Assembly (NCBI GenBank): GCA_020725025.1
Contig: DYFV01000005.1
Location: 1-64,000, forward strand
Origin: Azoarcus sp.
Lineage (GTDB): Bacteria > Pseudomonadota > Gammaproteobacteria > Burkholderiales > Rhodocyclaceae
DNA: 64,000 bases
Reading direction: 5' to 3'
The notes beneath the pieces were generated by a model that saw only the letters and a program-made list of their open reading frames with translations, was not told where the DNA came from and searched no databases. How positions within the stretch are numbered: the first letter of the stretch is position 1; each line of letters starts with the position of its first letter. Position numbers and translations under genes: made by a program. Shown here piece after piece: positions 1 through 64,000 of this stretch.

Positions 1-106
1 TCATACGCTGGGGCTCGCGGAGCGGGTACGCGCTGAAGACAACACGGATTCAGGAGGTAAATAAGCTATTACCTTCCGGATAGCGCTTGCCGCTGCCCGC
101 AGTCGC

Positions 107-3100
107 TCAAGCCTGCGCCGGGACGGTCTCGAGCAGGCGCTCGAACTCGTCGATCGCGACGGGCCGGCCGAACAGGAAACCCTGGAAGGCGGCACACGCG
201 TTATGACGCAGGAAGTCGAGCTGCTGCTCGGTCTCCACGCCCTCGGCGATCACGTTCACCCGGACATTGCCCGCGAGCTCGATGATGGTGCGCACGAGGA
301 GCGCGTCGTTGCAGTCCCGCGAACTGTTCTGTACGAAAGCCTGGTCGATCTTGATCTGATCGAGGGGCAGTCGCTTGAGCCAGGACAGCGTCGAATAACC
401 GGTGACGAACTCGTCCATCGAGAGCTGGACGCCGAGCTCGCGCAAGGCCTGCATCTTCTGGACGGCGCCGGCCGGATCGTCGAGCACCGCGTGTTCGATG
501 AGTTCGAGCCTCAGGCGCGCCGGCTCGAAGCGATGGGCTTGCAGCAGGACCGCGACCCGTTCCACGAAATCGGGCAGCACGAACTGCTTGCGACCGATGT
601 TGACCGCCAGGGTCAGCGCCTGCAGGCGCGGATGCCGGGCCCAGCTTTCGAGCTGGCGGCAGGCACTCTCCAGCACCCACTGACCGATCTCCAGGCTCAG
701 CGCCCCCTCCTCGGCCACAGGCAGGAATTCGCCCGGCAGGATCAGGCCGCGCTCGGGGTGGTGCCAGCGCAACAGCGCTTCCGCGCCCACCGGCCGTTGG
801 GCGTGATCGACCTGGAGCTGGTAGTGCAGCGCGAGCTGCCGGCAGGCGAGCGCCTGGTGCAGGTCGCGCTCCAGCGCGGCGCGCGCGGCGGCGCTCTCCT
901 GCATCGCGGGGTCGAAGAAACGCACCGCGTTGCGGCCGGACTCCTTGGCCTGGTACATCGCCATGTCGGCGTGCTTGAGGAGCACCTCGGGCGTCTCCGC
1001 GCTGCCCGCGAACAGCACGACGCCGACGCTGGGCGAGCTGTGATGCTCGTGCTCGCGCAGGCGATAGGGCCGCGCGAGCGCCGCGCGGATCTTCTCGGCC
1101 ACGAGCCCGACCTTGTGCGAGGCGTCGTCCCGATCGTGACTGACGGCCTCCAGCAGCACCACGAACTCGTCGCCTCCGAGGCGTGCCACCGTGTCCATCT
1201 CGCGCACGCAGGCCTTGAGCCGGCTGGCCACCTCCACGAGCATCAGGTCCCCGTAGTCGTGCCCGAGGCTGTCGTTGAGGGACTTGAAGCGGTCCAGATC
1301 GATGAAGAGCACCGCGCCATGGTCGCGATGCCGCGAGGACGCGGCCAGCACGGCGCGCAGGCGGTCGACGAACAGGCGCCGGTTCGGGAGCCGGGTGAGC
1401 GGGTCGTAGAAGGCGAGCGAACGGATCTCCTCCTCGGCCTGCTTGCGCACGGTGATGTCGCTGAAGATGCCGACGTAGTGGGTGGTCTCGCCCCCCTCGT
1501 TCCTCACCGCGGTGATCGTGAGCCACTTGGGGTAGAGCTTGCCGTCCTTGCGCCGGTCCACGACTTCGCCGACCCAAGACCCGACCTGCAGCAGTTGCCG
1601 CCACATTTCGGCGTAGAACACGGCGTCGTGGCGGCCGGAGCTCATGATGCGCGGATTCCTGCCGATCACCTCCTCCTCGGCGTAGCCGGTGATCTCGGTG
1701 AACGCACGGTTCACCCGCACGATGTTGCTGTCCGCATCGGTGATCACGATGGCGTCGCGCGTCTCGAAGGCGGCGGCCGCGATCCGCAGCGCCTGTTCGG
1801 CCCGCTTGCGCTCGGCGACCTCGTCGTGCAGCCGGGCGTTGGCCGCGCTGAGCTCCGCCGTACGCTCGCGTACCTGCCGCTCCAGGCCGGCGTTGATGCT
1901 CGAGATCTCCTGCTCGCGCTGCGCCAGCTCGGTGAGCATGCCGTGCAGGGCGCGGGTCAGGCTCCCGATCTCGGCAGCGCCACCGCTCGCCGGGAACACC
2001 GGCAGCTCGCGGCGGCCGGCGGCGATCCCCCTGGCCACCTCGGTGAGCTGCTCGAGGGGGGCGAAGGTGCGGCGCAGGACCACGAAGACGACGGCGCAGA
2101 CGAGCAGCAGCGCGGCGAACCCCTCCACGATCCGCTCCACGGGGATTCGCGCGGCGGCGGCCGCACCGAGGTCCTGCGGGAGGTGGTAGGCGAGCACGAG
2201 GTATCGGTAGGGGTCGTCGGCATCGAAATGGATGCGCAGGGCGGCCAGGTACTCGACCCCGGCCCCTGCGGCGAACGCCTGGAGGGGCAGGGCCCGCGGC
2301 GCATACGGGTCGTGCAGGGCGACAGTCGCGGGGAAGTCCTTCTGGATCCTGGTTCCGCCCACCGCTCCTGTCGTGCCGCCGGGATGGAACAGATAGCGCC
2401 CGACCTCGTCCGCCACGTAGGCCAGCACGCCCCGAGTCGGCACCACGGCCCCCGTCTCCAGCAGGTGCCGCACCCGGGCGCTGACCACGACCACGCCGAA
2501 CAGGCTGCCGTCGGGCGCGCGGATCGGAACCATGGCATGCATCACCGGCTGCTCCGCCCCTTCGGGCTCGACCGAGACGTTCTCGAATTCCGACAGGTAT
2601 ACCCGGCCCGCCGGACGCTCGGCGGCGGCCCGGAAATGGGGGCGCTCGCCCCACGCCTCCAGATCTCCGGGCGCGACGACCGCGATCTCGTCGCCCTGCC
2701 GCTCCACCCGTACCAGCTCGCGCCCGCCACGCGCCATGCCGACGTAGGCCGCCTGGTCGTAATCGGGATGCGAGGCGAGATAAGCGGAGAAGATCTGCTG
2801 GAGCCGCTCGTTCCAGCGCTCTCGGGTGTTGTTGCCGCCGCGAACGTCGAAGTCGTTGGCGAGCGCGGCACGCGCGATGCCCGACACGGGCGGCGTGTTC
2901 GCCAGGAAGAGCGTATCGCGGCGCAACTCGTCGATGGCCTGCGTCAGCCGGACCTCGTTGGCATGCAGGGTTTCCGCCAGATGCGCCTGGCGCTCGCGCA
3001 GGTACGCATCCCTCAGCCGGGCCTCCTCGAGGAACATCAGCACCAGGGCGCCGATGGCCACGAGCACGAGCGCGCTCAGCGTGATGCGTGTGGACAGGCG

Positions 3101-3118
3101 GACATCGCCCCGACTCAT
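107..3118 (-). CDS. Membrane sensor with HAMP, PAS, GGDEF and EAL domains
   Basis: A 1003-residue inner-membrane protein of c-di-GMP signalling. One membrane segment lies near residues 12-30, followed by a large periplasmic sensor region and a second segment near 326-346. A HAMP region, a short coiled coil, a PAS domain, GGDEF and EAL follow. The GGDEF motif is intact, with an RxxD inhibitory site (REMD) five residues before it. The EAL motif (GAEALLRW) and the late EGVET motif are intact. The loop-6 motif, normally DDFGTG, reads DEFVTG from residue 902, so phosphodiesterase activity may be altered. The gene lies downstream of the nif operon on the same strand, 160 bp after it, with no sign of co-regulation. 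The signal it senses cannot be told. Confidence 0.93.
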   Translation of the reverse strand: MSRGDVRLSTRITLSALVLVAIGALVLMFLEEARLRDAYLRERQAHLAETLHANEVRLTQAIDELRRDTLFLANTPPVSGIARAALANDFDVRGGNNTRERWNERLQQIFSAYLASHPDYDQAAYVGMARGGRELVRVERQGDEIAVVAPGDLEAWGERPHFRAAAERPAGRVYLSEFENVSVEPEGAEQPVMHAMVPIRAPDGSLFGVVVVSARVRHLLETGAVVPTRGVLAYVADEVGRYLFHPGGTTGAVGGTRIQKDFPATVALHDPYAPRALPLQAFAAGAGVEYLAALRIHFDADDPYRYLVLAYHLPQDLGAAAAARIPVERIVEGFAALLLVCAVVFVVLRRTFAPLEQLTEVARGIAAGRRELPVFPASGGAAEIGSLTRALHGMLTELAQREQEISSINAGLERQVRERTAELSAANARLHDEVAERKRAEQALRIAAAAFETRDAIVITDADSNIVRVNRAFTEITGYAEEEVIGRNPRIMSSGRHDAVFYAEMWRQLLQVGSWVGEVVDRRKDGKLYPKWLTITAVRNEGGETTHYVGIFSDITVRKQAEEEIRSLAFYDPLTRLPNRRLFVDRLRAVLAASSRHRDHGAVLFIDLDRFKSLNDSLGHDYGDLMLVEVASRLKACVREMDTVARLGGDEFVVLLEAVSHDRDDASHKVGLVAEKIRAALARPYRLREHEHHSSPSVGVVLFAGSAETPEVLLKHADMAMYQAKESGRNAVRFFDPAMQESAAARAALERDLHQALACRQLALHYQLQVDHAQRPVGAEALLRWHHPERGLILPGEFLPVAEEGALSLEIGQWVLESACRQLESWARHPRLQALTLAVNIGRKQFVLPDFVERVAVLLQAHRFEPARLRLELIEHAVLDDPAGAVQKMQALRELGVQLSMDEFVTGYSTLSWLKRLPLDQIKIDQAFVQNSSRDCNDALLVRTIIELAGNVRVNVIAEGVETEQQLDFLRHNACAAFQGFLFGRPVAIDEFERLLETVPAQA

Positions 3119-3278
3119 GCCTTTCCTTTCATCTTTTTCGCATGATCACGGGACAGCAGCGTACACAATTCCGCCCGGGAGTGCGGCGTGCCGTGACGGC
3201 GAGCGTGACGGATTGCCGCCCATTCCGTTCGAATGGCGGGGACCGGCACGCGCCCGGCGCCCGCGGCGGCACGCCGGG

Positions 3279-3554
3279 TCAATCCGCGTCGGGTGCGCTC
3301 CAGGCGACGACCAGGCCGATCGCCGCGCAGGCATCGGTGGTGAGCGCGAGGCAGTGCTCGCCGCCACCGATGAGATAGAGGTTGAAGCCCTCGCCTTCGA
3401 AGGCGGGCGCCAGCCGCGCCGGCACGTCGTCGTCCGAGCACAGGGTGAAACGCAGCGCGGGCCAGCGCCGGCGCAGCTCGGCTTCCAGGGCCGGACCGTC
3501 TCCGCCGCCGCGCACGGCCGCGGCGACTTCGGCGAGCAGCGTCGCGCCGATCAT
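3279..3554 (-). CDS. Small nif-associated protein, last gene of nifHDK operon (possibly DUF6129)
   Basis: A 91-residue protein whose start overlaps the nifY stop by 4 bases (ATGA), which implies translational coupling. It has no membrane segment and few cysteines. From its position behind nifY I think it belongs to the small nif-linked family DUF6129, but that is recalled and not checked. A role in nitrogenase maturation is a guess from context. It is the last gene of the operon; the next gene downstream is unrelated. Confidence 0.75.
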   Translation of the reverse strand: MIGATLLAEVAAAVRGGGDGPALEAELRRRWPALRFTLCSDDDVPARLAPAFEGEGFNLYLIGGGEHCLALTTDACAAIGLVVAWSAPDAD

Positions 3555-4270
3555 GCCTCCTCCTCGTCGGGCACGAACTGCGCGAGGGTCGCCGCCTCCC
3601 GGCCCAGCACCTTGGCGAGCCAGGGCGGCGGGCGGCGCAGGGTGCCCTGCAGCCGGGCGAGCGCCTCGCGCGCCGCGCCGCCCGCGGGGAGCTTCACCGG
3701 GTGCACGCCCGCGCGCACCACCTTGGCGGCGGCGGGGCCGCCGATGGACTGCACGTAGGCGAGCTGACAGTCGGCGATCAGCGCCGCGCGCGCGGCGTTG
3801 CGATCCTCGGCCTCGTCGGCGGCGAGGGTCGAGCGCACCTCGGCGAGCCAGATGCCCGATTCGGAGACGCGGTACACCAGGAAGCGCGTGCAGGAGCCGA
3901 AATGGCCGTCCAGCTGCTCGCCGGTGTTCGAGGCGACCGCCACGGTGAGCATGCCCTCGGGCGGCGGGCAGTCGGCGGCGGGCGTGGGCGCATCCTCTGC
4001 GAGCCCCTCTCCCCACAGGAAACGCACCGCGCTCTTCAGGGCGGCGCCATCGACGCCGGGATCGACGATCTCGTCGCCCTGCAGCAGGGTCTTGAGGTCG
4101 GCCACGGTCATGCGGGCGAGTTTCTGGTCGGTGACGGGGAGCCCCAGGCGGTCGCCCAGGGCGCGGACGAAGGCGGCCACCTCGACGCCGGGCAGGGCCC
4201 GGGCGGCCATGGCGATGCGCAGGGCGGCCTCGCGGGAGACGGGGCTGCCGTGGGGTGCGGGTGCGTTCAT
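3551..4270 (-). CDS. nifY: NifY/NafY-type dinitrogenase-associated FeMo-co binding protein
   Basis: A 239-residue two-domain protein. Residues about 15-95 form a helical N-terminal domain like that of NafY, which binds apo-NifDK. Residues about 107-215 form the NifX/NifB-type cofactor domain, with the DGHFGSC motif around His123 that binds FeMo-co or its precursor. The family stabilises apo-dinitrogenase and helps insert FeMo-co. The start at 4270 is chosen because AGGAGAG lies just upstream; the open frame continues further 5' without family likeness. Length and position (after nifT and a ferredoxin) fit NifY/NafY of Azotobacter-type clusters. The choice between the names nifY and nafY is arbitrary. 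Confidence 0.88.
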   Translation of the reverse strand: MNAPAPHGSPVSREAALRIAMAARALPGVEVAAFVRALGDRLGLPVTDQKLARMTVADLKTLLQGDEIVDPGVDGAALKSAVRFLWGEGLAEDAPTPAADCPPPEGMLTVAVASNTGEQLDGHFGSCTRFLVYRVSESGIWLAEVRSTLAADEAEDRNAARAALIADCQLAYVQSIGGPAAAKVVRAGVHPVKLPAGGAAREALARLQGTLRRPPPWLAKVLGREAATLAQFVPDEEEA

Positions 4271-4332
4271 GTCGGGTCTCTCCTGTCGGGGCACGGCGCA
4301 CATCGGGGCGCGTCGCGCGCGCCCCGACGATC

Positions 4333-4533
4333 TCAGGCGATGTAGACGATGGTGCTGTCGGTACCCGGGCACACCGAGACGCATTGGGGCTCGTCGAATT
4401 CGCCTTCGCACTCGGTACAGGTGTCCGGGTTGATCTTGAAGATGCCGCCCTTGTCGGTGATCGACTTGGTCGGGCACACCGGCTTGCAGTCGCCACAGGA
4501 GGTGCATTCGGCTTGCAGGATCTTGAGTGCCAT
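4333..4533 (-). CDS. fdxN: 2[4Fe-4S] ferredoxin of the nif operon
   Basis: A 66-residue ferredoxin with two cluster-binding motifs: Cys10-x2-Cys13-x2-Cys16-x3-Cys20, and a second with Cys39-x2-Cys42-x8-Cys51-x3-Cys55. The long insert in the second motif is the Alvin-type pattern of low-potential ferredoxins. It sits between nifT and nifY in the nifHDK operon. It is therefore a good candidate electron donor to NifH or to cofactor assembly, perhaps reduced by the Rnf complex encoded at 35-41 kb. The symbol follows the usual naming of nif-linked ferredoxins; direct function is inferred. Confidence 0.9.
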   Translation of the reverse strand: MALKILQAECTSCGDCKPVCPTKSITDKGGIFKINPDTCTECEGEFDEPQCVSVCPGTDSTIVYIA

Positions 4534-4552
4534 GATGGATTCCTCGTTCAGC

Positions 4553-4777
4553 TCATTCGGGGGCGTCCACGCGCCTGGCGCGCAGCGAAATCGGCAGGCG
4601 CGGCGGTGCGGCGAGCGGGTCGACGTAGTAGGTGCCGCCGTTGGCGAGCTTGAGCTCCCCGCCCCACTTGTCGGCCTGGTCGAACTCGATGGAGACGATG
4701 CTGTCCTCCAGGTCGCGCTTGGGCAGGTAGAAGGACAGCCCGCCCTCGGCGGTCTTGCGGATCATGATGTTGGCCAC
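4553..4777 (-). CDS. nifT: NifT/FixU family protein
   Basis: A 74-residue protein that starts MANIMIRK and carries the conserved YLPKRDLE and GGTYYVDP segments of the NifT/FixU family. NifT is conserved behind nifK in many diazotrophs; its biochemical role is unknown and mutants often have little phenotype. It lies 133 bp after nifK, and that gap is filled by a large inverted repeat that may lower expression of nifT and the genes behind it. RBS: AAAGGAG about 6 bases before the ATG. Confidence 0.92.
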   Translation of the reverse strand: MANIMIRKTAEGGLSFYLPKRDLEDSIVSIEFDQADKWGGELKLANGGTYYVDPLAAPPRLPISLRARRVDAPE

Positions 4778-4820
4778 GACTGGCTCCTTTGGTGATCGGC
4801 CGTGAGGGGCGGGACGGCGG

Positions 4821-4893
4821 CCCCGGATTCCGCCTTCGCCTCCATCCGGGCTACGGGTGTGTAGCCCGGATGGAGCGCAGCGGAATCCGGGAG
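4821..4893. repeat. REP-like inverted repeat pair between nifK and nifT
   Basis: Two copies of a REP-like element lie head to head. The left arm (4821-4853) reads CCCGGATTCC...ATCCGGGCTAC; the right arm (4860-4893) reads GTAGCCCGGATGG...AATCCGGG. They are near-complementary over about 30 bases with a loop of about 6 bases, so the transcript can fold into one long hairpin or two smaller ones. Related copies lie at 51659-51691 and 61561-61597. The likely effect is mRNA stabilisation of nifHDK or attenuation before nifT. Confidence 0.9.
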
Positions 4894-4910
4894 CGGCCCT
4901 CCCCGACCGA

Positions 4911-6479
4911 TCAACGAACCAGGTCGTAATTGAAGTCCGTCGTCCCCATGCCGCGGGTCTCGTCGTCGAGCCGCTCCAGCACGGCGTTGACCAGGGTGGT
5001 GAGGATGTACATCGCGCCCTCGTAGCCCAGGGTGGTCATGCGGTGCAGGTGGTGACGATCGAAGATCGGGAAGCCGAGGCGGATCAGCGGCACTTCGAAC
5101 TGCGGGCCCTTGTGCGCCGTGTCGCGCTGGATGTACTTGCCGTAGGAGTTGCCGATCAGGAAGTCCGGCTTCTCGGTGAAGCACAGGCTGCGCAGGTGCC
5201 ACAGGTCGGCGCCGACATAAACCTTGCAGTTCGCGCCGTACGGGCTCGCCGCCAGCATCTTCTCCACGGCCTTGCCCCAGCGCTTGTTGGCGTTGTTGCA
5301 GACGATGTGGATCGGCTCGGCACCGAGCTCCAGGAGGAAGGCGACCATGCCCATGACGAAGTCCGGATCGCCGTAGAGCGCGAACTTCTTGCCGTGCAGC
5401 CAGGTATGGCTGTCCTGCATCATGTCCATCAGGCGACCGCGCTCGAGCTCGAGGGAGGCCGGGATCTCCTTTCCGGTGATCTCGGACACCTTCATCAGGA
5501 ACTCGTCGGTCGCGGCCAGCCCCATCGGGATGCCGAGCTTGGGAATCTCGTGGTTCCAGGTGTTCTCGATGAACTTCCTCGTCTTCTCGAGCTGCCACGG
5601 CTGCAGCAGGATGGTGTTGTAGGCGTTCGGCGCGTCCTTGACCTCGTCCATCGTCGTGCCGCCGGCGTACATGCGGAAGGTGCCGTCGGAGGGAGTGTCG
5701 AGGACTTCGGTCGGGTCGGACAGCATCGTCGCATCGACGCCCATCTCGGCCATCATGCGCTTGATGACGCGGTAATTGCCGAGGTAGGTCTCGAAGCCCG
5801 GCACGAAGTTGAGCTTGCCGTTCCGGCCCGGGGCCTTGCCTTCCATCGTGTTCAGCGTGAAGTAGCGCGCGATGCCCTCGAACATGTTGTCCCAGCCGGT
5901 GGTATGGCTGCCGACGAAGGACGGGGTGTGCGCGAACGGGACGGGGTATTCCTGCGGAATGTGCCCTTCCTTCTTCGAGTTGTTGATGAAGGCGTTGAGG
6001 TCGTCACCGATGACTTCCGCCATGCAGGTGGTGGACACGGCGATCATGTCGGGCTTGTAGAGCGCCTTGGCGTTCTCGAGGCCGTCGAACATGTTCTTCT
6101 GGCCGCCGAACACCGCCGCGTCTTCCGTCATCGAGTCGGATACGCAGGACACCGGCTCCTTGAAGTGACGATTGAAGTAGGTGCGGAAGTAGGCGACGCA
6201 GCCCTGCGAACCATGCACGTAGGGCAGCGTGTTCTTGAAGCCGAGCGAGCACAGCACCGCGCCGAGGGGCTGGCAGGCCTTGGCGGGGTTGACCGTCAGG
6301 GCTTCACGCTTGAAGTTGAGCTCCTGGTACTCCTTCGTGGTGGTCCACTGGAACACTTCCTCGATCTTGTCGGTCGGGTGGCGCTCTTCGTACAGGTCCT
6401 GCTTGTTCTTCAGGTTGGCCTTGTAATCGTCGTCCCGGAACAGCGGGTAGCATGGCTTGATATCGTCAACGATCTGCAT
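4911..6479 (-). CDS. nifK: Nitrogenase MoFe protein beta subunit
   Basis: Beta chain of dinitrogenase, 522 residues, the normal length of the short-type NifK. P-cluster ligands are visible: Cys69 (ACQPLG), Cys94 (QGCVAYF), Cys152 (TTCMAEVIGDD) and Ser187. With NifD it forms the alpha2beta2 tetramer that reduces N2 at FeMo-co. The start at 6479 (MQIVDDIK) fits the family N-terminus and has GAGGAG upstream; the open frame runs further 5' but is not conserved. It lies 122 bp behind nifD in the NifA-controlled operon. Confidence 0.99.
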   Translation of the reverse strand: MQIVDDIKPCYPLFRDDDYKANLKNKQDLYEERHPTDKIEEVFQWTTTKEYQELNFKREALTVNPAKACQPLGAVLCSLGFKNTLPYVHGSQGCVAYFRTYFNRHFKEPVSCVSDSMTEDAAVFGGQKNMFDGLENAKALYKPDMIAVSTTCMAEVIGDDLNAFINNSKKEGHIPQEYPVPFAHTPSFVGSHTTGWDNMFEGIARYFTLNTMEGKAPGRNGKLNFVPGFETYLGNYRVIKRMMAEMGVDATMLSDPTEVLDTPSDGTFRMYAGGTTMDEVKDAPNAYNTILLQPWQLEKTRKFIENTWNHEIPKLGIPMGLAATDEFLMKVSEITGKEIPASLELERGRLMDMMQDSHTWLHGKKFALYGDPDFVMGMVAFLLELGAEPIHIVCNNANKRWGKAVEKMLAASPYGANCKVYVGADLWHLRSLCFTEKPDFLIGNSYGKYIQRDTAHKGPQFEVPLIRLGFPIFDRHHLHRMTTLGYEGAMYILTTLVNAVLERLDDETRGMGTTDFNYDLVR

Positions 6480-6601
6480 TTCTGGCTCCTCGCCCGCGCC
6501 GCCAATCTGCGGACGTCGGGCAAAAGGTTTGGGGTTATCGCTCGGGGTGGGCGCGGGACCGGACCGCACGGTCCGGTTGTCCCGCGTCCCGCGCGGACCG
6601 C

Positions 6602-8077
6602 TTACGCAGCCGCCTTCACTTCGCCGTCCTCGGCCGCCTTCTTCCACGGCGGGGTCTGCTTGCCCCAGCACGGGTTGTTCAGCGTCATGTCCATGTCACG
6701 GGCGAAGATCGCGAAACCGTCGTAACCGTGGTACGGACCCGAGTAGTCCCAGCTGTGCATCTGACGGAAGGGGATGCCCATCTTCTGATAGATGTACTTT
6801 TCCTTGATGCCGGAACCGACGAGGTCGGGCTTGATGCGCTTGACGAACTCTTCCAGCTCGAAGCCGGTGACGTCGTCGTACAGCAGCGTGGCGTTGCCCA
6901 TTTCCTTGATCGTGCGATCGTAGTCGTCGCCGTGGGCGAATTCGTAGCCCGTGCCGACCACTTCCATGCCGAGGTCTTCGTACGCGCCGATGACGTGGCG
7001 CGGACGCAGGCCGCCGACGTACAGCATGACCCGCTTGCCCTGCAGGCGCGGCTTGTACTTGGCGATGACGGCTTCCATCATCGGCTTGTACTTGGCGATC
7101 ACGCGCTCGGCGCCTTCCTTGATCTTGTCGTCGAAGAAGCCGGCGATGCGGCGCAGCGACTCCTCGATCTTGGTCGGGCCGAAGAAGTTGTACTCCATCC
7201 AGGGAATGCCGTACTTCTCTTCCATGTGCCGGCTGATGTAGTTCATCGAGCGGTAGCAGTGGAGGAGGTTGAGCTTCGCCTTGGGGGTGTTTTCCATCTC
7301 GGCGATGGTGCCGTCGCCGGACCACTGGGCGATCACACGCAGGCCCATCTCCTCGAGGAAGATGCGGGAGGCCCAGGCATCGCCACCGATGTTGTAGTCG
7401 CCGATGATGGTGACGTCGTACGGAGTCGACTCGAATTCCTTGGCGTCGCGGTTCGACAGGACCCAGTCACGGATCGCGTCGTTGGCGATGTGGTGACCGA
7501 GCGACTGCGACACGCCGCGGAAACCTTCGCAACGCACCGGCACGACGACCTTGTTGAGCTCCTTCGCAGCCTTCTTGGAGACGGCTTCGATGTCGTCGCC
7601 GATGAGGCCGATCGGGCACTCGGACTGCACCGAGATGCCCTTGTGCAGCGGAAACAGCTGCTCGATCTCGGTCATGATCTTGGCGAGCTTCTTGTCGCCG
7701 CCGAAGACGATGTCCTTCTCCTGGAAGTCGGAGGTGAAGTTCATCTCGGCGAAGGTGTTCACGCCGGTGGTGCCGACGTAGTAGTTGCGGCGACCGGCGC
7801 GGGAGTACTGACCGCAGCCGACCGGGCCGTGCGAGATATGGATCATGTCCTTGACCGGACCCCACACCACGCCGCGCGAACCGGCATAGGCACAGCCACG
7901 GATCGTCATCACGCCCGGCAGCGACTTGCGGTTGGAGGTGATGCACTTCTTCGACTGCTCGACCGACTGGTCATTGACCGCCAGGTGCTTGGCGCGGTCC
8001 TTCTTCGCCTTGTCGGGATAGACCTCGAGCACCTCCTGGATGAGGGCTTCGGTTTCTTCACGGGTGAGCTGAGACAT
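6602..8077 (-). CDS. nifD: Nitrogenase MoFe protein alpha chain
   Basis: Alpha chain of dinitrogenase, 491 residues. All key residues are present: P-cluster Cys62, Cys88 and Cys154; FeMo-co ligands Cys274 (LLHCYRS) and His441 (MHSWDYSGP); and the substrate-pocket pair Gln191/His195 in GVSQSLGHH. This is a Mo-type enzyme and not a Vnf or Anf paralog. The start at 8077 (MSQLTREE) matches family N-termini, and GGAGAAG lies upstream. It is 117 bp after nifH and 122 bp before nifK, in one operon. Confidence 0.99.
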
Positions 8078-8194
8078 CTGCTTCTCCTGTCCACGCCGGC
8101 ACCAATCCGTGCACGGCATGCGTAGGTTTGCGCGACACCCGGGACACGCCGGCCCCGGGAATCAATGCGCGGGCGCGCGGCCCGCGTGCTGCGA

Positions 8195-10117
<1,923 letters not shown>

Positions 10118-10169
10118 GCCGCCCCCTGCATGGAGACGGCCTGGACGACTCGACGCTCGGCACCGTGAG

Positions 10170-10185
10170 TGTCGCAAAGTCGACA
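10170..10185. promoter_or_regulatory. NifA upstream activator site (SIR2/hemerythrin operon)
   Basis: TGT-CGCAAAGTCG-ACA, an exact TGT-N10-ACA match, 53 bp after the draT stop. Its centre is 92 bp from the GG of the sigma54 promoter at 10268-10282. Confidence 0.87.
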
Positions 10186-10267
10186 AGCGCCTTCCCTGCC
10201 GTCGACATCATGCATGCGGTCGCGGGCAGCTTCCGCGTGCGTCAAGGGATCGGCGGGCATCTTCCGA

Positions 10268-10282
10268 TGGCACCGTTCTTGC
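10268..10282 (+). promoter_or_regulatory. Sigma54 -24/-12 promoter of the SIR2-like gene
   Basis: TGGCACCGTTCTTGC on the plus strand, with correct GG-N10-GC spacing, 43 bases before the start codon at 10325. Together with the NifA site at 10170-10185 it predicts induction with nitrogenase. Confidence 0.9.
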
Positions 10283-10324
10283 GCCTGTCCCGTCGAGTTT
10301 CCCCGACACCCGACAGGAAGACCC

Positions 10325-11173
10325 ATGAACCCGATCTTCGACGAGATTCGCGCCGGGCTGACCGCCGGCGAGGTGGTGCCCTTCATCGGCCCCGACGCCC
10401 TGGTGGACGTCGTGCACGCCACGACCGGCCGCAAGATGCCCGCCACCAGCGAGGAGCTGATCCTCGCGCTCAACAACGGCCAGCCGATGGCCCCGCGCCT
10501 GATGTACGAATTCCCGCGCGCGGCGATGAACGTGGAGCTCAAGCGCGGCCGCAGCGCGGTGAACCGCTTCCTGGAGCAGACCTACGCCGACCGGCAGTGG
10601 TCGGAGGCCGGCGTGCACGCCTGGCTCGCCGGGCAAAGGCTTCCCTACATCGTGGATCTCAACCGCGACACCGGGCTGCAGCGGCGCTACGCCACCCGGC
10701 CGCACACCCTTGTAGTCGGCGTGGCCCGCATCGCCGGCACCGCCTACCGCTTCAAACTCTATCGCCACGACGGCACCGGCTACTCGGCGGCGGTGGACGA
10801 GTCGGAGATCGATCCCTCCGCGCCGGTGCTCTTCAAACCCTGCGGCAGCCCCTGGCCGGAGCCCAACTGGATCGCCTCGGACGCGGACTATGTGGACTAC
10901 ATCACCGAGCTCATGGGCGGCTTCGCCATACCCGCCTTCCTCAAGGCGCGCCGCCAGGGCCTGCGCTATCTGGTGGCCGGGCTGCGCCTGAACCGGGATA
11001 CGCAGCGCATGATGCTCTCCGACATCGTCTACGGCGCCGCCCAGCCCGCGGGCTGGGCACTCATCCCCGGCGCGAGCGACAAGGAGAAGCGCTTCTGCGC
11101 GCGGCTGGGGCTCGAGGTGCTCGACGCCGACCTGAGCGAGCTCGCCGGCCTGGCGAAAGCAGTGGCCGCATGA
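10325..11173 (+). CDS. SIR2-like domain protein under predicted NifA control
   Basis: A 282-residue soluble protein. The N-terminal part (about 1-200) resembles a degenerate SIR2-like Rossmann domain: GEVVPFIGPDAL near 13-24 in place of the usual FxGAG loop, then IVDLNRDTGLQ where relatives have a TTNYD segment. NAD binding or cleavage is possible but not shown; glycines of the usual motif are changed. The start at 10325 has AGGAAG upstream and fits the sigma54 promoter. The stop overlaps the hemerythrin start (ATGA). The position behind draT suggests a role tied to nitrogenase regulation, oxygen or NAD state. Confidence 0.75.
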   Translation: MNPIFDEIRAGLTAGEVVPFIGPDALVDVVHATTGRKMPATSEELILALNNGQPMAPRLMYEFPRAAMNVELKRGRSAVNRFLEQTYADRQWSEAGVHAWLAGQRLPYIVDLNRDTGLQRRYATRPHTLVVGVARIAGTAYRFKLYRHDGTGYSAAVDESEIDPSAPVLFKPCGSPWPEPNWIASDADYVDYITELMGGFAIPAFLKARRQGLRYLVAGLRLNRDTQRMMLSDIVYGAAQPAGWALIPGASDKEKRFCARLGLEVLDADLSELAGLAKAVAA

Positions 11174-11565
11174 GCGGACTCGCCTGGGACGACACCCGGC
11201 ACGGGCTGGGGGTGGCGGAGATGGACGCGACGCACCGCGAGTTCGTGACGATGGCGGTGGCGCTCGCCCAAGCCGACGACGCCGCCTTCCCGCCACTCTT
11301 CGCGCGGCTCCTCGACCACACCCGCAGCCATTTCGCCGCCGAGGACGCGAAGATGCGCGCGAGCCGCCTCCCCGCCATCGGCGAACATGTGGGCGAGCAC
11401 CAGCGCGTGCTCGCCGAGCTGCGCGCCTTCAACCGCAGTGTGCAGGCCGGCCGCCTGAGGCTGGCGCGCGCCTACGTGCGGGAGAGCCTGCCCGAGTGGT
11501 TCGCCCTGCACCTCGCCACCATGGACTCCGCCCTGGCCGCGCACCTGCGCCGCCAGGCGGCATGA
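11170..11565 (+). CDS. Bacteriohemerythrin
   Basis: A 131-residue single-domain hemerythrin. The di-iron ligands are visible in order: His in DATHREF, the pair in HTRSHFAAED, HVGEHQ, and His/Asp in HLATMDS. Such proteins bind O2 reversibly and act as carriers or sensors. Translational coupling (4-base overlap) to the SIR2-like gene and the shared NifA-type promoter suggest it protects nitrogenase from oxygen or delivers O2 to a high-affinity oxidase. That role is inferred. Confidence 0.92.
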   Translation: MSGLAWDDTRHGLGVAEMDATHREFVTMAVALAQADDAAFPPLFARLLDHTRSHFAAEDAKMRASRLPAIGEHVGEHQRVLAELRAFNRSVQAGRLRLARAYVRESLPEWFALHLATMDSALAAHLRRQAA

Positions 11566-11677
11566 GAAAACCGCGGCCTCCCCGCCCCCTGGCAGGAGCG
11601 GCGGAAGCCGCGAACATCACCGCAACGGTATTGCTCCTGTCAGGGCGCACCGACCGGCGCCCCCTGCAGGACTCCCC

Positions 11678-12037
11678 TCAGGCGTGGCTCCACCAGCCGC
11701 CGATGTCCCGGTCGGTGCCCAGCGCCCACAGCGCGAGCAGGGCGACCACGAAGCCGACGATCATGGCGTTCCACATGGCGGTCGCCATTCCGCTGAAGCC
11801 GAGTACCCACGGGGAGATCACCAGCCACAGGCCGAGGGCGACGCTGGCCCATTCCTCCCAGGCCTTGACCTGGAAGAGCTCGAACAGCGCCAGCACGCCG
11901 ATGAGCGCACCGACGATCACCGCGTTCCAGGCGGCCGCGGGCTCGGTCTGATAGGCGAGCACCCAGGGCGAGGCCAGCATCCACAGGCCCAGGACGAGAT
12001 TGACGGGGTCTTGCCAGTGCTTGACTTTGGCGGTCAT
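11678..12037 (-). CDS. SPW repeat membrane protein
   Basis: A 119-residue protein with two SPW repeats (LGLWMLASPWVL and LGLWLVISPWVLGF) and four predicted membrane helices in two pairs. Repeat proteins of this family are common and of unknown function. The start at 12037 (MTAKVKHW) is favoured by the strong RBS GGAGGGAAGGA; the frame extends to 12181 without likeness. It converges on the hemerythrin gene. No link to nif control is seen. Confidence 0.87.
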   Translation of the reverse strand: MTAKVKHWQDPVNLVLGLWMLASPWVLAYQTEPAAAWNAVIVGALIGVLALFELFQVKAWEEWASVALGLWLVISPWVLGFSGMATAMWNAMIVGFVVALLALWALGTDRDIGGWWSHA

Positions 12038-12260
12038 GGTCCTTCCCTCCATTCGATGCACGAATCGATGCCCGCCCCGGAGAGGAAGCTCGCAGAGCCG
12101 CCGCCCGGTCGCCCGCCCGCATGACGATGCGCCGGGCGGCCTTCGCCGCTCCATGGTCGCACTCCGGGATATCCCGGGCACCTTCCCCGAAGCTTTCGAC
12201 TACGGGCGGGAGCACGCCGTTCCCCGCAAGGAACCGGCATCGCCGCCCGCCCTGGGGACG

Positions 12261-12425
12261 TCAGCTCTTCTTCGAGGTCCGGGCGAAGAACGGCGTCGGT
12301 ACGGGATCGACCTCCTCGCTCCGGCACTTGGGACAGCGGTGCGGCTTCTTCTCGTGCTCGGACAGGTGCTCGACCACGTCGAAGACTTCCCCGCACTTGC
12401 GGCATTGGTACTCGTAGGTGGGCAT
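12261..12425 (-). CDS. FmdB-family zinc-ribbon protein
   Basis: A 54-residue protein starting MPTYEYQCRKCG, the hallmark of the FmdB family, with two CxxC knuckles (residues 8-11 and 31-34) that bind one zinc. The family is named after a regulator of amidase expression, but most members have no known role. The start is supported by GGAGGAG. It lies 76 bp downstream of the asparaginase gene, probably co-transcribed; an amide-related link is only suggestive. Confidence 0.88.
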   Translation of the reverse strand: MPTYEYQCRKCGEVFDVVEHLSEHEKKPHRCPKCRSEEVDPVPTPFFARTSKKS

Positions 12426-12501
12426 GGTGGACTCCTCCGTATGAGCGCCGTCGGAACGGGATCCGGTTGCCGGCCGCGGCGGGCTGGACCCGTTGGACGA
12501 G

Positions 12502-13524
12502 TCAGCCTTGGCGGAGTTCGAGCACCGCCTGCAGCCGTCCGGTGATCCGGCCGGCATGGTTGCGGATCTCCGGCGAATGCCAGTCGGCGAGCGCACCGCC
12601 CGCCTTCTCGGGCAGCAGGCCGAGCTGCGCGAGCACGGCCGCCGTCGCCACCCGCAAGGCGCGCGTACCGCCATCCGCGATCTTGATGGCGATGCCGATT
12701 CCCCGCTCCGGGACGGCCAGCGCCTGCACCCCTTCCGCTCCGCCCTTGGCGAGCCAGGGCCCGGCGCGGGCGAGCAGCAGGTCGTCGCGGAACTCGCCGG
12801 AGACCATCTCGGGCTGCGCGCGCATCGCCGCCGAAAGCGTGGCGAGCGCCGGCGCATCCGCGCCGGCGGCGTCGGGCTGCGCCAGACGGGCGTAGAGCCG
12901 GGCCAGCCGGGCGAGCGGCAGGGCGTAGTTGGGTGCGCCGCAACCGTCCACGCCCGGCACGAGCTCCACCTCCCCCGCGCCGGCGAGCCGCGCCAGTCCC
13001 TGGCGGATGGCCTGCTGCAGCGGGTGCACGGGCTCGAGATAGTCCGCCAGCGAAGCACCGTGCAGCCGGCACCAGGCGAGGAAACCCGCATGCTTGCCGG
13101 AGCAGTTGTGCTGCAGCGGATCCGGGACGAGGTCGGCAGGCGGTGTGATCCCCCGGGCGGTGAAGAAGATCGGCAGGTGCCAGCCGCAGCGCAGGTCGGC
13201 CGGACGGCAGCCGGCCCGCGCCAGCATGTCGCCCACCGCCGCGACCTGGCGCGCCTCGCCGGAGTGGCTCGCGCACAACAGCGCCACCTGGACGGGGGAG
13301 AAGCCGAAGCGGGCGGGTCCCCCGTCGGCCACGAAGGGCAGCGCCTGGAAGGGCTTCAGCGTCGAGCGGGTGAACACGGGGAAATCGGTGTCGCCGGCAT
13401 GCCACAAGAGCCGCCCGGTGGCATCGGCCACCGCCACCGAGCCGTAATGGACGGATTCGACGAGCTGGCCCCGGGTTGCGACGACCAGGGGCACATGGGC
13501 GGGAAGCGGCAGGTCGGCTTGCAT
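12502..13524 (-). CDS. Rhizobial-type L-asparaginase (asparaginase II family)
   Basis: A 340-residue protein of the family of the inducible Rhizobium etli asparaginase (Pfam Asparaginase_II), unrelated to the E. coli AnsA/B fold. Seen motifs include HYGSVAVAD, FTRSTLKPFQALP, the CASHSGE segment and HNCSGKHAGFL, all typical of this family. It hydrolyses asparagine to aspartate and ammonia in the cytoplasm. The start at 13524 is chosen over 13560 because it fits family length and has GGAG upstream. It probably forms an operon with the FmdB-like gene. Confidence 0.88.
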   Translation of the reverse strand: MQADLPLPAHVPLVVATRGQLVESVHYGSVAVADATGRLLWHAGDTDFPVFTRSTLKPFQALPFVADGGPARFGFSPVQVALLCASHSGEARQVAAVGDMLARAGCRPADLRCGWHLPIFFTARGITPPADLVPDPLQHNCSGKHAGFLAWCRLHGASLADYLEPVHPLQQAIRQGLARLAGAGEVELVPGVDGCGAPNYALPLARLARLYARLAQPDAAGADAPALATLSAAMRAQPEMVSGEFRDDLLLARAGPWLAKGGAEGVQALAVPERGIGIAIKIADGGTRALRVATAAVLAQLGLLPEKAGGALADWHSPEIRNHAGRITGRLQAVLELRQG

Positions 13525-13815
13525 GGCGGGATGCTCCGGGGACAGTCCGCCGCCGCGCACCCGTCGTGCGGGCGGAAAAGGCCATCCTAAGCGCGCGCTT
13601 CGGGCGCGTGAAGCCCGTCACCGATGGGGAGCCGGGCCCACGACGGGCGGCCCGTCGACTTCTGTTGCATATCCGTGCGTGCCAGCCGCCATGACGGCGG
13701 GTAGCATTTGTAGTGCGGAGGCAGGCCTGCCGGGCCTGCACCGCGATCGATTCGCCGCCGACCGATCGTGCCGGCGCTCCCGTCATCGCCATTGCGGCCG
13801 GAAAGGAAGGATTCG

Positions 13816-14778
13816 ATGCACTGCCCCTCGTGCCAGCAGCCCACGCCCGAGGGCGCCGCGTTCTGCGGCCACTGCGGTACGCGCCTGACGGGCGCGAACT
13901 GCCGCCGCTGTGCGGCCCCGCTCGCCGGGAGCGAAGCGTACTGCTCGCACTGCGGCGCGCCGGTGACGCCCGAAGAGGCCACCACCGTGCCGGAACGCCT
14001 GGCCGCCTTCCTGCACGCCAGGTCGGAGGCTGCCGGCGCAGCCGATCCCGCCGCAGCTGCGACGCCGAAAGCCGCCGAGCCGGCTGCGGCGACGCCGAAG
14101 AGCGCCTGGCAAGCCGAGTTCTCCGAGGCGACGACGCAGCCCTGGGCGGACGAAGCGCCGGCGGTACGACCCAGGCGGCGGATGGTGCCGCTGATCGCGG
14201 CGACCCTCGCCGTCGCCTTGGTCGCCGGTGCGGCGAGCGTCTACCTCGGCGACGAGGAGCCCGAATTCGCGGCGATCGGCCCCGGCGCAGCGGGTCCGGC
14301 CGATGCGCCGCTTCCGATCACGCCGTCCCCCGAGAACACGGATGCGCAGGCGGAGCGGTCGGAACAGGACGCCACGCCCCCGGCCTTGGCGGACGACACA
14401 CCGCCGACGGTGCCGGAACGCAAGGTCCGGGCGGTGGCGGACGCGGAGAAGGAAACGGACGGGAAGCCCGCAGCGCCGACCGGGTCCGCGGGCGCGGAAC
14501 GGGCGAGCCGGAAGGCGACGGAGGCCGCCCCGGAGAAACGCGACAAGGCGCACGAACCGGCCGCCCCACCGCCGCGTCCGGTCGTGGCGCAGGCGGTGGC
14601 GCGCGGCGAGAAGGCGCAGGGCTGGCACCAGGCACTGCAGCGGGAGCTCGCGGTATGCGCGGAGATGGCTTTCTTCCAGCGCGTGTTCTGCCGGGAGAAG
14701 GCGCGCTGGCGGTACTGCGAGCCCGGCCGCTGGGACAAGGTGCCGGAATGCCGGCTGAACAGCCGGCCCGCAGAGTAG
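13816..14778 (+). CDS. Double zinc-ribbon protein with one membrane helix
   Basis: A 320-residue protein of unknown function. Two zinc ribbons occupy about residues 1-55 (CPSCQQ...CGHCG and CRRC...CSHCG). A low-complexity Ala/Pro linker follows, then one membrane helix near 121-137, a long Ala/Pro/Glu-rich charged stretch, and a C-terminal segment with five cysteines after residue 270. The start at 13816 has GGAAGGA upstream. The next gene, 32 bases away, also carries a zinc ribbon, so the two products may act together in the membrane. Confidence 0.8.
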   Translation: MHCPSCQQPTPEGAAFCGHCGTRLTGANCRRCAAPLAGSEAYCSHCGAPVTPEEATTVPERLAAFLHARSEAAGAADPAAAATPKAAEPAAATPKSAWQAEFSEATTQPWADEAPAVRPRRRMVPLIAATLAVALVAGAASVYLGDEEPEFAAIGPGAAGPADAPLPITPSPENTDAQAERSEQDATPPALADDTPPTVPERKVRAVADAEKETDGKPAAPTGSAGAERASRKATEAAPEKRDKAHEPAAPPPRPVVAQAVARGEKAQGWHQALQRELAVCAEMAFFQRVFCREKARWRYCEPGRWDKVPECRLNSRPAE

Positions 14779-14810
14779 GCCGGCCCGGAGATGACCGAGG
14801 AGGAATGACC

Positions 14811-15926
14811 ATGGCGCAATTCGATCCGACCCTGGCCACCCGTCCGGGCGTGGTGACGCGCGCCTTCGGCGGCTGGCGCAATCCGCAGGCCATGAGCGTG
14901 CTGCTGGCGGGCTTCCTGCTGGCCGGGCTGCTGTTCGGGCTGGGCAATGCCCTGCTCTTCCTGGCGCGGGATTTCCTGATCGCAACGCTGGTGAACTTCT
15001 GCGGCATCCTGGTGGCGGTGGCCGCGCTCAACGCCGCCGGTGTCGCCCTGATGGACGCGGCGCGCAGGGCCCCGCCCCGCGGCATCACGGCCCTGCTGCT
15101 GGAGGGCGCCTTCTGCTTCGGCAAGTTCATGCTCTTCGTGGCCGGCGCCCTGCTCGGCGTCGTGCTCTACCTGCTGGTGCTCGCGCTGCTGCTCTACCTG
15201 AGCCACGTCCCGTTCCTCGGGCCGGTATTCCTGCTGCTGGTGCTGCCGCTCGCCCTTGTCGGCAGCGCCGGCCTGCTCGCCGCGCTCTTCGTCTTCTTCG
15301 CCCTGCTGGCGCCGGCGCTGTGGGCCGGCGATGCCCCGCGGATCGCCGTGGGACGGGTGGCGGCCGTGCTGCGCCAGCGGCCGCTGGAGGCGGTCGTGTC
15401 GCTGCTGCTGCTCGTGCTGGCCGTGGTCGTGGCGGCCGGGACGATGACGGTGCTGTTGCTCGCGGCCGCCTGGTTGGTCGGCTCGATCGCGAACGCGATG
15501 CTCGGGATCGAGATCGTCTCGGGTGCGACCCTCGCGGGCATGGTGCCGGCCGGCCTCGAGGGTGAGGCGCTGGCCCTGACCGCCGCCGGCATGATCGCCC
15601 TCACGCTGGTTTTCGTCGCCGGCATCGGCCTGCTGGCAGTGGTCCAGTTCAACGGCGCATGCCACCTGTGGCTGCAGCTCTCGGCCGACATCGACGAGAC
15701 CGAGGCCCGTTGGGCCCTCGCGGACCTCGTCGTGGGAACCGGAGACAGCCTGCGCAGCCTTTCCGCGGGCCTGTCGAGGCAGGCGCGCGTGCTCGGCCAG
15801 CGGGCGGGCGCGCTGGTACGTCGTTTTCCGCGCGGCGACGGCGCGGGCGAGCGGCGCTGCCCGAGCTGCCGTACCGCCGCCTCCGAGGGCGCGCGCTTCT
15901 GCACGCGCTGCGGCGCGCGTCTCTAG
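14811..15926 (+). CDS. Polytopic membrane protein with C-terminal zinc ribbon
   Basis: A 371-residue protein with about six to eight hydrophobic helices (residues 25-290) and a C-terminal zinc ribbon (CPSCRT...CTRCGARL) as its last 25 residues. The ribbon mirrors that of the gene before it. The function is unknown. ATG codons exist at 14805 and 14811; the later one is better placed after GAGGAGG. Its TAG stop at 15924-15926 shares CTAG with the stop of the opposing pxpA gene. Confidence 0.82.
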   Translation: MAQFDPTLATRPGVVTRAFGGWRNPQAMSVLLAGFLLAGLLFGLGNALLFLARDFLIATLVNFCGILVAVAALNAAGVALMDAARRAPPRGITALLLEGAFCFGKFMLFVAGALLGVVLYLLVLALLLYLSHVPFLGPVFLLLVLPLALVGSAGLLAALFVFFALLAPALWAGDAPRIAVGRVAAVLRQRPLEAVVSLLLLVLAVVVAAGTMTVLLLAAAWLVGSIANAMLGIEIVSGATLAGMVPAGLEGEALALTAAGMIALTLVFVAGIGLLAVVQFNGACHLWLQLSADIDETEARWALADLVVGTGDSLRSLSAGLSRQARVLGQRAGALVRRFPRGDGAGERRCPSCRTAASEGARFCTRCGARL

Positions 15927-16705
15927 GGCCTCGCTCCGCTCAGGGCAGGAATCGCCGCCAGCTCGTAACCCGCCCGCCGCAGTCCGTCGCGGAGCGCGCG
16001 GGCGGTCGCCACCGCCTCGGCATCGTCACCATGCACGCAGATGCTTTGCGCGCGAACGGGCAGGCGCGTGCCGTCGACGGCGATGAGCGCGCCCGCCTCC
16101 AGCATGGTCATGACGTGGCGCAGGCAGGCTTCGGGTCCGTGGATCATGGCGCCCGGCCGCGAGCGGGGCACGAGGCTGCCGTCGGGCTGGTAGGCGCGGT
16201 CGGCGAAGATCTCCTCCACCACCCGCAGGCCCGCCGCGCGCCCCGCCTCGGCGAGCTTCGAGAGCGCCGGCGCGAGCAGGATCAGGCCGGGATCCAGGCG
16301 ATGCACCGCCCCCGCCACCGTGGCGGCCAGCGCGGCGTCTACGCAGGCCATGTTGTTGAGCGCCCCGTGGGGCTTCACGTGGGTCACCGCGTGCCCCTCG
16401 GCCCGGGCGACGCCCACCAGCGCGCCGATCTGGTAGATCAGCATTGCCGCCAGCTCGTCGGCGGGAATGTCCATGCGCCGGCGGCCGAAGCCCTGCAGGT
16501 CGGGGAAGCCGGGGTGGGCGCCGACGCTCACCCCGTTGCGTTTCGCCGTAGCCACCGTGCGGCTCATCACCAGCGGGTCGCCGGCGTGGAAACCGCAGGC
16601 GACGTTGGCGGAATTCACCACCTCCAGCATCGCGGCGTCCTCGCCCATGGACCAGGCGCCGAAGCTCTCGCCCAGGTCCGCGTTGAGGTTGATGGGTCCT
16701 TTCAT
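15923..16705 (-). CDS. pxpA: 5-oxoprolinase subunit PxpA (LamB/YcsF family)
   Basis: A 260-residue protein with the LamB/YcsF signature: NLNADLGESFG at the N-terminus, then ANVACGFHAGDP and VKPHGALNN. PxpA, with PxpB and PxpC, cleaves 5-oxoproline (pyroglutamate) to glutamate using ATP. It is the last gene of the operon. Its start overlaps the pxpC stop by 4 bases (ATGA). The neighbouring TRAP transporter suggests that the substrate or a related compound is imported. Confidence 0.94.
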   Translation of the reverse strand: MKGPINLNADLGESFGAWSMGEDAAMLEVVNSANVACGFHAGDPLVMSRTVATAKRNGVSVGAHPGFPDLQGFGRRRMDIPADELAAMLIYQIGALVGVARAEGHAVTHVKPHGALNNMACVDAALAATVAGAVHRLDPGLILLAPALSKLAEAGRAAGLRVVEEIFADRAYQPDGSLVPRSRPGAMIHGPEACLRHVMTMLEAGALIAVDGTRLPVRAQSICVHGDDAEAVATARALRDGLRRAGYELAAIPALSGARP

Positions 16706-17784
16706 CGGGGTCTCTCCCAGGGCAGATCGATGCCGGCGGCGCGCCGGAAGGCGTTGGCGTCGATCATCCCGCTCACCAGGTTGTTCGCATAGAGCGCCGC
16801 CTCGTCGATCACGCCGGGCGGGCGGAAGGAGGCGATGCGCGCGTACCACGCGGCGAAGGTCTCCGCCTGCGCGCGCCACGCCGCCCGGCCCTCCTCGATC
16901 GTCACCGGGGCGAAGCGCAGGGTGGCCCCCGGCGCGCAGTGCGCGAGGCGCGGCAGGTCGGCGCGGATCACTGTCGCGATCTTGGCGTAGCCGCCCACGG
17001 TCTGGGCGTCGGCGAGCAGCACGATGGGCCGGCCGTCGGCCGGCACCTGGATGGCGCCGGGCACGACGCCGTCGGAGACGATGTCCGCGCCCTTGTCCGG
17101 GCGGTGGGCGAGCCGCGGGCCGTCGAGGCGCATGCCCATGCGATCGGCCTCGCGGGTCACGGTGTAGTCCCCGTCGAGAAAGGTGTCGAGGGCGGCCGCG
17201 TCGAAATGGTCGTCCTGAGGCCCGAGCACCACCCGGATCGGGCCCGCCGGATGCGCGAAAGGCGCCTCGGCGCGGTATTCCAGCCAGGGGTCGCCGCTCA
17301 CGGTGCCGCAGGGCAGCCGGTCGCCGCGCGCGAGGGCACGGCCGGCCACGCCGCCCAGGCGGGCGCGCGGATAGGTCGCGCGGCTGCCCAGCTGCGCGGG
17401 CACGCGAAAGCCGCCGGACACGGCGAGGTAGGCCACACCCTCGCCCGGCGCCCCCACCGCGATCGCATCGCCGGGAAAGAGCGTGACCGTCTGCCACGGG
17501 GCGATGTCGCGCATCGTGCCGTTGCTGCGGACGAGACGCGCCGTCACCGTACCGGCGAGCGCGACGCGCACCGTCCCGGCAGCCGCCTGCAGGCGCGGGC
17601 CGACCAAGCTCATCTCCAGCCCCGCCTCGCCCGGCGCATTGCCCAGGAGGCGATTGGCGCAGGCGAGCAGCACCGGGTCGGCGGCGCCGGAAAGCGGCAC
17701 CCCGATGCTCCGGTAGCCGGGCCGCCCGGCATCCTGGATCGCGTTGCCGACACCGGCCTCGACGACTTCGAGGATACCGCTCAC
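16702..17784 (-). CDS. pxpC: 5-oxoprolinase subunit PxpC (KipA / biotin-dependent carboxyltransferase-like)
   Basis: A 360-residue protein of the KipA/AHS2 family, recognised by VVEAGVGNAIQDAGRPGYRSIGVPLSGAAD at the N-terminus (residues 6-34) and by the GPQDD and EADRMGMRL motifs. It forms the 5-oxoprolinase complex with PxpA and PxpB. The start is the GTG at 17784, which overlaps the pxpB stop (GTGA). No ATG in a sensible place exists, and the frame continues open upstream as an artefact. Confidence 0.93.
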   Translation of the reverse strand: MSGILEVVEAGVGNAIQDAGRPGYRSIGVPLSGAADPVLLACANRLLGNAPGEAGLEMSLVGPRLQAAAGTVRVALAGTVTARLVRSNGTMRDIAPWQTVTLFPGDAIAVGAPGEGVAYLAVSGGFRVPAQLGSRATYPRARLGGVAGRALARGDRLPCGTVSGDPWLEYRAEAPFAHPAGPIRVVLGPQDDHFDAAALDTFLDGDYTVTREADRMGMRLDGPRLAHRPDKGADIVSDGVVPGAIQVPADGRPIVLLADAQTVGGYAKIATVIRADLPRLAHCAPGATLRFAPVTIEEGRAAWRAQAETFAAWYARIASFRPPGVIDEAALYANNLVSGMIDANAFRRAAGIDLPWERPR

Positions 17785-18560
17785 GCCTGCCCCTCCCCGC
17801 CCGCGAGGAGGCTCGCCCGGTCGAGCCCGCCGGTGGCCGCGCGGCGCTCGAGCGCTTCGTAGCGCGCGCGGTCCACCGCGACCCAGCGGACCTCGTCTCC
17901 GGGGGCGAGCAGTGCCGGATCGGCGGCATCGGCGTCGAACAGGCGCACCGGCGTGCGACCCAGCAGGTGCCAGCCGCCGGGGCTCTCCCAGGGATAGACG
18001 GTGCACATGCGTCCGGCCACCGCCAGCGAGCGCTCGGGCACCGCCTTGCGCGGCGTGGCGAGCCGAGGCAGCTCCAGCTCGGGCGGCAAGCCGCCCAGAT
18101 AAGGGAAGCCGGGCAGGAAGCCCAGCATGTACACCCGGAAGGGCGTCTCCGTCATGAGGGCGACGACCGCCTCGCGGGTGAGCCCCCGGGCCGCGGCGAG
18201 CGCGTCGAGGTCCGGCGCGAGCTCGGCATCGAAGCACACCGGGATGCGCCAGCGGTGGCCGGCCGCCGTGACGGCCGGCGCCCGCCGCGCGATGTCGAGC
18301 AGGATCTCGGCCTGGCGCGCCGGCGCGTCGAGCTCGGCGGCGGGGTCGAAGTGCACCGTGAGCGAGCGGTAGGCCGGCACCCATTCGACGACGCCGGCGA
18401 GCTCGCCGTCCGCCACCGCCGCCTCCAGCGCCCGGGCGAAGCCCATCACCCGGGCGTGAATCCCGGGCGCGATCTCGCTGCCGAACTCGACGGTGAGCGC
18501 CGCGTCGCCGAGCGGCAGCACGCGCGGCGTCTCGGCGGCAGGTGCTGCGGAACCACTCAT
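17781..18560 (-). CDS. pxpB: 5-oxoprolinase subunit PxpB (KipI family)
   Basis: A 259-residue protein of the KipI/AHS1 family. Typical motifs are LPLGDAALTVEFG near residue 16, EWVPAYRSLTVHFD, and the YMLGFLPGFPYLGGLP block. It works as a heterocomplex with PxpA and PxpC in 5-oxoproline cleavage. The start overlaps the dctM stop (ATGA). The chain of 4-base overlaps from dctQ to pxpA indicates one tightly coupled operon. Confidence 0.93.
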   Translation of the reverse strand: MSGSAAPAAETPRVLPLGDAALTVEFGSEIAPGIHARVMGFARALEAAVADGELAGVVEWVPAYRSLTVHFDPAAELDAPARQAEILLDIARRAPAVTAAGHRWRIPVCFDAELAPDLDALAAARGLTREAVVALMTETPFRVYMLGFLPGFPYLGGLPPELELPRLATPRKAVPERSLAVAGRMCTVYPWESPGGWHLLGRTPVRLFDADAADPALLAPGDEVRWVAVDRARYEALERRAATGGLDRASLLAGGEGQA

Positions 18561-19849
18561 TGCACACCGTCCAGCAGCGAAGGCAGCCACAGCGCGAGAC
18601 CGGGGAAGCTCGCCAGCAGCAGGAGCAGGAAGGCCATGCCCACCAGGAAGGGCGCGACGCCGGCGATGACGTCGTTGAGCGTCCCGGACTTCCTCAGGTT
18701 CTGCACCACGAAGAGGTTCAGGCCCACCGGCGGGGTGATGAGCGCGGCCTCGACAAGGATCACCACCACGATGCCGAACCACAGCGGGTCGTAGCCGAGG
18801 GCGAACATCACCGGGGCGACGATCGGCACGGTGGTGATCATCATCGACATGGTCTCCATGAAGCAGCCGAGCACGAGGTAGAACACGACCACCGCGAGCA
18901 GCATCATGGCCGGCGACAGGTCGAGCGCCTTGAGCGCCTCGGTGAGCCGGTCGGTGAGCCCGATCGAGGTGATCACGAAGTTGAGGAAGAAGGCCGCCAC
19001 GATGATCAGCATCACCATGCCGGTGGACTTCATCGTACCTTCGAGGCATTCGAGAAGCATCTTCCACGACAGGTGCCGCGTCCAGGCGGCGAGCCCGAGG
19101 GCCGCCACCACACCCAGCGCCGAGGCCTCGGTGGCGGTGGCGAGCCCCGCATAGATCGAGCCCACCACGACCAGGAAGATCCCCAGCGGCGGCAAGAGAT
19201 CGGGCAGCACCGCGATGCGCTCGGCCCAGCTCACCTCGCGCTTCTCCCCGCCCCACTGGGGGAAGACCCGGCACGCGATCCACACCGCACCCATGAAGAG
19301 CGCCACCAGGGTGAGACCCGGGATGATGCCGGCCAGGTAGAGCTTGGGCACCGAGGTGTTGGTGAGCACGCAGTACACGATCATGTTGAGGGAGGGCGGG
19401 ATCAGGATGCCCAGGGTGCCGCCCGCGGCCAGGGTGCCGAGGAAGAGCCGGTCGTTGTAGCCGAAGCGCTTCGCCTGGGGCAATGCCACGGTGCCCACCG
19501 TGGCGGCGGTCGCGACGCTGGAGCCGGAGGTGGCGGCGAAGAGCGCGCAGGCGCCGATGTTGGCGTGCATCAGCCCGCCCGGCAGCCAGGACATCCACTT
19601 CACCAGCGCCGCGTACATCCGCTCGGCGATGCCGGCGCGCAGCAGCAGCTCGCCCAGCATGATGAAGAGCGGCAGGCACACCAGCAGGAACTCGTTGTTG
19701 GCGGTCCAGGCGATCTCGCCGGCGGCGCGGGTGAGCGGCAGGAAGCCGTAGAGCTGGTCGAGCGCGACCCCCAGCAGGCCGAGCGCCGCGCCGACGGGAA
19801 TCGCCAGCGCCATGAGGGCGAGGAGGAGCAGGAGCGTGGCGGGGATCAC
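18557..19849 (-). CDS. dctM: TRAP transporter large permease (DctM)
   Basis: A 430-residue integral membrane protein with about 12 helices, the usual DctM length. It contains the family segments LPLFIMLGELLLRAG, GTLGILIPPS and EAALITPPVGLNLFV. It moves a small acid across the inner membrane with the DctQ subunit and the periplasmic DctP, driven by the sodium gradient. The start is a GTG at 19849 overlapping the dctQ stop. The substrate is not shown by sequence; 5-oxoproline or a related amino acid derivative is inferred from pxpBCA. Confidence 0.95.
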   Translation of the reverse strand: MIPATLLLLLALMALAIPVGAALGLLGVALDQLYGFLPLTRAAGEIAWTANNEFLLVCLPLFIMLGELLLRAGIAERMYAALVKWMSWLPGGLMHANIGACALFAATSGSSVATAATVGTVALPQAKRFGYNDRLFLGTLAAGGTLGILIPPSLNMIVYCVLTNTSVPKLYLAGIIPGLTLVALFMGAVWIACRVFPQWGGEKREVSWAERIAVLPDLLPPLGIFLVVVGSIYAGLATATEASALGVVAALGLAAWTRHLSWKMLLECLEGTMKSTGMVMLIIVAAFFLNFVITSIGLTDRLTEALKALDLSPAMMLLAVVVFYLVLGCFMETMSMMITTVPIVAPVMFALGYDPLWFGIVVVILVEAALITPPVGLNLFVVQNLRKSGTLNDVIAGVAPFLVGMAFLLLLLASFPGLALWLPSLLDGVQ

Positions 19850-20457
19850 GGCGTCGCCTCCTCGAGGAGCTCGCCCTCGTGCCGGTGGGTATAGCCGGCC
19901 TCGGCCGCGGCCTCTTCGGCGACGGTACGCGCACCGACGAGCGCCCGGGCGCCTGCCACGTCGCGGGCGAGGAGCAGCGCCAGCGCGCGCAGGAAGAGCA
20001 CGCAGGCGGTCAGGAAGAACTGCACCAGGCCCGCCCACCACAGCCCCTGGGGCAGCCACAGGGGCGCGCCGAGGGCCGAGTTGGAGCGCGCGCCGAGGGA
20101 CCACGAGGTGGTGAACACGTCGTAGCCGTACCAGGCGAGCACCACCGCGAAACCGCCCAGCGCCACCACGGCGAGGAGGTCGAGGGCGATGCAGGCCGGG
20201 GCCGGCAGCAGCCGGTAGAGCGCATCGACGCGCACGTTGCCGCGCTTCAACAGCACGTAGGAAAAGGACCAGGTGCTGGCGATCGCCATGGCGTAGCCGG
20301 CCAGCTCGTCGGCCCCGCCCAGGGTCACGCTGAAGACCTTGCGCAGCACCACGTCGAGCGCGATCGAGAGGGCCGCCAGGAACATCAGGCCGCCGCCGCC
20401 GCGGATCGACCAGGTGGCCAGCCGATCGCTGGCCGCCAACAGGCGTTGTGTAAACAT
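19846..20457 (-). CDS. dctQ: TRAP transporter small permease (DctQ)
   Basis: A 203-residue protein with four membrane helices and the DctQ pattern (DVVLRKVF, DELAGYAM, KRGNVRVD). The C-terminal cytoplasmic tail is about 35 residues and charged. It pairs with DctM. The start at 20457 has GAGGTGGAG upstream. It lies 101 bp after dctP, a gap that could hold an mRNA processing or stem-loop element, as is common between dctP and dctQ. Confidence 0.92.
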   Translation of the reverse strand: MFTQRLLAASDRLATWSIRGGGGLMFLAALSIALDVVLRKVFSVTLGGADELAGYAMAIASTWSFSYVLLKRGNVRVDALYRLLPAPACIALDLLAVVALGGFAVVLAWYGYDVFTTSWSLGARSNSALGAPLWLPQGLWWAGLVQFFLTACVLFLRALALLLARDVAGARALVGARTVAEEAAAEAGYTHRHEGELLEEATP

Positions 20458-20558
20458 GTCTCCACCTCGGGGATCCGGTTGTTCCGGAATTCTCGCGGGC
20501 CCCGCCGGCGGTGCGCCGCGGGCGGGGCCGTCTTCGTCGCGCCGTGCGGCGCGCCGCC

Positions 20559-21611
20559 TCACTTGCGGGCGGCGAGGCCGACCACGTTGCTCACCGAGGC
20601 GTTGAACGCGCCGACGCAGGTCTCGTCGCAACGGGCCGCCCACTTGGGCAGCATCGCCTCGGCCTCGACCTTGCGCAGCAGCGCGTGGTCGGCCTCGGTC
20701 GGCTGCACGATCACGAGCTTGCCGGGCACGCCGCCCTTGCACTCGGGCCTGCCGGCGTTGCAGGCGTAGCCCATCTCGGTCTCGGCGCCGGCGGCTTCCC
20801 ACAGGCCGGACTCGAGGGTCTTGATCTCGCGCTCGATGAAGGTCCGCACCTTGGGATCCAAGCCGTTCCAGGTCTTGGAATTGACCGCGTAGGCGATCTG
20901 CGCCCAGCCCAGCGGCAGGGCCAGCAAGTGGGTGGTCACCTCGTGCCACTTGGCGAGGTTGCCCGACATAGAGCCGGTGATGCCGCAATCGACCGTCCCG
21001 GTCTGCAGGGCCGGCACCACCTCGCCGAAGGCGATGGTCACCGGCGTGCCGCCCAGCGCGGCGACGAGCTCGGACTGGGAGCGCCCGCCCACGCGCACCT
21101 TCTTGCCCTTCACGTCGGCGAGGCTCTCGATCGCCCCCTTGCAGTAGAGCACCTGGGCCGGAAAGGCGCCGATGCCGATGAGCTCGACCCTGAATTTCTC
21201 GCGCAGCAGCTTCTCGTAGAACGGGCGCGTCGCCTCGGTGACCTTGCGGGCGGTGGCGACGTCGGGCAGGAGGCCGGCGATGTCGATCATCTCGATGGCG
21301 GGGTCGTCCGCGGCGAGGTAGTACATCGGCACCCCGGCGAACTGCATCACGCCCTGACCGAGCAGACGCAGTACCTCGGGGCCTTTCATGCCCATCTGGT
21401 CGAAGCCGCGGATCTCGGCGGTCACCTTGCCGCCGGAACGCTCGGGCACGTGCTTCGTCCAGAAGGGCACTTCGAAGTCCTTGTAGGGACCGAGGTTGGA
21501 GAGGCTGCCGACGATGCGCAGATGGGTCTCGGGCAGGGCCTCGGCGGCGGAGGACGCGAGGGCGGTGACGGCCAGGCAGGCCGCGGCGAGGGCGTGGGCG
21601 ATCCGTTTCAT
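20559..21611 (-). CDS. dctP: TRAP transporter substrate-binding protein (DctP family)
   Basis: A 350-residue periplasmic binding protein with a Sec signal peptide (residues 1 to about 22, cleavage near ASSAAEA). The DctP fold is recognised from LRIVGSLSNLGPYKDFEVPF, the GKKVRVGGRSQSE loop that normally holds the substrate-carboxylate arginine (near residue 173), and FGEVVPALQTGTVDCG. Four cysteines in the C-terminal third may form disulfides. It is the second gene of the operon, 18 bp behind the DUF1445 gene. Confidence 0.93.
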   Translation of the reverse strand: MKRIAHALAAACLAVTALASSAAEALPETHLRIVGSLSNLGPYKDFEVPFWTKHVPERSGGKVTAEIRGFDQMGMKGPEVLRLLGQGVMQFAGVPMYYLAADDPAIEMIDIAGLLPDVATARKVTEATRPFYEKLLREKFRVELIGIGAFPAQVLYCKGAIESLADVKGKKVRVGGRSQSELVAALGGTPVTIAFGEVVPALQTGTVDCGITGSMSGNLAKWHEVTTHLLALPLGWAQIAYAVNSKTWNGLDPKVRTFIEREIKTLESGLWEAAGAETEMGYACNAGRPECKGGVPGKLVIVQPTEADHALLRKVEAEAMLPKWAARCDETCVGAFNASVSNVVGLAARK

Positions 21612-21629
21612 GGTGTGGAGTCTCCTTGT

Positions 21630-22451
21630 CTAGTTATTGGCCAGCTGGTGGTTCAAGAGGTCGGTGATCAGCATCGATCCCGGCGCGTGGGTGATGCACA
21701 GGTCAGGCCGCGCTTCCATGACCACGGCCTGGGGCGTGACGCCGCAGGCCCAATAGACGGGGATCTCGCCGGGCAGGATGTCTACCGGGTCCCCGAAGTC
21801 GGGGCGGGCGAGGTCGGCGATGCCGATCTCCGCCGGGTCCCCGATGTGCACCGGCGCGCCATGCACGTTGGGCAGGCGCGAGGTGACCTGGATGGCGCGG
21901 ATGGCGTGCGCCGCGCGCATCGGGCGCATCGACACCACCATGGGGCCGTGGAAGGCGCCGGCCGGTCGCGTCGGGATGTTGGTGCGGTACATCGCCACGT
22001 TGCGCCCGGCGAGGATGTGGCGCAGCGGGATGCCGGCTTCGAGGAGCGCCTGCTCGAAGGAGAAGGAGCAGCCGATGACGAAGGTGACGAAGTCCGGCTG
22101 CCACAGCTCGCGGATGTCGGTGGGCTCGGCGACGAGCTCGCCCTTGCGCCACACGCGGTAGCGCGGCACGTCACAGCGGATGTCGACGTCGTCGCCCAGC
22201 TCCGGCAGCAGCGGCTCGCCCGGCTCGGACACGGCGAGCAGCGGACAGGGCTTGGGATTGCGCTGGCAGAAGCGCAGGAAGTCGTCCGCGTCCTGGGCGC
22301 GCAGGACGACCACGTTGCCCTGCACATGGCCGGGCGCGAGCCCGCTGGTGTGCGCCGTCCACCGCCCGGCGCGGATGGCTGCGCGGGCCGAAGCGCCCGT
22401 CGCGAGCGCGCTCGCCTCGACTTCCGAATGTCCTGTCCGAATTGCGCCCAT
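21630..22451 (-). CDS. DUF1445 (UPF0317) putative hydro-lyase / D-glutamate cyclase-like protein
   Basis: A 273-residue cytoplasmic protein of the DUF1445/UPF0317 family: [49 protein letters not shown] and the C-terminal [11 protein letters not shown] are all family-typical. Human DGLUCY, which makes 5-oxo-D-proline from D-glutamate, has such a domain, although its activity is assigned to another domain. Here it heads an operon that ends with 5-oxoprolinase, so a step that forms or opens pyroglutamate-like compounds is a sensible guess. Confidence 0.9.
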
Positions 22452-22549
22452 CGTGCCCCTCCTCGACTCGCCGGCTCTGGCGGCCGGCCTGGTGGAGCGA
22501 GTATGGTCAGGGCCCGGAAATCAGACAAACGCAATATTTCGGTGGAACG

Positions 22550-23494
22550 TCATCGATTTTTTCGATGCCGGACCGCGGGCGCCACGCTTCCCGTCGGCGC
22601 GGCCGGCTCGTCCGCCGCGTAGCGCCGCACGAAATCGATCGCGTCATGCACCGCGGCCTCCAGCTGGGGCACGCCCGGGTAGGTCCAGTAGGAGGCGTGC
22701 AGCGGCAGGGGCACCAGCCGCACCTCGGTGTCGAGCACGGCGAGGTCCGCCCCTTCGGCCAGCTTCAGGGCCGCGGCATGCGGCAGGGTGGCGAAGCCGA
22801 AGCCGCACTCCACCAGCCGCACCAGGGCCGAGATCGACGAGATGGTGTGGATCTTGCGGCTATGCAGCCCCGAGCGGCGGATGAGGTCCGCCAGGGCGAC
22901 GTGCGGCTGCGAGCCGCGCTGGAAGGTGAGCAGGTCGCGCTCTAGGATCTCCTCGAACGCCCAGGCCTTGCGCGCGGCATCGGCGCGGCGGCCCACGAAA
23001 ACCATCTCCAGGGGTGGGATGTCCTCGGAGCGGATGCCCTCGCCCGCGACCGGGGTCGTCGCGAAGGCGAGATCGAGGCTCCCCCGGCGCAACTGCTCTG
23101 TGACCACCGGGCTCATCTCCACGGTGAGCTCGAATTCCACCTGGGGCTGGGTGGCGCGCAGGTGTTCCACGAGGGGGATCAGCCAGGTGTGGAGCACGGA
23201 TTCGATCCCGCCGATGCGCAGGGTCATCGGCTGCGGCTCGGGGGTGCCGATCTCGTCCTTGAGCTCGCGCTGGATGTCGAGCAGGCGCTCGGCGAAGACG
23301 AGGAAGCGGTTGCCCGACTGGGTGAGCCGGAAATGGCGCTCGCGCCGGTCGATGAGGGGTACGCCGAGCTCCTCCTCGAGACCGGAGATGCGGCTGGAGA
23401 CCGCCGACTGGGTGAGATGGAGCTTCTCGGCGGCGCGGGTGATGCTCTTCAGGCGGGCGACCCAGAGGAAGGCCTCGACGAAACGCAGGTTCAT
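22550..23494 (-). CDS. LysR-family transcriptional regulator
   Basis: A 314-residue regulator. Residues 1-60 form the winged HTH (MNLRFVEAFLWVARLKS, then LTQSAVSSRISGLEEELG), and about 90-290 the LysR effector domain. It lies 98 bp upstream of the DUF1445-TRAP-pxp operon in the same direction, so it may be part of it or control it. The start at 23494 matches the family; an in-frame ATG three codons earlier is possible. The effector is unknown. Confidence 0.92.
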   Translation of the reverse strand: MNLRFVEAFLWVARLKSITRAAEKLHLTQSAVSSRISGLEEELGVPLIDRRERHFRLTQSGNRFLVFAERLLDIQRELKDEIGTPEPQPMTLRIGGIESVLHTWLIPLVEHLRATQPQVEFELTVEMSPVVTEQLRRGSLDLAFATTPVAGEGIRSEDIPPLEMVFVGRRADAARKAWAFEEILERDLLTFQRGSQPHVALADLIRRSGLHSRKIHTISSISALVRLVECGFGFATLPHAAALKLAEGADLAVLDTEVRLVPLPLHASYWTYPGVPQLEAAVHDAIDFVRRYAADEPAAPTGSVAPAVRHRKNR

Positions 23495-23731
23495 GGCGGG
23501 CATCCGTGGAGAGGCTGCGGGCATTGCACCGGCCCATCGACCGGGCCGCGTCGGCGCGAGTGTGCATGCCGGCATCGCCCTAAGGCAACCACGGTAGGCG
23601 ATCGCCACCCGTCGCACCGCCTCCCAGTCCATGCCTTCGGAATGCATTGCGCGCCTGCCGGCAGCGCTTGATATTCCATTCGACTCGCTTCAGGATGCCG
23701 CGTCCGTTCCGGCCCGGGCTCCCTCGCATCG

Positions 23732-23947
23732 ATGACCGCCCCCTCCCGCATCGCCGCGCAGCGCCGTACCGACGACATCCGCGTCTTCCGCGAGGAGCTC
23801 GCGCGACTGGAGGCGGACGGCGTGCTGCGGCTGTCGGAGGGCCAGCGCGAGGCGGTGGCCGGGCACCACGACGCGCTCCTCGCGCGCTTCGCCGCCGCCT
23901 TCGACATCGATCGCGACGCCCGCGCGAAGCCTCAGCCCGCCGCGTAG
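23732..23947 (+). CDS. Small hypothetical protein, possibly a remnant
   Basis: A 71-residue polar, helical protein (EELARLEADGVLRLSEGQRE) with no membrane segment. Its 3' end overlaps that of draG by 16 bases in convergent orientation. The sequence reminds me of the N-terminal part of DUF2157-type membrane proteins, of which it could be a truncated remnant; this is recalled, not tested. Codon use fits a real coding region. No clear RBS is seen. Confidence 0.45.
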   Translation: MTAPSRIAAQRRTDDIRVFREELARLEADGVLRLSEGQREAVAGHHDALLARFAAAFDIDRDARAKPQPAA

Positions 23948-24894
23948 CCCGGCGCGAGCTCGATCAGGCCGGTGGCGAGGCGCACGCAGTCGCGGCGCAC
24001 CTGCACCGCGACCTGGCGCCGCCAGTCGGGGGGCAGGCCGGTCTCGCCTACCAGCGCCCCCATGATCATGCCGGCGATGGCGCCGGTGGTGTCGGCATCG
24101 CCGCCGCGATTCACCACGTCGACGAGCACCGCCGCGAAGCCGTCGTTGCCGTCGATCGCCTGCAGCACCGCGCGCATGGTGTCCACGATGAAGCCGCTGG
24201 GGTTCTCGCAGCGGCGGCCGCGGAAGGCGAAGCGCGGCTGCGCGGCCACCAGCGCGTGGGCGCGGGCGAGCACCGCCCCGATCCCGCCGCCGGCCAGGGC
24301 CACCTGCACCATGTCCACCACGCACAGGGTGGCGGCATCGGTGAGCGGGTTGTGGTGGGTGACCCGGGCCTGGGCGAGGGTCGCGTCGCGCACCGTATGC
24401 GGCTCGGCGCCGAAGGTGGCGAGCGCCACCGGCAGGCAGCGCATGGTGGCGCCGTTGCCGGCGTCGTTGGAGGGCTCGGCCGCCACCGAGCCGTGCAGGC
24501 GCCAGCGCACGATGCCGCGCCGCACGGTGTTGCCGATGTCCACCGGCTTGGCGCGCATCCAGGCGTCGAAGGCGTCGGCACAGGCCGCGGCCGTGGGTAC
24601 GCCGCCGGCGTCGAGACAGGCCTCGGCGAGGGCGAAGCTCATGGTGGTGTCGTCGGTGACCTGGCCCGGCGGGAGCCTGAGCCAGCCCCCGCCGCGAATG
24701 CGGTCGTGGGAGCCGTAGCGCGCGGCGATCTCCCGTGCGGTCATGAACTCCACCGTCGCCCCCAGGGCGTCGCCGATGGCGAGCCCGAGCATCGCGCCAC
24801 AGGCTCGGTTCACCAGCATCGCGCCACACACGAAGCGCTCGGCCTCGTCGGCCGCCCGGGGCAGGGAACGGGGGGCGAGCGCGAGGGCCGGCAT
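23932..24894 (-). CDS. draG: ADP-ribosyl-[dinitrogen reductase] hydrolase
   Basis: Removes ADP-ribose from NifH arginine and so reactivates nitrogenase. The 320-residue protein shows the ADP-ribosylglycohydrolase metal-site motifs: GLAIGDALGATVEF, the TDDTTMSFAL block, GNGATMRCLP, and GGDADTTGAIAGMIMGA near the C-terminus. The start at 24894 has GAGGAG upstream; the protein is about 25 residues longer at the N-terminus than R. rubrum DraG. It is the last gene of the nifB operon, 5 bp behind nifQ, and is far from draT, so the two can be expressed separately. Confidence 0.95.
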   Translation of the reverse strand: MPALALAPRSLPRAADEAERFVCGAMLVNRACGAMLGLAIGDALGATVEFMTAREIAARYGSHDRIRGGGWLRLPPGQVTDDTTMSFALAEACLDAGGVPTAAACADAFDAWMRAKPVDIGNTVRRGIVRWRLHGSVAAEPSNDAGNGATMRCLPVALATFGAEPHTVRDATLAQARVTHHNPLTDAATLCVVDMVQVALAGGGIGAVLARAHALVAAQPRFAFRGRRCENPSGFIVDTMRAVLQAIDGNDGFAAVLVDVVNRGGDADTTGAIAGMIMGALVGETGLPPDWRRQVAVQVRRDCVRLATGLIELAPGYAAG

Positions 24895-24899
24895 GGCGC

Positions 24900-25475
24900 T
24901 CACTCCTCGGGACCGAAGCACAGCGCGAAGTCGCTGCAGGCGTCGCAGGAGGGCGAGGTGCACACGAAGATGCCCTCGCGCTGGCAGAGCTCCCGGTAGA
25001 GGAACTTCTTCCACTTCATGTCGCGGTTGTTGGCATGGGCAAGGGCGGGGAAGTTGAGCGCGACGAGCTGCGACAGCTCCCGTCGGGACGGCAGGCCGAG
25101 GTCCTGCCACAGGTGCTCCGCGCCCATGCAGCCCGTGGCGAGGATCACGGCGACGTCCGCGCTGCCCGCGACCTGCGGATCCGCCTCGCCGCCGATGAAG
25201 CGCACCAGGTCCGGGAATTCGACCTGCAGCGCCGGCCCCCGCTCGGCGACCGCAGGCGGGCGCCACAGGAGCCCCGGGAAGTGGCGCGCCACGAGCGCGG
25301 CGAAACGCCCGGCGCCCAGGCCGAGGTCGGCGGGCAACACGCCCTCGCCCAGGGCCCAGCCTGCCAGCAGGTGCGCGAGGGTCTCGTCGTTGGGCGTGCC
25401 GGCAGCGTGGGCCATGAGGTGCGCGTGCAGGGCGACGCGGGCGGGCGAGGGGCGGTGGGCGAGCGGAGCGAGCAT
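24900..25475 (-). CDS. nifQ: NifQ, molybdenum donor for FeMo-co synthesis
   Basis: A 191-residue protein. The C-terminal Cys motif C-x4-C-x2-C-x5-C (CTSPSCDACSDFALC) is the NifQ signature and binds a [Mo-Fe3-S4] cluster. NifQ supplies molybdenum to the NifEN/NifH stage of FeMo-co assembly. The start at 25475 has GAGGAGAAC upstream; the frame extends to 25583 without conservation. It is part of the nifB operon. Confidence 0.95.
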   Translation of the reverse strand: MLAPLAHRPSPARVALHAHLMAHAAGTPNDETLAHLLAGWALGEGVLPADLGLGAGRFAALVARHFPGLLWRPPAVAERGPALQVEFPDLVRFIGGEADPQVAGSADVAVILATGCMGAEHLWQDLGLPSRRELSQLVALNFPALAHANNRDMKWKKFLYRELCQREGIFVCTSPSCDACSDFALCFGPEE

Positions 25476-25506
25476 GGGGCGGTTCTCCTCGGCTAGATGA
25501 AGGTGC

Positions 25507-25938
25507 TCATGACGCGATCGCGGGCGGTGGGCAGTAGGCCGCCGGCGCGTCTCCGTGGCTGCAGCCCTCGGGAACCGGCCCATCGGGGAGCATCACGCCA
25601 CGGGCGGCGAGCCACGCGGGGTCAAAGCCGCTCGTGCGCGCGCCGTCGAGCTCGATGAGGGGGCGGCGGATGAGGAGGGGCTCGGCCACGAGGCGGGCGA
25701 GCGCCGACTCCGCGCTGAAGGCGGCCGGGTTCACGCTGCCGTCCTTCACCGCCGGGGCGGCCGGGTTGAACCAGCGTGCCACCGGACGGCCGGCGAGGAA
25801 GCCCGCCAGCCGTTCGGGCGTCCACGCCTCGGCGAGCAGGTCGCGCACCTCGACCTCGCAGCCGGCCGCCTCCAGCAGCCGGATCTGGCGGGTATTGGTG
25901 GCGCAGCCCGGCTTCCACCAGAAGCTCACCGACGGCAT
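25507..25938 (-). CDS. Nitrogenase-associated ArsC-like protein
   Basis: A 143-residue thioredoxin-fold protein of the ArsC/Spx-like 'nitrogenase-associated protein' family (TIGR01616 type). It has a single N-terminal Cys (KPGCATNTRQ, Cys11) and the RRPLIE segment typical of ArsC-like folds. It is often found in nif clusters; its function is unknown, and arsenate reduction is unlikely here. The start at 25938 overlaps the ferredoxin stop by 13 bases, so translation is coupled. Confidence 0.88.
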   Translation of the reverse strand: MPSVSFWWKPGCATNTRQIRLLEAAGCEVEVRDLLAEAWTPERLAGFLAGRPVARWFNPAAPAVKDGSVNPAAFSAESALARLVAEPLLIRRPLIELDGARTSGFDPAWLAARGVMLPDGPVPEGCSHGDAPAAYCPPPAIAS

Positions 25939-26216
25939 TCGGCCTCCCGTAGCTGCTCCAGGAGGTGCAGCGGAATGCCGGTGAGCGAGCCGGGCGGGTT
26001 GAGCGGCTCGCCGTACTCGTCCACGATCGCCCCCTCGATGGGACATATCTCGGCGCACTGGGGCAGGTCGTGGTCGCCCAGGCACTCGGTGCACTTGTCC
26101 GGGTTGATGAAAAAGAGCGGCTCGCCCGGCTGCATCACCGCGCTGATGGCCTTGTTGGGGCACAGGGGCTCGCAGGCGTAGCAACCCACGCAGGAATCGA
26201 CGATCTCGAGGGCCAT
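25926..26216 (-). CDS. 4Fe-4S ferredoxin following nifB
   Basis: A 96-residue 2[4Fe-4S] ferredoxin. The first motif is Cys9-x2-Cys12-x2-Cys15-x3-Cys19, and the second is C-x2-C-x8-C-x3-C (CTECLGDHDLPQCAEIC). A 30-residue C-terminal extension distinguishes it from the ferredoxin at 4333-4533. It lies 14 bp behind nifB. A ferredoxin in this place is thought to feed electrons to NifB radical chemistry or to assembly steps. Confidence 0.92.
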   Translation of the reverse strand: MALEIVDSCVGCYACEPLCPNKAISAVMQPGEPLFFINPDKCTECLGDHDLPQCAEICPIEGAIVDEYGEPLNPPGSLTGIPLHLLEQLREAECRR

Positions 26217-26230
26217 GGCGGCGTTCCTCC

Positions 26231-27721
26231 TCAGGCGGCGCGGACGGCGTCGATGGGGAAGTCGAGCTTCCCGGCGGCGGCCATCTCGTCATACACGGCG
26301 CGGATGGCCTCCTCGATCGGCTCCATGGCGTGCTCGCCGTTGGGCTGGATGCCCGCGCGCTCCAGGTCGCCCCAGGGCTCGAAGCCGATCTTGCTGGCGA
26401 GCAGCACCTCCACGCCTTCGAGCGACTCGATGATCTGCCCGAGCACGGTCTCGCCGTCGCCACAGGACTCGTCGCCCATGCAGTACGGGGTGCACTTGCG
26501 GTGGCCGAGGAAGCGCTGCTCGGTGGCGGTGACCTCGTACACCAGGAACTCGTGGGCGTGGCCGAAGTGCTCGTTGATGACACCGCCGCCCTTGGTCGCC
26601 ACCGCGATGCGGATCGGGCGGGTGGCGGGCGCGGCCTGCGCGTCGGGGACGAACTTCGGCGCGGCCTTCAGCGCCCGCTTCATCTCCAGCTCGGAGCTGA
26701 TGGCCTCGTGTACCTTCGCCCGCTCGACCATGGCCGCGGCGTAGTCCACCTCCATGGCCTCGATCTTGTCGAGGGTGAACTCCTCGCCCCGGTCCTCGCC
26801 CAGCATGCCGACCGCGTCGGCGCGGCACTGGCGGCAGTGGCGCATCATGGACATGTCGCCGGCACAGGCGTCCTGCAGGGCCTCGAGCTCGAGCGCGGTC
26901 GGCTCGCGCTGGCCCATGATGCCGTAGTAGGTGCCGTGCTCGGCCTCGGCGATCAAGGGCATGACGTTGTGCAGGAAGGCGCCCTTGGCCTTGACGATCT
27001 TCGACACCTCCTTGAGGTGCTCGTCGTTCACGCCGGGGATCATCACCGAATTCACCTTCACCAGGATGCCGCGCGCGGTGAGCATCTCGAGCCCCTTCTG
27101 CTGCTGCTCGATGAGGATCTTCGCGCCCTCCACCCCGCGGATGCGCCGGTTCTCCCAGAAGATCCACGGGTAGATCTTCGCCCCGACCTCGGGATCCACG
27201 CAGTTGATGGTGATGGTGACGTGATCGATGTTGTGCTTTGCGAGCTCGTCGACGCACTCGGGCAGCGACAGGCCGTTGGTCGACACGCACAGCTTGATGT
27301 CCGGTGCCTGCTCGGAGAGCTGGCGGAAGGTCTCGAAGGTACGCACGGGGTTGGCGAGCGGGTCTCCGGGTCCGGCGATGCCCAGCACCGTCATCTGCGG
27401 GATGGCGGCCGCCACGGCGAGGGTCTTCTTTACCGCCTGGTCGGGCGTCATCAGCTCGGAGACGACCCCCGGGCGCGACTCGTTGGAGCAGTCGTACTTG
27501 CGGTTGCAGTAGTTGCACTGGATGTTGCAGGCGGGGGCCACCGCCACGTGCATGCGGGCGAAGTAGTGGTGGGCCTCCTCGGAATAACAGGGGTGGTCCT
27601 GGACCTTGGCGCGGATATGGTCGGGCAGATGCGAGAGCGCGTCCGGGGCCGTGCCGCAGCCGCTCGAGCTGCAGCCCGAGGCCGCGGCGGACGCGGCGTT
27701 GCTGATGACCGGGAGTTCCAT
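26231..27721 (-). CDS. nifB: NifB, FeMo-cofactor biosynthesis radical SAM protein
   Basis: Makes NifB-co, the [8Fe-9S-C] core of FeMo-co, using S-adenosylmethionine. The 496-residue protein has the radical SAM motif Cys65-x3-Cys69-x2-Cys72 (ACNIQCNYCN), the GPGDPLANP SAM segment, and a C-terminal NifX-like carrier domain (about 390-490, with NEHFGHAHEF). The start at 27721 has AAGGGGAT upstream; an in-frame ATG at 27748 is less likely. It is first in the operon nifB-fdx-ArsC-like-nifQ-draG, behind a perfect sigma54 promoter and two NifA sites. Confidence 0.98.
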   Translation of the reverse strand: MELPVISNAASAAASGCSSSGCGTAPDALSHLPDHIRAKVQDHPCYSEEAHHYFARMHVAVAPACNIQCNYCNRKYDCSNESRPGVVSELMTPDQAVKKTLAVAAAIPQMTVLGIAGPGDPLANPVRTFETFRQLSEQAPDIKLCVSTNGLSLPECVDELAKHNIDHVTITINCVDPEVGAKIYPWIFWENRRIRGVEGAKILIEQQQKGLEMLTARGILVKVNSVMIPGVNDEHLKEVSKIVKAKGAFLHNVMPLIAEAEHGTYYGIMGQREPTALELEALQDACAGDMSMMRHCRQCRADAVGMLGEDRGEEFTLDKIEAMEVDYAAAMVERAKVHEAISSELEMKRALKAAPKFVPDAQAAPATRPIRIAVATKGGGVINEHFGHAHEFLVYEVTATEQRFLGHRKCTPYCMGDESCGDGETVLGQIIESLEGVEVLLASKIGFEPWGDLERAGIQPNGEHAMEPIEEAIRAVYDEMAAAGKLDFPIDAVRAA

Positions 27722-27757
27722 CGGTGATCCCCTTGGGAAGTCTGACATGGACGTTTC

Positions 27758-27772
27758 GCAAGGGGCATGCCA
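27758..27772 (-). promoter_or_regulatory. Sigma54 -24/-12 promoter of the nifB operon
   Basis: Minus-strand TGGCATGCCCCTTGC, an exact consensus match with GG-N10-GC spacing, 37 bp before the nifB start codon at 27721. Confidence 0.92.
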
Positions 27773-27835
27773 TCCGGAGGATGGATGGCAAGCATTTGAA
27801 TTCCATGAAGTTCAGCGGCGCGCGATGGCCGCGTT

Positions 27836-27851
27836 TGTCGCACACCCGACA
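27836..27851. promoter_or_regulatory. NifA upstream activator site 1 (nifB)
   Basis: TGT-CGCACACCCG-ACA, an exact TGT-N10-ACA match, centred 73 bp from the GG of the nifB promoter. Confidence 0.85.
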
Positions 27852-27859
27852 GCCGCGCT

Positions 27860-27875
27860 TGTGCGACACCGCACA
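27860..27875. promoter_or_regulatory. NifA upstream activator site 2 (nifB)
   Basis: TGT-GCGACACCGC-ACA, a second exact match whose centre is 24 bp beyond that of site 1 and 97 bp from the promoter GG. It ends 9 bp before the stop codon of the AAA+ ATPase gene. Confidence 0.84.
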
Positions 27876-27884
27876 AGCGCGGCG

Positions 27885-29378
27885 CTACGCCGCCGGCTTG
27901 CGCGAGGCCGGGGTGGCGCGCTCCTGGGACCAGAAGCGCAGCTGCTTGATCTGCTCCTCCATCGTGCGCGACAGGGGCACGATGCGCGAGGCGCTCCACA
28001 TCACGTCGCGCTCGGTGAAGGCGCGCCCCTCCTGCCACGCATGCACCACCGCGGCCTGCACGCCCTGCTCGATCTCGGCGCCGCTCCAGCCGCGGGTGAG
28101 CGCCGCGAGCGCCTTGAGGTTGAAGGCGGCCGGATCGCCGCCGGCCGCCCGCAGGTGGATCTCCAGGATGCTCGCCCGCTCCTCGTCGCCCGGCAGGTCG
28201 AGGAAGAAGAGCTGGTCGAAGCGGCCCTTGCGGATCACCTCCGCGGGCAGCTTCTCGATGCGGTTGGCGGTGGCCACCACGAACACGCCGGCGGGCTTCT
28301 CCTGCATCCAGGTGAGGAAGCTCGCGAACACGTTCTGATTGTTGCCGCCGCCGCGCGTTTCGGTGTCGTAGCCGAAGCTGTTCTCCATCTCGTCGATCCA
28401 CAGCACCACCGGGGCGATCGCCTCGGCGGTGCGCAGCGAGCGGTCGAAGGCGAACTCGGGCGCGCCGTAGGCGCCGGAGAGCACCAGGTTCATGTCCAGG
28501 CGCACCAGCGGCAGTCCCCACGCGCCGGCCACCAGCTTGGCCGCCATGCTCTTGCCGCAGCCGCTCACCCCCATGAAGAGCACGCCCGAGGGCAGCGGCA
28601 CGCCGGCGGTGTTCGCCTCGCCCGTGAAGAAGGCGCGCCGCGACAGGACCCACTCCTTGAGGTTTTCGAGGCCGCCCACGCGCGCGATGTCCACCCCGGA
28701 CGGGATGAACTTGAGACAGGCCTCGCGCATCAGCGCCGCCCCCTTCTCCTCGCGCACCTCGGCGAGGCAGGCGTCGAGGTCGAGCTTGCCCTCGGCGACG
28801 AGCCGGCGCGCGAGATGGCCCGCCTCATCCACCGTCATGCCCTTCATCGCCGCCGCGCAGCGCGCGATCCAGCCCTGGGGCAGCGCCGCCGGCGGCGGGT
28901 GGCGCGCGAGCACCGCGGCGAGTTCGGCGGCGAGCTCGGCCTCGTCCGGCATGCCAAGGTCCACCATGAACACATGGCGCGCGAGCGCATCGGGCAGGAC
29001 CAGCTGCGGGCAGGACAGGAAGACGAACACGTCGCGCTCGGCAAGCGCCTCGTAGAGGTCGCGCAGCGCGCGCACGAGGCGCGGATCGGCCGCGAGCAGC
29101 AGCGGAAAATCCTTCAGCAGGTAGAAGCCGGGCTCGGCCGATTCGAGCAGGTGACGCAGCGCCGCGAGGGGTTCGCAGGCCGGCTCGACCACCCGCCCCT
29201 CCACGGTGAAGCCGCGCGTGCCCGTCCATGCCGTTATGGGCCGCGGCGCGCCGTAGCGCTCGGCGGCGAGGGCCGCGAGCACGTGCTCGAGCCGGCGTTC
29301 CTCCTGGGCGAGGACGTAGATCAGCGGATGGTGCGCGGCGAGCGCCTTGGCAAGGCGCGCCCGGGGGGCTTCGGACAC
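27885..29378 (-). CDS. AAA+ ATPase (Ycf46-like) upstream of nifB
   Basis: A 497-residue protein. The N-terminal half (1-230) has the compact helical/Rossmann part seen in Ycf46-like proteins. The C-terminal half is an AAA+ module with Walker A GVSGCGKS, Walker B VVLWIDEME, sensor 1 ATANR, and an arginine-finger-like RKGRFD. Such proteins remodel other proteins. The role is unknown; the position next to nifB suggests a nitrogenase-linked chaperone such as those of the NifA regulon. The start is a GTG at 29378 with GGAG upstream. No convincing sigma54 promoter was found before it. Confidence 0.85.
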   Translation of the reverse strand: MSEAPRARLAKALAAHHPLIYVLAQEERRLEHVLAALAAERYGAPRPITAWTGTRGFTVEGRVVEPACEPLAALRHLLESAEPGFYLLKDFPLLLAADPRLVRALRDLYEALAERDVFVFLSCPQLVLPDALARHVFMVDLGMPDEAELAAELAAVLARHPPPAALPQGWIARCAAAMKGMTVDEAGHLARRLVAEGKLDLDACLAEVREEKGAALMREACLKFIPSGVDIARVGGLENLKEWVLSRRAFFTGEANTAGVPLPSGVLFMGVSGCGKSMAAKLVAGAWGLPLVRLDMNLVLSGAYGAPEFAFDRSLRTAEAIAPVVLWIDEMENSFGYDTETRGGGNNQNVFASFLTWMQEKPAGVFVVATANRIEKLPAEVIRKGRFDQLFFLDLPGDEERASILEIHLRAAGGDPAAFNLKALAALTRGWSGAEIEQGVQAAVVHAWQEGRAFTERDVMWSASRIVPLSRTMEEQIKQLRFWSQERATPASRKPAA

Positions 29379-29503
29379 GGTTCGCTCCGGCTGCGGTTCG
29401 GTGGGTCCGCGTGCTGCCTACGCGGACGGGATGAGCAATACTACCGCGGATGCAGGCGGACGGCCGCCGCACGGGATGGCGCGGCCTGACCAAGGGAGTC
29501 GTC

Positions 29504-30067
29504 ATGCGCAAGCTCAACCACGTCGTCGGCATCGACGATGCGCCCTTCGAACGCAGCCACCGGGGCGACGTCCTGGTGGTCGGGGCGGTGTTCGCCGCGA
29601 CCCGGCTCGACGGCGTGCTCTCGGCGCGGCTGCGCCGCGACGGGGCCAACGCCACCCGGGTCATCGCGGACATGGTGCGCGGCTGCCGCTTCTATCCCCA
29701 GATCCATGCGGTGCTGCTGCAGGGGATCACCTTCGCCGGGTTCAACGTGGTCGACCTCGCCCGGCTGCATGCCGAGCTGGCGCTACCGGTGCTCGTCGTA
29801 TCGCGCCGGCGTCCCGATCTCGAGGCGATGCGGCGGGCGCTCCTCGACCACGTGCCGGGCGGCGCGCGCAAGTGGCGCCTGATCGAGGCGGCGGGGCCGA
29901 TGGAGCCGGTCGGCGGGCTCTACGTGCAGCGGGCGGGGCTAGACCTCGGCGAGGCCGGGGCGCTGCTCGAAGCGCTGTGCGTAAACAGCCTGCTGCCGGA
30001 GCCGCTGCGGGCGGCGCACCTGATCGCGGGCGGGGTGACGCTGGGTGAGAGCAGCGGGCGAGCGTGA
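29504..30067 (+). CDS. DUF99 (UPF0215) family protein
   Basis: A 187-residue protein of the DUF99 family, known mainly from archaea, with an endonuclease V-like fold. The N-terminus HVVGIDDAPFERSHRGDVLVVGAVF and the central QGITFAGFNVVDLARLH (residues 77-93) match the family pattern. Activity is unknown. The start at 29504 has AAGGGAG upstream; an in-frame ATG exists at 29450. It is divergent from the AAA+ gene. Confidence 0.85.
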   Translation: MRKLNHVVGIDDAPFERSHRGDVLVVGAVFAATRLDGVLSARLRRDGANATRVIADMVRGCRFYPQIHAVLLQGITFAGFNVVDLARLHAELALPVLVVSRRRPDLEAMRRALLDHVPGGARKWRLIEAAGPMEPVGGLYVQRAGLDLGEAGALLEALCVNSLLPEPLRAAHLIAGGVTLGESSGRA

Positions 30068-30110
30068 GCTCGATTGTTCGCGGCTGCCGCAGCGCCTACA
30101 CGATGAACCC

Positions 30111-31817
30111 TCAGGTCGTCGAAGCCCAGCTCCCCGTAAACCGGCCCCCCGCGTAATAGCGGTACACCCGCTTGCCCGCCTCCTTGGCCTTGTACATGGC
30201 CGCGTCGGCCTGGCGCAGGAGCTCGTCGGCGGCGTTGGCGTCGTGGGGATGCAAGGCGATGCCGATGCTCGCGCTCACCGCCAGTTCGCCCTCGCCGTGG
30301 CGGACGGGCTCCGAGAGCGCAGCCAGCAGCTTGCCGGCCACCGCACCGGCGTAATCCTCACCGGCCAGATGGCGCAGGACCACGACGAACTCGTCGCCGG
30401 CGAGCCGCGCCGCGAAATCGCTCTCGCGGATGCCGCCCTGCAGCCGCTGCGCCACCTCCCGCAGCACGGCGTCGCCTGCGTCGTGGCCGTGGGTGTCGTT
30501 GATGGCCTTGAAGCCGTCGAGGTCGATGAAGAGCAGCCCGATGATCTCGCGGCTGCGCCGCGCCTGCAGGACGGTGTCGGCCAGGCGCTCGCGGAGGAGG
30601 CCGCGGTTGGCGAGCCCGGTGAGCGGGTCGTGGTTCGCCTGGTGCCACACGCTCGCTTCGGCCGCCTTGCGCCGGCTGACGTCGGCGAAGTTCACCACCA
30701 CGCCGCCGCCCGCTTCCGCGTCGATCGGGTCGAGGCGGACCTCGGCGTCGAAGGTCGTCCCGTCGCTGCGCCGGAACACGACCTCGTCGCTATGCACGCT
30801 CCTGCCCAGCCGCAGCGCGTCCTGCAGCATCCCGAGGTGGGCGCCGAGGGGCGCGATCCGTTCGAGGAGAGGCTGGCCGAGGAGATCCTCGGCGCGTGCG
30901 ACGCCGAGCAGGCGCAGGGCCACCGGGTTGATGAAGCTGCACTCGCCGCCGGCCCCGAGCCCGAAGATGCCGTTGCCCGAGGCATCGATCAGGAGCCGCA
31001 GCCGCGTCTCGGCATGGCGCCGCTCGGCGACCTCCCGGCGCAGCTCGGCGGTGCGCTGCTCGACCAGCGCCTCCTGCTCGCGCTTGGCATCGGCGAGGGC
31101 GAGGAGCTGCAACCGCGAGCGCGACAGGGCGAGCACGGTGAGGGCCGCCACCAGGAGCCAGCCGACCAGATGCACCGCCAGGACGCTGCGCGCCTGCGCC
31201 CCCCGGGCGGCGACGATGTGCTCGATGGGGAAGCTCACGCTGATCCCGCCCCGCACGTCGCCCACCCGGTAGCCCTGCCGGGCGTGGCACTCCAGGCAGG
31301 CCTGGCGGGTATAGAGCGGCGCCATGTAGCGGATCGTCCTGCGCCCCGCGAGCTCGAGCACCTCCGCGCGCTCTCGATCGCCGGATTCGAAAGCGAGCAG
31401 CGCCGCGCGCTCCCAGTCGTCGGCGGCGTTGCCGGGATTGAGCGTCTTGAGGCTGGTGATGTGCACCCGCATGCCGGTGTGCTCGCCCACCGACTCCGCG
31501 ATCTGGCGGGTCATGTAGGCGGGGTTCACCAGCGTGAGGCGGCGTCCGTCGCGGGTCTCCACCTCCCGCTCCACGCCCTCGAGATAGGGATTGGGCGGCG
31601 TGCGCTCGTCCTGGACGACGTAGACGCCGCCATGGCCGGCGTTCCACGCCCGCACCGACTCCATCATGCGGAATACCTCGCGCGCCTGGGTGGTGCTGAA
31701 GGCCGCGATCTCCCGCTCGATGACGCTGAGATTCCAGGCGAGGGATGCAAGAACCACCGCCGTCCACACGGCGAGTGGAACGAGCCAGTAGCGGCGGTCG
31801 AGGAGGAGTCGGTTCAT
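30111..31817 (-). CDS. Diguanylate cyclase with periplasmic heme c (Tll0287-like) sensor
   Basis: A 568-residue inner-membrane protein. Membrane helices are near 12-30 and 212-232, and between them a DUF3365/Tll0287-like domain carries a CxxCH heme c motif (Cys174, Cys177, His178; CLECH). A coiled coil, a PAS domain (about 270-385) and a GGDEF domain follow. The active site reads AGDEF (residues 473-477), a variant that is usually active, and RESD at 464-467 is the inhibitory site. It probably sets c-di-GMP level by redox state or a gas ligand. It lies behind nifA on the same strand, 115 bp away. Confidence 0.92.
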   Translation of the reverse strand: MNRLLLDRRYWLVPLAVWTAVVLASLAWNLSVIEREIAAFSTTQAREVFRMMESVRAWNAGHGGVYVVQDERTPPNPYLEGVEREVETRDGRRLTLVNPAYMTRQIAESVGEHTGMRVHITSLKTLNPGNAADDWERAALLAFESGDRERAEVLELAGRRTIRYMAPLYTRQACLECHARQGYRVGDVRGGISVSFPIEHIVAARGAQARSVLAVHLVGWLLVAALTVLALSRSRLQLLALADAKREQEALVEQRTAELRREVAERRHAETRLRLLIDASGNGIFGLGAGGECSFINPVALRLLGVARAEDLLGQPLLERIAPLGAHLGMLQDALRLGRSVHSDEVVFRRSDGTTFDAEVRLDPIDAEAGGGVVVNFADVSRRKAAEASVWHQANHDPLTGLANRGLLRERLADTVLQARRSREIIGLLFIDLDGFKAINDTHGHDAGDAVLREVAQRLQGGIRESDFAARLAGDEFVVVLRHLAGEDYAGAVAGKLLAALSEPVRHGEGELAVSASIGIALHPHDANAADELLRQADAAMYKAKEAGKRVYRYYAGGRFTGSWASTT

Positions 31818-31932
31818 GGCGCCGGCCGAGGCGGCGGATCTGGAATGACTCCATCTAATCAGAAAGTCATAACGGCGACCGTTGCATCGGTCACGCTCCG
31901 CGGCACAACAGGCCCGCGGCGCGCGAAACAGC

Positions 31933-33482
<1,550 letters not shown>

Positions 33483-33486
<4 letters not shown>

Positions 33487-35042
33487 CCCAGGGTCTCCGT
33501 CAGCGCGCGCTCGAGCGCGCGCGCCCCGGGAAAGGACACGCGCAGCCGACAGCCGCCGCTGTGGTGGGGGTCGAACTCGAGGACGCCTCGGTGGCGGCTC
33601 ACGATCTCCTGGGCGAGGGACAGGCCCACGCCGCGCGCGCCGGTCTTGGTCTGCTTGGTGGAGAAAAAGGGCTCGAACACCTTGAGCCGCAGCGCCTCGG
33701 GAATGCCCGGTCCGGTATCGGTGAGCTCGACCTCGATCTGGTTGCCGTGAGGCGCGGTGACGATGGAAAGGTTGCGCTCGGTCCAGCCGCGCACGTTCAT
33801 CGCCTCGATCGCGTTCGCGACGAGCTGGCGGAAGAGGGTGCGCAGGGCCGTGGGGTCGCCGTGGATGGAGGGCAGGACGTGCGCCGGACGCCAATCGACG
33901 GTGACGCCGGCCGAGAGCAGCGCGTCGGTCTCGATCATCAGCACGTCGCGCAGCACCTCGTTGAGATTCACCGGTCCGGCCACCGCCGGCAACTCGGGCG
34001 GCATCGCCGCCTGCAGGGTGGCGATCGCCTCCTCGCCGGCGCGCTGGGCGTCGGACAGCGCCTTGGCGAGCGGATCCATGGCGGCGGCGGGCCCGGCGCG
34101 CCGGCGCTGCAGCCCGGCTGCCGCGGAGATCAGGTTCACCGGCCCCTGGAGCTGGAACACCGCACCGGAGAGCGCCTCGCGCAGGCTCTGGTTGAGCTCG
34201 CCTTCGGAGAGCATGGCGCGCATCGCGGCGAGCCGCAGCGCCTCGTGCTGGCGCTTTGCGGCGCTGATGTCGTGCATGACCAGCAGCAGGTAGTCGTTGG
34301 GCGCATCCGCGTAGAACGCGTCGGGCTGGGTGCTGTGCTCCTCGAACCACGACAGCGAGCACGCGTACCAGCGGGGCTCGCCGCCGGCGCGGTCGAAGCG
34401 CAGCTCCTGGCTCAGGAGCGGCCGCCGGCGCGCCACCGCCTGGTCGAAACCCTCGCCGAGGCTGTCGCGCAGGGCGGAGAGCACCGCGTGGGCCGGCTCG
34501 CCCACCCCCATCTCCGCCACCACCCGCTTGTAGGCGGGGTTGTCGAGCACCACCTTGCCGCTGCCGTCGAGCAGCGCGACCGCCACCGGCGCCACCGAGA
34601 CCACCGACTCGACGAGGTGCTTGTGGTTGGCGAGTTGCTGGGCCAGCCGGTGCTCCTCGGTGGCGTCCCAGTGCATGCCCAGGTAGTGGATCTCGTCGGC
34701 GTCCGCCCCCGGGCTCACCACCGGGGTGACGGTGAGCTCGGCGACGTAGGGCGAACCGTCGCGGCGTCGGTTCAGGAGCCGCCCGGTCCACGCCCGCCCG
34801 GAAGTGAGCGCCGCCCACATCGCCTGGTAGACCTCCCGGGGAGTGGACTTGTAGGACAGCAGCGACTGCTTCTGCCCCACCACCTCCTGGGGCGCGTAGC
34901 CGGTGATGGCGCAGAAGGCCGGATTCACGTACAGGATGCGTGCCTCGGCGTCGGTGATGGAGATGGCGATCGCCGACTGCTCCACGGCGTAGTGGAAGAC
35001 GGACTCGGTGAAAGCGGCGGGCGTGAGGTCGGGGGCGGCCAT
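33483..35042 (-). CDS. nifL: NifL, redox- and nitrogen-responsive anti-activator of NifA
   Basis: A 519-residue protein, the same length as Azotobacter NifL. PAS1 (about 15-130) has the FAD-domain pattern VNPAFCAITGYAPQEVVGQ; PAS2 is at about 145-265. A transmitter-like part follows, with FQLQGPVNLIS as the modified H-box, an N-box (QLVANAIEAMN) and G-boxes (DTGPGIPEALRLKVFEPFFS, GVGLSLAQEI). NifL inhibits NifA directly in oxidised or nitrogen-replete cells. The start has AAAGGGAC upstream. A sigma54 promoter 33 bp before the start implies autoactivation of nifLA. Confidence 0.97.
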
Positions 35043-35074
35043 GATTGTCCCTTTGTGCGTGATGGTTTTTCCCA

Positions 35075-35089
35075 GCAAGCCATATGCCA
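35075..35089 (-). promoter_or_regulatory. Sigma54 -24/-12 promoter of nifLA
   Basis: Minus-strand TGGCATATGGCTTGC, an exact consensus match with correct spacing, 33 bp before the nifL start codon. Confidence 0.9.
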
Positions 35090-35182
35090 TCCGCGCGGCC
35101 CCCGCCGCGATGGGGATCCGCGCACGAGACCCGCGGCGGCGGGCGTTCGCGGCGCACCGTCGTGGTGCATCGGCGCACCGTC

Positions 35183-35198
35183 TGTCGCACTCCCGACA
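35183..35198. promoter_or_regulatory. Shared NifA upstream activator site (nifLA and rnf)
   Basis: TGT-CGCACTCCCG-ACA, an exact TGT-N10-ACA match. Its centre is 103 bp from the GG of the nifLA promoter and 103 bp from the GG of the rnf promoter. Confidence 0.87.
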
Positions 35199-35291
35199 AT
35201 GCCCGCTCCCGTGGCGCAATCGAGACACGCTCCAAATCCCCGGATCCGGGCGCGAGGACCGCGAATCAGGCACTTGCCGCGATGCAGCAGA

Positions 35292-35306
35292 TGGCACGCC
35301 TTCTGC
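35292..35306 (+). promoter_or_regulatory. Sigma54 -24/-12 promoter of rnfABCDGEH
   Basis: TGGCACGCCTTCTGC on the plus strand: the -24 part is perfect, the -12 part has CTGC in place of TTGC, and GG-N10-GC spacing is kept. It lies 44 bp before the rnfA start codon. Confidence 0.82.
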
Positions 35307-35350
35307 TGTGGGTCCGTCATGGGCCAAGGACAACGGCAAGGACGGATGCG

Positions 35351-35932
35351 ATGAGCGAGTGGCTGATGCTTCTGCTGGGCACTGCGCTGGTGAACAACGT
35401 GGTGCTGGTGAAGTTTCTCGGGCTGTGCCCCTTCATGGGGGTGTCGCGCAAGATCGACAGCGCCGTGGGGATGGGGCTCGCCACCACCTTCGTGCTCACC
35501 CTGGCGAGCGCGGTGACCTGGGTGCTGGAGCACGCGCTGCTCGTGCCCTTCGGCCTGGAGTACCTGCGCATCCTCGCCTTCATCCTGGTGATCGCCGCCA
35601 CCGTCCAGTTCGTGGAGATGGCGGTGCGGAAGAACGCACCCGAGCTCTACCAGGTGCTGGGCATCTATCTGCCGCTCATCACCACCAACTGCGCAGTGCT
35701 GGGCGTGGCGCTGCTCAACGTGCAGGAGGGCGCCGGCTTCGTGCGGAGCGTGGTCTACGGCCTCGGCTCGGCGGCGGGCTTCACCCTGGTGCTGGTGCTC
35801 TTCGCCGGCCTGCGCGAACGGCTCGCGCTCGCCCGGGTACCGGCAGCCTTCGCCGGGGCCCCGATCGGCTTCATCACCGCCGGCCTGCTGTCCCTCGCCT
35901 TCATGGGCTTCGCCGGCCTCACCAACCACTGA
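35351..35932 (+). CDS. rnfA: Rnf complex subunit A
   Basis: A 193-residue membrane protein with six helices, the standard RnfA/RsxA length. [20 protein letters not shown] and [12 protein letters not shown] hold the two conserved cysteines that bind an iron-sulfur cluster in the membrane with RnfE. The Rnf complex couples ion movement to reduction of ferredoxin by NADH, giving low-potential electrons for nitrogenase. It is first in rnfABCDGEH, behind a sigma54 promoter. Confidence 0.96.
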
Positions 35933-35949
35933 CCGCAGGAGGGCTCATC

Positions 35950-36477
35950 ATGCTGATCGCCGTCACCAGCCTCTCCGCCCTGGGGGTGCTCCTGGGCTTC
36001 GTCCTCGGGCTCGCCGCGCGGCGCTTCCACGTCGAGGCGGGCGGCCTCGAAGGCGAGCTGGCGGCCATGATGCCGGGCACCAACTGCGGCCAGTGCGGCT
36101 ATCCGGGCTGCGGCGGCGCGGCGGCGGCGCTGGCCGCGGGCGAGGCCGCCCCCACCTGCTGTCCGCCCGGCGGGCGGGCGCTCGCCGAGGCGATCGCGGC
36201 GAAGCTGGGCGTGGCCCTGGACACATCGGTCCTGGGCGAGCAGCTGCCGATGGTGGCCGGCGTGCGCGAGGAGATCTGCATCGGCTGCACCAAGTGCTTC
36301 AAGGCCTGCCCCACCGACGCGGTGTTCGGCGCGGTGAAGCAGATCCACTCGGTGATGCGCGAAGCCTGCACCGGCTGCGCCAAGTGCGAGCCGGTATGCC
36401 CGACCGGGGCGATCGAGCTCACCCCCGTCCCCGTCACACTCGGCACCTGGGTGTGGCCCAAGCCGCTCGCCGCGTGA
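35950..36477 (+). CDS. rnfB: Rnf complex iron-sulfur subunit B
   Basis: A 175-residue protein with an N-terminal membrane anchor (about 1-25), then the four-cysteine cluster domain (TNCGQCGYPGCGG ... CC) and two C-terminal ferredoxin motifs (CIGCTKCFKACP and CTGCAKCEPVCP). It passes electrons between RnfC and the ferredoxin or the membrane flavins. It starts 17 bp after rnfA and is followed by rnfC after 10 bp. Confidence 0.95.
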   Translation: MLIAVTSLSALGVLLGFVLGLAARRFHVEAGGLEGELAAMMPGTNCGQCGYPGCGGAAAALAAGEAAPTCCPPGGRALAEAIAAKLGVALDTSVLGEQLPMVAGVREEICIGCTKCFKACPTDAVFGAVKQIHSVMREACTGCAKCEPVCPTGAIELTPVPVTLGTWVWPKPLAA

Positions 36478-36487
36478 GGCCGCCATC

Positions 36488-38005
36488 ATGAACGCCCCCA
36501 CCGTCCCGCCGCTGGCCCGCCTGCAGCGCCTCCTCCGCCGCTGGGGCGCGCATCCCGAGGCGAAGAAGCACCCGGCCGCCGCCACCGAGATCGCGGTGCT
36601 GCCGCTGCCCGCCCGGCTCACCCTGCCGCTGGCCCAGCACATCGGCGCGCCGGCGCGACCGGTGGTGCAGGCCGGGCAGCGCGTGCTGCGCGGCGAGCTC
36701 CTCGCCGCCGCCCAGGGCAAGGTCTCGGCCCCGGTCCATGCGCCCACCTCGGGCACGGTGCTGGGCATCGTCGAGGCGACCATCCCCCATCCTTCCGGGC
36801 TCGCCGGACCGGCCATCCTGCTCGAGCCGGACGGTGCCGACGAGGGGCTGCCGGCCGACGAATGCGACCCCTTCACCCTCGCGCCCGAGGAGATCGCCCG
36901 CCGCGTGGCCGCGGCCGGCATCGTCGGAATGGGCGGCGCCACCTTCCCGGCGGCGGTGAAGCTCGCCCTCGGCGGGCAGCAGCCCATCGAGACCCTGATC
37001 CTGAACGGCGGCGAGTGCGAGCCCTACCTGTCCTGCGACGACCGCCTGATGCGCGAGCGCCCCGCCGAGGTGATCGACGGCGCGCGCGTCATCCTGCGCG
37101 CCCTCGGCGCCCGCCGGGCGCTGGTGGGCGTGGAGAACAACAAGCCGGAAGCGATCGCGGCCCTGCGCGAAGCGGCCGCGGCCCATGGAGAGGTGCGCGT
37201 GGTGGCGCTGCCGAGCCGCTACCCCATGGGTTCGGAGAAGCAGCTCATCGCCTGGCTCACCGGACGGGAGGTGCCCGCCGGGGGGCTTTCGAGCGCCATT
37301 GGGGTCGTGGTGCACAACGTCGGCACCGCCGCGGCCATCCACCGCGCGATCCGCTTCGGCGAGCCCCTCACCCGGCGCGTCGTGACGGTGGCCGGCGGCG
37401 CGGTACGCACCCCGCGCAACCTGGAGGTGCGCATCGGCACCCCGCTCTCGGCCCTCATCGAGTTCTGCGGCGGCTTCACCGCCGAGCCCGCACGCCTGGT
37501 GATGGGCGGGCCGATGATGGGCATCGCGGTGGGCTCGCTGGACATCCCGATCATCAAGGGCAGCGGCGGCGTGCTGGCGCTGCTGCCGGGCGAGGCGAGC
37601 GACCCGGCCGCGGCCGGCCCCTGCATCCGCTGCGCCTCCTGCGTGGGCGCCTGCCCCATCGGGCTGATGCCCCTCGAGATGGCGGCGCTGGTCCGCACCG
37701 GCGACCTCAAAGGCGCGGTGGGCATCGGCCTCAAGGACTGCATCGGCTGCGGCACCTGCTCCTACGTGTGCCCGTCGTCCATCCCGCTGGTGCAGTTCTT
37801 CAACCACGCCAAGGGCGAGCTCGCGGCCCAGGAGCGCGACCGGATGAAGCAGGCGGCGATCAAGGAGCTGGTGGAAGCGCGCACCGCCCGGCTGGAGCGC
37901 GAGGCGCGGGAGAAGGCGGAGGCGGCGGCGCGGCGCAAGGCCGAGCGCGAGCGCGCCAAGGCGGCGGCCCAGGCGGCCGCGGCCCGCGCGGAGAGCGCGG
38001 CATGA
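36488..38005 (+). CDS. rnfC: Rnf complex subunit C, NADH/ferredoxin-facing
   Basis: A 505-residue peripheral protein with a SLBB-like and Complex I 51-kDa-like NADH/FMN region (GIVGMGGATFPAAVK, LILNGGECEPYL) and two [4Fe-4S] motifs (CIRCASCVGACP, CIGCGTCSYVCP). The C-terminal 70 residues are an Ala/Arg/Glu/Lys-rich helix likely to form a coiled coil. It is the site of electron entry from NADH. The 3' end overlaps the rnfD start (ATGA). Confidence 0.95.
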   Translation: MNAPTVPPLARLQRLLRRWGAHPEAKKHPAAATEIAVLPLPARLTLPLAQHIGAPARPVVQAGQRVLRGELLAAAQGKVSAPVHAPTSGTVLGIVEATIPHPSGLAGPAILLEPDGADEGLPADECDPFTLAPEEIARRVAAAGIVGMGGATFPAAVKLALGGQQPIETLILNGGECEPYLSCDDRLMRERPAEVIDGARVILRALGARRALVGVENNKPEAIAALREAAAAHGEVRVVALPSRYPMGSEKQLIAWLTGREVPAGGLSSAIGVVVHNVGTAAAIHRAIRFGEPLTRRVVTVAGGAVRTPRNLEVRIGTPLSALIEFCGGFTAEPARLVMGGPMMGIAVGSLDIPIIKGSGGVLALLPGEASDPAAAGPCIRCASCVGACPIGLMPLEMAALVRTGDLKGAVGIGLKDCIGCGTCSYVCPSSIPLVQFFNHAKGELAAQERDRMKQAAIKELVEARTARLEREAREKAEAAARRKAERERAKAAAQAAAARAESAA

Positions 38006-39066
38006 ACGCCGCCGTGACCTCTCCCCACGCCCACGGGGCGCGCAGCGTCGGGCGCGTCATGGCGCTGGTGATGCTGGCCCTCGCCCCGGCCACCCTGGCC
38101 GCCTTCTGGCGCTTCGGCTGGCCGGCGATCTACCTGTGGTGCGTGACCGTGCTCGCCTGCGTGTTCGCCGAGGCGCTGTGCGTGCGGCTCGCCGACCGCC
38201 CGGCGGGCAGGACGCTCGCCGACGGCTCGGCGGTGCTCACCGGCTGGCTCCTTGCGCTGTCGCTGCCGCCCTGGGCGCCGTGGTGGATCGGAGCGCTGGG
38301 CGGTGCCTTCGCCGTCGTGGTGGTGAAGCACGCCTTCGGCGGGCTGGGCCAGAACCTGTTCAACCCGGCCATGGCGGCGCGGGTGATGCTGCTGATCTCC
38401 TTCCCGGTCGAGATGACCCAATGGCTCGCGCCGCAGCCGGATGCCCTGGGCTTTGTCGAGGCCCTCGCCGGTCTGGGAGTGACCTTCGGTGGCGGCGTGC
38501 CGGACGCGCTGACGAGCGCGAGCCTGCTCGGCCACGTGAAGTCGGAGGCGAGCCGCGGCGTGGGCCTCGGCCAGTCGCTGGCCGGACACTGGGACCCGAT
38601 CGCCGCCGGCCTGGGCGCGCGGGCCGGCAGCCTGGGCGAGACGGGCGCCTGGCTGCTGGCCGGGGGCGGGCTCTTCCTGGTGGCGACGCGGGTCATCGGC
38701 CTGCGCATTCCCGCGGCCTTCCTCGCCGGCGTCGCCGTGCCGGCGGCGTTGGCGCATTTCCTTGCCCCGGACCGCTACCTGGCGGCCGAGGTGCACCTCA
38801 TGAGCGGGGCGGTGATGCTCGCCGCCTTCTTCATCGCCACCGACTACGTCACTTCGCCCAGCACGCCCCTCGGGCAGTGGATCTTCGGCCTGGGCTGCGG
38901 GCTGCTCACCTGGGTCATCCGCACCTGGGGCGCCTATCCGGAGGGCGTGGCCTTCGCGGTGCTCCTCATGAACGCCGCCACCCCGCTCATCGACCATACC
39001 ACCCGTCCGCGCATCTTCGGGCGCCGGCGCGACGGCAGCCCGGCCGCCGTCTCCGCCAGGAGCTGA
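38002..39066 (+). CDS. rnfD: Rnf complex membrane flavoprotein subunit D
   Basis: A 354-residue protein with about nine helices, of the NqrB/RnfD family (GGLGQNLFNPAM, then TDYVTSPSTPLGQ). RnfD normally carries FMN bound covalently to a threonine in an S/T-x-A-T motif. The matching place reads DALTSASLL, with Ser174 (AGC at 38521) where Thr is expected, so flavin attachment may differ. It overlaps rnfC by 4 bases and is followed by rnfG after 5 bp. Confidence 0.93.
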   Translation: MNAAVTSPHAHGARSVGRVMALVMLALAPATLAAFWRFGWPAIYLWCVTVLACVFAEALCVRLADRPAGRTLADGSAVLTGWLLALSLPPWAPWWIGALGGAFAVVVVKHAFGGLGQNLFNPAMAARVMLLISFPVEMTQWLAPQPDALGFVEALAGLGVTFGGGVPDALTSASLLGHVKSEASRGVGLGQSLAGHWDPIAAGLGARAGSLGETGAWLLAGGGLFLVATRVIGLRIPAAFLAGVAVPAALAHFLAPDRYLAAEVHLMSGAVMLAAFFIATDYVTSPSTPLGQWIFGLGCGLLTWVIRTWGAYPEGVAFAVLLMNAATPLIDHTTRPRIFGRRRDGSPAAVSARS

Positions 39067-39071
39067 CCGCC

Positions 39072-39725
39072 ATGGGCCTCGACCTCGGCAAACATCTAGA
39101 CCTCCTGTGGTACCAGGCCGCCTCGCTCGGGGCGGTGGCGCTCGCCGCGAGCGGCGCTCTCGCCGTGGCCCACCAGTTCGCGGGCCCCGCCATCGAGCGG
39201 GCCGAGGCGCGCGACGTGGCGGCCTCCCTCGCCCAGGTGCTCCCGGAGGCCTTCGCCGACAACGATCTCCTCGCCGACACCGTAACCGTGCCCGGCCCCG
39301 ACGGCGCGCCGCTGGTGGTGCACCGCGCGCGCAAGGCGGGACGGGTGACGGGGGTGGTCTACCAGATGGAGGCCAAGGGCTATGCCGGACCGATCCGGCT
39401 GGTGATGGGCGTCGACCGCGACGGCCGCGTGCTCGGCGTGCGGGTGACCCGCCACAGCGAGACACCGGGCCTGGGCGACAAGATCGAGGCCCACCGCAAT
39501 CCCTGGGTACACGCCTTCGCCGGCAAGTCCCTGGACGATCCTGCGCCGGCCGGCTGGGCGGTGAGGAAGGACGGCGGCGAGTTCGACCAGTTCGCGGGCG
39601 CCACCATCACCCCGCGCGCCGTGGTGGTCGCGGTCCGGCGGGGCCTGGAAGGCTTCGCCGCGCAGCGCGCGGCCATGCTGGGCGAGGACGCCACCGCCGC
39701 CGTCACGGAGGATGCGACCAGATGA
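39072..39725 (+). CDS. rnfG: Rnf complex flavoprotein subunit G
   Basis: A 217-residue protein with one N-terminal helix (about 15-35) and a periplasmic FMN-binding domain. The covalent FMN motif is intact: Thr178 in FAGATITP, and the GYAGPI and HSETPGLGDKI segments match RnfG/NqrC. It transfers electrons between RnfD and other flavins. The 3' end overlaps the rnfE start (ATGA). Confidence 0.94.
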   Translation: MGLDLGKHLDLLWYQAASLGAVALAASGALAVAHQFAGPAIERAEARDVAASLAQVLPEAFADNDLLADTVTVPGPDGAPLVVHRARKAGRVTGVVYQMEAKGYAGPIRLVMGVDRDGRVLGVRVTRHSETPGLGDKIEAHRNPWVHAFAGKSLDDPAPAGWAVRKDGGEFDQFAGATITPRAVVVAVRRGLEGFAAQRAAMLGEDATAAVTEDATR

Positions 39726-40444
39726 GCTGCGCCCCCGAGCACGCGCCGGCCGCTCCCGCCGGCACCGGTCCGCGCTATCGCGACATCGTCCGCGACGGTG
39801 TGTGGGACCAGAACGTCGTCTTCACCCAGATGCTGGCCCTGTGCCCGCTCATGGCGGTCACCGGCACCGCCACCAACGGGCTCGGCATGGGGCTCGCCTC
39901 CACCGCGGTGCTGGTGGCCTCGAACACGCTGGTGGCCTCGCTCCGGCGCTGGGTGAGCCCCAGCGTGCGCATCCCGGTCTTCATCGTCCTGATAGCCACC
40001 CTGGTGACCCTGGTCGACATGAGCCTCAACGCCTGGCTGCACGACCTGCACAAGGTGCTGGGCCTGTTCATCGCGCTCATCGTGGTGAACTGCGCCATCC
40101 TCGGGCGCGCCGAGGCCTTCGCCTCGCGGCAGCCGGTGCTCGCCTCGGCCGCGGACGGGCTGGCCATGGGCGCCGGCTTCACCCTGGCCCTGGTGGTACT
40201 GGGCGGCACCCGCGAGCTTCTCGGCAGCGGCACCCTCTTCGCCGGGGCGAGCCTGCTGCTGGGCGAGTCCTTCCGCTTCCTGGAGCTCACGCTGGTTCCC
40301 GGCTACAAGGGCTTCCTGATGATGATCCTGCCGCCCGGCGGCTTTCTCGCCCTCGGCTTCCTCATGGCCCTGCAGCGCGTGGGCGCGGCGCGGCGCGCCC
40401 GGAACAAGGCAGGCGAGACCCTGCCCTCCGGTGCCGGCGCATGA
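39722..40444 (+). CDS. rnfE: Rnf complex subunit E
   Basis: A 240-residue membrane protein with six helices, paralogous to RnfA. NVVFTQMLALCPLMAVTG and VNCAILGRAEAF carry the conserved cysteines shared with RnfA for the membrane iron-sulfur cluster. An N-terminal tail of about 25 residues (Ala/Pro-rich) precedes the usual start region. It is coupled to rnfG by a 4-base overlap. Confidence 0.95.
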   Translation: MSCAPEHAPAAPAGTGPRYRDIVRDGVWDQNVVFTQMLALCPLMAVTGTATNGLGMGLASTAVLVASNTLVASLRRWVSPSVRIPVFIVLIATLVTLVDMSLNAWLHDLHKVLGLFIALIVVNCAILGRAEAFASRQPVLASAADGLAMGAGFTLALVVLGGTRELLGSGTLFAGASLLLGESFRFLELTLVPGYKGFLMMILPPGGFLALGFLMALQRVGAARRARNKAGETLPSGAGA

Positions 40445-40461
40445 GCGCGGAGGGTTGTGAC

Positions 40462-40737
40462 ATGCGGATCGGCTTGGTGTATTCCGACGGCGGCCAGCAG
40501 GCCTGGGTGCGCCTGGAGCTCCCAGAAGGGGCGACCGTGCAGGAGGCCATCGAGCGCTCGGGCATCCTCGCCGCCCATCCCGCCATCGACCTGTCCGTCC
40601 AGAAGGTGGGGGTGTTCGGCAAGGTCGTCCCCCTAGACACGCCGCTGCGCGCCGGCGACCGCGTGGAGATCTATCGCTCGATCGTCTGCGACCCCACCCA
40701 GGTGCCGCGCCGCGGCGGGACCGAGGACGACGAATAG
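40462..40737 (+). CDS. rnfH: RnfH family ubiquitin-like protein
   Basis: A 91-residue protein of the RnfH/RatB-related beta-grasp family (VQEAIERSGI, KVGVFGKVVPLDTPLRAGDRVEIYR). Found at the end of nif-linked rnf operons; needed for full Rnf function in some diazotrophs, mechanism unknown. The start at 40462 is chosen because GGAGGG lies 7 bases before it; an ATG at 40441, overlapping the rnfE stop, would add 7 residues. Confidence 0.88.
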   Translation: MRIGLVYSDGGQQAWVRLELPEGATVQEAIERSGILAAHPAIDLSVQKVGVFGKVVPLDTPLRAGDRVEIYRSIVCDPTQVPRRGGTEDDE

Positions 40738-40774
40738 CGCTTCGTCCGCCTCCCGGGACGGACGCCCCCGACTT

Positions 40775-40796
40775 CCGGTATCGGAACCGATACCGG
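40775..40796. promoter_or_regulatory. Perfect 22-bp palindrome before the ATP-grasp gene
   Basis: Arms CCGGTATCGG and CCGATACCGG separated by AA, 38 bp after the rnfH stop and 84 bp before the next start. No U-tract follows, so an operator for a dimeric regulator is as likely as a terminator. Confidence 0.6.
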
Positions 40797-40880
40797 CAAT
40801 ACGTCACGGCTGCTACCGTGTTCGGGTGATACGCTTCGGCTATTGCGCCAATCGGCGCAGCGGGCAGCCCCGCTGCGCGC

Positions 40881-42155
40881 ATGCCGACAATGGATCTGAG
40901 CGACGAATCCCGCGTGCGCCGCACGCCACCCCGGGCCGATGCGACGAACAGGAAGGTGCTGGTCGCCGACGCCCAGGCACTGGGCATGATAGGCGTCGTC
41001 CGCTCGCTGGGACGTGCCGGCTACCAGGTGCACGCCGCGTCGCGGGATCCGCATGCGCTCGGGCTGCAGTCGAACTTCGCAGCCGAAGCGGTCGTCCATC
41101 CTCCCTACGGCTCGCCGCAATTCCGCCCCTGGCTCGATGCCTATCTCGCGCAGCACGGGATCGACGCCATCGTTCCGAGCGAGGGCTTCCTCCACGCGGT
41201 CCTGCCCGACTACGGGGCGATCACGCCGCTGCTGCCCGACGCCGCGCCGCGCGAGGTGGTCGAGCGCTGCCTTAGCAAGGTGCTCGCGCAGCGCCGCCTG
41301 CTGGAGAATCCGGCCACCGCCGTTCACCTGCCACAAGGCGGCATCGTCTCCGACGAGGATCCGCCTCTGCCCGACGGTGCGTCCGCCGGCCCCTTCTACC
41401 TCAAGGGCGACGCCCGCTTCTCGCGCGGGGAGGCGACGGGCGAAGTGGTGCGCTGCGCGGATCGGACCGAGCTCGCGCGTACCGCCGACGCGCTGCGGAG
41501 CCGTTACCGGGCCCTGCTGTGGCAGGCCCACGTCCCCGGGCTGAAGGTCGGCGTAAGCCTGTGGCGCCACGACGGACGTTTCCTCGGCGAGTCCATGGTG
41601 CTGGGCATCCATCAGCAGCCCCATACCGGCGGCATGATGTCGCTGCGCCGCACCTGGTGGCACGAGCGCATCCTCGCCGATGCCCGCGCCAAGATGGAGG
41701 CGCTGGGCTGGAGCGGCGTGGCGATGATGGAATACAAGTGGGACCCGGCGAGCGACGATTTCTGGTTCATCGAGATCAACGCCCGCTACTGGGGCTACCT
41801 GCACCTGGATCTGGCCGCGGGCAAGGACTTCCCGCGCCTGCAGATGGACGCCTTTTTCGGGACGCCGCGCGAAGACCTCGGCCCGGCGAAGCGCCGCTGC
41901 GTCTGCCGCAACACCTTCCCCGGCGAGACCGGCTACCTGCTCTCGCGGCTGCGCGACCCGGGGGTGGGCGGCGGGGCCAAGCTCGCGAGCTGCGCGGGCT
42001 TCGCGCTGCGCTTCCTCGACCCGCGCATCACCGCCGACCTGCTCTTCCCCGGCGACCGCGTCTTGTACCTCCGCGGACTCCGCGACTTCCTGCAGCCGCC
42101 GGGCAGACGCGGGAGTCCCGTCCGTCATGCCGGGGCCGACGCCTCGGGCACGTGA
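40881..42155 (+). CDS. ATP-grasp domain protein
   Basis: A 424-residue protein. Residues about 24-110 form a Rossmann-like pre-ATP-grasp domain (KVLVADAQALGMIGVVRSLG), and residues about 130-330 form the ATP-grasp fold, with the metal-binding end VAMMEYKWDP...FWFIEINARYWGY. The last 70 residues are unique. ATP-grasp enzymes ligate a carboxylate to an amine or thiol; the substrates are not predictable. Genes of this kind are often found in peptide or polysaccharide synthesis, but none lies beside it. It follows rnfH after 143 bp and is probably a separate unit. Confidence 0.82.
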   Translation: MPTMDLSDESRVRRTPPRADATNRKVLVADAQALGMIGVVRSLGRAGYQVHAASRDPHALGLQSNFAAEAVVHPPYGSPQFRPWLDAYLAQHGIDAIVPSEGFLHAVLPDYGAITPLLPDAAPREVVERCLSKVLAQRRLLENPATAVHLPQGGIVSDEDPPLPDGASAGPFYLKGDARFSRGEATGEVVRCADRTELARTADALRSRYRALLWQAHVPGLKVGVSLWRHDGRFLGESMVLGIHQQPHTGGMMSLRRTWWHERILADARAKMEALGWSGVAMMEYKWDPASDDFWFIEINARYWGYLHLDLAAGKDFPRLQMDAFFGTPREDLGPAKRRCVCRNTFPGETGYLLSRLRDPGVGGGAKLASCAGFALRFLDPRITADLLFPGDRVLYLRGLRDFLQPPGRRGSPVRHAGADASGT

Positions 42156-42247
42156 GCTTCCGTCGGGGTGCGCAGGAAAATAGTGTCGGGAGAGCTTCCC
42201 GTCTGGGTTAAGCTCTGCGCGCCGTCCCGACCCTGCCGCCAGGTCCG

Positions 42248-43207
42248 ATGCCTTCCGAATTCGATCTGATCCGTCGCCACTTCACCCGCCCAGCCCGCCA
42301 CACCGTCCTCGCGGTGGGCGACGACGCGGCGCTCGTCGCGCCGCGCGCCGGCATGCAGCTCGCGGTGTCCACCGACATGCTGGTATCCGGCACGCATTTC
42401 TTCCCGGATGCCGAGCCCGAGGCGCTGGGCTGGAAGACCCTCGCGGTGAACGTCTCCGACCTCGCCGCCATGGGGGCCGAGCCGCGCTGGGCCTTCCTGG
42501 CGCTGGCCCTGCCGGCAGCCGACGAGGCGTGGATCGCGGCCTTCGCACGGGGCCTCTTCGCCTGCGCCGACAGCTTCGGCGTCGATCTCGCGGGCGGCGA
42601 CACCACCCGCGGGCCGCTCAACCTCTGCGTGACCATCGCCGGCGAGGTGCCGGCCGGCACCGCCATCACGCGGACCGGCGCCCGCGCCGGCGACGACTTG
42701 TGGGTCACCGGCCGGCCGGGGCGCGCCGCGCTGGGGCTGGCCCACCTGCGCGGCGAAGTGACGCTCGCCGGGGCCGCCGCGGCCGACTGCCTCGACGCGC
42801 TGCACCGACCGCAGCCGCGCGTCGCGGCCGGTCTCGCGCTGCGCGGCATCGCCAGCGCGATGCTCGACGTCTCCGACGGCCTGCTCGGCGATCTCGGCCA
42901 CATCCTCGAATCCTCGGGCGTCGGTGCGCTGGTCCACGCCGCCGACCTGCCGCTCGAAGTCCTGCTCCGCGCCGGCGCCGATCCGGTACTCGCACGACGC
43001 TGCCTGCTGTCGGGCGGCGACGACTACGAGCTCCTGTTCGCCGCTCCGGCGGCACGCCGCGCCGACGTCGAGACGCTCGCGCAAAGGCTCTCGCTCCCCA
43101 TCACCCGCATCGGCCGGTTCACCGACCGCGCCGGCGAGCTCCTCGTCGAGGACACCGACGGCCGGCTCATCGTCCCCTCCTCCAGCGGCTATGACCATTT
43201 CGCCTGA
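42248..43207 (+). CDS. thiL: Thiamine-monophosphate kinase
   Basis: A 319-residue enzyme that makes thiamine pyrophosphate from thiamine monophosphate. ThiL motifs are clear: EFDLIRRHF at the N-terminus, VGDDAAL, VSTDMLVSGTHF, AVNVSDLAAMGAEPRW, AGGDTTRGP and MLDVSDGLLGDL. The 3' end overlaps pgpA by 17 bases. The order thiL-pgpA-pncC is common in proteobacteria. Confidence 0.96.
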   Translation: MPSEFDLIRRHFTRPARHTVLAVGDDAALVAPRAGMQLAVSTDMLVSGTHFFPDAEPEALGWKTLAVNVSDLAAMGAEPRWAFLALALPAADEAWIAAFARGLFACADSFGVDLAGGDTTRGPLNLCVTIAGEVPAGTAITRTGARAGDDLWVTGRPGRAALGLAHLRGEVTLAGAAAADCLDALHRPQPRVAAGLALRGIASAMLDVSDGLLGDLGHILESSGVGALVHAADLPLEVLLRAGADPVLARRCLLSGGDDYELLFAAPAARRADVETLAQRLSLPITRIGRFTDRAGELLVEDTDGRLIVPSSSGYDHFA

Positions 43208-43688
43208 CACGCGCCCGACGGTGCGCCTGCTGATGAGCCACCCGGCGCATTTCATCTCGCTCGGCCTGGGCTCGGGGCTCGCTCCGCGCGCCCCCGGCAC
43301 CTTCGGCACGCTGGCCGCATGGCTGATCTACCCGACTTTGCGCACGCCGGTCTCCGAGCTCGTCTTCCTCGCCCTGCTCGCGAGCTTCTTCGTCGCCGGC
43401 GTGATCGCCGCCGACCGCACCGGCCGCGCGCTCGGCGTCTCCGACCACCGGGCGATCGTGTGGGACGAGATGGTCGCCTTCTGGCTGGTCCTGTTCTTCA
43501 CGCCCCCAGGCATCGCCTGGCAGGCCGCCGCTTTCGTCATCTTCCGCTTCTTCGACATCGTCAAGCCGCCACCCATCGGCTGGGCCGACCATCACATCAA
43601 GGGCGGGCTCGGGGTTATGCTGGACGACCTCGTCGCCGCCGGCTACGCGGTCCTCGCGCTGGCGGTGCTCGTCCAGTTCCTGGGGTGA
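43191..43688 (+). CDS. pgpA: Phosphatidylglycerophosphatase A
   Basis: A 165-residue membrane enzyme that dephosphorylates phosphatidylglycerophosphate. Family motifs include GLGSGLAPRAPGTFGTLAA, VWDEMVAFW, RFFDIVKPPPIGW and GLGVMLDDLVAA. About four helices. The start at 43191 lies within the 3' end of thiL. Confidence 0.95.
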   Translation: MTISPDTRPTVRLLMSHPAHFISLGLGSGLAPRAPGTFGTLAAWLIYPTLRTPVSELVFLALLASFFVAGVIAADRTGRALGVSDHRAIVWDEMVAFWLVLFFTPPGIAWQAAAFVIFRFFDIVKPPPIGWADHHIKGGLGVMLDDLVAAGYAVLALAVLVQFLG

Positions 43689-43693
43689 CGCAT

Positions 43694-44200
43694 ATGGATA
43701 CGCAGCTCGCAACCCTGTCGGCCGAGGTCGGCGCCTGGCTCGCCCGGCGCGGCTGGCGGCTGGCCACCGCCGAGTCGTGCACCGGCGGCTGGATCGCCGA
43801 GGTGGTCACCGCCACCGCGGGCAGCTCCGGCTGGTTCGACCGCGGTTTCGTGACCTACTCGAACGAAGCCAAGATGGAGATGCTGGGGGTGAGCGCCGCC
43901 ACCCTGGCTGCCCATGGCGCGGTGAGCGAGGAGACCGTGCGCGAGATGGCCGCGGGCGCCCTCGCGGCGAGCCGCGCGGACGTGACGCTGGCGGTGTCGG
44001 GCATCGCGGGCCCCACCGGCGGCACCCCCGCCAAGCCGGTGGGCATGGTGTGCTTCGCCTGGGCCGCCGCCGGCACGGCCCCGCGCACCGCGGTCCATCA
44101 CTTCTCCGGGGACCGGGAGGCGATCCGCCGTCAGGCGGTCGTGGTGGGGCTGAGGGAACTTCTCGCGGAGGCCGGCGCTCACCTGCCCGAGGCCCGCTGA
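43694..44200 (+). CDS. pncC: Nicotinamide-nucleotide amidohydrolase (CinA C-terminal domain)
   Basis: A 168-residue protein matching the CinA C-terminal amidohydrolase: LATAESCTGGWIAE (catalytic Ser), GWFDRGFVTYSNEAK and AVSGIAGPTGGTPAKPVG. It converts NMN to nicotinic acid mononucleotide, recycling pyridine nucleotides. It stands 5 bp after pgpA, in one operon. Confidence 0.95.
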   Translation: MDTQLATLSAEVGAWLARRGWRLATAESCTGGWIAEVVTATAGSSGWFDRGFVTYSNEAKMEMLGVSAATLAAHGAVSEETVREMAAGALAASRADVTLAVSGIAGPTGGTPAKPVGMVCFAWAAAGTAPRTAVHHFSGDREAIRRQAVVVGLRELLAEAGAHLPEAR

Positions 44201-44431
44201 ACAACTCCGCGATTTATGACATCAGCTTGCAATGAGGCGCGGACTGCGCTTCACTTGAGCCTGCCGGCAACTCCCACGGGACCGGGCGGTCACAGCATCT
44301 CGCACGCACACGACCAAGAGCGGGCCCGCTGACGGCAACCCGCCGTGCGGCAGCGGATCGGGCACGATCCGCCGGTGCCTCCTCCCTTCTCGAGGCGCGG
44401 CACACCCCGGCACACCTCGCAAGGTCTGTGC

Positions 44432-44437
44432 CATAAT
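44432..44437 (+). promoter_or_regulatory. Possible -10 element of recA
   Basis: CATAAT, 27 bases before the recA start codon, in a 263-bp gene-free stretch. No good -35 and no LexA box of the CTGT-N8-ACAG form were found near it, so the call is weak. Confidence 0.35.
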
Positions 44438-44463
44438 CTCCACTTCACTCAGGAAGGACAGAC

Positions 44464-45495
<1,032 letters not shown>

Positions 45496-45505
45496 CCGTG
45501 CCGAG

Positions 45506-45955
45506 GTGAGCGGACCCAGCCTGCGCGAACGGGCCATCGGCTGCCTGGCCCGGCGCGAACATTCGCGCGCCGAGCTCGCGAGAAAGCTGGCCGCACACGG
45601 CTCCCCGGAAGAAATCGAAGAAGTGCTCGACCACATGACCGAACTCGGGCTGCTGTCCGATGCCCGCTTCGCCGAGGCCTGGGTGCGCGGCAAGGCCGCG
45701 CGCTTCGGCGTCGCCCGCCTGCGCCACGACCTGGCGCGGCGCGGCGTGGACCGCGACACGGTCGAGGCGGCACTCGCCGCGGAGACCGGGGAGGACGAGC
45801 TCGCCCGCGCGCGCGAGGTGTGGAACGCGAAGTTCGGGCATACGCCCGCCGATGGGCGGGAATGGGCGCGCCAGGCGCGCTTCCTCCAGGGACGCGGCTT
45901 TGCCGCCGAGGTGATACGCAAGCTGTTGAAAGAGAGCCCCGATGAGTCTGCTTAA
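45506..45955 (+). CDS. recX: Regulatory protein RecX
   Basis: A 149-residue, three-helix-repeat protein that limits RecA filaments. It is recognised by [51 protein letters not shown] and [19 protein letters not shown]. The start is a GTG at 45506, 10 bp after recA. The 3' end overlaps lptB by 14 bases. Confidence 0.94.
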
Positions 45956-46664
45956 GGTCGCCGGCCTGCAAAAGCGCTACAAGGCGCGCACCGTCGTCCA
46001 CGACGTGGGCTTCGAGGTCGGCAGCGGCGAGGTGGTCGGCCTGCTCGGCCCCAACGGGGCGGGCAAGACCACCTGTTTCTACATGATCGTGGGGCTGGTG
46101 CGCGCCGACGGCGGCGACATCACCCTCGACGACGCGCGCCTGACCCACCTGCCCATTCATTCCCGCGCCCGCCTCGGGCTCTCCTACCTGCCGCAGGAGA
46201 TGAGCGTCTTCCGCAAGCTCACCGTGGCGGAGAACATCCGTGCCGTGCTCGAGTTGCAGGGACTGCCCGAAGAGAGCATCGCCGCCCGCCTCGAGGAGCT
46301 CCTGGAGGAGCTCGGCATCGCCCATCTGCGCGACAACACCGCCATCTCGCTATCCGGCGGAGAGCGGCGCCGCTGCGAGATCGCGCGGGCGCTGGCCACC
46401 GACCCGCGGCTCATCCTGCTGGACGAGCCGTTCGCGGGGGTGGACCCCATCGCAGTGCTCGACATCCAGAAGATCATCCGCTTCCTGAAGGATCGCGGTA
46501 TCGGCATACTGATTACCGATCACAACGTGCGCGAGACGCTTGGCATTTGCGACAGGGCCTATATCATCAGTGAGGGGCGGGTGCTCGCCAGCGGCCGCCC
46601 GGAAGCCATAGTGGAAAACGAGCAGGTTCGTCAGGTTTACCTCGGCGAGCATTTCCGTCTGTAA
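45942..46664 (+). CDS. lptB: LPS export ABC transporter ATPase LptB
   Basis: A 240-residue ABC ATPase that drives lipopolysaccharide export with LptFG. Walker A is GPNGAGKT, the signature SLSGGERRR, Walker [14 protein letters not shown], and the H-loop TDHNVRE. It usually follows lptC and lptA; here it follows recX with a 14-base overlap, and lptA and lptC are absent from the window. rpoN comes next, the usual neighbour. Confidence 0.96.
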
Positions 46665-46682
46665 GCCGCGAGCCGCCGCACC

Positions 46683-48125
46683 ATGAAACCGACTCTTCAG
46701 CTCAAACTCTCTCAGCACCTCACGCTGACGCCTCAGCTACAGCAGTCGATCAAGCTGCTGCAGCTGTCGACGCTCGAGCTTGGCCAGGAGATCGAACGCT
46801 TCCTCCTCGAAAACCCGATGCTGGAGCGCGACGAGGCCGACAACGGCGATTTCGTGCCGGCCTCGGCCGCGACGCCGGTTCCGACCAATTCCAGCGAGAC
46901 GACCGCGACCGCCACCGACGAACAGCCGCGCAGCGAGCCGGAACCGGCCGGTTTCGACGAGGCCGGCGAATGGTCGAGCGCGGCCAACGGCGGCAGCGGC
47001 AGCCGCGACGACGACGACGATACCGACTTCCAGGAGTTCCAGGCCGCCGGGACCAGCCTGCGCGACCACCTCGACCAGCAGGTCGCCTTGTCCCCGCTCT
47101 CCGACCGGGACCGTGCGCTGGTGCGCTTCATCATCGAGGCGCTCGACGACGACGGCTACCTGAACCAGTCCCTCGAGGAGCTCCTCCCGCTGCTCCCGCC
47201 CGAGCTGGAGTTCGACCTCGACGATCTCTCCATTGCGCTGCACCACGTCCAGAGCCTGGAGCCGGCCGGGGTGGGCGCGCGCAGCCCGCAGGAGTGCCTG
47301 GGCCTGCAGTTGCGGGCGATGCCCTCCGACCCGACCCGCGACCTCGCCCTGCGTGTCGTCGAGGAGCACCTGGAGCTGCTCGCCGAGCGCAACTTCGCCC
47401 GCCTGAAGCGGCTCCTGGGCTGCGACGACGAACAGCTGCGCAGCGCCCACGCGCTCATCTGCCGCCTCGATCCGCACCCGGGCTCGCAATACTCGGCGCA
47501 GGAAACCCGCTACGTGCTGCCCGACGTGGTCGTGCGCAAGCTGCGCGGCCGCTGGACGGTGAGCCTCAACCCCGAGGCGATGCCCAAGCTTCGCATCAAC
47601 GCCCTCTACGCCAGCATCCTGCAGCAGAACCGCGGCTCGGGCGGGGCGCTCACCAGCCAGTTGCAGGAGGCGCGCTGGCTCATCAAGAACGTCCAGCAGC
47701 GCTTCGACACCATCCTGCGGGTGTCCCAGGCCATCGTTGACCAGCAACGGCAGTTCTTCGATTATGGCGAGGTGGCGATGCGTCCCTTGACGCTGCGCGA
47801 GATCGCCGATCAGCTCGATCTGCACGAGTCGACCGTGTCGCGGGTGACCACCCAGAAGTTCATGGCCACTCCCCGCGGCGTGTTCGAACTCAAGTATTTC
47901 TTCGGCAGTCACGTCGCCACCGACACCGGTGGCGCGGCGTCCTCCACGGCGATTCGTGCGTTGATTCGCCAGCTGGTGGATGCCGAGGACAGGAAGAAGC
48001 CGCTGTCCGACGCGAAGATTGCCGAACTATTGGGCCAGCAGGGTATCGTGGTGGCGCGACGCACCATCGCAAAATACCGCGAGTCACTCAATATCCCGCC
48101 GGTCAGCTTGCGCAAGACGATCTGA
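46683..48125 (+). CDS. rpoN: RNA polymerase sigma-54 factor
   Basis: A 480-residue sigma factor. Region I (MKPTLQLKLSQHLTLTPQLQQ) is the Gln-rich activator-response region. An acidic linker spans about 55-120, a core-binding region 120-330, an HTH-like DNA-binding motif around LREIADQLDLHESTVSRVT, and the RpoN box ARRTIAKYRE near the C-terminus. It reads the -24/-12 promoters of nifH, nifB, nifLA, rnf and the SIR2-like gene in this window, with NifA as activator. Confidence 0.98.
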   Translation: MKPTLQLKLSQHLTLTPQLQQSIKLLQLSTLELGQEIERFLLENPMLERDEADNGDFVPASAATPVPTNSSETTATATDEQPRSEPEPAGFDEAGEWSSAANGGSGSRDDDDDTDFQEFQAAGTSLRDHLDQQVALSPLSDRDRALVRFIIEALDDDGYLNQSLEELLPLLPPELEFDLDDLSIALHHVQSLEPAGVGARSPQECLGLQLRAMPSDPTRDLALRVVEEHLELLAERNFARLKRLLGCDDEQLRSAHALICRLDPHPGSQYSAQETRYVLPDVVVRKLRGRWTVSLNPEAMPKLRINALYASILQQNRGSGGALTSQLQEARWLIKNVQQRFDTILRVSQAIVDQQRQFFDYGEVAMRPLTLREIADQLDLHESTVSRVTTQKFMATPRGVFELKYFFGSHVATDTGGAASSTAIRALIRQLVDAEDRKKPLSDAKIAELLGQQGIVVARRTIAKYRESLNIPPVSLRKTI

Positions 48126-48141
48126 AAATACGAGGAAAATC

Positions 48142-48465
48142 ATGAATCTCAAAATCACCGGGCATCACGTCGAAGTCACGCCGGCCATCCGCGACTACGC
48201 GACCAACAAGCTCGACCGGGTGATCCGTCACTTCGACAACGTCACCAGCGTGAACGTGATCCTGTCGGTGGAGAAGCTGAAGCAGAAGGCCGAAGTGACC
48301 GTCCACGTGCGGGGCAAGGACATCTACGTGGAGAGCGACGACGGCGATATGTACGCCGCCATCGACAGCATGGTCGACAAGCTCGACCGCCAGGTGCTCA
48401 AGTACAAGCAGAAGGCTTACGACCACGTCCACGACGCGCTCAAGCATCAGAGCACGGAACTGTGA
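48142..48465 (+). CDS. hpf: Ribosome hibernation promoting factor
   Basis: A 107-residue protein of the short HPF/YfiA family (MNLKITGHHVEVTPAIRDY, KLDRVIRHFDNV, VESDDGDMYAAIDSMVDKLDRQ). It binds the 30S decoding site and promotes 100S dimers in stationary phase. It starts 16 bp after rpoN, its standard neighbour. Confidence 0.95.
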   Translation: MNLKITGHHVEVTPAIRDYATNKLDRVIRHFDNVTSVNVILSVEKLKQKAEVTVHVRGKDIYVESDDGDMYAAIDSMVDKLDRQVLKYKQKAYDHVHDALKHQSTEL

Positions 48466-48499
48466 CCCATTCCCTTCCTACCGGATCGCGGGGTGAGTT

Positions 48500-48505
48500 T
48501 ATAAT
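48500..48505 (+). promoter_or_regulatory. Possible -10 element before ptsN
   Basis: TATAAT in a locally AT-richer stretch 97 bp before the ptsN start. No clear -35 was seen. Confidence 0.4.
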
Positions 48506-48601
48506 TCGCGCGTTTTCTTGCAGCGCACCAAGCCCACTCCTCGATCCTTCCCGCCTGCGCGCGGCCCCGGCCTGTCCGGGGCCGGGCAGGGCCAGAGCAG
48601 C

Positions 48602-49087
48602 ATGAGCCTGATTGCCGACCTCCTGCCCCCTTCCAACGTGGTCGTCGACCTCGACGCCAGCAGCAAGAAGCGCGTTTTCGAGCAGGCGGGTCTGCTTTTC
48701 GAGAACAACCAGGGCATCGCGCGCAGCGTGGTGTTCGACAGCCTGTTCTCCCGCGAGCGCCTCGGCTCCACCGGGCTGGGACAGGGCATCGCGATCCCGC
48801 ACGGCCGCATCAAGGGCCTCAAGGAGGCGGCGGGCGCCTTCATCCGCCTCGAGACGCCGGTCCAGTTCGACGCCCCCGACGGGCGCCCGGTGAACATGCT
48901 GTTCGTGCTGCTGGTGCCCGAACAGGCCAACGAAACCCATTTGCAGCTGCTCTCCGAGCTCGCCCAGATGTTCAGCGACCGCGGCTTCCGGGAGCAGCTC
49001 CAGAGCGCGGCGGACGCCGCCGCCATCCACGCCCTCTTCGTCTCGTGGAGTCCGCATGCGACAAACGAGCGTCGCGCAGCTTTATGA
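48602..49087 (+). CDS. ptsN: PTS IIA-like nitrogen regulatory protein PtsN
   Basis: A 161-residue EIIA-Ntr domain with the phosphorylatable His in GIAIPHGRIKGLKEA. It belongs to the PTS-Ntr system, which links carbon, nitrogen and potassium status. It is phosphorylated through EI-Ntr and NPr. Its 3' end overlaps hprK by 32 bases. Confidence 0.94.
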   Translation: MSLIADLLPPSNVVVDLDASSKKRVFEQAGLLFENNQGIARSVVFDSLFSRERLGSTGLGQGIAIPHGRIKGLKEAAGAFIRLETPVQFDAPDGRPVNMLFVLLVPEQANETHLQLLSELAQMFSDRGFREQLQSAADAAAIHALFVSWSPHATNERRAAL

Positions 49088-49997
49088 GGCCCACCGCGCC
49101 CGGCTGGAGCTCACCCACGTCTGCGGCCGCCTCGACCGCCTGATCGAGGTCACCGAAGAGCGCGTCTGGCCGGCCGACCTGGTAGGCCACCTGAACCTGA
49201 TCCACCCCGAGCGCCTGCAGATCCTGGGCGCCGCGGAGCTCGCCTGGGCCCAGCGCCAGTCGAGCGAGAAGATCGCCCATCACCTCAACGAGATCATCGG
49301 CGCCCATCCGCCGGCGATCATCGTCGCCGACAACTGCACCGTGCCCGGCACCCTTCGCGCGATCTGCGAAGGCGCCGACGTAGCGCTGCTGACCACCCCG
49401 CTCGCCTCGGCGAGCGTCATCGACCAGTTGCGGGTGTACCTGTCCCGCCAGCTCGCGGAAAAGGTCTCCCTGCACGGCGTGTTCATGGACGTGCTCGGCC
49501 TGGGCGTGCTCATCACCGGCAGCTCCGGTGCCGGAAAGTCGGAGCTCGCGCTCGAGCTCATCTCGCGCGGCCACGGCCTGGTGGCGGACGACATCGTGGA
49601 GTTCTCGCGCGTCACCCCGACCGTGCTGGAAGGGCGCTGCCCGGCGCTCCTCAAGGATTTCATCGAGGTGCGCGGACTGGGCATCCTCAACATCCGCACC
49701 ATCTTCGGCGAGACGGCGTGCCGGCGGAAGATGCGCCTGCGGCTAGTGGTGCACCTCGAGCGGCGCCAGCCGGGCCAGGGCGATCCGTCGCGCCTGCCGA
49801 TGCACCGGGAGTCCCAGGAGATCCTCGGCGTCTCCATCCCGCGGGCCATCCTGCCCGTGGCGGCAGGCCGCAACCTCGCGGTGCTGCTCGAGGCGGCGGT
49901 GCGCTCCACCATCCTGCAGCTGCGCGGCCTCGACTCCACACAGGAGTTCATCGATCGCCAGAGCAAGCTGCTGATGGAGGGCGACGAGCCCGAGTGA
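49056..49997 (+). CDS. hprK: HPr kinase/phosphorylase
   Basis: A 313-residue enzyme that phosphorylates and dephosphorylates Ser of HPr/NPr. Walker A is GSSGAGKS (near residue 153), followed by the HprK signature LEVRGLGILNIRTIFGE-type segment (IEVRGLGILNIRTIFGE). The N-terminal domain is intact. In betaproteobacteria it normally stands after ptsN, as here. Confidence 0.96.
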   Translation: MRQTSVAQLYEAHRARLELTHVCGRLDRLIEVTEERVWPADLVGHLNLIHPERLQILGAAELAWAQRQSSEKIAHHLNEIIGAHPPAIIVADNCTVPGTLRAICEGADVALLTTPLASASVIDQLRVYLSRQLAEKVSLHGVFMDVLGLGVLITGSSGAGKSELALELISRGHGLVADDIVEFSRVTPTVLEGRCPALLKDFIEVRGLGILNIRTIFGETACRRKMRLRLVVHLERRQPGQGDPSRLPMHRESQEILGVSIPRAILPVAAGRNLAVLLEAAVRSTILQLRGLDSTQEFIDRQSKLLMEGDEPE

Positions 49998-50106
49998 GCG
50001 CCGGACCGCCACCGGGATCGCCTTGCGGCACATGTCGCAAGCGCCCTTGCGGCACCGCCGCATCGGCTGCTACTGTCGACCTCTTTGCCGCCCGCCGCAT
50101 CACGCC

Positions 50107-51627
50107 ATGACCGCCGCCCATCCGGACTATCTGGAACGCATCCTCAACGCCCAGGTGTATGACGTCGCCGAAGAAACGCCGCTCGACCTGGCGGCGAACC
50201 TGTCGGCGCGCATCCACAACACGCTGCATCTCAAGCGCGAGGACATGCAGCCGGTGTTCAGCTTCAAGCTGCGCGGCGCCTACAACAAGATGGCCCACCT
50301 GTCGTCGCAGGCCTTGAAGCGCGGCGTGATCTGCGCCTCGGCCGGCAACCACGCCCAGGGCGTGGCGCTTTCGGCGCAGAAGCTCGGGGTGCGCGCGGTG
50401 ATCGTGATGCCGACCACCACGCCGAACATCAAGATCGAGGCGGTGCGCGCGCGCGGCGGCGAGGTGGTGCTCGCCGGCGAGTCCTTCTCGGACGCCTACA
50501 CCCACGCGCTGGAGCTGGAGAAGGCCGAGAAACTCACCTTCGTGCATCCCTACGACGACCCGGACGTGATCGCCGGCCAGGGCACCATCGGCATGGAGAT
50601 CCTGCGCGCCCATGCCAAGCCGATCCACGCGATCTTCTGCTGCGTCGGCGGCGGCGGGCTGATCGCCGGGGTGGCCGCCTACGTGAAGCGGCTGCGCCCG
50701 GAGACGAAGATCATCGGCGTGGAGGCCGAGGGCGCCGACGCCATGACCCGCTCGCTCGCCCTGGGCGAGCGCGTCGTTCTCGACCAGGTCGGCCTTTTCG
50801 CCGACGGCGCCGCGGTGAAGCAGGTCGGCGAGGAAACCTTCCGCCTGTGCCAGGCCTATGTGGACGAGATGATCGTGGTCGACAACGACGCGATCTGCGC
50901 CGCCATCAAGGACGTGTTCGAGGACACCCGCTCCATCCTCGAGCCGGCCGGGGCACTGGCCGTCGCGGGCGCCAAGGAATACGCCAAGCGACACAAGCTG
51001 CGCGACAAGAGCCTGGTGGCGGTCGCCTCCGGCGCCAACATGAACTTCGACCGGCTGCGCTTCGTGGCCGAGCGGGCCGAGCTGGGCGAACAGCGCGAGG
51101 CGGTGCTGGCGGTGACCATCCCGGAGCAGCCCGGCTCCTTCAAGAAGTTCTGCGGGCTGCTGGGCAACCGAAACATCACCGAGTTCAACTACCGCTACGC
51201 CGACCCGAGCCAGGCGCACATCTTCGTAGGGGTGACGGTACACAACCGCGGCGAGGCGACCCGCCTGGTGGAGATGCTCGAGCGGCACGAGCTGCCCGCC
51301 CTCGACCTCACCGACGACGAGATGGCCAAGACCCACATCCGCTACATGGTGGGCGGGCGCGCGCCACAGGTCGACAACGAGCTGCTGTACCGCTTCACCT
51401 TCCCGGAGCGTCCCGGCGCCCTCATGAACTTCCTCACCAACCTGCGCACCGACTGGAACATCAGCCTGTTCCACTACCGCAACCACGGCGCCGACTACGG
51501 CCGGGTGCTGGTCGGCATGCAGGTGCCGCCCGGGGACAAGGAGGCCTTCAGCGCCTTCCTCGAGCGCCTCGGCTACGAGTACGTGGACGAGACGGCGAAC
51601 CCGGCCTACCACATGTTCCTGGGCTGA
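50107..51627 (+). CDS. ilvA: Threonine ammonia-lyase, biosynthetic (IlvA)
   Basis: A 506-residue PLP enzyme that makes 2-oxobutanoate for isoleucine. The PLP lysine is in QPVFSFKLRGAYNKM (near residue 54), the glycine loop is CVGGGGLIAGVA, and two ACT-like regulatory domains (about 325-500) give isoleucine/valine feedback control. The start at 50107 (MTAAHPDY) is chosen; an upstream in-frame ATG at 50023 would add 28 unlike residues. Confidence 0.96.
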   Translation: MTAAHPDYLERILNAQVYDVAEETPLDLAANLSARIHNTLHLKREDMQPVFSFKLRGAYNKMAHLSSQALKRGVICASAGNHAQGVALSAQKLGVRAVIVMPTTTPNIKIEAVRARGGEVVLAGESFSDAYTHALELEKAEKLTFVHPYDDPDVIAGQGTIGMEILRAHAKPIHAIFCCVGGGGLIAGVAAYVKRLRPETKIIGVEAEGADAMTRSLALGERVVLDQVGLFADGAAVKQVGEETFRLCQAYVDEMIVVDNDAICAAIKDVFEDTRSILEPAGALAVAGAKEYAKRHKLRDKSLVAVASGANMNFDRLRFVAERAELGEQREAVLAVTIPEQPGSFKKFCGLLGNRNITEFNYRYADPSQAHIFVGVTVHNRGEATRLVEMLERHELPALDLTDDEMAKTHIRYMVGGRAPQVDNELLYRFTFPERPGALMNFLTNLRTDWNISLFHYRNHGADYGRVLVGMQVPPGDKEAFSAFLERLGYEYVDETANPAYHMFLG

Positions 51628-51658
51628 GGCCGGGCGGCCGCAACCGGCTTTCGGCCGT

Positions 51659-51691
51659 TCCCGGATTCCGCTAGGGCTCCATCCGGACTAC
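51659..51691. repeat. REP-like element, degenerate copy after ilvA
   Basis: CCCGGATTCCGC...CTCCATCCGGACTAC, with the same ends as the copies at 4821 and 61561 but with base changes. A partial inverted arm (GGAATCCGGG) follows near 51743. It lies between the convergent ilvA and 5-formyltetrahydrofolate cyclo-ligase genes. Confidence 0.75.
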
Positions 51692-51796
51692 GAATCCGCC
51701 GCGCAAGTCTCCACCACCCCTGCAGCCAGGACGGGGGAACGGAATCCGGGGGCGGCGGTGGTCGTGGCGCCGCCGTGCATCCTTGCGTCGCCGCTC

Positions 51797-52402
51797 CTAC
51801 ATGGCGTCCCGGCGCGCCGGAGCGTAACCCGCCTCGGTGACGATCCAGTCCATGGGGCGGTCGTAAGGCTGCGGGTACACCGTCTCGACGCGCCCGAACT
51901 CGAACCCCAACCCGACCGCCACCGGATCCATCACCGCCAGCGTCCGGTCGAAATAGCCTCCCCCGTACCCCAGCCGATAGCCCGCCGCGTCGAAGGCGTT
52001 GCAGGGCACCAGCACCACGTCCGGCACGATGAACTCGCCCTCCGGCGGGTGCGGGATCCCGTGGCGGTCGAACGCCATTTCCATCCCCGGTGTCCACCTG
52101 CGGAACACCATCGGCGTTGCTCTGTCGAGCACGACAGGGAGGAGCGCGACGCGCGTCGGGTCGTCGGCCAGCCAGCGGGTGACCCAGGCGCGCAGGTCGG
52201 GCTCCCCCCGGAAGGGCCAGCAGAAGGCGAGATGTCGCGGCGCAAGACGTTCGACCAGTTGCCCGAGGTAGGCTTCGAGCGGTCGCACGAGCGCGCTGCG
52301 GTGGGCGGCGGTGAGGGCTTCGCGCTCGGCGATGGCGCGGGCGCGCATCGCCCGGCGCAGCCCGGCGATGTCGTCGTCGGAAGAAGGAACAATCAAGGTC
52401 AC
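51797..52402 (-). CDS. 5-formyltetrahydrofolate cyclo-ligase
   Basis: A 201-residue protein that converts 5-formyl-THF to 5,10-methenyl-THF with ATP. The end of the protein has the family signature (VLVPCNAFDAAGYRLGYGGGYFDRTL). The start is taken as the GTG at 52402, which puts the LRRAMRARAIAERE helix at the normal distance from the N-terminus; the first in-frame ATG lies inside that helix. It is divergent from slt, 40 bp away. Confidence 0.9.
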   Translation of the reverse strand: MTLIVPSSDDDIAGLRRAMRARAIAEREALTAAHRSALVRPLEAYLGQLVERLAPRHLAFCWPFRGEPDLRAWVTRWLADDPTRVALLPVVLDRATPMVFRRWTPGMEMAFDRHGIPHPPEGEFIVPDVVLVPCNAFDAAGYRLGYGGGYFDRTLAVMDPVAVGLGFEFGRVETVYPQPYDRPMDWIVTEAGYAPARRDAM

Positions 52403-52442
52403 AGTCCAGTGGCCGGTCGGTGAAAGAAAGGGATGGTAAGGG

Positions 52443-54374
52443 ATGAAAAAGGGGTTGGGGGCACTCCTTGCGCTTTGGCTCGCGTGTGCGAGCCCGGGCA
52501 CCGGGGCACAGGTCGGTGACGAGCGCGTTCTTGCGGCGCGCGAGGCCTTGCGGGTGGGGGACCGCGACACGCTGGAGCGTCTGGCGCGGGCGAGCGACGG
52601 GCACGCGCTCGACGCCTACGTCCGGTACTGGCTGCTTTTCAACAAGCTGGCCCGCCCGGAGCCGCCGCCTGTCGCCGAGCTCACCGAGTTCCTCCTCGCC
52701 GAGTCGGGCAGCCTGCTCGCCGAGCGATTGCGCGGCGACTGGCTGCGCCGGCTCGCCGCCGACGGGGCGTGGGACGCCTTCCTCCGCCTCTACCCCGACC
52801 TCGTAAGCCCGGACGCCGAGTTGCGCTGTCTCGCCTGGCAGGCGAGGCTCAATACCGGCGACGCCACCCTGACGCCCGAGGTGACCGCCCGCTGGCAGGA
52901 ACTCGACGGCAACCACGTCGCCTGCGAGCCGGTCCTGCGCGCCCTGGCGCTCTCCGGCAAGGTCACCCGCGACGACATCTGGTGGCGCTTCCGGCGCCAG
53001 GTCGACAGCCGGAATACCGGCGCAGCGCGGGCCACTCTGGGCTGGCTGCCGAAATCCGAGGCGCCCGCTCCGGCGCTCTTCGACCGCGCAATGAGATCGC
53101 CCGCCGCCTACCTCGACCGCCTGCCCGCCAACTTCGCCGCCACGCGGGCGGGGCGCGAGCTGGCGCTCGCGGCGATGGTGCGGCTCGCGCGGGAAGACGA
53201 CGTGCGCGCGGCCCAGGCGCGATTCCTACGGGTGAGCGACCGCCTCGAGCACCGCGAGCGCGCCTACATGTACGCGGTGCTCGGCCACCACGGCGCACTC
53301 TCGCGCCTGCCCCAGGCCGCGGAGTGGTATCGCGCCGCGGGCGACGTGCCGCTGTCGCCCGAGCAGCGGGCGTGGCGGGTACGCGCGGCCCTGCGTGCGG
53401 AGAACTGGCCCATGGTGCACGACGCCATCGTCGCGCTCCCTCCGGCCGAGCGCGAGCGGCCCGAGTGGATCTACTGGCTAGGCCGCGCCCAGGCGGCCCA
53501 GGGGCGTACGGAGGCCGCACAGACCCTCTACCGGCGCATCGCCGGCGAGCCGCATTTCTACGGCCTGCTCGCCGGCGAAGAGCTGGGCGAGCGCTTCGTC
53601 GCGCCGACCGGCGGCGACCCCGCGGCGGCTGCCGATACGGCACGCGCCGAGGCCGACCCGGGCCTGCGCCGCGCCATCGCGCTGCACCGGCTCGACATGC
53701 GGCTCGATTCGGTGCGCGAATGGAACTGGGCGCTGCGCGGCCAGGACGAGGGCTTCCTCGTCGCCGCCGCCCGGCTCGCCTTGCGCCAGGAGATGTTCGA
53801 CCGCGCCATCAGCACGGCCGAGCGCACCGACCCGCGGGCCAATCTGGAGCTGCGCTACATCGCGCCCTTCCGCGACCTGGTGGAGCCGCAGGCGCGCGCC
53901 CAGGGCCTCGACATGGGCTGGGTGTACGGCGTGATGCGCCAGGAGAGCCGCTTCGCCACGCCCGCGCGCTCGAGCTCCGGCGCACAGGGGCTGATGCAGG
54001 TGATGCCGGCCACCGGCAAGTGGGTGGCGCGCAAGATCGGGATGCCGAACTATCACCCGCGCATGCTCATCGACCCCAACGTCAACGTGCGCCTCGGCAC
54101 GAGCTACATGCGCCTGATCATGGAAGGCCTCGACAACCATCCGGTGCTCGCCTCGGCCGGCTACAACGCCGGCCCCTCCCGGGCTCGCCGCTGGCGCGAC
54201 GAGCGCCCGCTGGAAGGCGCGATCTATGCCGAGACCATCCCCTTCGACGAGACCCGCGACTATGTCAAGAAGGTGATGTCGAACGCCCTGATCTACGCCG
54301 CGCTGTTCGAGGGCCGTCCGCAGTCCCTGAAGGAGCGGCTCGGGATCATCGCGCCGCGATTGGCGAACGAATAA
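52443..54374 (+). CDS. slt: Soluble lytic murein transglycosylase
   Basis: A 643-residue periplasmic enzyme that cuts peptidoglycan to 1,6-anhydromuropeptides. It has a signal peptide (1 to about 22), a long superhelical region, and a C-terminal SLT domain from about residue 490. The catalytic Glu is in GVMRQESRFATPARSSSGAQG, followed by LMQVMPATG and the AGYNAGPSRARRW motif. Length matches Slt70-type enzymes. Confidence 0.95.
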   Translation: MKKGLGALLALWLACASPGTGAQVGDERVLAAREALRVGDRDTLERLARASDGHALDAYVRYWLLFNKLARPEPPPVAELTEFLLAESGSLLAERLRGDWLRRLAADGAWDAFLRLYPDLVSPDAELRCLAWQARLNTGDATLTPEVTARWQELDGNHVACEPVLRALALSGKVTRDDIWWRFRRQVDSRNTGAARATLGWLPKSEAPAPALFDRAMRSPAAYLDRLPANFAATRAGRELALAAMVRLAREDDVRAAQARFLRVSDRLEHRERAYMYAVLGHHGALSRLPQAAEWYRAAGDVPLSPEQRAWRVRAALRAENWPMVHDAIVALPPAERERPEWIYWLGRAQAAQGRTEAAQTLYRRIAGEPHFYGLLAGEELGERFVAPTGGDPAAAADTARAEADPGLRRAIALHRLDMRLDSVREWNWALRGQDEGFLVAAARLALRQEMFDRAISTAERTDPRANLELRYIAPFRDLVEPQARAQGLDMGWVYGVMRQESRFATPARSSSGAQGLMQVMPATGKWVARKIGMPNYHPRMLIDPNVNVRLGTSYMRLIMEGLDNHPVLASAGYNAGPSRARRWRDERPLEGAIYAETIPFDETRDYVKKVMSNALIYAALFEGRPQSLKERLGIIAPRLANE

Positions 54375-54412
54375 GGCTTCCGGCAGGAGGGCCGAATACC
54401 TCAAAATGGGGT

Positions 54413-55402
54413 ATGTCCATGTCGGGAAGCAAGACCATGATCATCGAACGTGTCGTGCTCGTGGGCGGCTCCGGATTCGTCGGCTATTCGGTCGCCAATC
54501 GCCTGGCCGAGGCCGGCGTCGGCACCCTGGTGCCCACCCGCCGGTGCAGCCGCGCCGGGCATCTGCTGATCCTGCCCACCGTCGAGGTGGTGGAGGCGAA
54601 CGTCCACGATCCGGCTACGCTCGCACAGCTGTTCGCCGGGGCGGACGCGGTGGTGAATCTGGTCGGCATCCTGCACTCGCGCAGCGGCTCGCCCTACGGG
54701 CCCGACTTCGCCCGCGCCCACGTGGAGCTGCCGCGCAAGATCGTCGCCGCCTGCCGCCAGGCCGGCGTGAAGCGCCTGGTGCACGTGAGCGCACTCGGCG
54801 CCGACCCGAACGGCCCGTCGGAATATCAGCGCTCCAAGGCAGCCGGGGAAGCCGAGATCCGCGCCGCGGGCGAAGAACCCTGCTGGACCATCCTGCGCCC
54901 GTCGGTCATGTTCGGACGGGGCGATCACTTCCTGAACCTCTTCGTCCGCCTCGCCCACCGCTTCCCGGTGCTGCCGCTCGCGGGCGCCCATGCGCGCTTC
55001 CAGCCGGTATTCGTCGAGGATGTGGCCGAGGTGGTGTGGCGCAGCCTCGTCGAGCCGTCGGCCGCCGGCCAGACCTTCGAGGTGGCGGGCCCGCGGGTCT
55101 ACACGCTGCGCGAGCTCGTGGAGTACGCCACCGAGCTCGCCGGCCGGCCGCGTCCGATCATCCCGCTGCCCGAATCGGCGGCGATGCTCCAGGCCGCGGT
55201 GATGGAGCTCGCGCCGGCGCCGCTGATGAGCCGCGACAACGTGCGCTCGATGCGCGTGCCCAACGTCGCGAGCGGCGCCCCGCTGCCCTTCGGGCTCACC
55301 CCGACCGCGCTGGAGGCGGTGGCCCCGGCCTGGATCGGCGACGGCTCGCCCCGCGCGCGCTACTATCCGCTACGTACCCGCGCCCACCGCCACCACCAGT
55401 GA
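54413..55402 (+). CDS. NDUFA9-like NAD(P)-binding epimerase-family protein
   Basis: A 329-residue atypical short-chain dehydrogenase of the 'complex I NDUFA9 subunit' family. The N-terminal nucleotide-binding loop is VGGSGFVGYSVANRL, and the SDR-like helix carries EYQRSKAAGEAEIR. Bacterial members are thought to act on quinone- or sugar-linked substrates; the real one is unknown. ATGs at 54413, 54419 and 54437 are all possible; the first is chosen. It follows slt after 38 bp. Confidence 0.87.
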   Translation: MSMSGSKTMIIERVVLVGGSGFVGYSVANRLAEAGVGTLVPTRRCSRAGHLLILPTVEVVEANVHDPATLAQLFAGADAVVNLVGILHSRSGSPYGPDFARAHVELPRKIVAACRQAGVKRLVHVSALGADPNGPSEYQRSKAAGEAEIRAAGEEPCWTILRPSVMFGRGDHFLNLFVRLAHRFPVLPLAGAHARFQPVFVEDVAEVVWRSLVEPSAAGQTFEVAGPRVYTLRELVEYATELAGRPRPIIPLPESAAMLQAAVMELAPAPLMSRDNVRSMRVPNVASGAPLPFGLTPTALEAVAPAWIGDGSPRARYYPLRTRAHRHHQ

Positions 55403-55439
55403 GGCGGGCCCCCCTGCCCCTTTCCCGGAGACCTCGCGC

Positions 55440-56084
55440 ATGAAGCTCATCATCGGCAACAAGAACTACTCCTCGTGGTCGCTGCGCGCGTGGCTCGCGG
55501 CGCGCGCGAGCGGCGTCGCCTTCGAGGAGATCCGCATCCCGCTGTTCATCCCCGGCAGCCGTGAGCGCATCCTGGCGCACTCGCCCTCCGGCAAGGTGCC
55601 GTGCCTGAACGACCACGGGCTCGCGGTGTGGGACTCGCTCGCCATCTGCGAATACCTCGCCGAGCGCACCCCGGCGCTGTGGCCCGCCGACCGGGCAGCG
55701 CGCGCGGTGGCCAGATCGGTGAGCGCGGAGATGCACTCGGGCTTCGTCGCGCTGCGTCAGCACATGAGCATGAATATCCGCAAGGACTACGCGGGCAAGG
55801 GCCGCACGCCGGAGGTCGAGGCGGACATCGCGCGCATCACCGCCATCTGGAACGACTGCCGGGCGCGCTTCGGCGCGGGCGGCGCCTACCTCTTCGGCGC
55901 CTTCACCGCCGCCGACGCCATGTACGCGCCGGTCTGCTTCCGCTTCAAGACCTACGGCGTGAAGCCGGAGGGCGCCGCCGGAGCCTATCTGGCGGCCATG
56001 CTCGAGCACCCCTGGATGCGCGAGTGGGAGGCCGCGGCGCTGGCCGAGACCGAATCCATCCCCGCCGAGGACCTGTACGGCTGA
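55440..56084 (+). CDS. Glutathione S-transferase family protein
   Basis: A 214-residue protein with an N-terminal thioredoxin-like domain ([18 protein letters not shown], with the SSWSLR active-site Ser pattern of YfcF-type GSTs, and SGKVPCL) and a helical C-terminal domain ([15 protein letters not shown]). It is coupled to cca by an ATGA overlap. The substrate is unknown. Confidence 0.9.
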
Positions 56085-57313
56085 TGCGTTGCTATGTAGT
56101 GGGCGGCGCGGTCCGCGACGCGCTGCTGGGGCTGCCGGTGCAGGACCACGACTGGGTGGTGGTCGGGGCCACGCCCGATGAGATGCTGGCCCGGGGCTTC
56201 AAGCAGGTGGGCAAGGACTTCCCGGTCTTTCTCCATCCGCAGACGGGCGAGGAGTATGCGCTCGCGCGCACCGAGCGCAAGTCCGGACGCGGCTACCACG
56301 GCTTCACGGTGCACGCCTCGCCCGAGGTCACCCTGGAGGAGGACCTCCTGCGGCGCGACCTCACCATCAACGCCATCGCCCGCGCCGAGGACGGCAGCCT
56401 CATCGACCCCTACGGCGGACGCGGGGACATCGAGCGGAGGGTGTTCCGTCACGTGAGCCCGGCCTTCGCCGAGGATCCGGTGCGCATCCTGCGCGTGGCG
56501 CGCTTCGCCGCCCGCTTCGCCGACTTCACGGTGGCGCCCGAGACGCTCGCCCTGATGCGCACGATGGTGGACGACGGCGAGGTCGACCATCTCGTCCCCG
56601 AACGGGTGTGGCAGGAGCTCGCCCGCGGCCTGATGGAGGCCACACCCTCGCGCATGATCGCGGTGCTGCGCGAATGCGGGGCGCTCGCGCGCATCCTGCC
56701 GGAGGTGGAGCGTCTCTTCGGCGTGCCGCAGCCGGCGCAGTACCACCCGGAGATCGACACCGGCGTGCACGTGATGGCGGTGCTGGACCACGCCGCCGGC
56801 GCCGGCGAGCCGCTCGCGGTACGCTGGGCCTGCCTGCTTCACGACCTGGGCAAGGGCGACACCCCCGCCGACGTGCTGCCCCATCATTACGGCCACGAAG
56901 AGAAGAGCGCGACGCGGGCGAAGGAGGTGTCCGAACGCCTCAAGGCGCCTACCGACTGCCGGGATCTCGCGGTGCTGCTCGCCCGCGAGCACGGCATCCT
57001 GCACCAGGCTGCGCGCCTGCGGCCGCAGACCATGGTGAAGGTCCTCGAGCGCAGCGACGCGCTGCGCCGTCCGGAGCGCTTCGAGCTGCTGCTGGCCGCC
57101 GCGGCCTGCGACTTCCATGGGCGCCCGGGGCGCGCGCCCGAGCCCTACGCTGCCGCCGGCCTATGGCAGGCGGCGCTCGCCGCGGTGCGCTCGGTGGACG
57201 CCGGGGCGATCGCGCGGGCGTGTGCCGACAAGGCGCAGATTCCCCAGCGCATCCACCAGGCGCGGGTCGCCGCCGTGGCCGCCCTGCGGCCGGAGCGATC
57301 GGCCGATCGTTGA
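56084..57313 (+). CDS. cca: Multifunctional CCA tRNA nucleotidyltransferase
   Basis: A 409-residue enzyme that adds or repairs the tRNA CCA end. The class II head is clear: [13 protein letters not shown], the DHDW metal-binding motif (Asp-x-Asp equivalent), and the [10 protein letters not shown] and [16 protein letters not shown] motifs. An HD phosphohydrolase domain (LLHDLGKG) follows, as in E. coli Cca. The start overlaps the stop of the GST gene. Confidence 0.96.
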
Positions 57314-57330
57314 AATAGCCGCTGCGGCCC

Positions 57331-57528
57331 TCAGATTGCTCGCAGGACAAGCCAGGCCAGCAGCGACAGGAGTACGGTGCTGGTGAAGGGGAAGTGGTAG
57401 GTGCGGCCGCGCAGGCGGAAGTGGAGGTCGCCCGGCAGCCGGCCCAGGCGCAGGTTGCGCCTGAGCTGCGGCTGGAAGAGCCCGCTCACGAGCACCAGCA
57501 ACACGATCACCACCAGCCACTTGAGCAT
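57331..57528 (-). CDS. DUF2905 family small membrane protein
   Basis: A 65-residue protein with two hydrophobic helices (1-18 and 46-63) and the middle LRLGRLPGDLHFRLRGRTYHFPFTS typical of DUF2905. The function is unknown. It converges on cca with an 18-bp gap. Confidence 0.85.
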   Translation of the reverse strand: MLKWLVVIVLLVLVSGLFQPQLRRNLRLGRLPGDLHFRLRGRTYHFPFTSTVLLSLLAWLVLRAI

Positions 57529-57612
57529 CCACCACCCCCTCGAAACGCGCATTAGACCCGTACCGGGCCCGTATCGCAAACGCGGCTTGCGCCGCAGCAA
57601 CAAGAGCAAAGA

Positions 57613-58233
57613 ATGATCACGCTGTACACCTGGAGCACCCCCAACGGACGCAAGGCGTCCATCGCCCTCGAAGAGCTGGGCCTCGCCTACCGCGCAGTGC
57701 CCATCGACATCACGCGCAACGAGCAGCACACGCCCGAGTTCCTGGCGCTCAACCCCAACAACCGCATTCCGGTGATCGTCGACCCGGAGGGCCCCGACGG
57801 CGCGCCGATCACGGTGATCGAATCGGGCGCGATCCTGCTCTACCTCGCCGAGAAGACCGGCCGGCTGCTGCCCGCCGCTCCGCGCGCCCGCTGCGAAGCC
57901 ATCCAGTGGCTGATGTTCCAGATGGGCAACATCGGGCCGATGCTCGGCCAGGCGCACCACTTCCTGCGCTTCGCGCCCGACGTGATTCCCTACGCGATCG
58001 AACGCTACTCGAAGGAGGCGGCGCGGCTGTACGGGGTGCTCGAGACGCGCCTTGCGGAACGCAAATGGCTCGCCGGGGACGAATATTCAGTTGCGGATAT
58101 CGCCACCTTCCCGTGGATCGCCCGCCACGACTGGCAGGGCATCGATCTCGCCCGTTATCCCGCGGTTGCACGCTGGTTCGCGGCCATGGCGTCGCGCCCG
58201 GCCGTGCGGCGCGGCATGGAGGTTCCCACATGA
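57613..58233 (+). CDS. Glutathione S-transferase (YghU/YfcG-like)
   Basis: A 206-residue GST. TWSTPNGRKASIALEELGL is the N-terminal active-site segment, NPNNRIPVIVD holds the cis-Pro, and ESGAILLYLAEKTG contacts glutathione. This pattern is of the Nu-class YghU/YfcG disulfide reductases. Its stop overlaps the start of the next gene (ATGA), which suggests a shared detoxification or metabolic task. Confidence 0.92.
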   Translation: MITLYTWSTPNGRKASIALEELGLAYRAVPIDITRNEQHTPEFLALNPNNRIPVIVDPEGPDGAPITVIESGAILLYLAEKTGRLLPAAPRARCEAIQWLMFQMGNIGPMLGQAHHFLRFAPDVIPYAIERYSKEAARLYGVLETRLAERKWLAGDEYSVADIATFPWIARHDWQGIDLARYPAVARWFAAMASRPAVRRGMEVPT

Positions 58234-59036
58234 ATCGCACCCGCTTCGGCGAGCTGGAGGTGCTCGCGCGCACCCCGCCCGGCACTGAGCCGCGCGCCAC
58301 TCCGCTTCTCTTCATCCACGGCGCCTACACCGGGGCGTGGTGCTGGGAGGAGCATTTCCTGCCCTGGTTCGCCCGCGCCGGCTACGCAGCCTATGCGGTA
58401 TCGCTCTCCGGTCACGGCGCCAGCCGGAGCGGCCGGCCGCTCGACGAATGGTGCATGGACGACTACGTGGCCGACGTGGCCGAGGTGGTGGCGGCCCTGC
58501 CCGCCCCGCCGGTGCTGATCGGCCACTCGATGGGCGGCATGGTGATCCAGAAGTATCTCGAGCGCGCCACCGTGCCGGGTGCCGTGCTGCTGTGCTCGGT
58601 CCCCCCCCAGGGGCTCATGGGCGCCGCCCTGGGTCTGATGTTCAACAAGCCGGGACTGCTCGCCGACCTCAACAGCCTGCTCGACGGCGGGCCGGTTTCG
58701 ATGGGCAGCCTGCGCGAGGCGCTCTTCCACCAGCCGATCGCGGAGGCCACCCTGATGCGCTACTACCGGATGTGCCAGCCGGAATCGCGCCGCGCCATCT
58801 GGGATATGAGCTTCTTCAACCTGCCGCTGCCGCTCGCCATGCACCGGCCGCCGATGCTGGTGCTCGGCGCCGAGCACGACCATCTGGTGCCGCCCGCCCA
58901 GGTGCTGATGACGGCGGCGACCTACGGTGAGCGCGCCGAGATCATCCCCGGCATCGGGCACGGCGTGATGCTCGAGCGCGACTGGGAGATCGTCGCCGAG
59001 CGTATCGGGCTCTGGCTTGAAAGCTACCCTGCGTGA
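58230..59036 (+). CDS. Alpha/beta hydrolase
   Basis: A 268-residue hydrolase with the nucleophile elbow GHSMGGM, the oxyanion loop LFIHGAYTGAWCWE, an acid residue in LGAEHDHLVPP and the catalytic His in PGIGHGVMLERDWE. The substrate is unknown. It is coupled to the GST gene by a 4-base overlap. Confidence 0.9.
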   Translation: MNRTRFGELEVLARTPPGTEPRATPLLFIHGAYTGAWCWEEHFLPWFARAGYAAYAVSLSGHGASRSGRPLDEWCMDDYVADVAEVVAALPAPPVLIGHSMGGMVIQKYLERATVPGAVLLCSVPPQGLMGAALGLMFNKPGLLADLNSLLDGGPVSMGSLREALFHQPIAEATLMRYYRMCQPESRRAIWDMSFFNLPLPLAMHRPPMLVLGAEHDHLVPPAQVLMTAATYGERAEIIPGIGHGVMLERDWEIVAERIGLWLESYPA

Positions 59037-59281
59037 CATATTCACTGGAAACGCGAATCCATACGTTCCAAGATGAAAACAAGGGGTGCAGGGGGCGCCC
59101 CTGCGGTCCTGGGAAGCTGTCGGGCTCGAGCGATCGTCGCACCAGATCGGCCTCGGACCCGGCTGGCTCCACCAGGCCGCCAATGTCCACGGAGGCCCGG
59201 CGTGCTCAAGAACCCTTCCCGAGCGCCGATAGTTCACTCGTGCAGGGCGTTTGATCCACCGGATTCACCGCGGAGGCCATC

Positions 59282-59482
59282 ATGGTGATCATCATGGACA
59301 TCGATACGGGCAAGGCTCTCGGGGAACCCGACGAGTACGACGAGGAAGTGCTCAACGCGGGTTGGTTGCCGCAGCCCGAGCCGTCCTTGCAGCTGGTCCA
59401 GGTCGAGCACACCGAGCCGGCACCGATCCCGCCGGAAGACGTCGAGGCGTTCCTGAAGGCGATGTACCGCTACCAGGAATAA
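59282..59482 (+). CDS. Small acidic hypothetical protein
   Basis: A 66-residue acidic protein (DEYDEEVLNAGWLPQPEP; C-terminal EDVEAFLKAMYRYQE). GGAGG lies 6 bases before the ATG, and a strong terminator follows 20 bp after the stop, both of which support a real gene. The 245-bp upstream stretch is AT-richer and could hold a promoter. I do not recognise the family. Confidence 0.62.
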   Translation: MVIIMDIDTGKALGEPDEYDEEVLNAGWLPQPEPSLQLVQVEHTEPAPIPPEDVEAFLKAMYRYQE

Positions 59483-59502
59483 CCCGGCCGGAACGGGGCA
59501 AG

Positions 59503-59543
59503 ACCCGGCGCCGCCTCGCGGCGGCGCGGGTGGCTGTTTTTTT
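59503..59543 (+). terminator. Rho-independent terminator
   Basis: The GC-rich stem GCGCCGCC/GGCGGCGC with a TCGC loop, extended by ACCC/GGGT around a bulge, is followed by GGCTG and a run of seven T. It lies between the small plus-strand gene and the convergent midA gene. Confidence 0.82.
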
Positions 59544-59552
59544 CGTGAAATG

Positions 59553-60713
59553 TCACAGCGCGTGGAGCCGGTCTCCGCGCGAGAACCCGATCAGCGGCTC
59601 GGCCAGACCCCGCCCGAGCGCCAGCACCTTGAAGAGCTCCCCCATCTCCTGCGGCGTCGTGAGCCGCTGCACGGCGCGCGCCGCGCGCACGTAGTCCGCA
59701 CTTTCCTCCGGCCCGCGGCGGGCGAGGCACTCCAGGATCCCGCAGTTGAAGAGGAAGGCCGCCTGACTGGTGTAGCCCTGCACGTCGAGCCCTGCGTCGA
59801 AGGCCGCCTCCGCCACCGAGGTGAAGTCCACGAAGGCGGTGATGTCGTTCAGGCCCGGCCACAGGAAGGGGTCGCCGTGGGCGTGGTGCCGGTAGTAGCA
59901 GAGCAGCGTGCCGCTGGAACGCGAAGGCAGGTAGTACTCGGCGCGCGGATAGCCGTAATCGACGAGGAGCAGTCCGCCCGCCTCGAGCCGCGCTGCCCAT
60001 TCGCCCACCCAGGCGCGCGCCGCGAGGTTGAGCTCGGTGACGTACTCCCCCTGCTCGGGCACCGGCAACCCGAGCGCCCCGGCCGCGGCGCCCACCGCAC
60101 CCTCCACCGGCGAATCCGCCCAGGCGAAACGTCCGGTCCCGTCGAGCGCCACACCACGCTCGTAGAGCCCGTCGGGACGCGATACCACGAGGTGCACCGG
60201 CATCACGTCCAGCACCTCGTTCGCGACGACCACCCCGGAAAAGCGTTCGGGCAGGGTGTCGAGCCAGCGCACCCGCGAGGCGAGATGCGGCGCCTTCTCG
60301 GCCAGCGTGTCGAACTGGCGCTCGCGCAGCTCGCCGGAGAGCTCCAGGATGGCATACTCCTCGGGCAGCGCCCCGCGCCGCTCCAGCTCCAGGAGGACGT
60401 CCGCCGCGAGCAGCCCCGTGCCCGCGCCCGCCTCCACCACACGAGGCGCGGAGAGCCGCATCACCTGCTCGACCTGGGCGGCGAGCGCCTGGCCGAAGAG
60501 CGGCGTGAGCTCCGGGGCGGTGATGAAGTCGCCGCCGGGACCGAACTTTCGCGCGCCGCCGCTGTAATACCCCAGTCCAGGCGCATACAGCGCGAGCTCC
60601 ATGTAGCGCGAGAACGGCAGCCAGCCGCCCGCGGCGCGGATGGAGTCGGTGACGAGCGCGACGAGGCGGTCGCTGTTCGCGAGCGCCTCGGGCAAAGGTT
60701 GCGGCAGGGCCAT
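59553..60713 (-). CDS. SAM-dependent methyltransferase, MidA/NDUFAF7 family
   Basis: A 386-residue class I methyltransferase. Family motifs are YMELALYAPGLGYYS, GDFITAPELTPLFGQ, the SAM loop VEAGAGTGLLAADVL, and VVANEVLDVMPVH. The mitochondrial homologue NDUFAF7 methylates an arginine of complex I; the bacterial target is unknown. It is divergent from the pteridine reductase gene. Confidence 0.92.
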   Translation of the reverse strand: MALPQPLPEALANSDRLVALVTDSIRAAGGWLPFSRYMELALYAPGLGYYSGGARKFGPGGDFITAPELTPLFGQALAAQVEQVMRLSAPRVVEAGAGTGLLAADVLLELERRGALPEEYAILELSGELRERQFDTLAEKAPHLASRVRWLDTLPERFSGVVVANEVLDVMPVHLVVSRPDGLYERGVALDGTGRFAWADSPVEGAVGAAAGALGLPVPEQGEYVTELNLAARAWVGEWAARLEAGGLLLVDYGYPRAEYYLPSRSSGTLLCYYRHHAHGDPFLWPGLNDITAFVDFTSVAEAAFDAGLDVQGYTSQAAFLFNCGILECLARRGPEESADYVRAARAVQRLTTPQEMGELFKVLALGRGLAEPLIGFSRGDRLHAL

Positions 60714-60797
60714 GGCGGGCAGCGGGAGGGAAAACGCGTATTCTAACCGCCTCGTCGAACAGCCCGGCGGCGCACATAACAATACGGAAACGGCAGC

Positions 60798-61547
60798 ATG
60801 ACCCACGACCCCACGAGACCCGTCATCCTCGTCACCGGCGCGGCGCGCCGCGTCGGCGCCGAAATCGCCCGCACCCTGCACGCGGCGGGCGCCACCGTCG
60901 TCATCCATCACCGGCACTCGGCCGCCGAGGCGGAGGCGCTGGCCGCAGACCTCGACGCGCGGCGCCCCGGATCGGCCTCCACCGTGCAAGGCGACGTCGG
61001 CCAGGACGACGTGCCCGAAGCGGTCGTGGCGACGGTGCTAGAGCGCTACGGCCGGCTCGACGCCCTGGTGAACAACGCCTCGAGCTTCTTCCCCACGCCG
61101 GTGGGACGGATCGACCTCGCGGCGTGGAACGACCTCATCGGCTCCAACCTGAAGGGCCCGCTCTTCCTCTCCCAGGCGGCCGCGCCCGCCCTCGCGGCGC
61201 AGCGCGGCACCATCGTGAACATCGTCGACATCCACGCCGAGCGGCCGCTGCAGGGTTATCCGGTCTACAGCATCGCCAAGGCCGGGCTGCTCGGCCTCAC
61301 CCGGGTGCTGGCGCTCGAGCTCGCGCCCGAGGTGCGGGTGAACGGCGTGGCGCCCGGCGCCATCGAGTGGCCCGAGGACGGCCAGTTTCCGGCAGACGAG
61401 CGCGCGCGCATCATCGAGCACGCCCCGCTCAACCGCATGGGCAGCCCGACGGACATCGCCCGCACGGTGCGCTTCCTGATCTTCGATGCGCCCTATGTGA
61501 CGGGGCAGATCATCGCCGTGGACGGCGGGCGCAACATTCGGTTGTAG
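60798..61547 (+). CDS. Pteridine reductase (SDR family)
   Basis: A 249-residue short-chain dehydrogenase. TGAARRVGAEIARTLH with Arg after the glycine motif, HHRHSAAEAEAL, NNASSFFPTPVG, the catalytic YSIAKAG and a GAIEWPED segment are characteristic of bacterial pteridine reductases (FolM-like). It reduces dihydropterins or dihydrofolate with NADPH. Confidence 0.9.
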   Translation: MTHDPTRPVILVTGAARRVGAEIARTLHAAGATVVIHHRHSAAEAEALAADLDARRPGSASTVQGDVGQDDVPEAVVATVLERYGRLDALVNNASSFFPTPVGRIDLAAWNDLIGSNLKGPLFLSQAAAPALAAQRGTIVNIVDIHAERPLQGYPVYSIAKAGLLGLTRVLALELAPEVRVNGVAPGAIEWPEDGQFPADERARIIEHAPLNRMGSPTDIARTVRFLIFDAPYVTGQIIAVDGGRNIRL

Positions 61548-61560
61548 CGACCCCGAGCGT

Positions 61561-61597
61561 GTAGCCCGGATTCCGCCTTCGGCTCCATCCGGGCTAC
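61561..61597. repeat. REP-like element after the pteridine reductase gene
   Basis: GTAGCCCGGATTCC...CATCCGGGCTAC: perfect 10-base ends around a short GCC-TTC-GGC core, giving one hairpin. It is related to the copies at 4821-4893 and 51659-51691. It also covers the stop codon of the small minus-strand frame at 61594. Confidence 0.85.
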
Positions 61598-61800
61598 GGG
61601 TCGCGCCGCGGCGCCTCCGCCTCGGCCCCCACGATCCGCCACGCGTACATGAGCGCAGCCTCGGAGAAGCTCGCCCCGGTCTCCTCGTCGCGCCACCAGC
61701 CGAGTCCGCCCTCGACCCCGAGAAAGCGCCAGTGGCGCTGTTCGCCGCTGCAGAGCTCGACGAGGTAGGTCCGGCCGGCAGCGGGGGTCAGGGCATCCAG
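61594..61800 (-). CDS. Possible small protein following ccoG, non-ATG start
   Basis: About 68 residues (TYLVELCSGEQRHWRFLGV, then GLGWWRDEETG and LMYAWRIV) with a convincing protein-like composition that is rich in aromatic residues. No ATG or GTG in frame fits. A CTG at 61800, 7 bases after GGAGG inside the end of ccoG, is a possible start, with a 13-base overlap. The stop falls in a REP-like repeat. I do not recognise the family. Confidence 0.42.
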   Translation of the reverse strand: MDALTPAAGRTYLVELCSGEQRHWRFLGVEGGLGWWRDEETGASFSEAALMYAWRIVGAEAEAPRRDP

Positions 61801-63194
61801 AACTTCGCCTCCTCGGTGACCGACACGGACGGATCGGCGAGGTCGGTGACGGTGACGCGGATCGGCTGCGCCCCCGGACCGGCGGCGCCCGCCTCGGCGC
61901 GGATCTGCAGCGTGGTGATCTCCGTTGCCGCAGCGGGGACGGCGACCGGCTCGGACGCCTCGATCCGCAGCCCCGCCAACCCGTCCGCCACGATCGCGTA
62001 GCGGCGCGGCGTCTCGCTCGCGTTGGTGAGTTGCACGCGGAACACGTTCTCGATCTCGCCGCCGGCCACCTCGCGTGCGAGCACCGTGCGGTCGCGCTCG
62101 AGATTCACCTTGAGCGGCACGCGGGTCGCGAGGGACCAGGCGGTGGCCGCGGCAAGCGCCAGGAACACCGCCGAGTAGATCAGCACCCGCGGCCGGAAGC
62201 TGCGTCTCGCGATGGCCGCCCACGCGCCGCCCTGCTTCATCGCGGTCTCCGTCGAGTAGCGGATCAGCCCGCGCGGATAGCTCATCTTGTCCATGACCTG
62301 GTCGCAGGCATCGATGCAGGCGGCGCAGCCGATGCATTCGGCCTGCAGGCCGTCGCGGATGTCGATACCGGTCGGGCATACCTGCACGCAGATGCCGCAG
62401 TCGACGCAGTCGCCCAGCCCCTTCGCGCGGGGATCGGCGTTGCGCGAGCGGCTGCCGCGCGGATCGCCGCGCTTCTCGTCGTAGGTGATGATCAGCGTGT
62501 CGGCATCGAACATCACGAACTGGAAGCGGGCGTAGGGGCAGATGTACTTGCACATCTGCTCGCGCAGGAAGCCGGCATTGCCGTAGGTGGCGCCCCCATA
62601 GAACAGGATCCAGAAGATCGACCAGCCGCCGAGCGCGAGCGCCGCGGTGTCGCGCGCCAGCTCGTCGATCGGGGTGAAGTAGCCCACGAAGGTGAAGCCG
62701 GTCCACAGCGCCAGGGCGCCCCACAGCCCGTGCTTGGCGGTCTTGAGCGCCAGCTTGTGCGGCGACCAGGGCGCGGCGTCGAGCTTCATGCGCTGTGGCC
62801 GATCGCCTTCCACCAGCTTCTCGAGCCACAGGAAGATCTCGGTGTAGACCGTCTGCGGACAGGTGTAGCCGCACCACAGGCGGCCCGCGACCGCGGTGAA
62901 CAGGAAGAGCGCGAGCGCCGACAGCACCAGCAGGATCGCGAGATAGATGGTGTCCTGCGGATAGAGCACCAGGTCGAAGAGGTAGAAGCGGCGCGCCTCC
63001 AAGTCGAAGAGCACCGCCTGCCGCCCGTTCCAGGGCAGCCACGGCAGGCCGTAGAACACGATCTGCGTGAACCACACCAAACCCCAGCGCCAGCGCTGGA
63101 ACAGGCCGCTCACCGAGCGCGGATAGACCTTGGGCTCGGCGGCGAAGAGCGGCTGAATGGGGATGACGCGTTGGGCGGGTGGGGATTTGGACAT
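61788..63194 (-). CDS. ccoG: Cytochrome c oxidase accessory protein CcoG
   Basis: A 468-residue membrane protein needed for copper supply to cbb3-type oxidases. It has several helices, the conserved WCGYTCPQTVYTE segment, two ferredoxin motifs (CVDCGICVQVCPTGIDIRDG and CIGCAACIDACD) and a C-terminal periplasmic Ig-like domain. The cbb3 oxidase genes (ccoNOP) are not in the window. A high-affinity oxidase agrees with nitrogen fixation at low O2. Confidence 0.95.
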   Translation of the reverse strand: MSKSPPAQRVIPIQPLFAAEPKVYPRSVSGLFQRWRWGLVWFTQIVFYGLPWLPWNGRQAVLFDLEARRFYLFDLVLYPQDTIYLAILLVLSALALFLFTAVAGRLWCGYTCPQTVYTEIFLWLEKLVEGDRPQRMKLDAAPWSPHKLALKTAKHGLWGALALWTGFTFVGYFTPIDELARDTAALALGGWSIFWILFYGGATYGNAGFLREQMCKYICPYARFQFVMFDADTLIITYDEKRGDPRGSRSRNADPRAKGLGDCVDCGICVQVCPTGIDIRDGLQAECIGCAACIDACDQVMDKMSYPRGLIRYSTETAMKQGGAWAAIARRSFRPRVLIYSAVFLALAAATAWSLATRVPLKVNLERDRTVLAREVAGGEIENVFRVQLTNASETPRRYAIVADGLAGLRIEASEPVAVPAAATEITTLQIRAEAGAAGPGAQPIRVTVTDLADPSVSVTEEAKFWMP

Positions 63195-63258
63195 CGTGAA
63201 GCGGTGCTCGACGGCGGGGTAGAGGGGCCGTCTGGCAGCTTCTCGACGGGACGGCTTT

Positions 63259-63328
63259 AAGATGTATCAAATTTGCGGGTTTATCCTAGCAGCGACATCC
63301 GCCATAATCAACATACTGCGTACATCTT
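63259..63328. promoter_or_regulatory. Two inverted NsrR-like half-sites between ccoG and nsrR
   Basis: AAGATGTAT at 63259-63267 and its inverted partner GTACATCTT at 63320-63328, both resembling NsrR half-sites (AAGATGYAT). They bracket the intergenic stretch and could allow NsrR to control itself, ccoG, or both. Confidence 0.5.
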
Positions 63329-63337
63329 TAAGACCTC

Positions 63338-63781
63338 ATGCGCCTCAGCACCTTCTCGGACTACTGCCTGCGGGTCCTGATGTACCTCGGGGCGCAACCG
63401 GATCGGCTCGCGACCATCGCGGAGGTCGCGGAAGCCCATGCCATCTCGGAAAACCACCTGATGAAGGTGGTGCACCTGCTCGGGCGGGCCGGCTTCGTCG
63501 AGACGGTGCGGGGCAAGGGCGGCGGCATGCGGCTCGCCCGCGCGCCCGGGGACATCGTCATCGGCGACGTCTTGCGCCAGACCGAGAGCGACTTCGCGCT
63601 CGCCGAATGCCTGGGCAGCGGCTCGAGCTGCCGTATCGCGAGCAGCTGCCAGTTGCGCCTGGTCCTCGACGAGGCGCTCGCGGCGATGTTCCTGGTGTTC
63701 GACGGCTACACGCTCGCCGACCTGCTCGGTCCGCCGCCGGGCGCGGCCAGGCCGATCCAGTGGATGACGTCCGCGAGATAA
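63338..63781 (+). CDS. nsrR: Rrf2-family nitric-oxide-sensing repressor NsrR
   Basis: A 147-residue regulator: an N-terminal winged HTH (MRLSTFSDYCLRVLMYLGAQ, ISENHLMKVVHLLGRAGFV, GKGGGMRLA) and three cysteines (CLGSGSSCRIASSC, spacing x6 and x5) for a [4Fe-4S] cluster that reacts with NO. This agrees with NsrR more than IscR. It is divergent from ccoG. Confidence 0.88.
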   Translation: MRLSTFSDYCLRVLMYLGAQPDRLATIAEVAEAHAISENHLMKVVHLLGRAGFVETVRGKGGGMRLARAPGDIVIGDVLRQTESDFALAECLGSGSSCRIASSCQLRLVLDEALAAMFLVFDGYTLADLLGPPPGAARPIQWMTSAR

Positions 63782-63853
63782 CCGCGTAAGCCGCACCGGC
63801 TGCCGCCGGTCGCGCCGACCATCCCGTGACGCAACGCCGCATGCCCGCGAAGG

Positions 63854-63859
63854 TATAAT
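63854..63859 (+). promoter_or_regulatory. Possible -10 element of ttcA
   Basis: TATAAT 31 bases before the GTG start at 63891, in an otherwise GC-rich gap. The -35 is unclear. Confidence 0.5.
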
Positions 63860-63890
63860 CGCCCCCGCTCCTCCTGCCGGATTTCCTGCC

Positions 63891-64000
63891 GTGACCACCC
63901 TTTCCGCCGCCGCCGAGGCGACCGACAGCCGCTTCTCCAACACCTTCCTGCGCCTGAAGAAAAAGCTCGAGCGCGGCGTCGGGGAGGCGATCGCCGACTT
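63891..64000 (+). CDS. ttcA: tRNA 2-thiocytidine biosynthesis protein TtcA, 5' part
   Basis: The first 36 residues are inside the window and the gene runs off the edge. The segment KKKLERGVGEAIADF is typical of the TtcA N-terminus just before the PP-loop domain. TtcA thiolates cytidine 32 of tRNA. The start is taken as the GTG at 63891. Only the N-terminal part is seen, so the call is moderate. Confidence 0.7.
   Translation, partial: MTTLSAAAEATDSRFSNTFLRLKKKLERGVGEAIAD

Follow-up and report, generated by a model that had tools for sequence, protein, structure and literature searches.

A SIR2-like gene paired with a hemerythrin gene behind nif-type control signals in the draT-draG region of diazotrophic Proteobacteria

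Introduction

How diazotrophs couple nitrogenase to oxygen and to the energy state of the cell is an old question. The draT region of an Azoarcus sp. raises it in a particular form: next to draT, in a stretch of 64,000 nucleotides that we call the window (the whole stretch of DNA that was analysed), a gene for a SIR2-like protein overlaps a gene for a hemerythrin. Do these two genes form a unit under nif control, and what could such a pair do beside DraT? A preliminary description had proposed a separate operon controlled by NifA and sigma54, possibly a system that senses or handles O2 and NAD for nitrogenase. Judged by sequence, the two genes make up one unit in the draT-draG region of diazotrophic Proteobacteria, preceded by a conserved sigma54 promoter of its own and a NifA-type site. 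The pair is conserved in the DraT/DraG locus together with nif-type control signals, and appears in the literature searched only as SIR2 family proteins or as locus tags in nif tables.

Results

Control sites of the gene pair

The upstream activating sequence (UAS) and the promoter that had been placed before the SIR2-like gene are both present at those positions (Table 1), and the two genes are coupled as proposed, by an ATGA in which the SIR2-like stop and the hemerythrin start overlap (11170-11173). The claim of an exact -24/-12 promoter holds for the core TGGCAC-N5-TTGC. The wider sigma54 consensus TGGCACG-N4-TTGCW ends in W, and against it the promoter has two mismatches (C for G after TGGCAC, and G for A/T after TTGC). 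The consensus is quoted as TGGCACG-N4-TTGC in a passage of PMC3916325.

Table 1. Positions of the genes and control sites in the window.
Feature	Position	Strand	Remarks
UAS, NifA-type TGT-N10-ACA	10170..10185	+	starts 98 nt 5' of promoter 10268-10282
sigma54 -24/-12 promoter TGGCACCGTTCTTGC	10268..10282	+	core TGGCAC-N5-TTGC; ends 42 nt before SIR2-like ATG
SIR2-like gene, nif-linked	10325..11173	+	282 aa; SIR2_2 fold; Cys at catalytic His position
hemerythrin gene, single-domain	11170..11565	+	131 aa; start overlaps SIR2-like stop (ATGA)
draT (dinitrogenase reductase ADP-ribosyltransferase)	9338..10117	+	PF07357, 300 bits; neighbour upstream of SIR2-like gene
nifH	8195..9088	-	divergent to draT; TIGR01287, 474.6 bits
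sigma54 promoter before nifH	9159..9173	-	paired TGT-N10-ACA at 9272-9287
ORF containing draG	23932..25266	-	ADP-ribosylglycohydrolase (PF03747) match at 24028-24798
sigma54 promoter before nifB (26231-27721)	27758..27772	-	paired TGT-N10-ACA at 27836-27851
sigma54 promoter before nifL (33483-35042)	35075..35089	-	paired TGT-N10-ACA at 35183-35198

In the window, TGGCAY-N5-TTGC occurs five times against 0.15 expected; TGT-N10-ACA alone is not significant (6 versus 3.56 expected). Four of the five promoters have a TGT-N10-ACA 64-99 nt upstream, a pairing that was found in none of 200 Markov shuffles of the window, and these four pairs precede the SIR2-like gene, nifH, nifB and nifL. The fifth exact match of sigma54 type (44419-44433, minus strand) has neither a UAS nor an evident gene downstream. 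The PF03747 match in the draG-containing ORF is the only one found in the genome.

Between 9000 and 12100, no terminator-like or sigma70-like site was found. Since a terminator-like site is missing there, read-through from draT into the SIR2-like gene is possible, and it is the promoter of the SIR2-like gene itself, 42 nt from the ATG, that speaks for a separate operon.

Conservation of the promoter in related loci

For the promoter count, 124 stretches qualified in which the SIR2-like match reached 200 bits or more and no less than 300 nt of upstream sequence was available; seven identical gene starts were dropped. The remaining 117 loci belong to the same subfamily as the window gene (the window subfamily); loci of a second, nifT-linked subfamily were left out of this count. 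Of the 117 loci, 99 have the pattern GG[CT]N7TTGC in the interval 25-65 nt ahead of the start codon (100 rounds of shuffling gave a mean of 1.17 and a maximum of 4); as related loci share ancestry, such counts do not stand for independent events. Eight other intervals of equal width had the pattern in 0-7 loci each. Among the 99 promoter-bearing loci, 50 also have a TGT-N10-ACA at a distance of 50-150 nt upstream of the promoter (null mean 1.28, largest 5). Many of the other 49 are titled Gallionella, Sideroxydans, Thiobacillus or Nitrosomonadales, and NifA control is less well supported for these. The reading of the promoter as a chance match was rejected, given its conservation in related loci and the absence of promoter/UAS pairs from the 200 shuffles.

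Published SIR2 genes of nif clusters

Published data bear on the same point. In Azoarcus BH72, azo0536 is one of eight genes with RpoN and NifA sites that changed under N2 fixation and were NifA-regulated; the passage concerned gives no direction of change, and names azo0538 as nifH (PMC3916325). A primer from that paper occurs in two of our genomes, G026 and G086, and is absent from G130, G067 and G115. The gene order in G026 is hemerythrin, SIR2-like gene, draT and then nifH on the other strand, and on account of this order azo0536 is probably the SIR2-like gene. About 3 kb separate draT and the SIR2-like gene in G086. The conserved promoter and, if the identification by gene order holds, the published NifA regulation of azo0536 support NifA/sigma54 control of the unit, in agreement with the preliminary description.

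Other nif clusters contain SIR2 proteins as well. The Rhodobacter capsulatus SIR2 family protein Rcc03262, beside NifT, was measured in the wild type and is given as NF in the nifA1-A2 deletion (PMC6925177, Table 1). Zymomonas ZMO1821 is up under N2 fixation according to passages of PMC8600466, whose authors predict a deacetylase function, and of PMC8594446, where draT and draG are stated as not annotated in Zymomonas. PST_1325 of Pseudomonas stutzeri A1501 stands beside nifH (PST_1326) in an expression table (PMC11332353), and a SIR2-like gene follows nifT in Rhodovulum (PMC9412634). These genes share the nif location of the window gene, and are NifA-dependent (azo0536, Rcc03262) or up under N2 fixation (ZMO1821). 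We liken azo0536, Rcc03262, ZMO1821 and PST_1325 to the window gene by context rather than by alignment, and the passages name neither a hemerythrin partner nor a lost catalytic residue.

The SIR2 passage of PMC11227200 names no nif cluster, and neither the passage of PMC3770913 nor that of PMC3188489 is about the SIR2-like/hemerythrin pair; PMC3770913 reports nif genes and 14 hemerythrins in Sideroxydans ES-1, and no nif genes and three hemerythrins in Gallionella ES-2. No publication that joins hemerythrin to draT, to SIR2, or to NifA in Azoarcus was found in a literature that lacked most subscription journals. The earlier remark that the system is not characterised is thus accurate for the pairing with a hemerythrin, which was not found in the literature searched, and too broad for nif-cluster SIR2 proteins, which are in print together with the NifA dependence of one of them.

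The SIR2-like protein

The window protein matches Pfam SIR2_2 (PF13289) at 25.6 bits, over the cut-off of 24.5. At E up to 0.1, the same family was matched by 54 of 60 window-subfamily proteins and by all 14 of the nifT-linked set. In the predicted model (pLDDT 91), a SIR2 fold extends over the whole chain, and the best structural matches, along the length of the model, are the defence-type SIR2 NADases KomC, ThsA and DSR2, with sirtuin deacetylases well below. A search of solved structures with profile A3 gave only one match, to a repeat protein (E 0.69). Neither the SIR2-like protein nor the hemerythrin matches ADP-ribosyltransferase or hydrolase models. None of three proteins matched PADLOC-DB at E up to 1, and a missing model match excludes no defence system.

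The position of the catalytic His was located by a profile alignment of the nifT-linked sister subfamily, where YKPIG stands against YKMHG of ThsA, and a joint alignment carries it to the window subfamily. The His of ThsA is presumably catalytic; H146 of KomC and H171 of DSR2, the mutated residues in PDB titles, were taken as the catalytic His of these proteins. Among 60 aligned proteins of the window subfamily the position is occupied by Leu (26), Met (20) or Cys (14), and never by His; the nifT-linked subfamily has His in one of 14. This one, the sole case among the 74 proteins of alignments A3 and A4, is a SIR2 family gene on a plasmid of Mesorhizobium sp. AR02 (L173, 5944-6867), which reads YTPHG and has Trp in place of the adjacent Asn.

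The Asn of the T-N-Y-D motif is kept in 60/60 proteins of the window subfamily, as D-x-N-R-D, and the Pro and Gly of the nucleotide loop, the N-R-D motif and His127 are invariant. In the nifT-linked set, the motif Asn is present in one of 14 proteins and mostly replaced by Trp (11/14), so that nucleotide binding common to both subfamilies is not assured. Sirtuins have a four-Cys zinc site. Since 17 of 60 subfamily proteins contain no Cys at all (the window protein has two), such a site cannot be general in the subfamily.

The sequence evidence makes the protein a single-domain member of the SIR2_2 NADase fold with the catalytic His position replaced. NAD hydrolysis is unlikely because the catalytic position is not His; NAD binding is suggested by the fold of the model. 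With KomC, ThsA and DSR2, SIR2 NADases of phage defence, the protein shares the fold (with KomC also the single domain), but it has another residue in place of their catalytic His, lies in a nif rather than a defence context, and would not be expected to cleave NAD. It differs from CobB-type sirtuin deacetylases in having neither the catalytic His nor the conserved Cys set for the zinc site.

The hemerythrin

What had been called a bacteriohemerythrin is a hemerythrin by TIGR02481 (65.2 bits, cut-off 51.75) and PF01814 (30.6, cut-off 25.3), but with the narrower bacteriohemerythrin model NF033749 it scores 59 bits, under the cut-off of 84. H22, H54, E58, H73, H77, H114 and D119, which we take to be the iron-ligand positions of the hemerythrin family (five His, one Glu, one Asp), are each kept in 72/72 nif-linked hemerythrins and also in 18 other hemerythrins of family genomes. 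Judging by these ligands, the protein probably binds O2. A sequence search against solved structures returned no match for the hemerythrin.

The 72 distinct hemerythrins of the stretches group with three encoded at other places in their genomes in a single clade (local support 0.911) that excludes the 18 others; the 72 include that of L090, beside nifH without a SIR2-like gene, and L074 was left out of the tree. The window protein thus shares with single-domain bacterial hemerythrins an HHE domain over the cut-off and all seven ligands, and differs from them in its separate clade, its score under the NF033749 cut-off and its nif linkage. An apparent SIR2-hemerythrin fusion in L074 was rejected, because the contig is a draft and the SIR2 match there shifts from one reading frame to another. 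One hemerythrin of the nif-linked clade (L176, 4355-4729) lies in a genome (G003) with neither nifH over the cut-off nor a SIR2-like match.

Gene order around draT and draG

We found draT in 73 of the 117 window-subfamily loci, upstream on the same strand in 72 of the 73 and no more than 450 nt away in 38. In 42 loci there is a draG homologue, downstream and facing the SIR2-like gene in all 42. A hemerythrin was found in 73 loci; in the other 44, some of them short stretches, no hemerythrin was seen. The nifH gene was found in 71 loci, upstream and divergent in 70. All these counts are lower bounds, since many of the stretches stop short of draT or draG. The draG homologues were assigned by their similarity to a single member of the cluster, with a Pfam scan on the window's draG alone. 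The hemerythrin start lies between -10 and +60 nt from the SIR2-like stop in 54 of 72 same-strand cases, in many as an ATGA overlap. In the family sample (see below), draT is present in 45 of 47 genomes with the window subfamily and in eight of 11 with the nifT-linked subfamily.

The gene pair thus shares a locus with the DraT/DraG nitrogenase switch-off system, the SIR2-like gene lying between draT and draG in many genomes, but the SIR2-like family is also found without draT. Given the 44 loci with no hemerythrin, the SIR2-like protein can probably act without it.

Several arrangements deviate from the common one. A protein of 153-190 residues (153 perhaps being a shortened reading) is encoded directly 3' of the SIR2-like gene in L047, L057, L062, L063, L064 and L071, and in five of these six loci the hemerythrin comes next. 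No Pfam match was found for a 150-residue piece of one such protein. In L042, L149, L150, L152 and L153, the SIR2-like gene is directly followed by an ORF of 692-693 residues, and no hemerythrin was found there. In L140, L163, L167 and L168, the SIR2-like gene and nifH are immediate, divergent neighbours and no draT or hemerythrin was found in the stretch, an arrangement like that of the neighbours PST_1325/PST_1326 of P. stutzeri.

A second subfamily linked to nifT

Proteins of the nifT-linked subfamily are 24-31 percent identical to those of the window subfamily. All 11 family-sample loci have a gene for NifT or NifZ-NifT at most about 2.4 kb upstream, in the same orientation (by similarity clustering, with Pfam on two), and these 11 stretches contain no hemerythrin match. 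On Rhizobium etli p42d, the SIR2-like gene comes last in the order fixA, fixB, FAD-binding protein, ferredoxin, nifA, nifB, 4Fe-4S protein, nifZ, nifT. A Mesorhizobium plasmid has a similar order, with the SIR2-like gene directly after nifT; it is the third gene after nifT in a Paraburkholderia plasmid and the fifth in a Methylococcus plasmid.

No draT is annotated beside the SIR2-like gene in these four plasmid records, and three of the 11 sampled genomes with this subfamily have no draT match. By this evidence draT is not needed for the SIR2-like protein, and dependence on draT is not general. The SIR2-like gene thus seems to be an older accessory of nif, with the hemerythrin and the dra setting belonging to one branch.

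Occurrence with nif genes

Of 98 sampled genomes with a SIR2-like gene, each counted once (two were in more than one sample), 96 have nif evidence, meaning a match to nifH or to the nifD profile, in six of the 96 only by sub-cut-off matches. The family sample (150 genomes) has 58 genomes with a strong SIR2-like match, 59 with nifH over the cut-off and 52 with both; the 58 were 60 before G044 and G103 were dropped (E 2.2e-5 and 7.6e-5, within long other frames). Five of the six SIR2-like genomes without nifH over the cut-off have nifD-profile matches, two over the cut-off and three below it, the latter being fragments in G132 and G138 and perhaps nifE in G140. The sixth, G065, has no nifD match; one short contig of it carries the SIR2-like gene together with a hemerythrin and a draG homologue.

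The class sample (321 genomes) has the SIR2-like gene in 27, nifH over the cut-off in 28 and both in 24; the remaining three are G228 with a partial nifH (352 bits, below the cut-off), G417, where nifD is full, and G313, where the SIR2-like match is weak (E 4.7e-21) and no nif was found. In the phylum sample (339 genomes) the numbers are 16, 36 and 13, and the remaining three have nifD-profile matches, two of them below the cut-off. The pair is therefore not common in non-diazotrophs in these samples. The link to draT and nif that had been suggested stands for nif and, within the window subfamily, for draT/draG, and does not extend to draT in general, as the nifT-linked subfamily demonstrates.

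The reverse association is incomplete. Genomes with nifH and no SIR2-like gene number 7/59 in the family sample (strong set), 4/28 in the class sample and 23/36 in the phylum sample, so that the gene is not essential for fixation. A tblastn search of one genome per species gave 528 relatives; the best 80 of these 528, which were kept, include Azoarcus, Thauera, Pseudothauera, Zoogloea, Gallionella, Sideroxydans, Thiobacillus and Oceanobacter.

Discussion

We tentatively favour a non-catalytic role for the SIR2-like protein, as an accessory factor of nitrogenase linked to O2 through its hemerythrin. The SIR2-like protein would bind a nucleotide of the NAD/ADP-ribose kind and act on nitrogenase or its partners. 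In draT/draG lineages it would be made together with an O2-binding hemerythrin, which may tie its action to O2, or shield it from O2, while nitrogenase is made at low O2. The likeliest targets by gene order would be the NifH modification pair DraT/DraG, and an older role, common to the nifT-linked subfamily, would concern nitrogenase itself or its maturation. The nifT-linked branch argues for nitrogenase or its maturation as the primary partner, and the dra branch with its hemerythrin for an added role related to O2.

The main alternative, possible if somewhat doubtful, is that the two are independent nif accessory genes which use one promoter. The hemerythrin would then buffer or scavenge O2 on behalf of nitrogenase or a high-affinity oxidase, and the SIR2-like protein would be a nitrogenase maturation or stability factor of the nifZ/nifT kind; neither sensing nor a connection with NAD or DraT would be involved. 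The NifT or NifZ-NifT genes upstream in 11/11 nifT-linked loci, with no hemerythrin match in those 11, fit this explanation, as do the 44 of 117 window-subfamily loci where no hemerythrin was seen. It accounts less well for the close spacing of 54 of the 72 same-strand hemerythrins to the SIR2-like stop, which suggests co-production, and for the nif-linked hemerythrins being one clade of their own.

Another reading, which we regard as unlikely, would have a defence-type SIR2 NADase turned into a dead-enzyme receptor for NAD/ADP-ribose that serves only nitrogen fixation. In draT/draG lineages, this receptor would form a unit with the O2-binding hemerythrin and set the DraT/DraG balance, so that nitrogenase would be switched off by O2 and by the NAD state of the cell. 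PII is the known ammonium route of nitrogenase switch-off, and an O2/NAD route would stand beside it.

An active NAD-dependent deacetylase or NADase, which would control nitrogenase through deacetylation or through depletion of the NAD required by DraT, is improbable. The SIR2 fold itself would suit such an enzyme, a deacetylase function is predicted for ZMO1821 by the authors of PMC8600466, and another residue, for example the invariant His127, may be catalytic. We rejected this reading for want of the catalytic His, its position being Leu, Met or Cys in 60/60 window-subfamily proteins and His in only 1/14 of the nifT-linked ones; the ranking of defence NADases above sirtuin deacetylases and the 17/60 proteins without Cys, which leave no general four-Cys zinc site, point the same way. 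A defence-NADase fold without its catalytic His speaks against the published deacetylase expectation for a SIR2 protein of this nif kind, and opens the way to a direct test by genetics in Azoarcus.

A phage-defence gene, or a relic of one carried along with the nif region by chance, is very improbable and was rejected: the closest solved structures are indeed phage-defence NADases, but there is no PADLOC model match, residues are invariant and the promoter is conserved across many genera, the nif link is present in three samples, and a SIR2 family protein of Rhodobacter is NifA-dependent (PMC6925177, Table 1).
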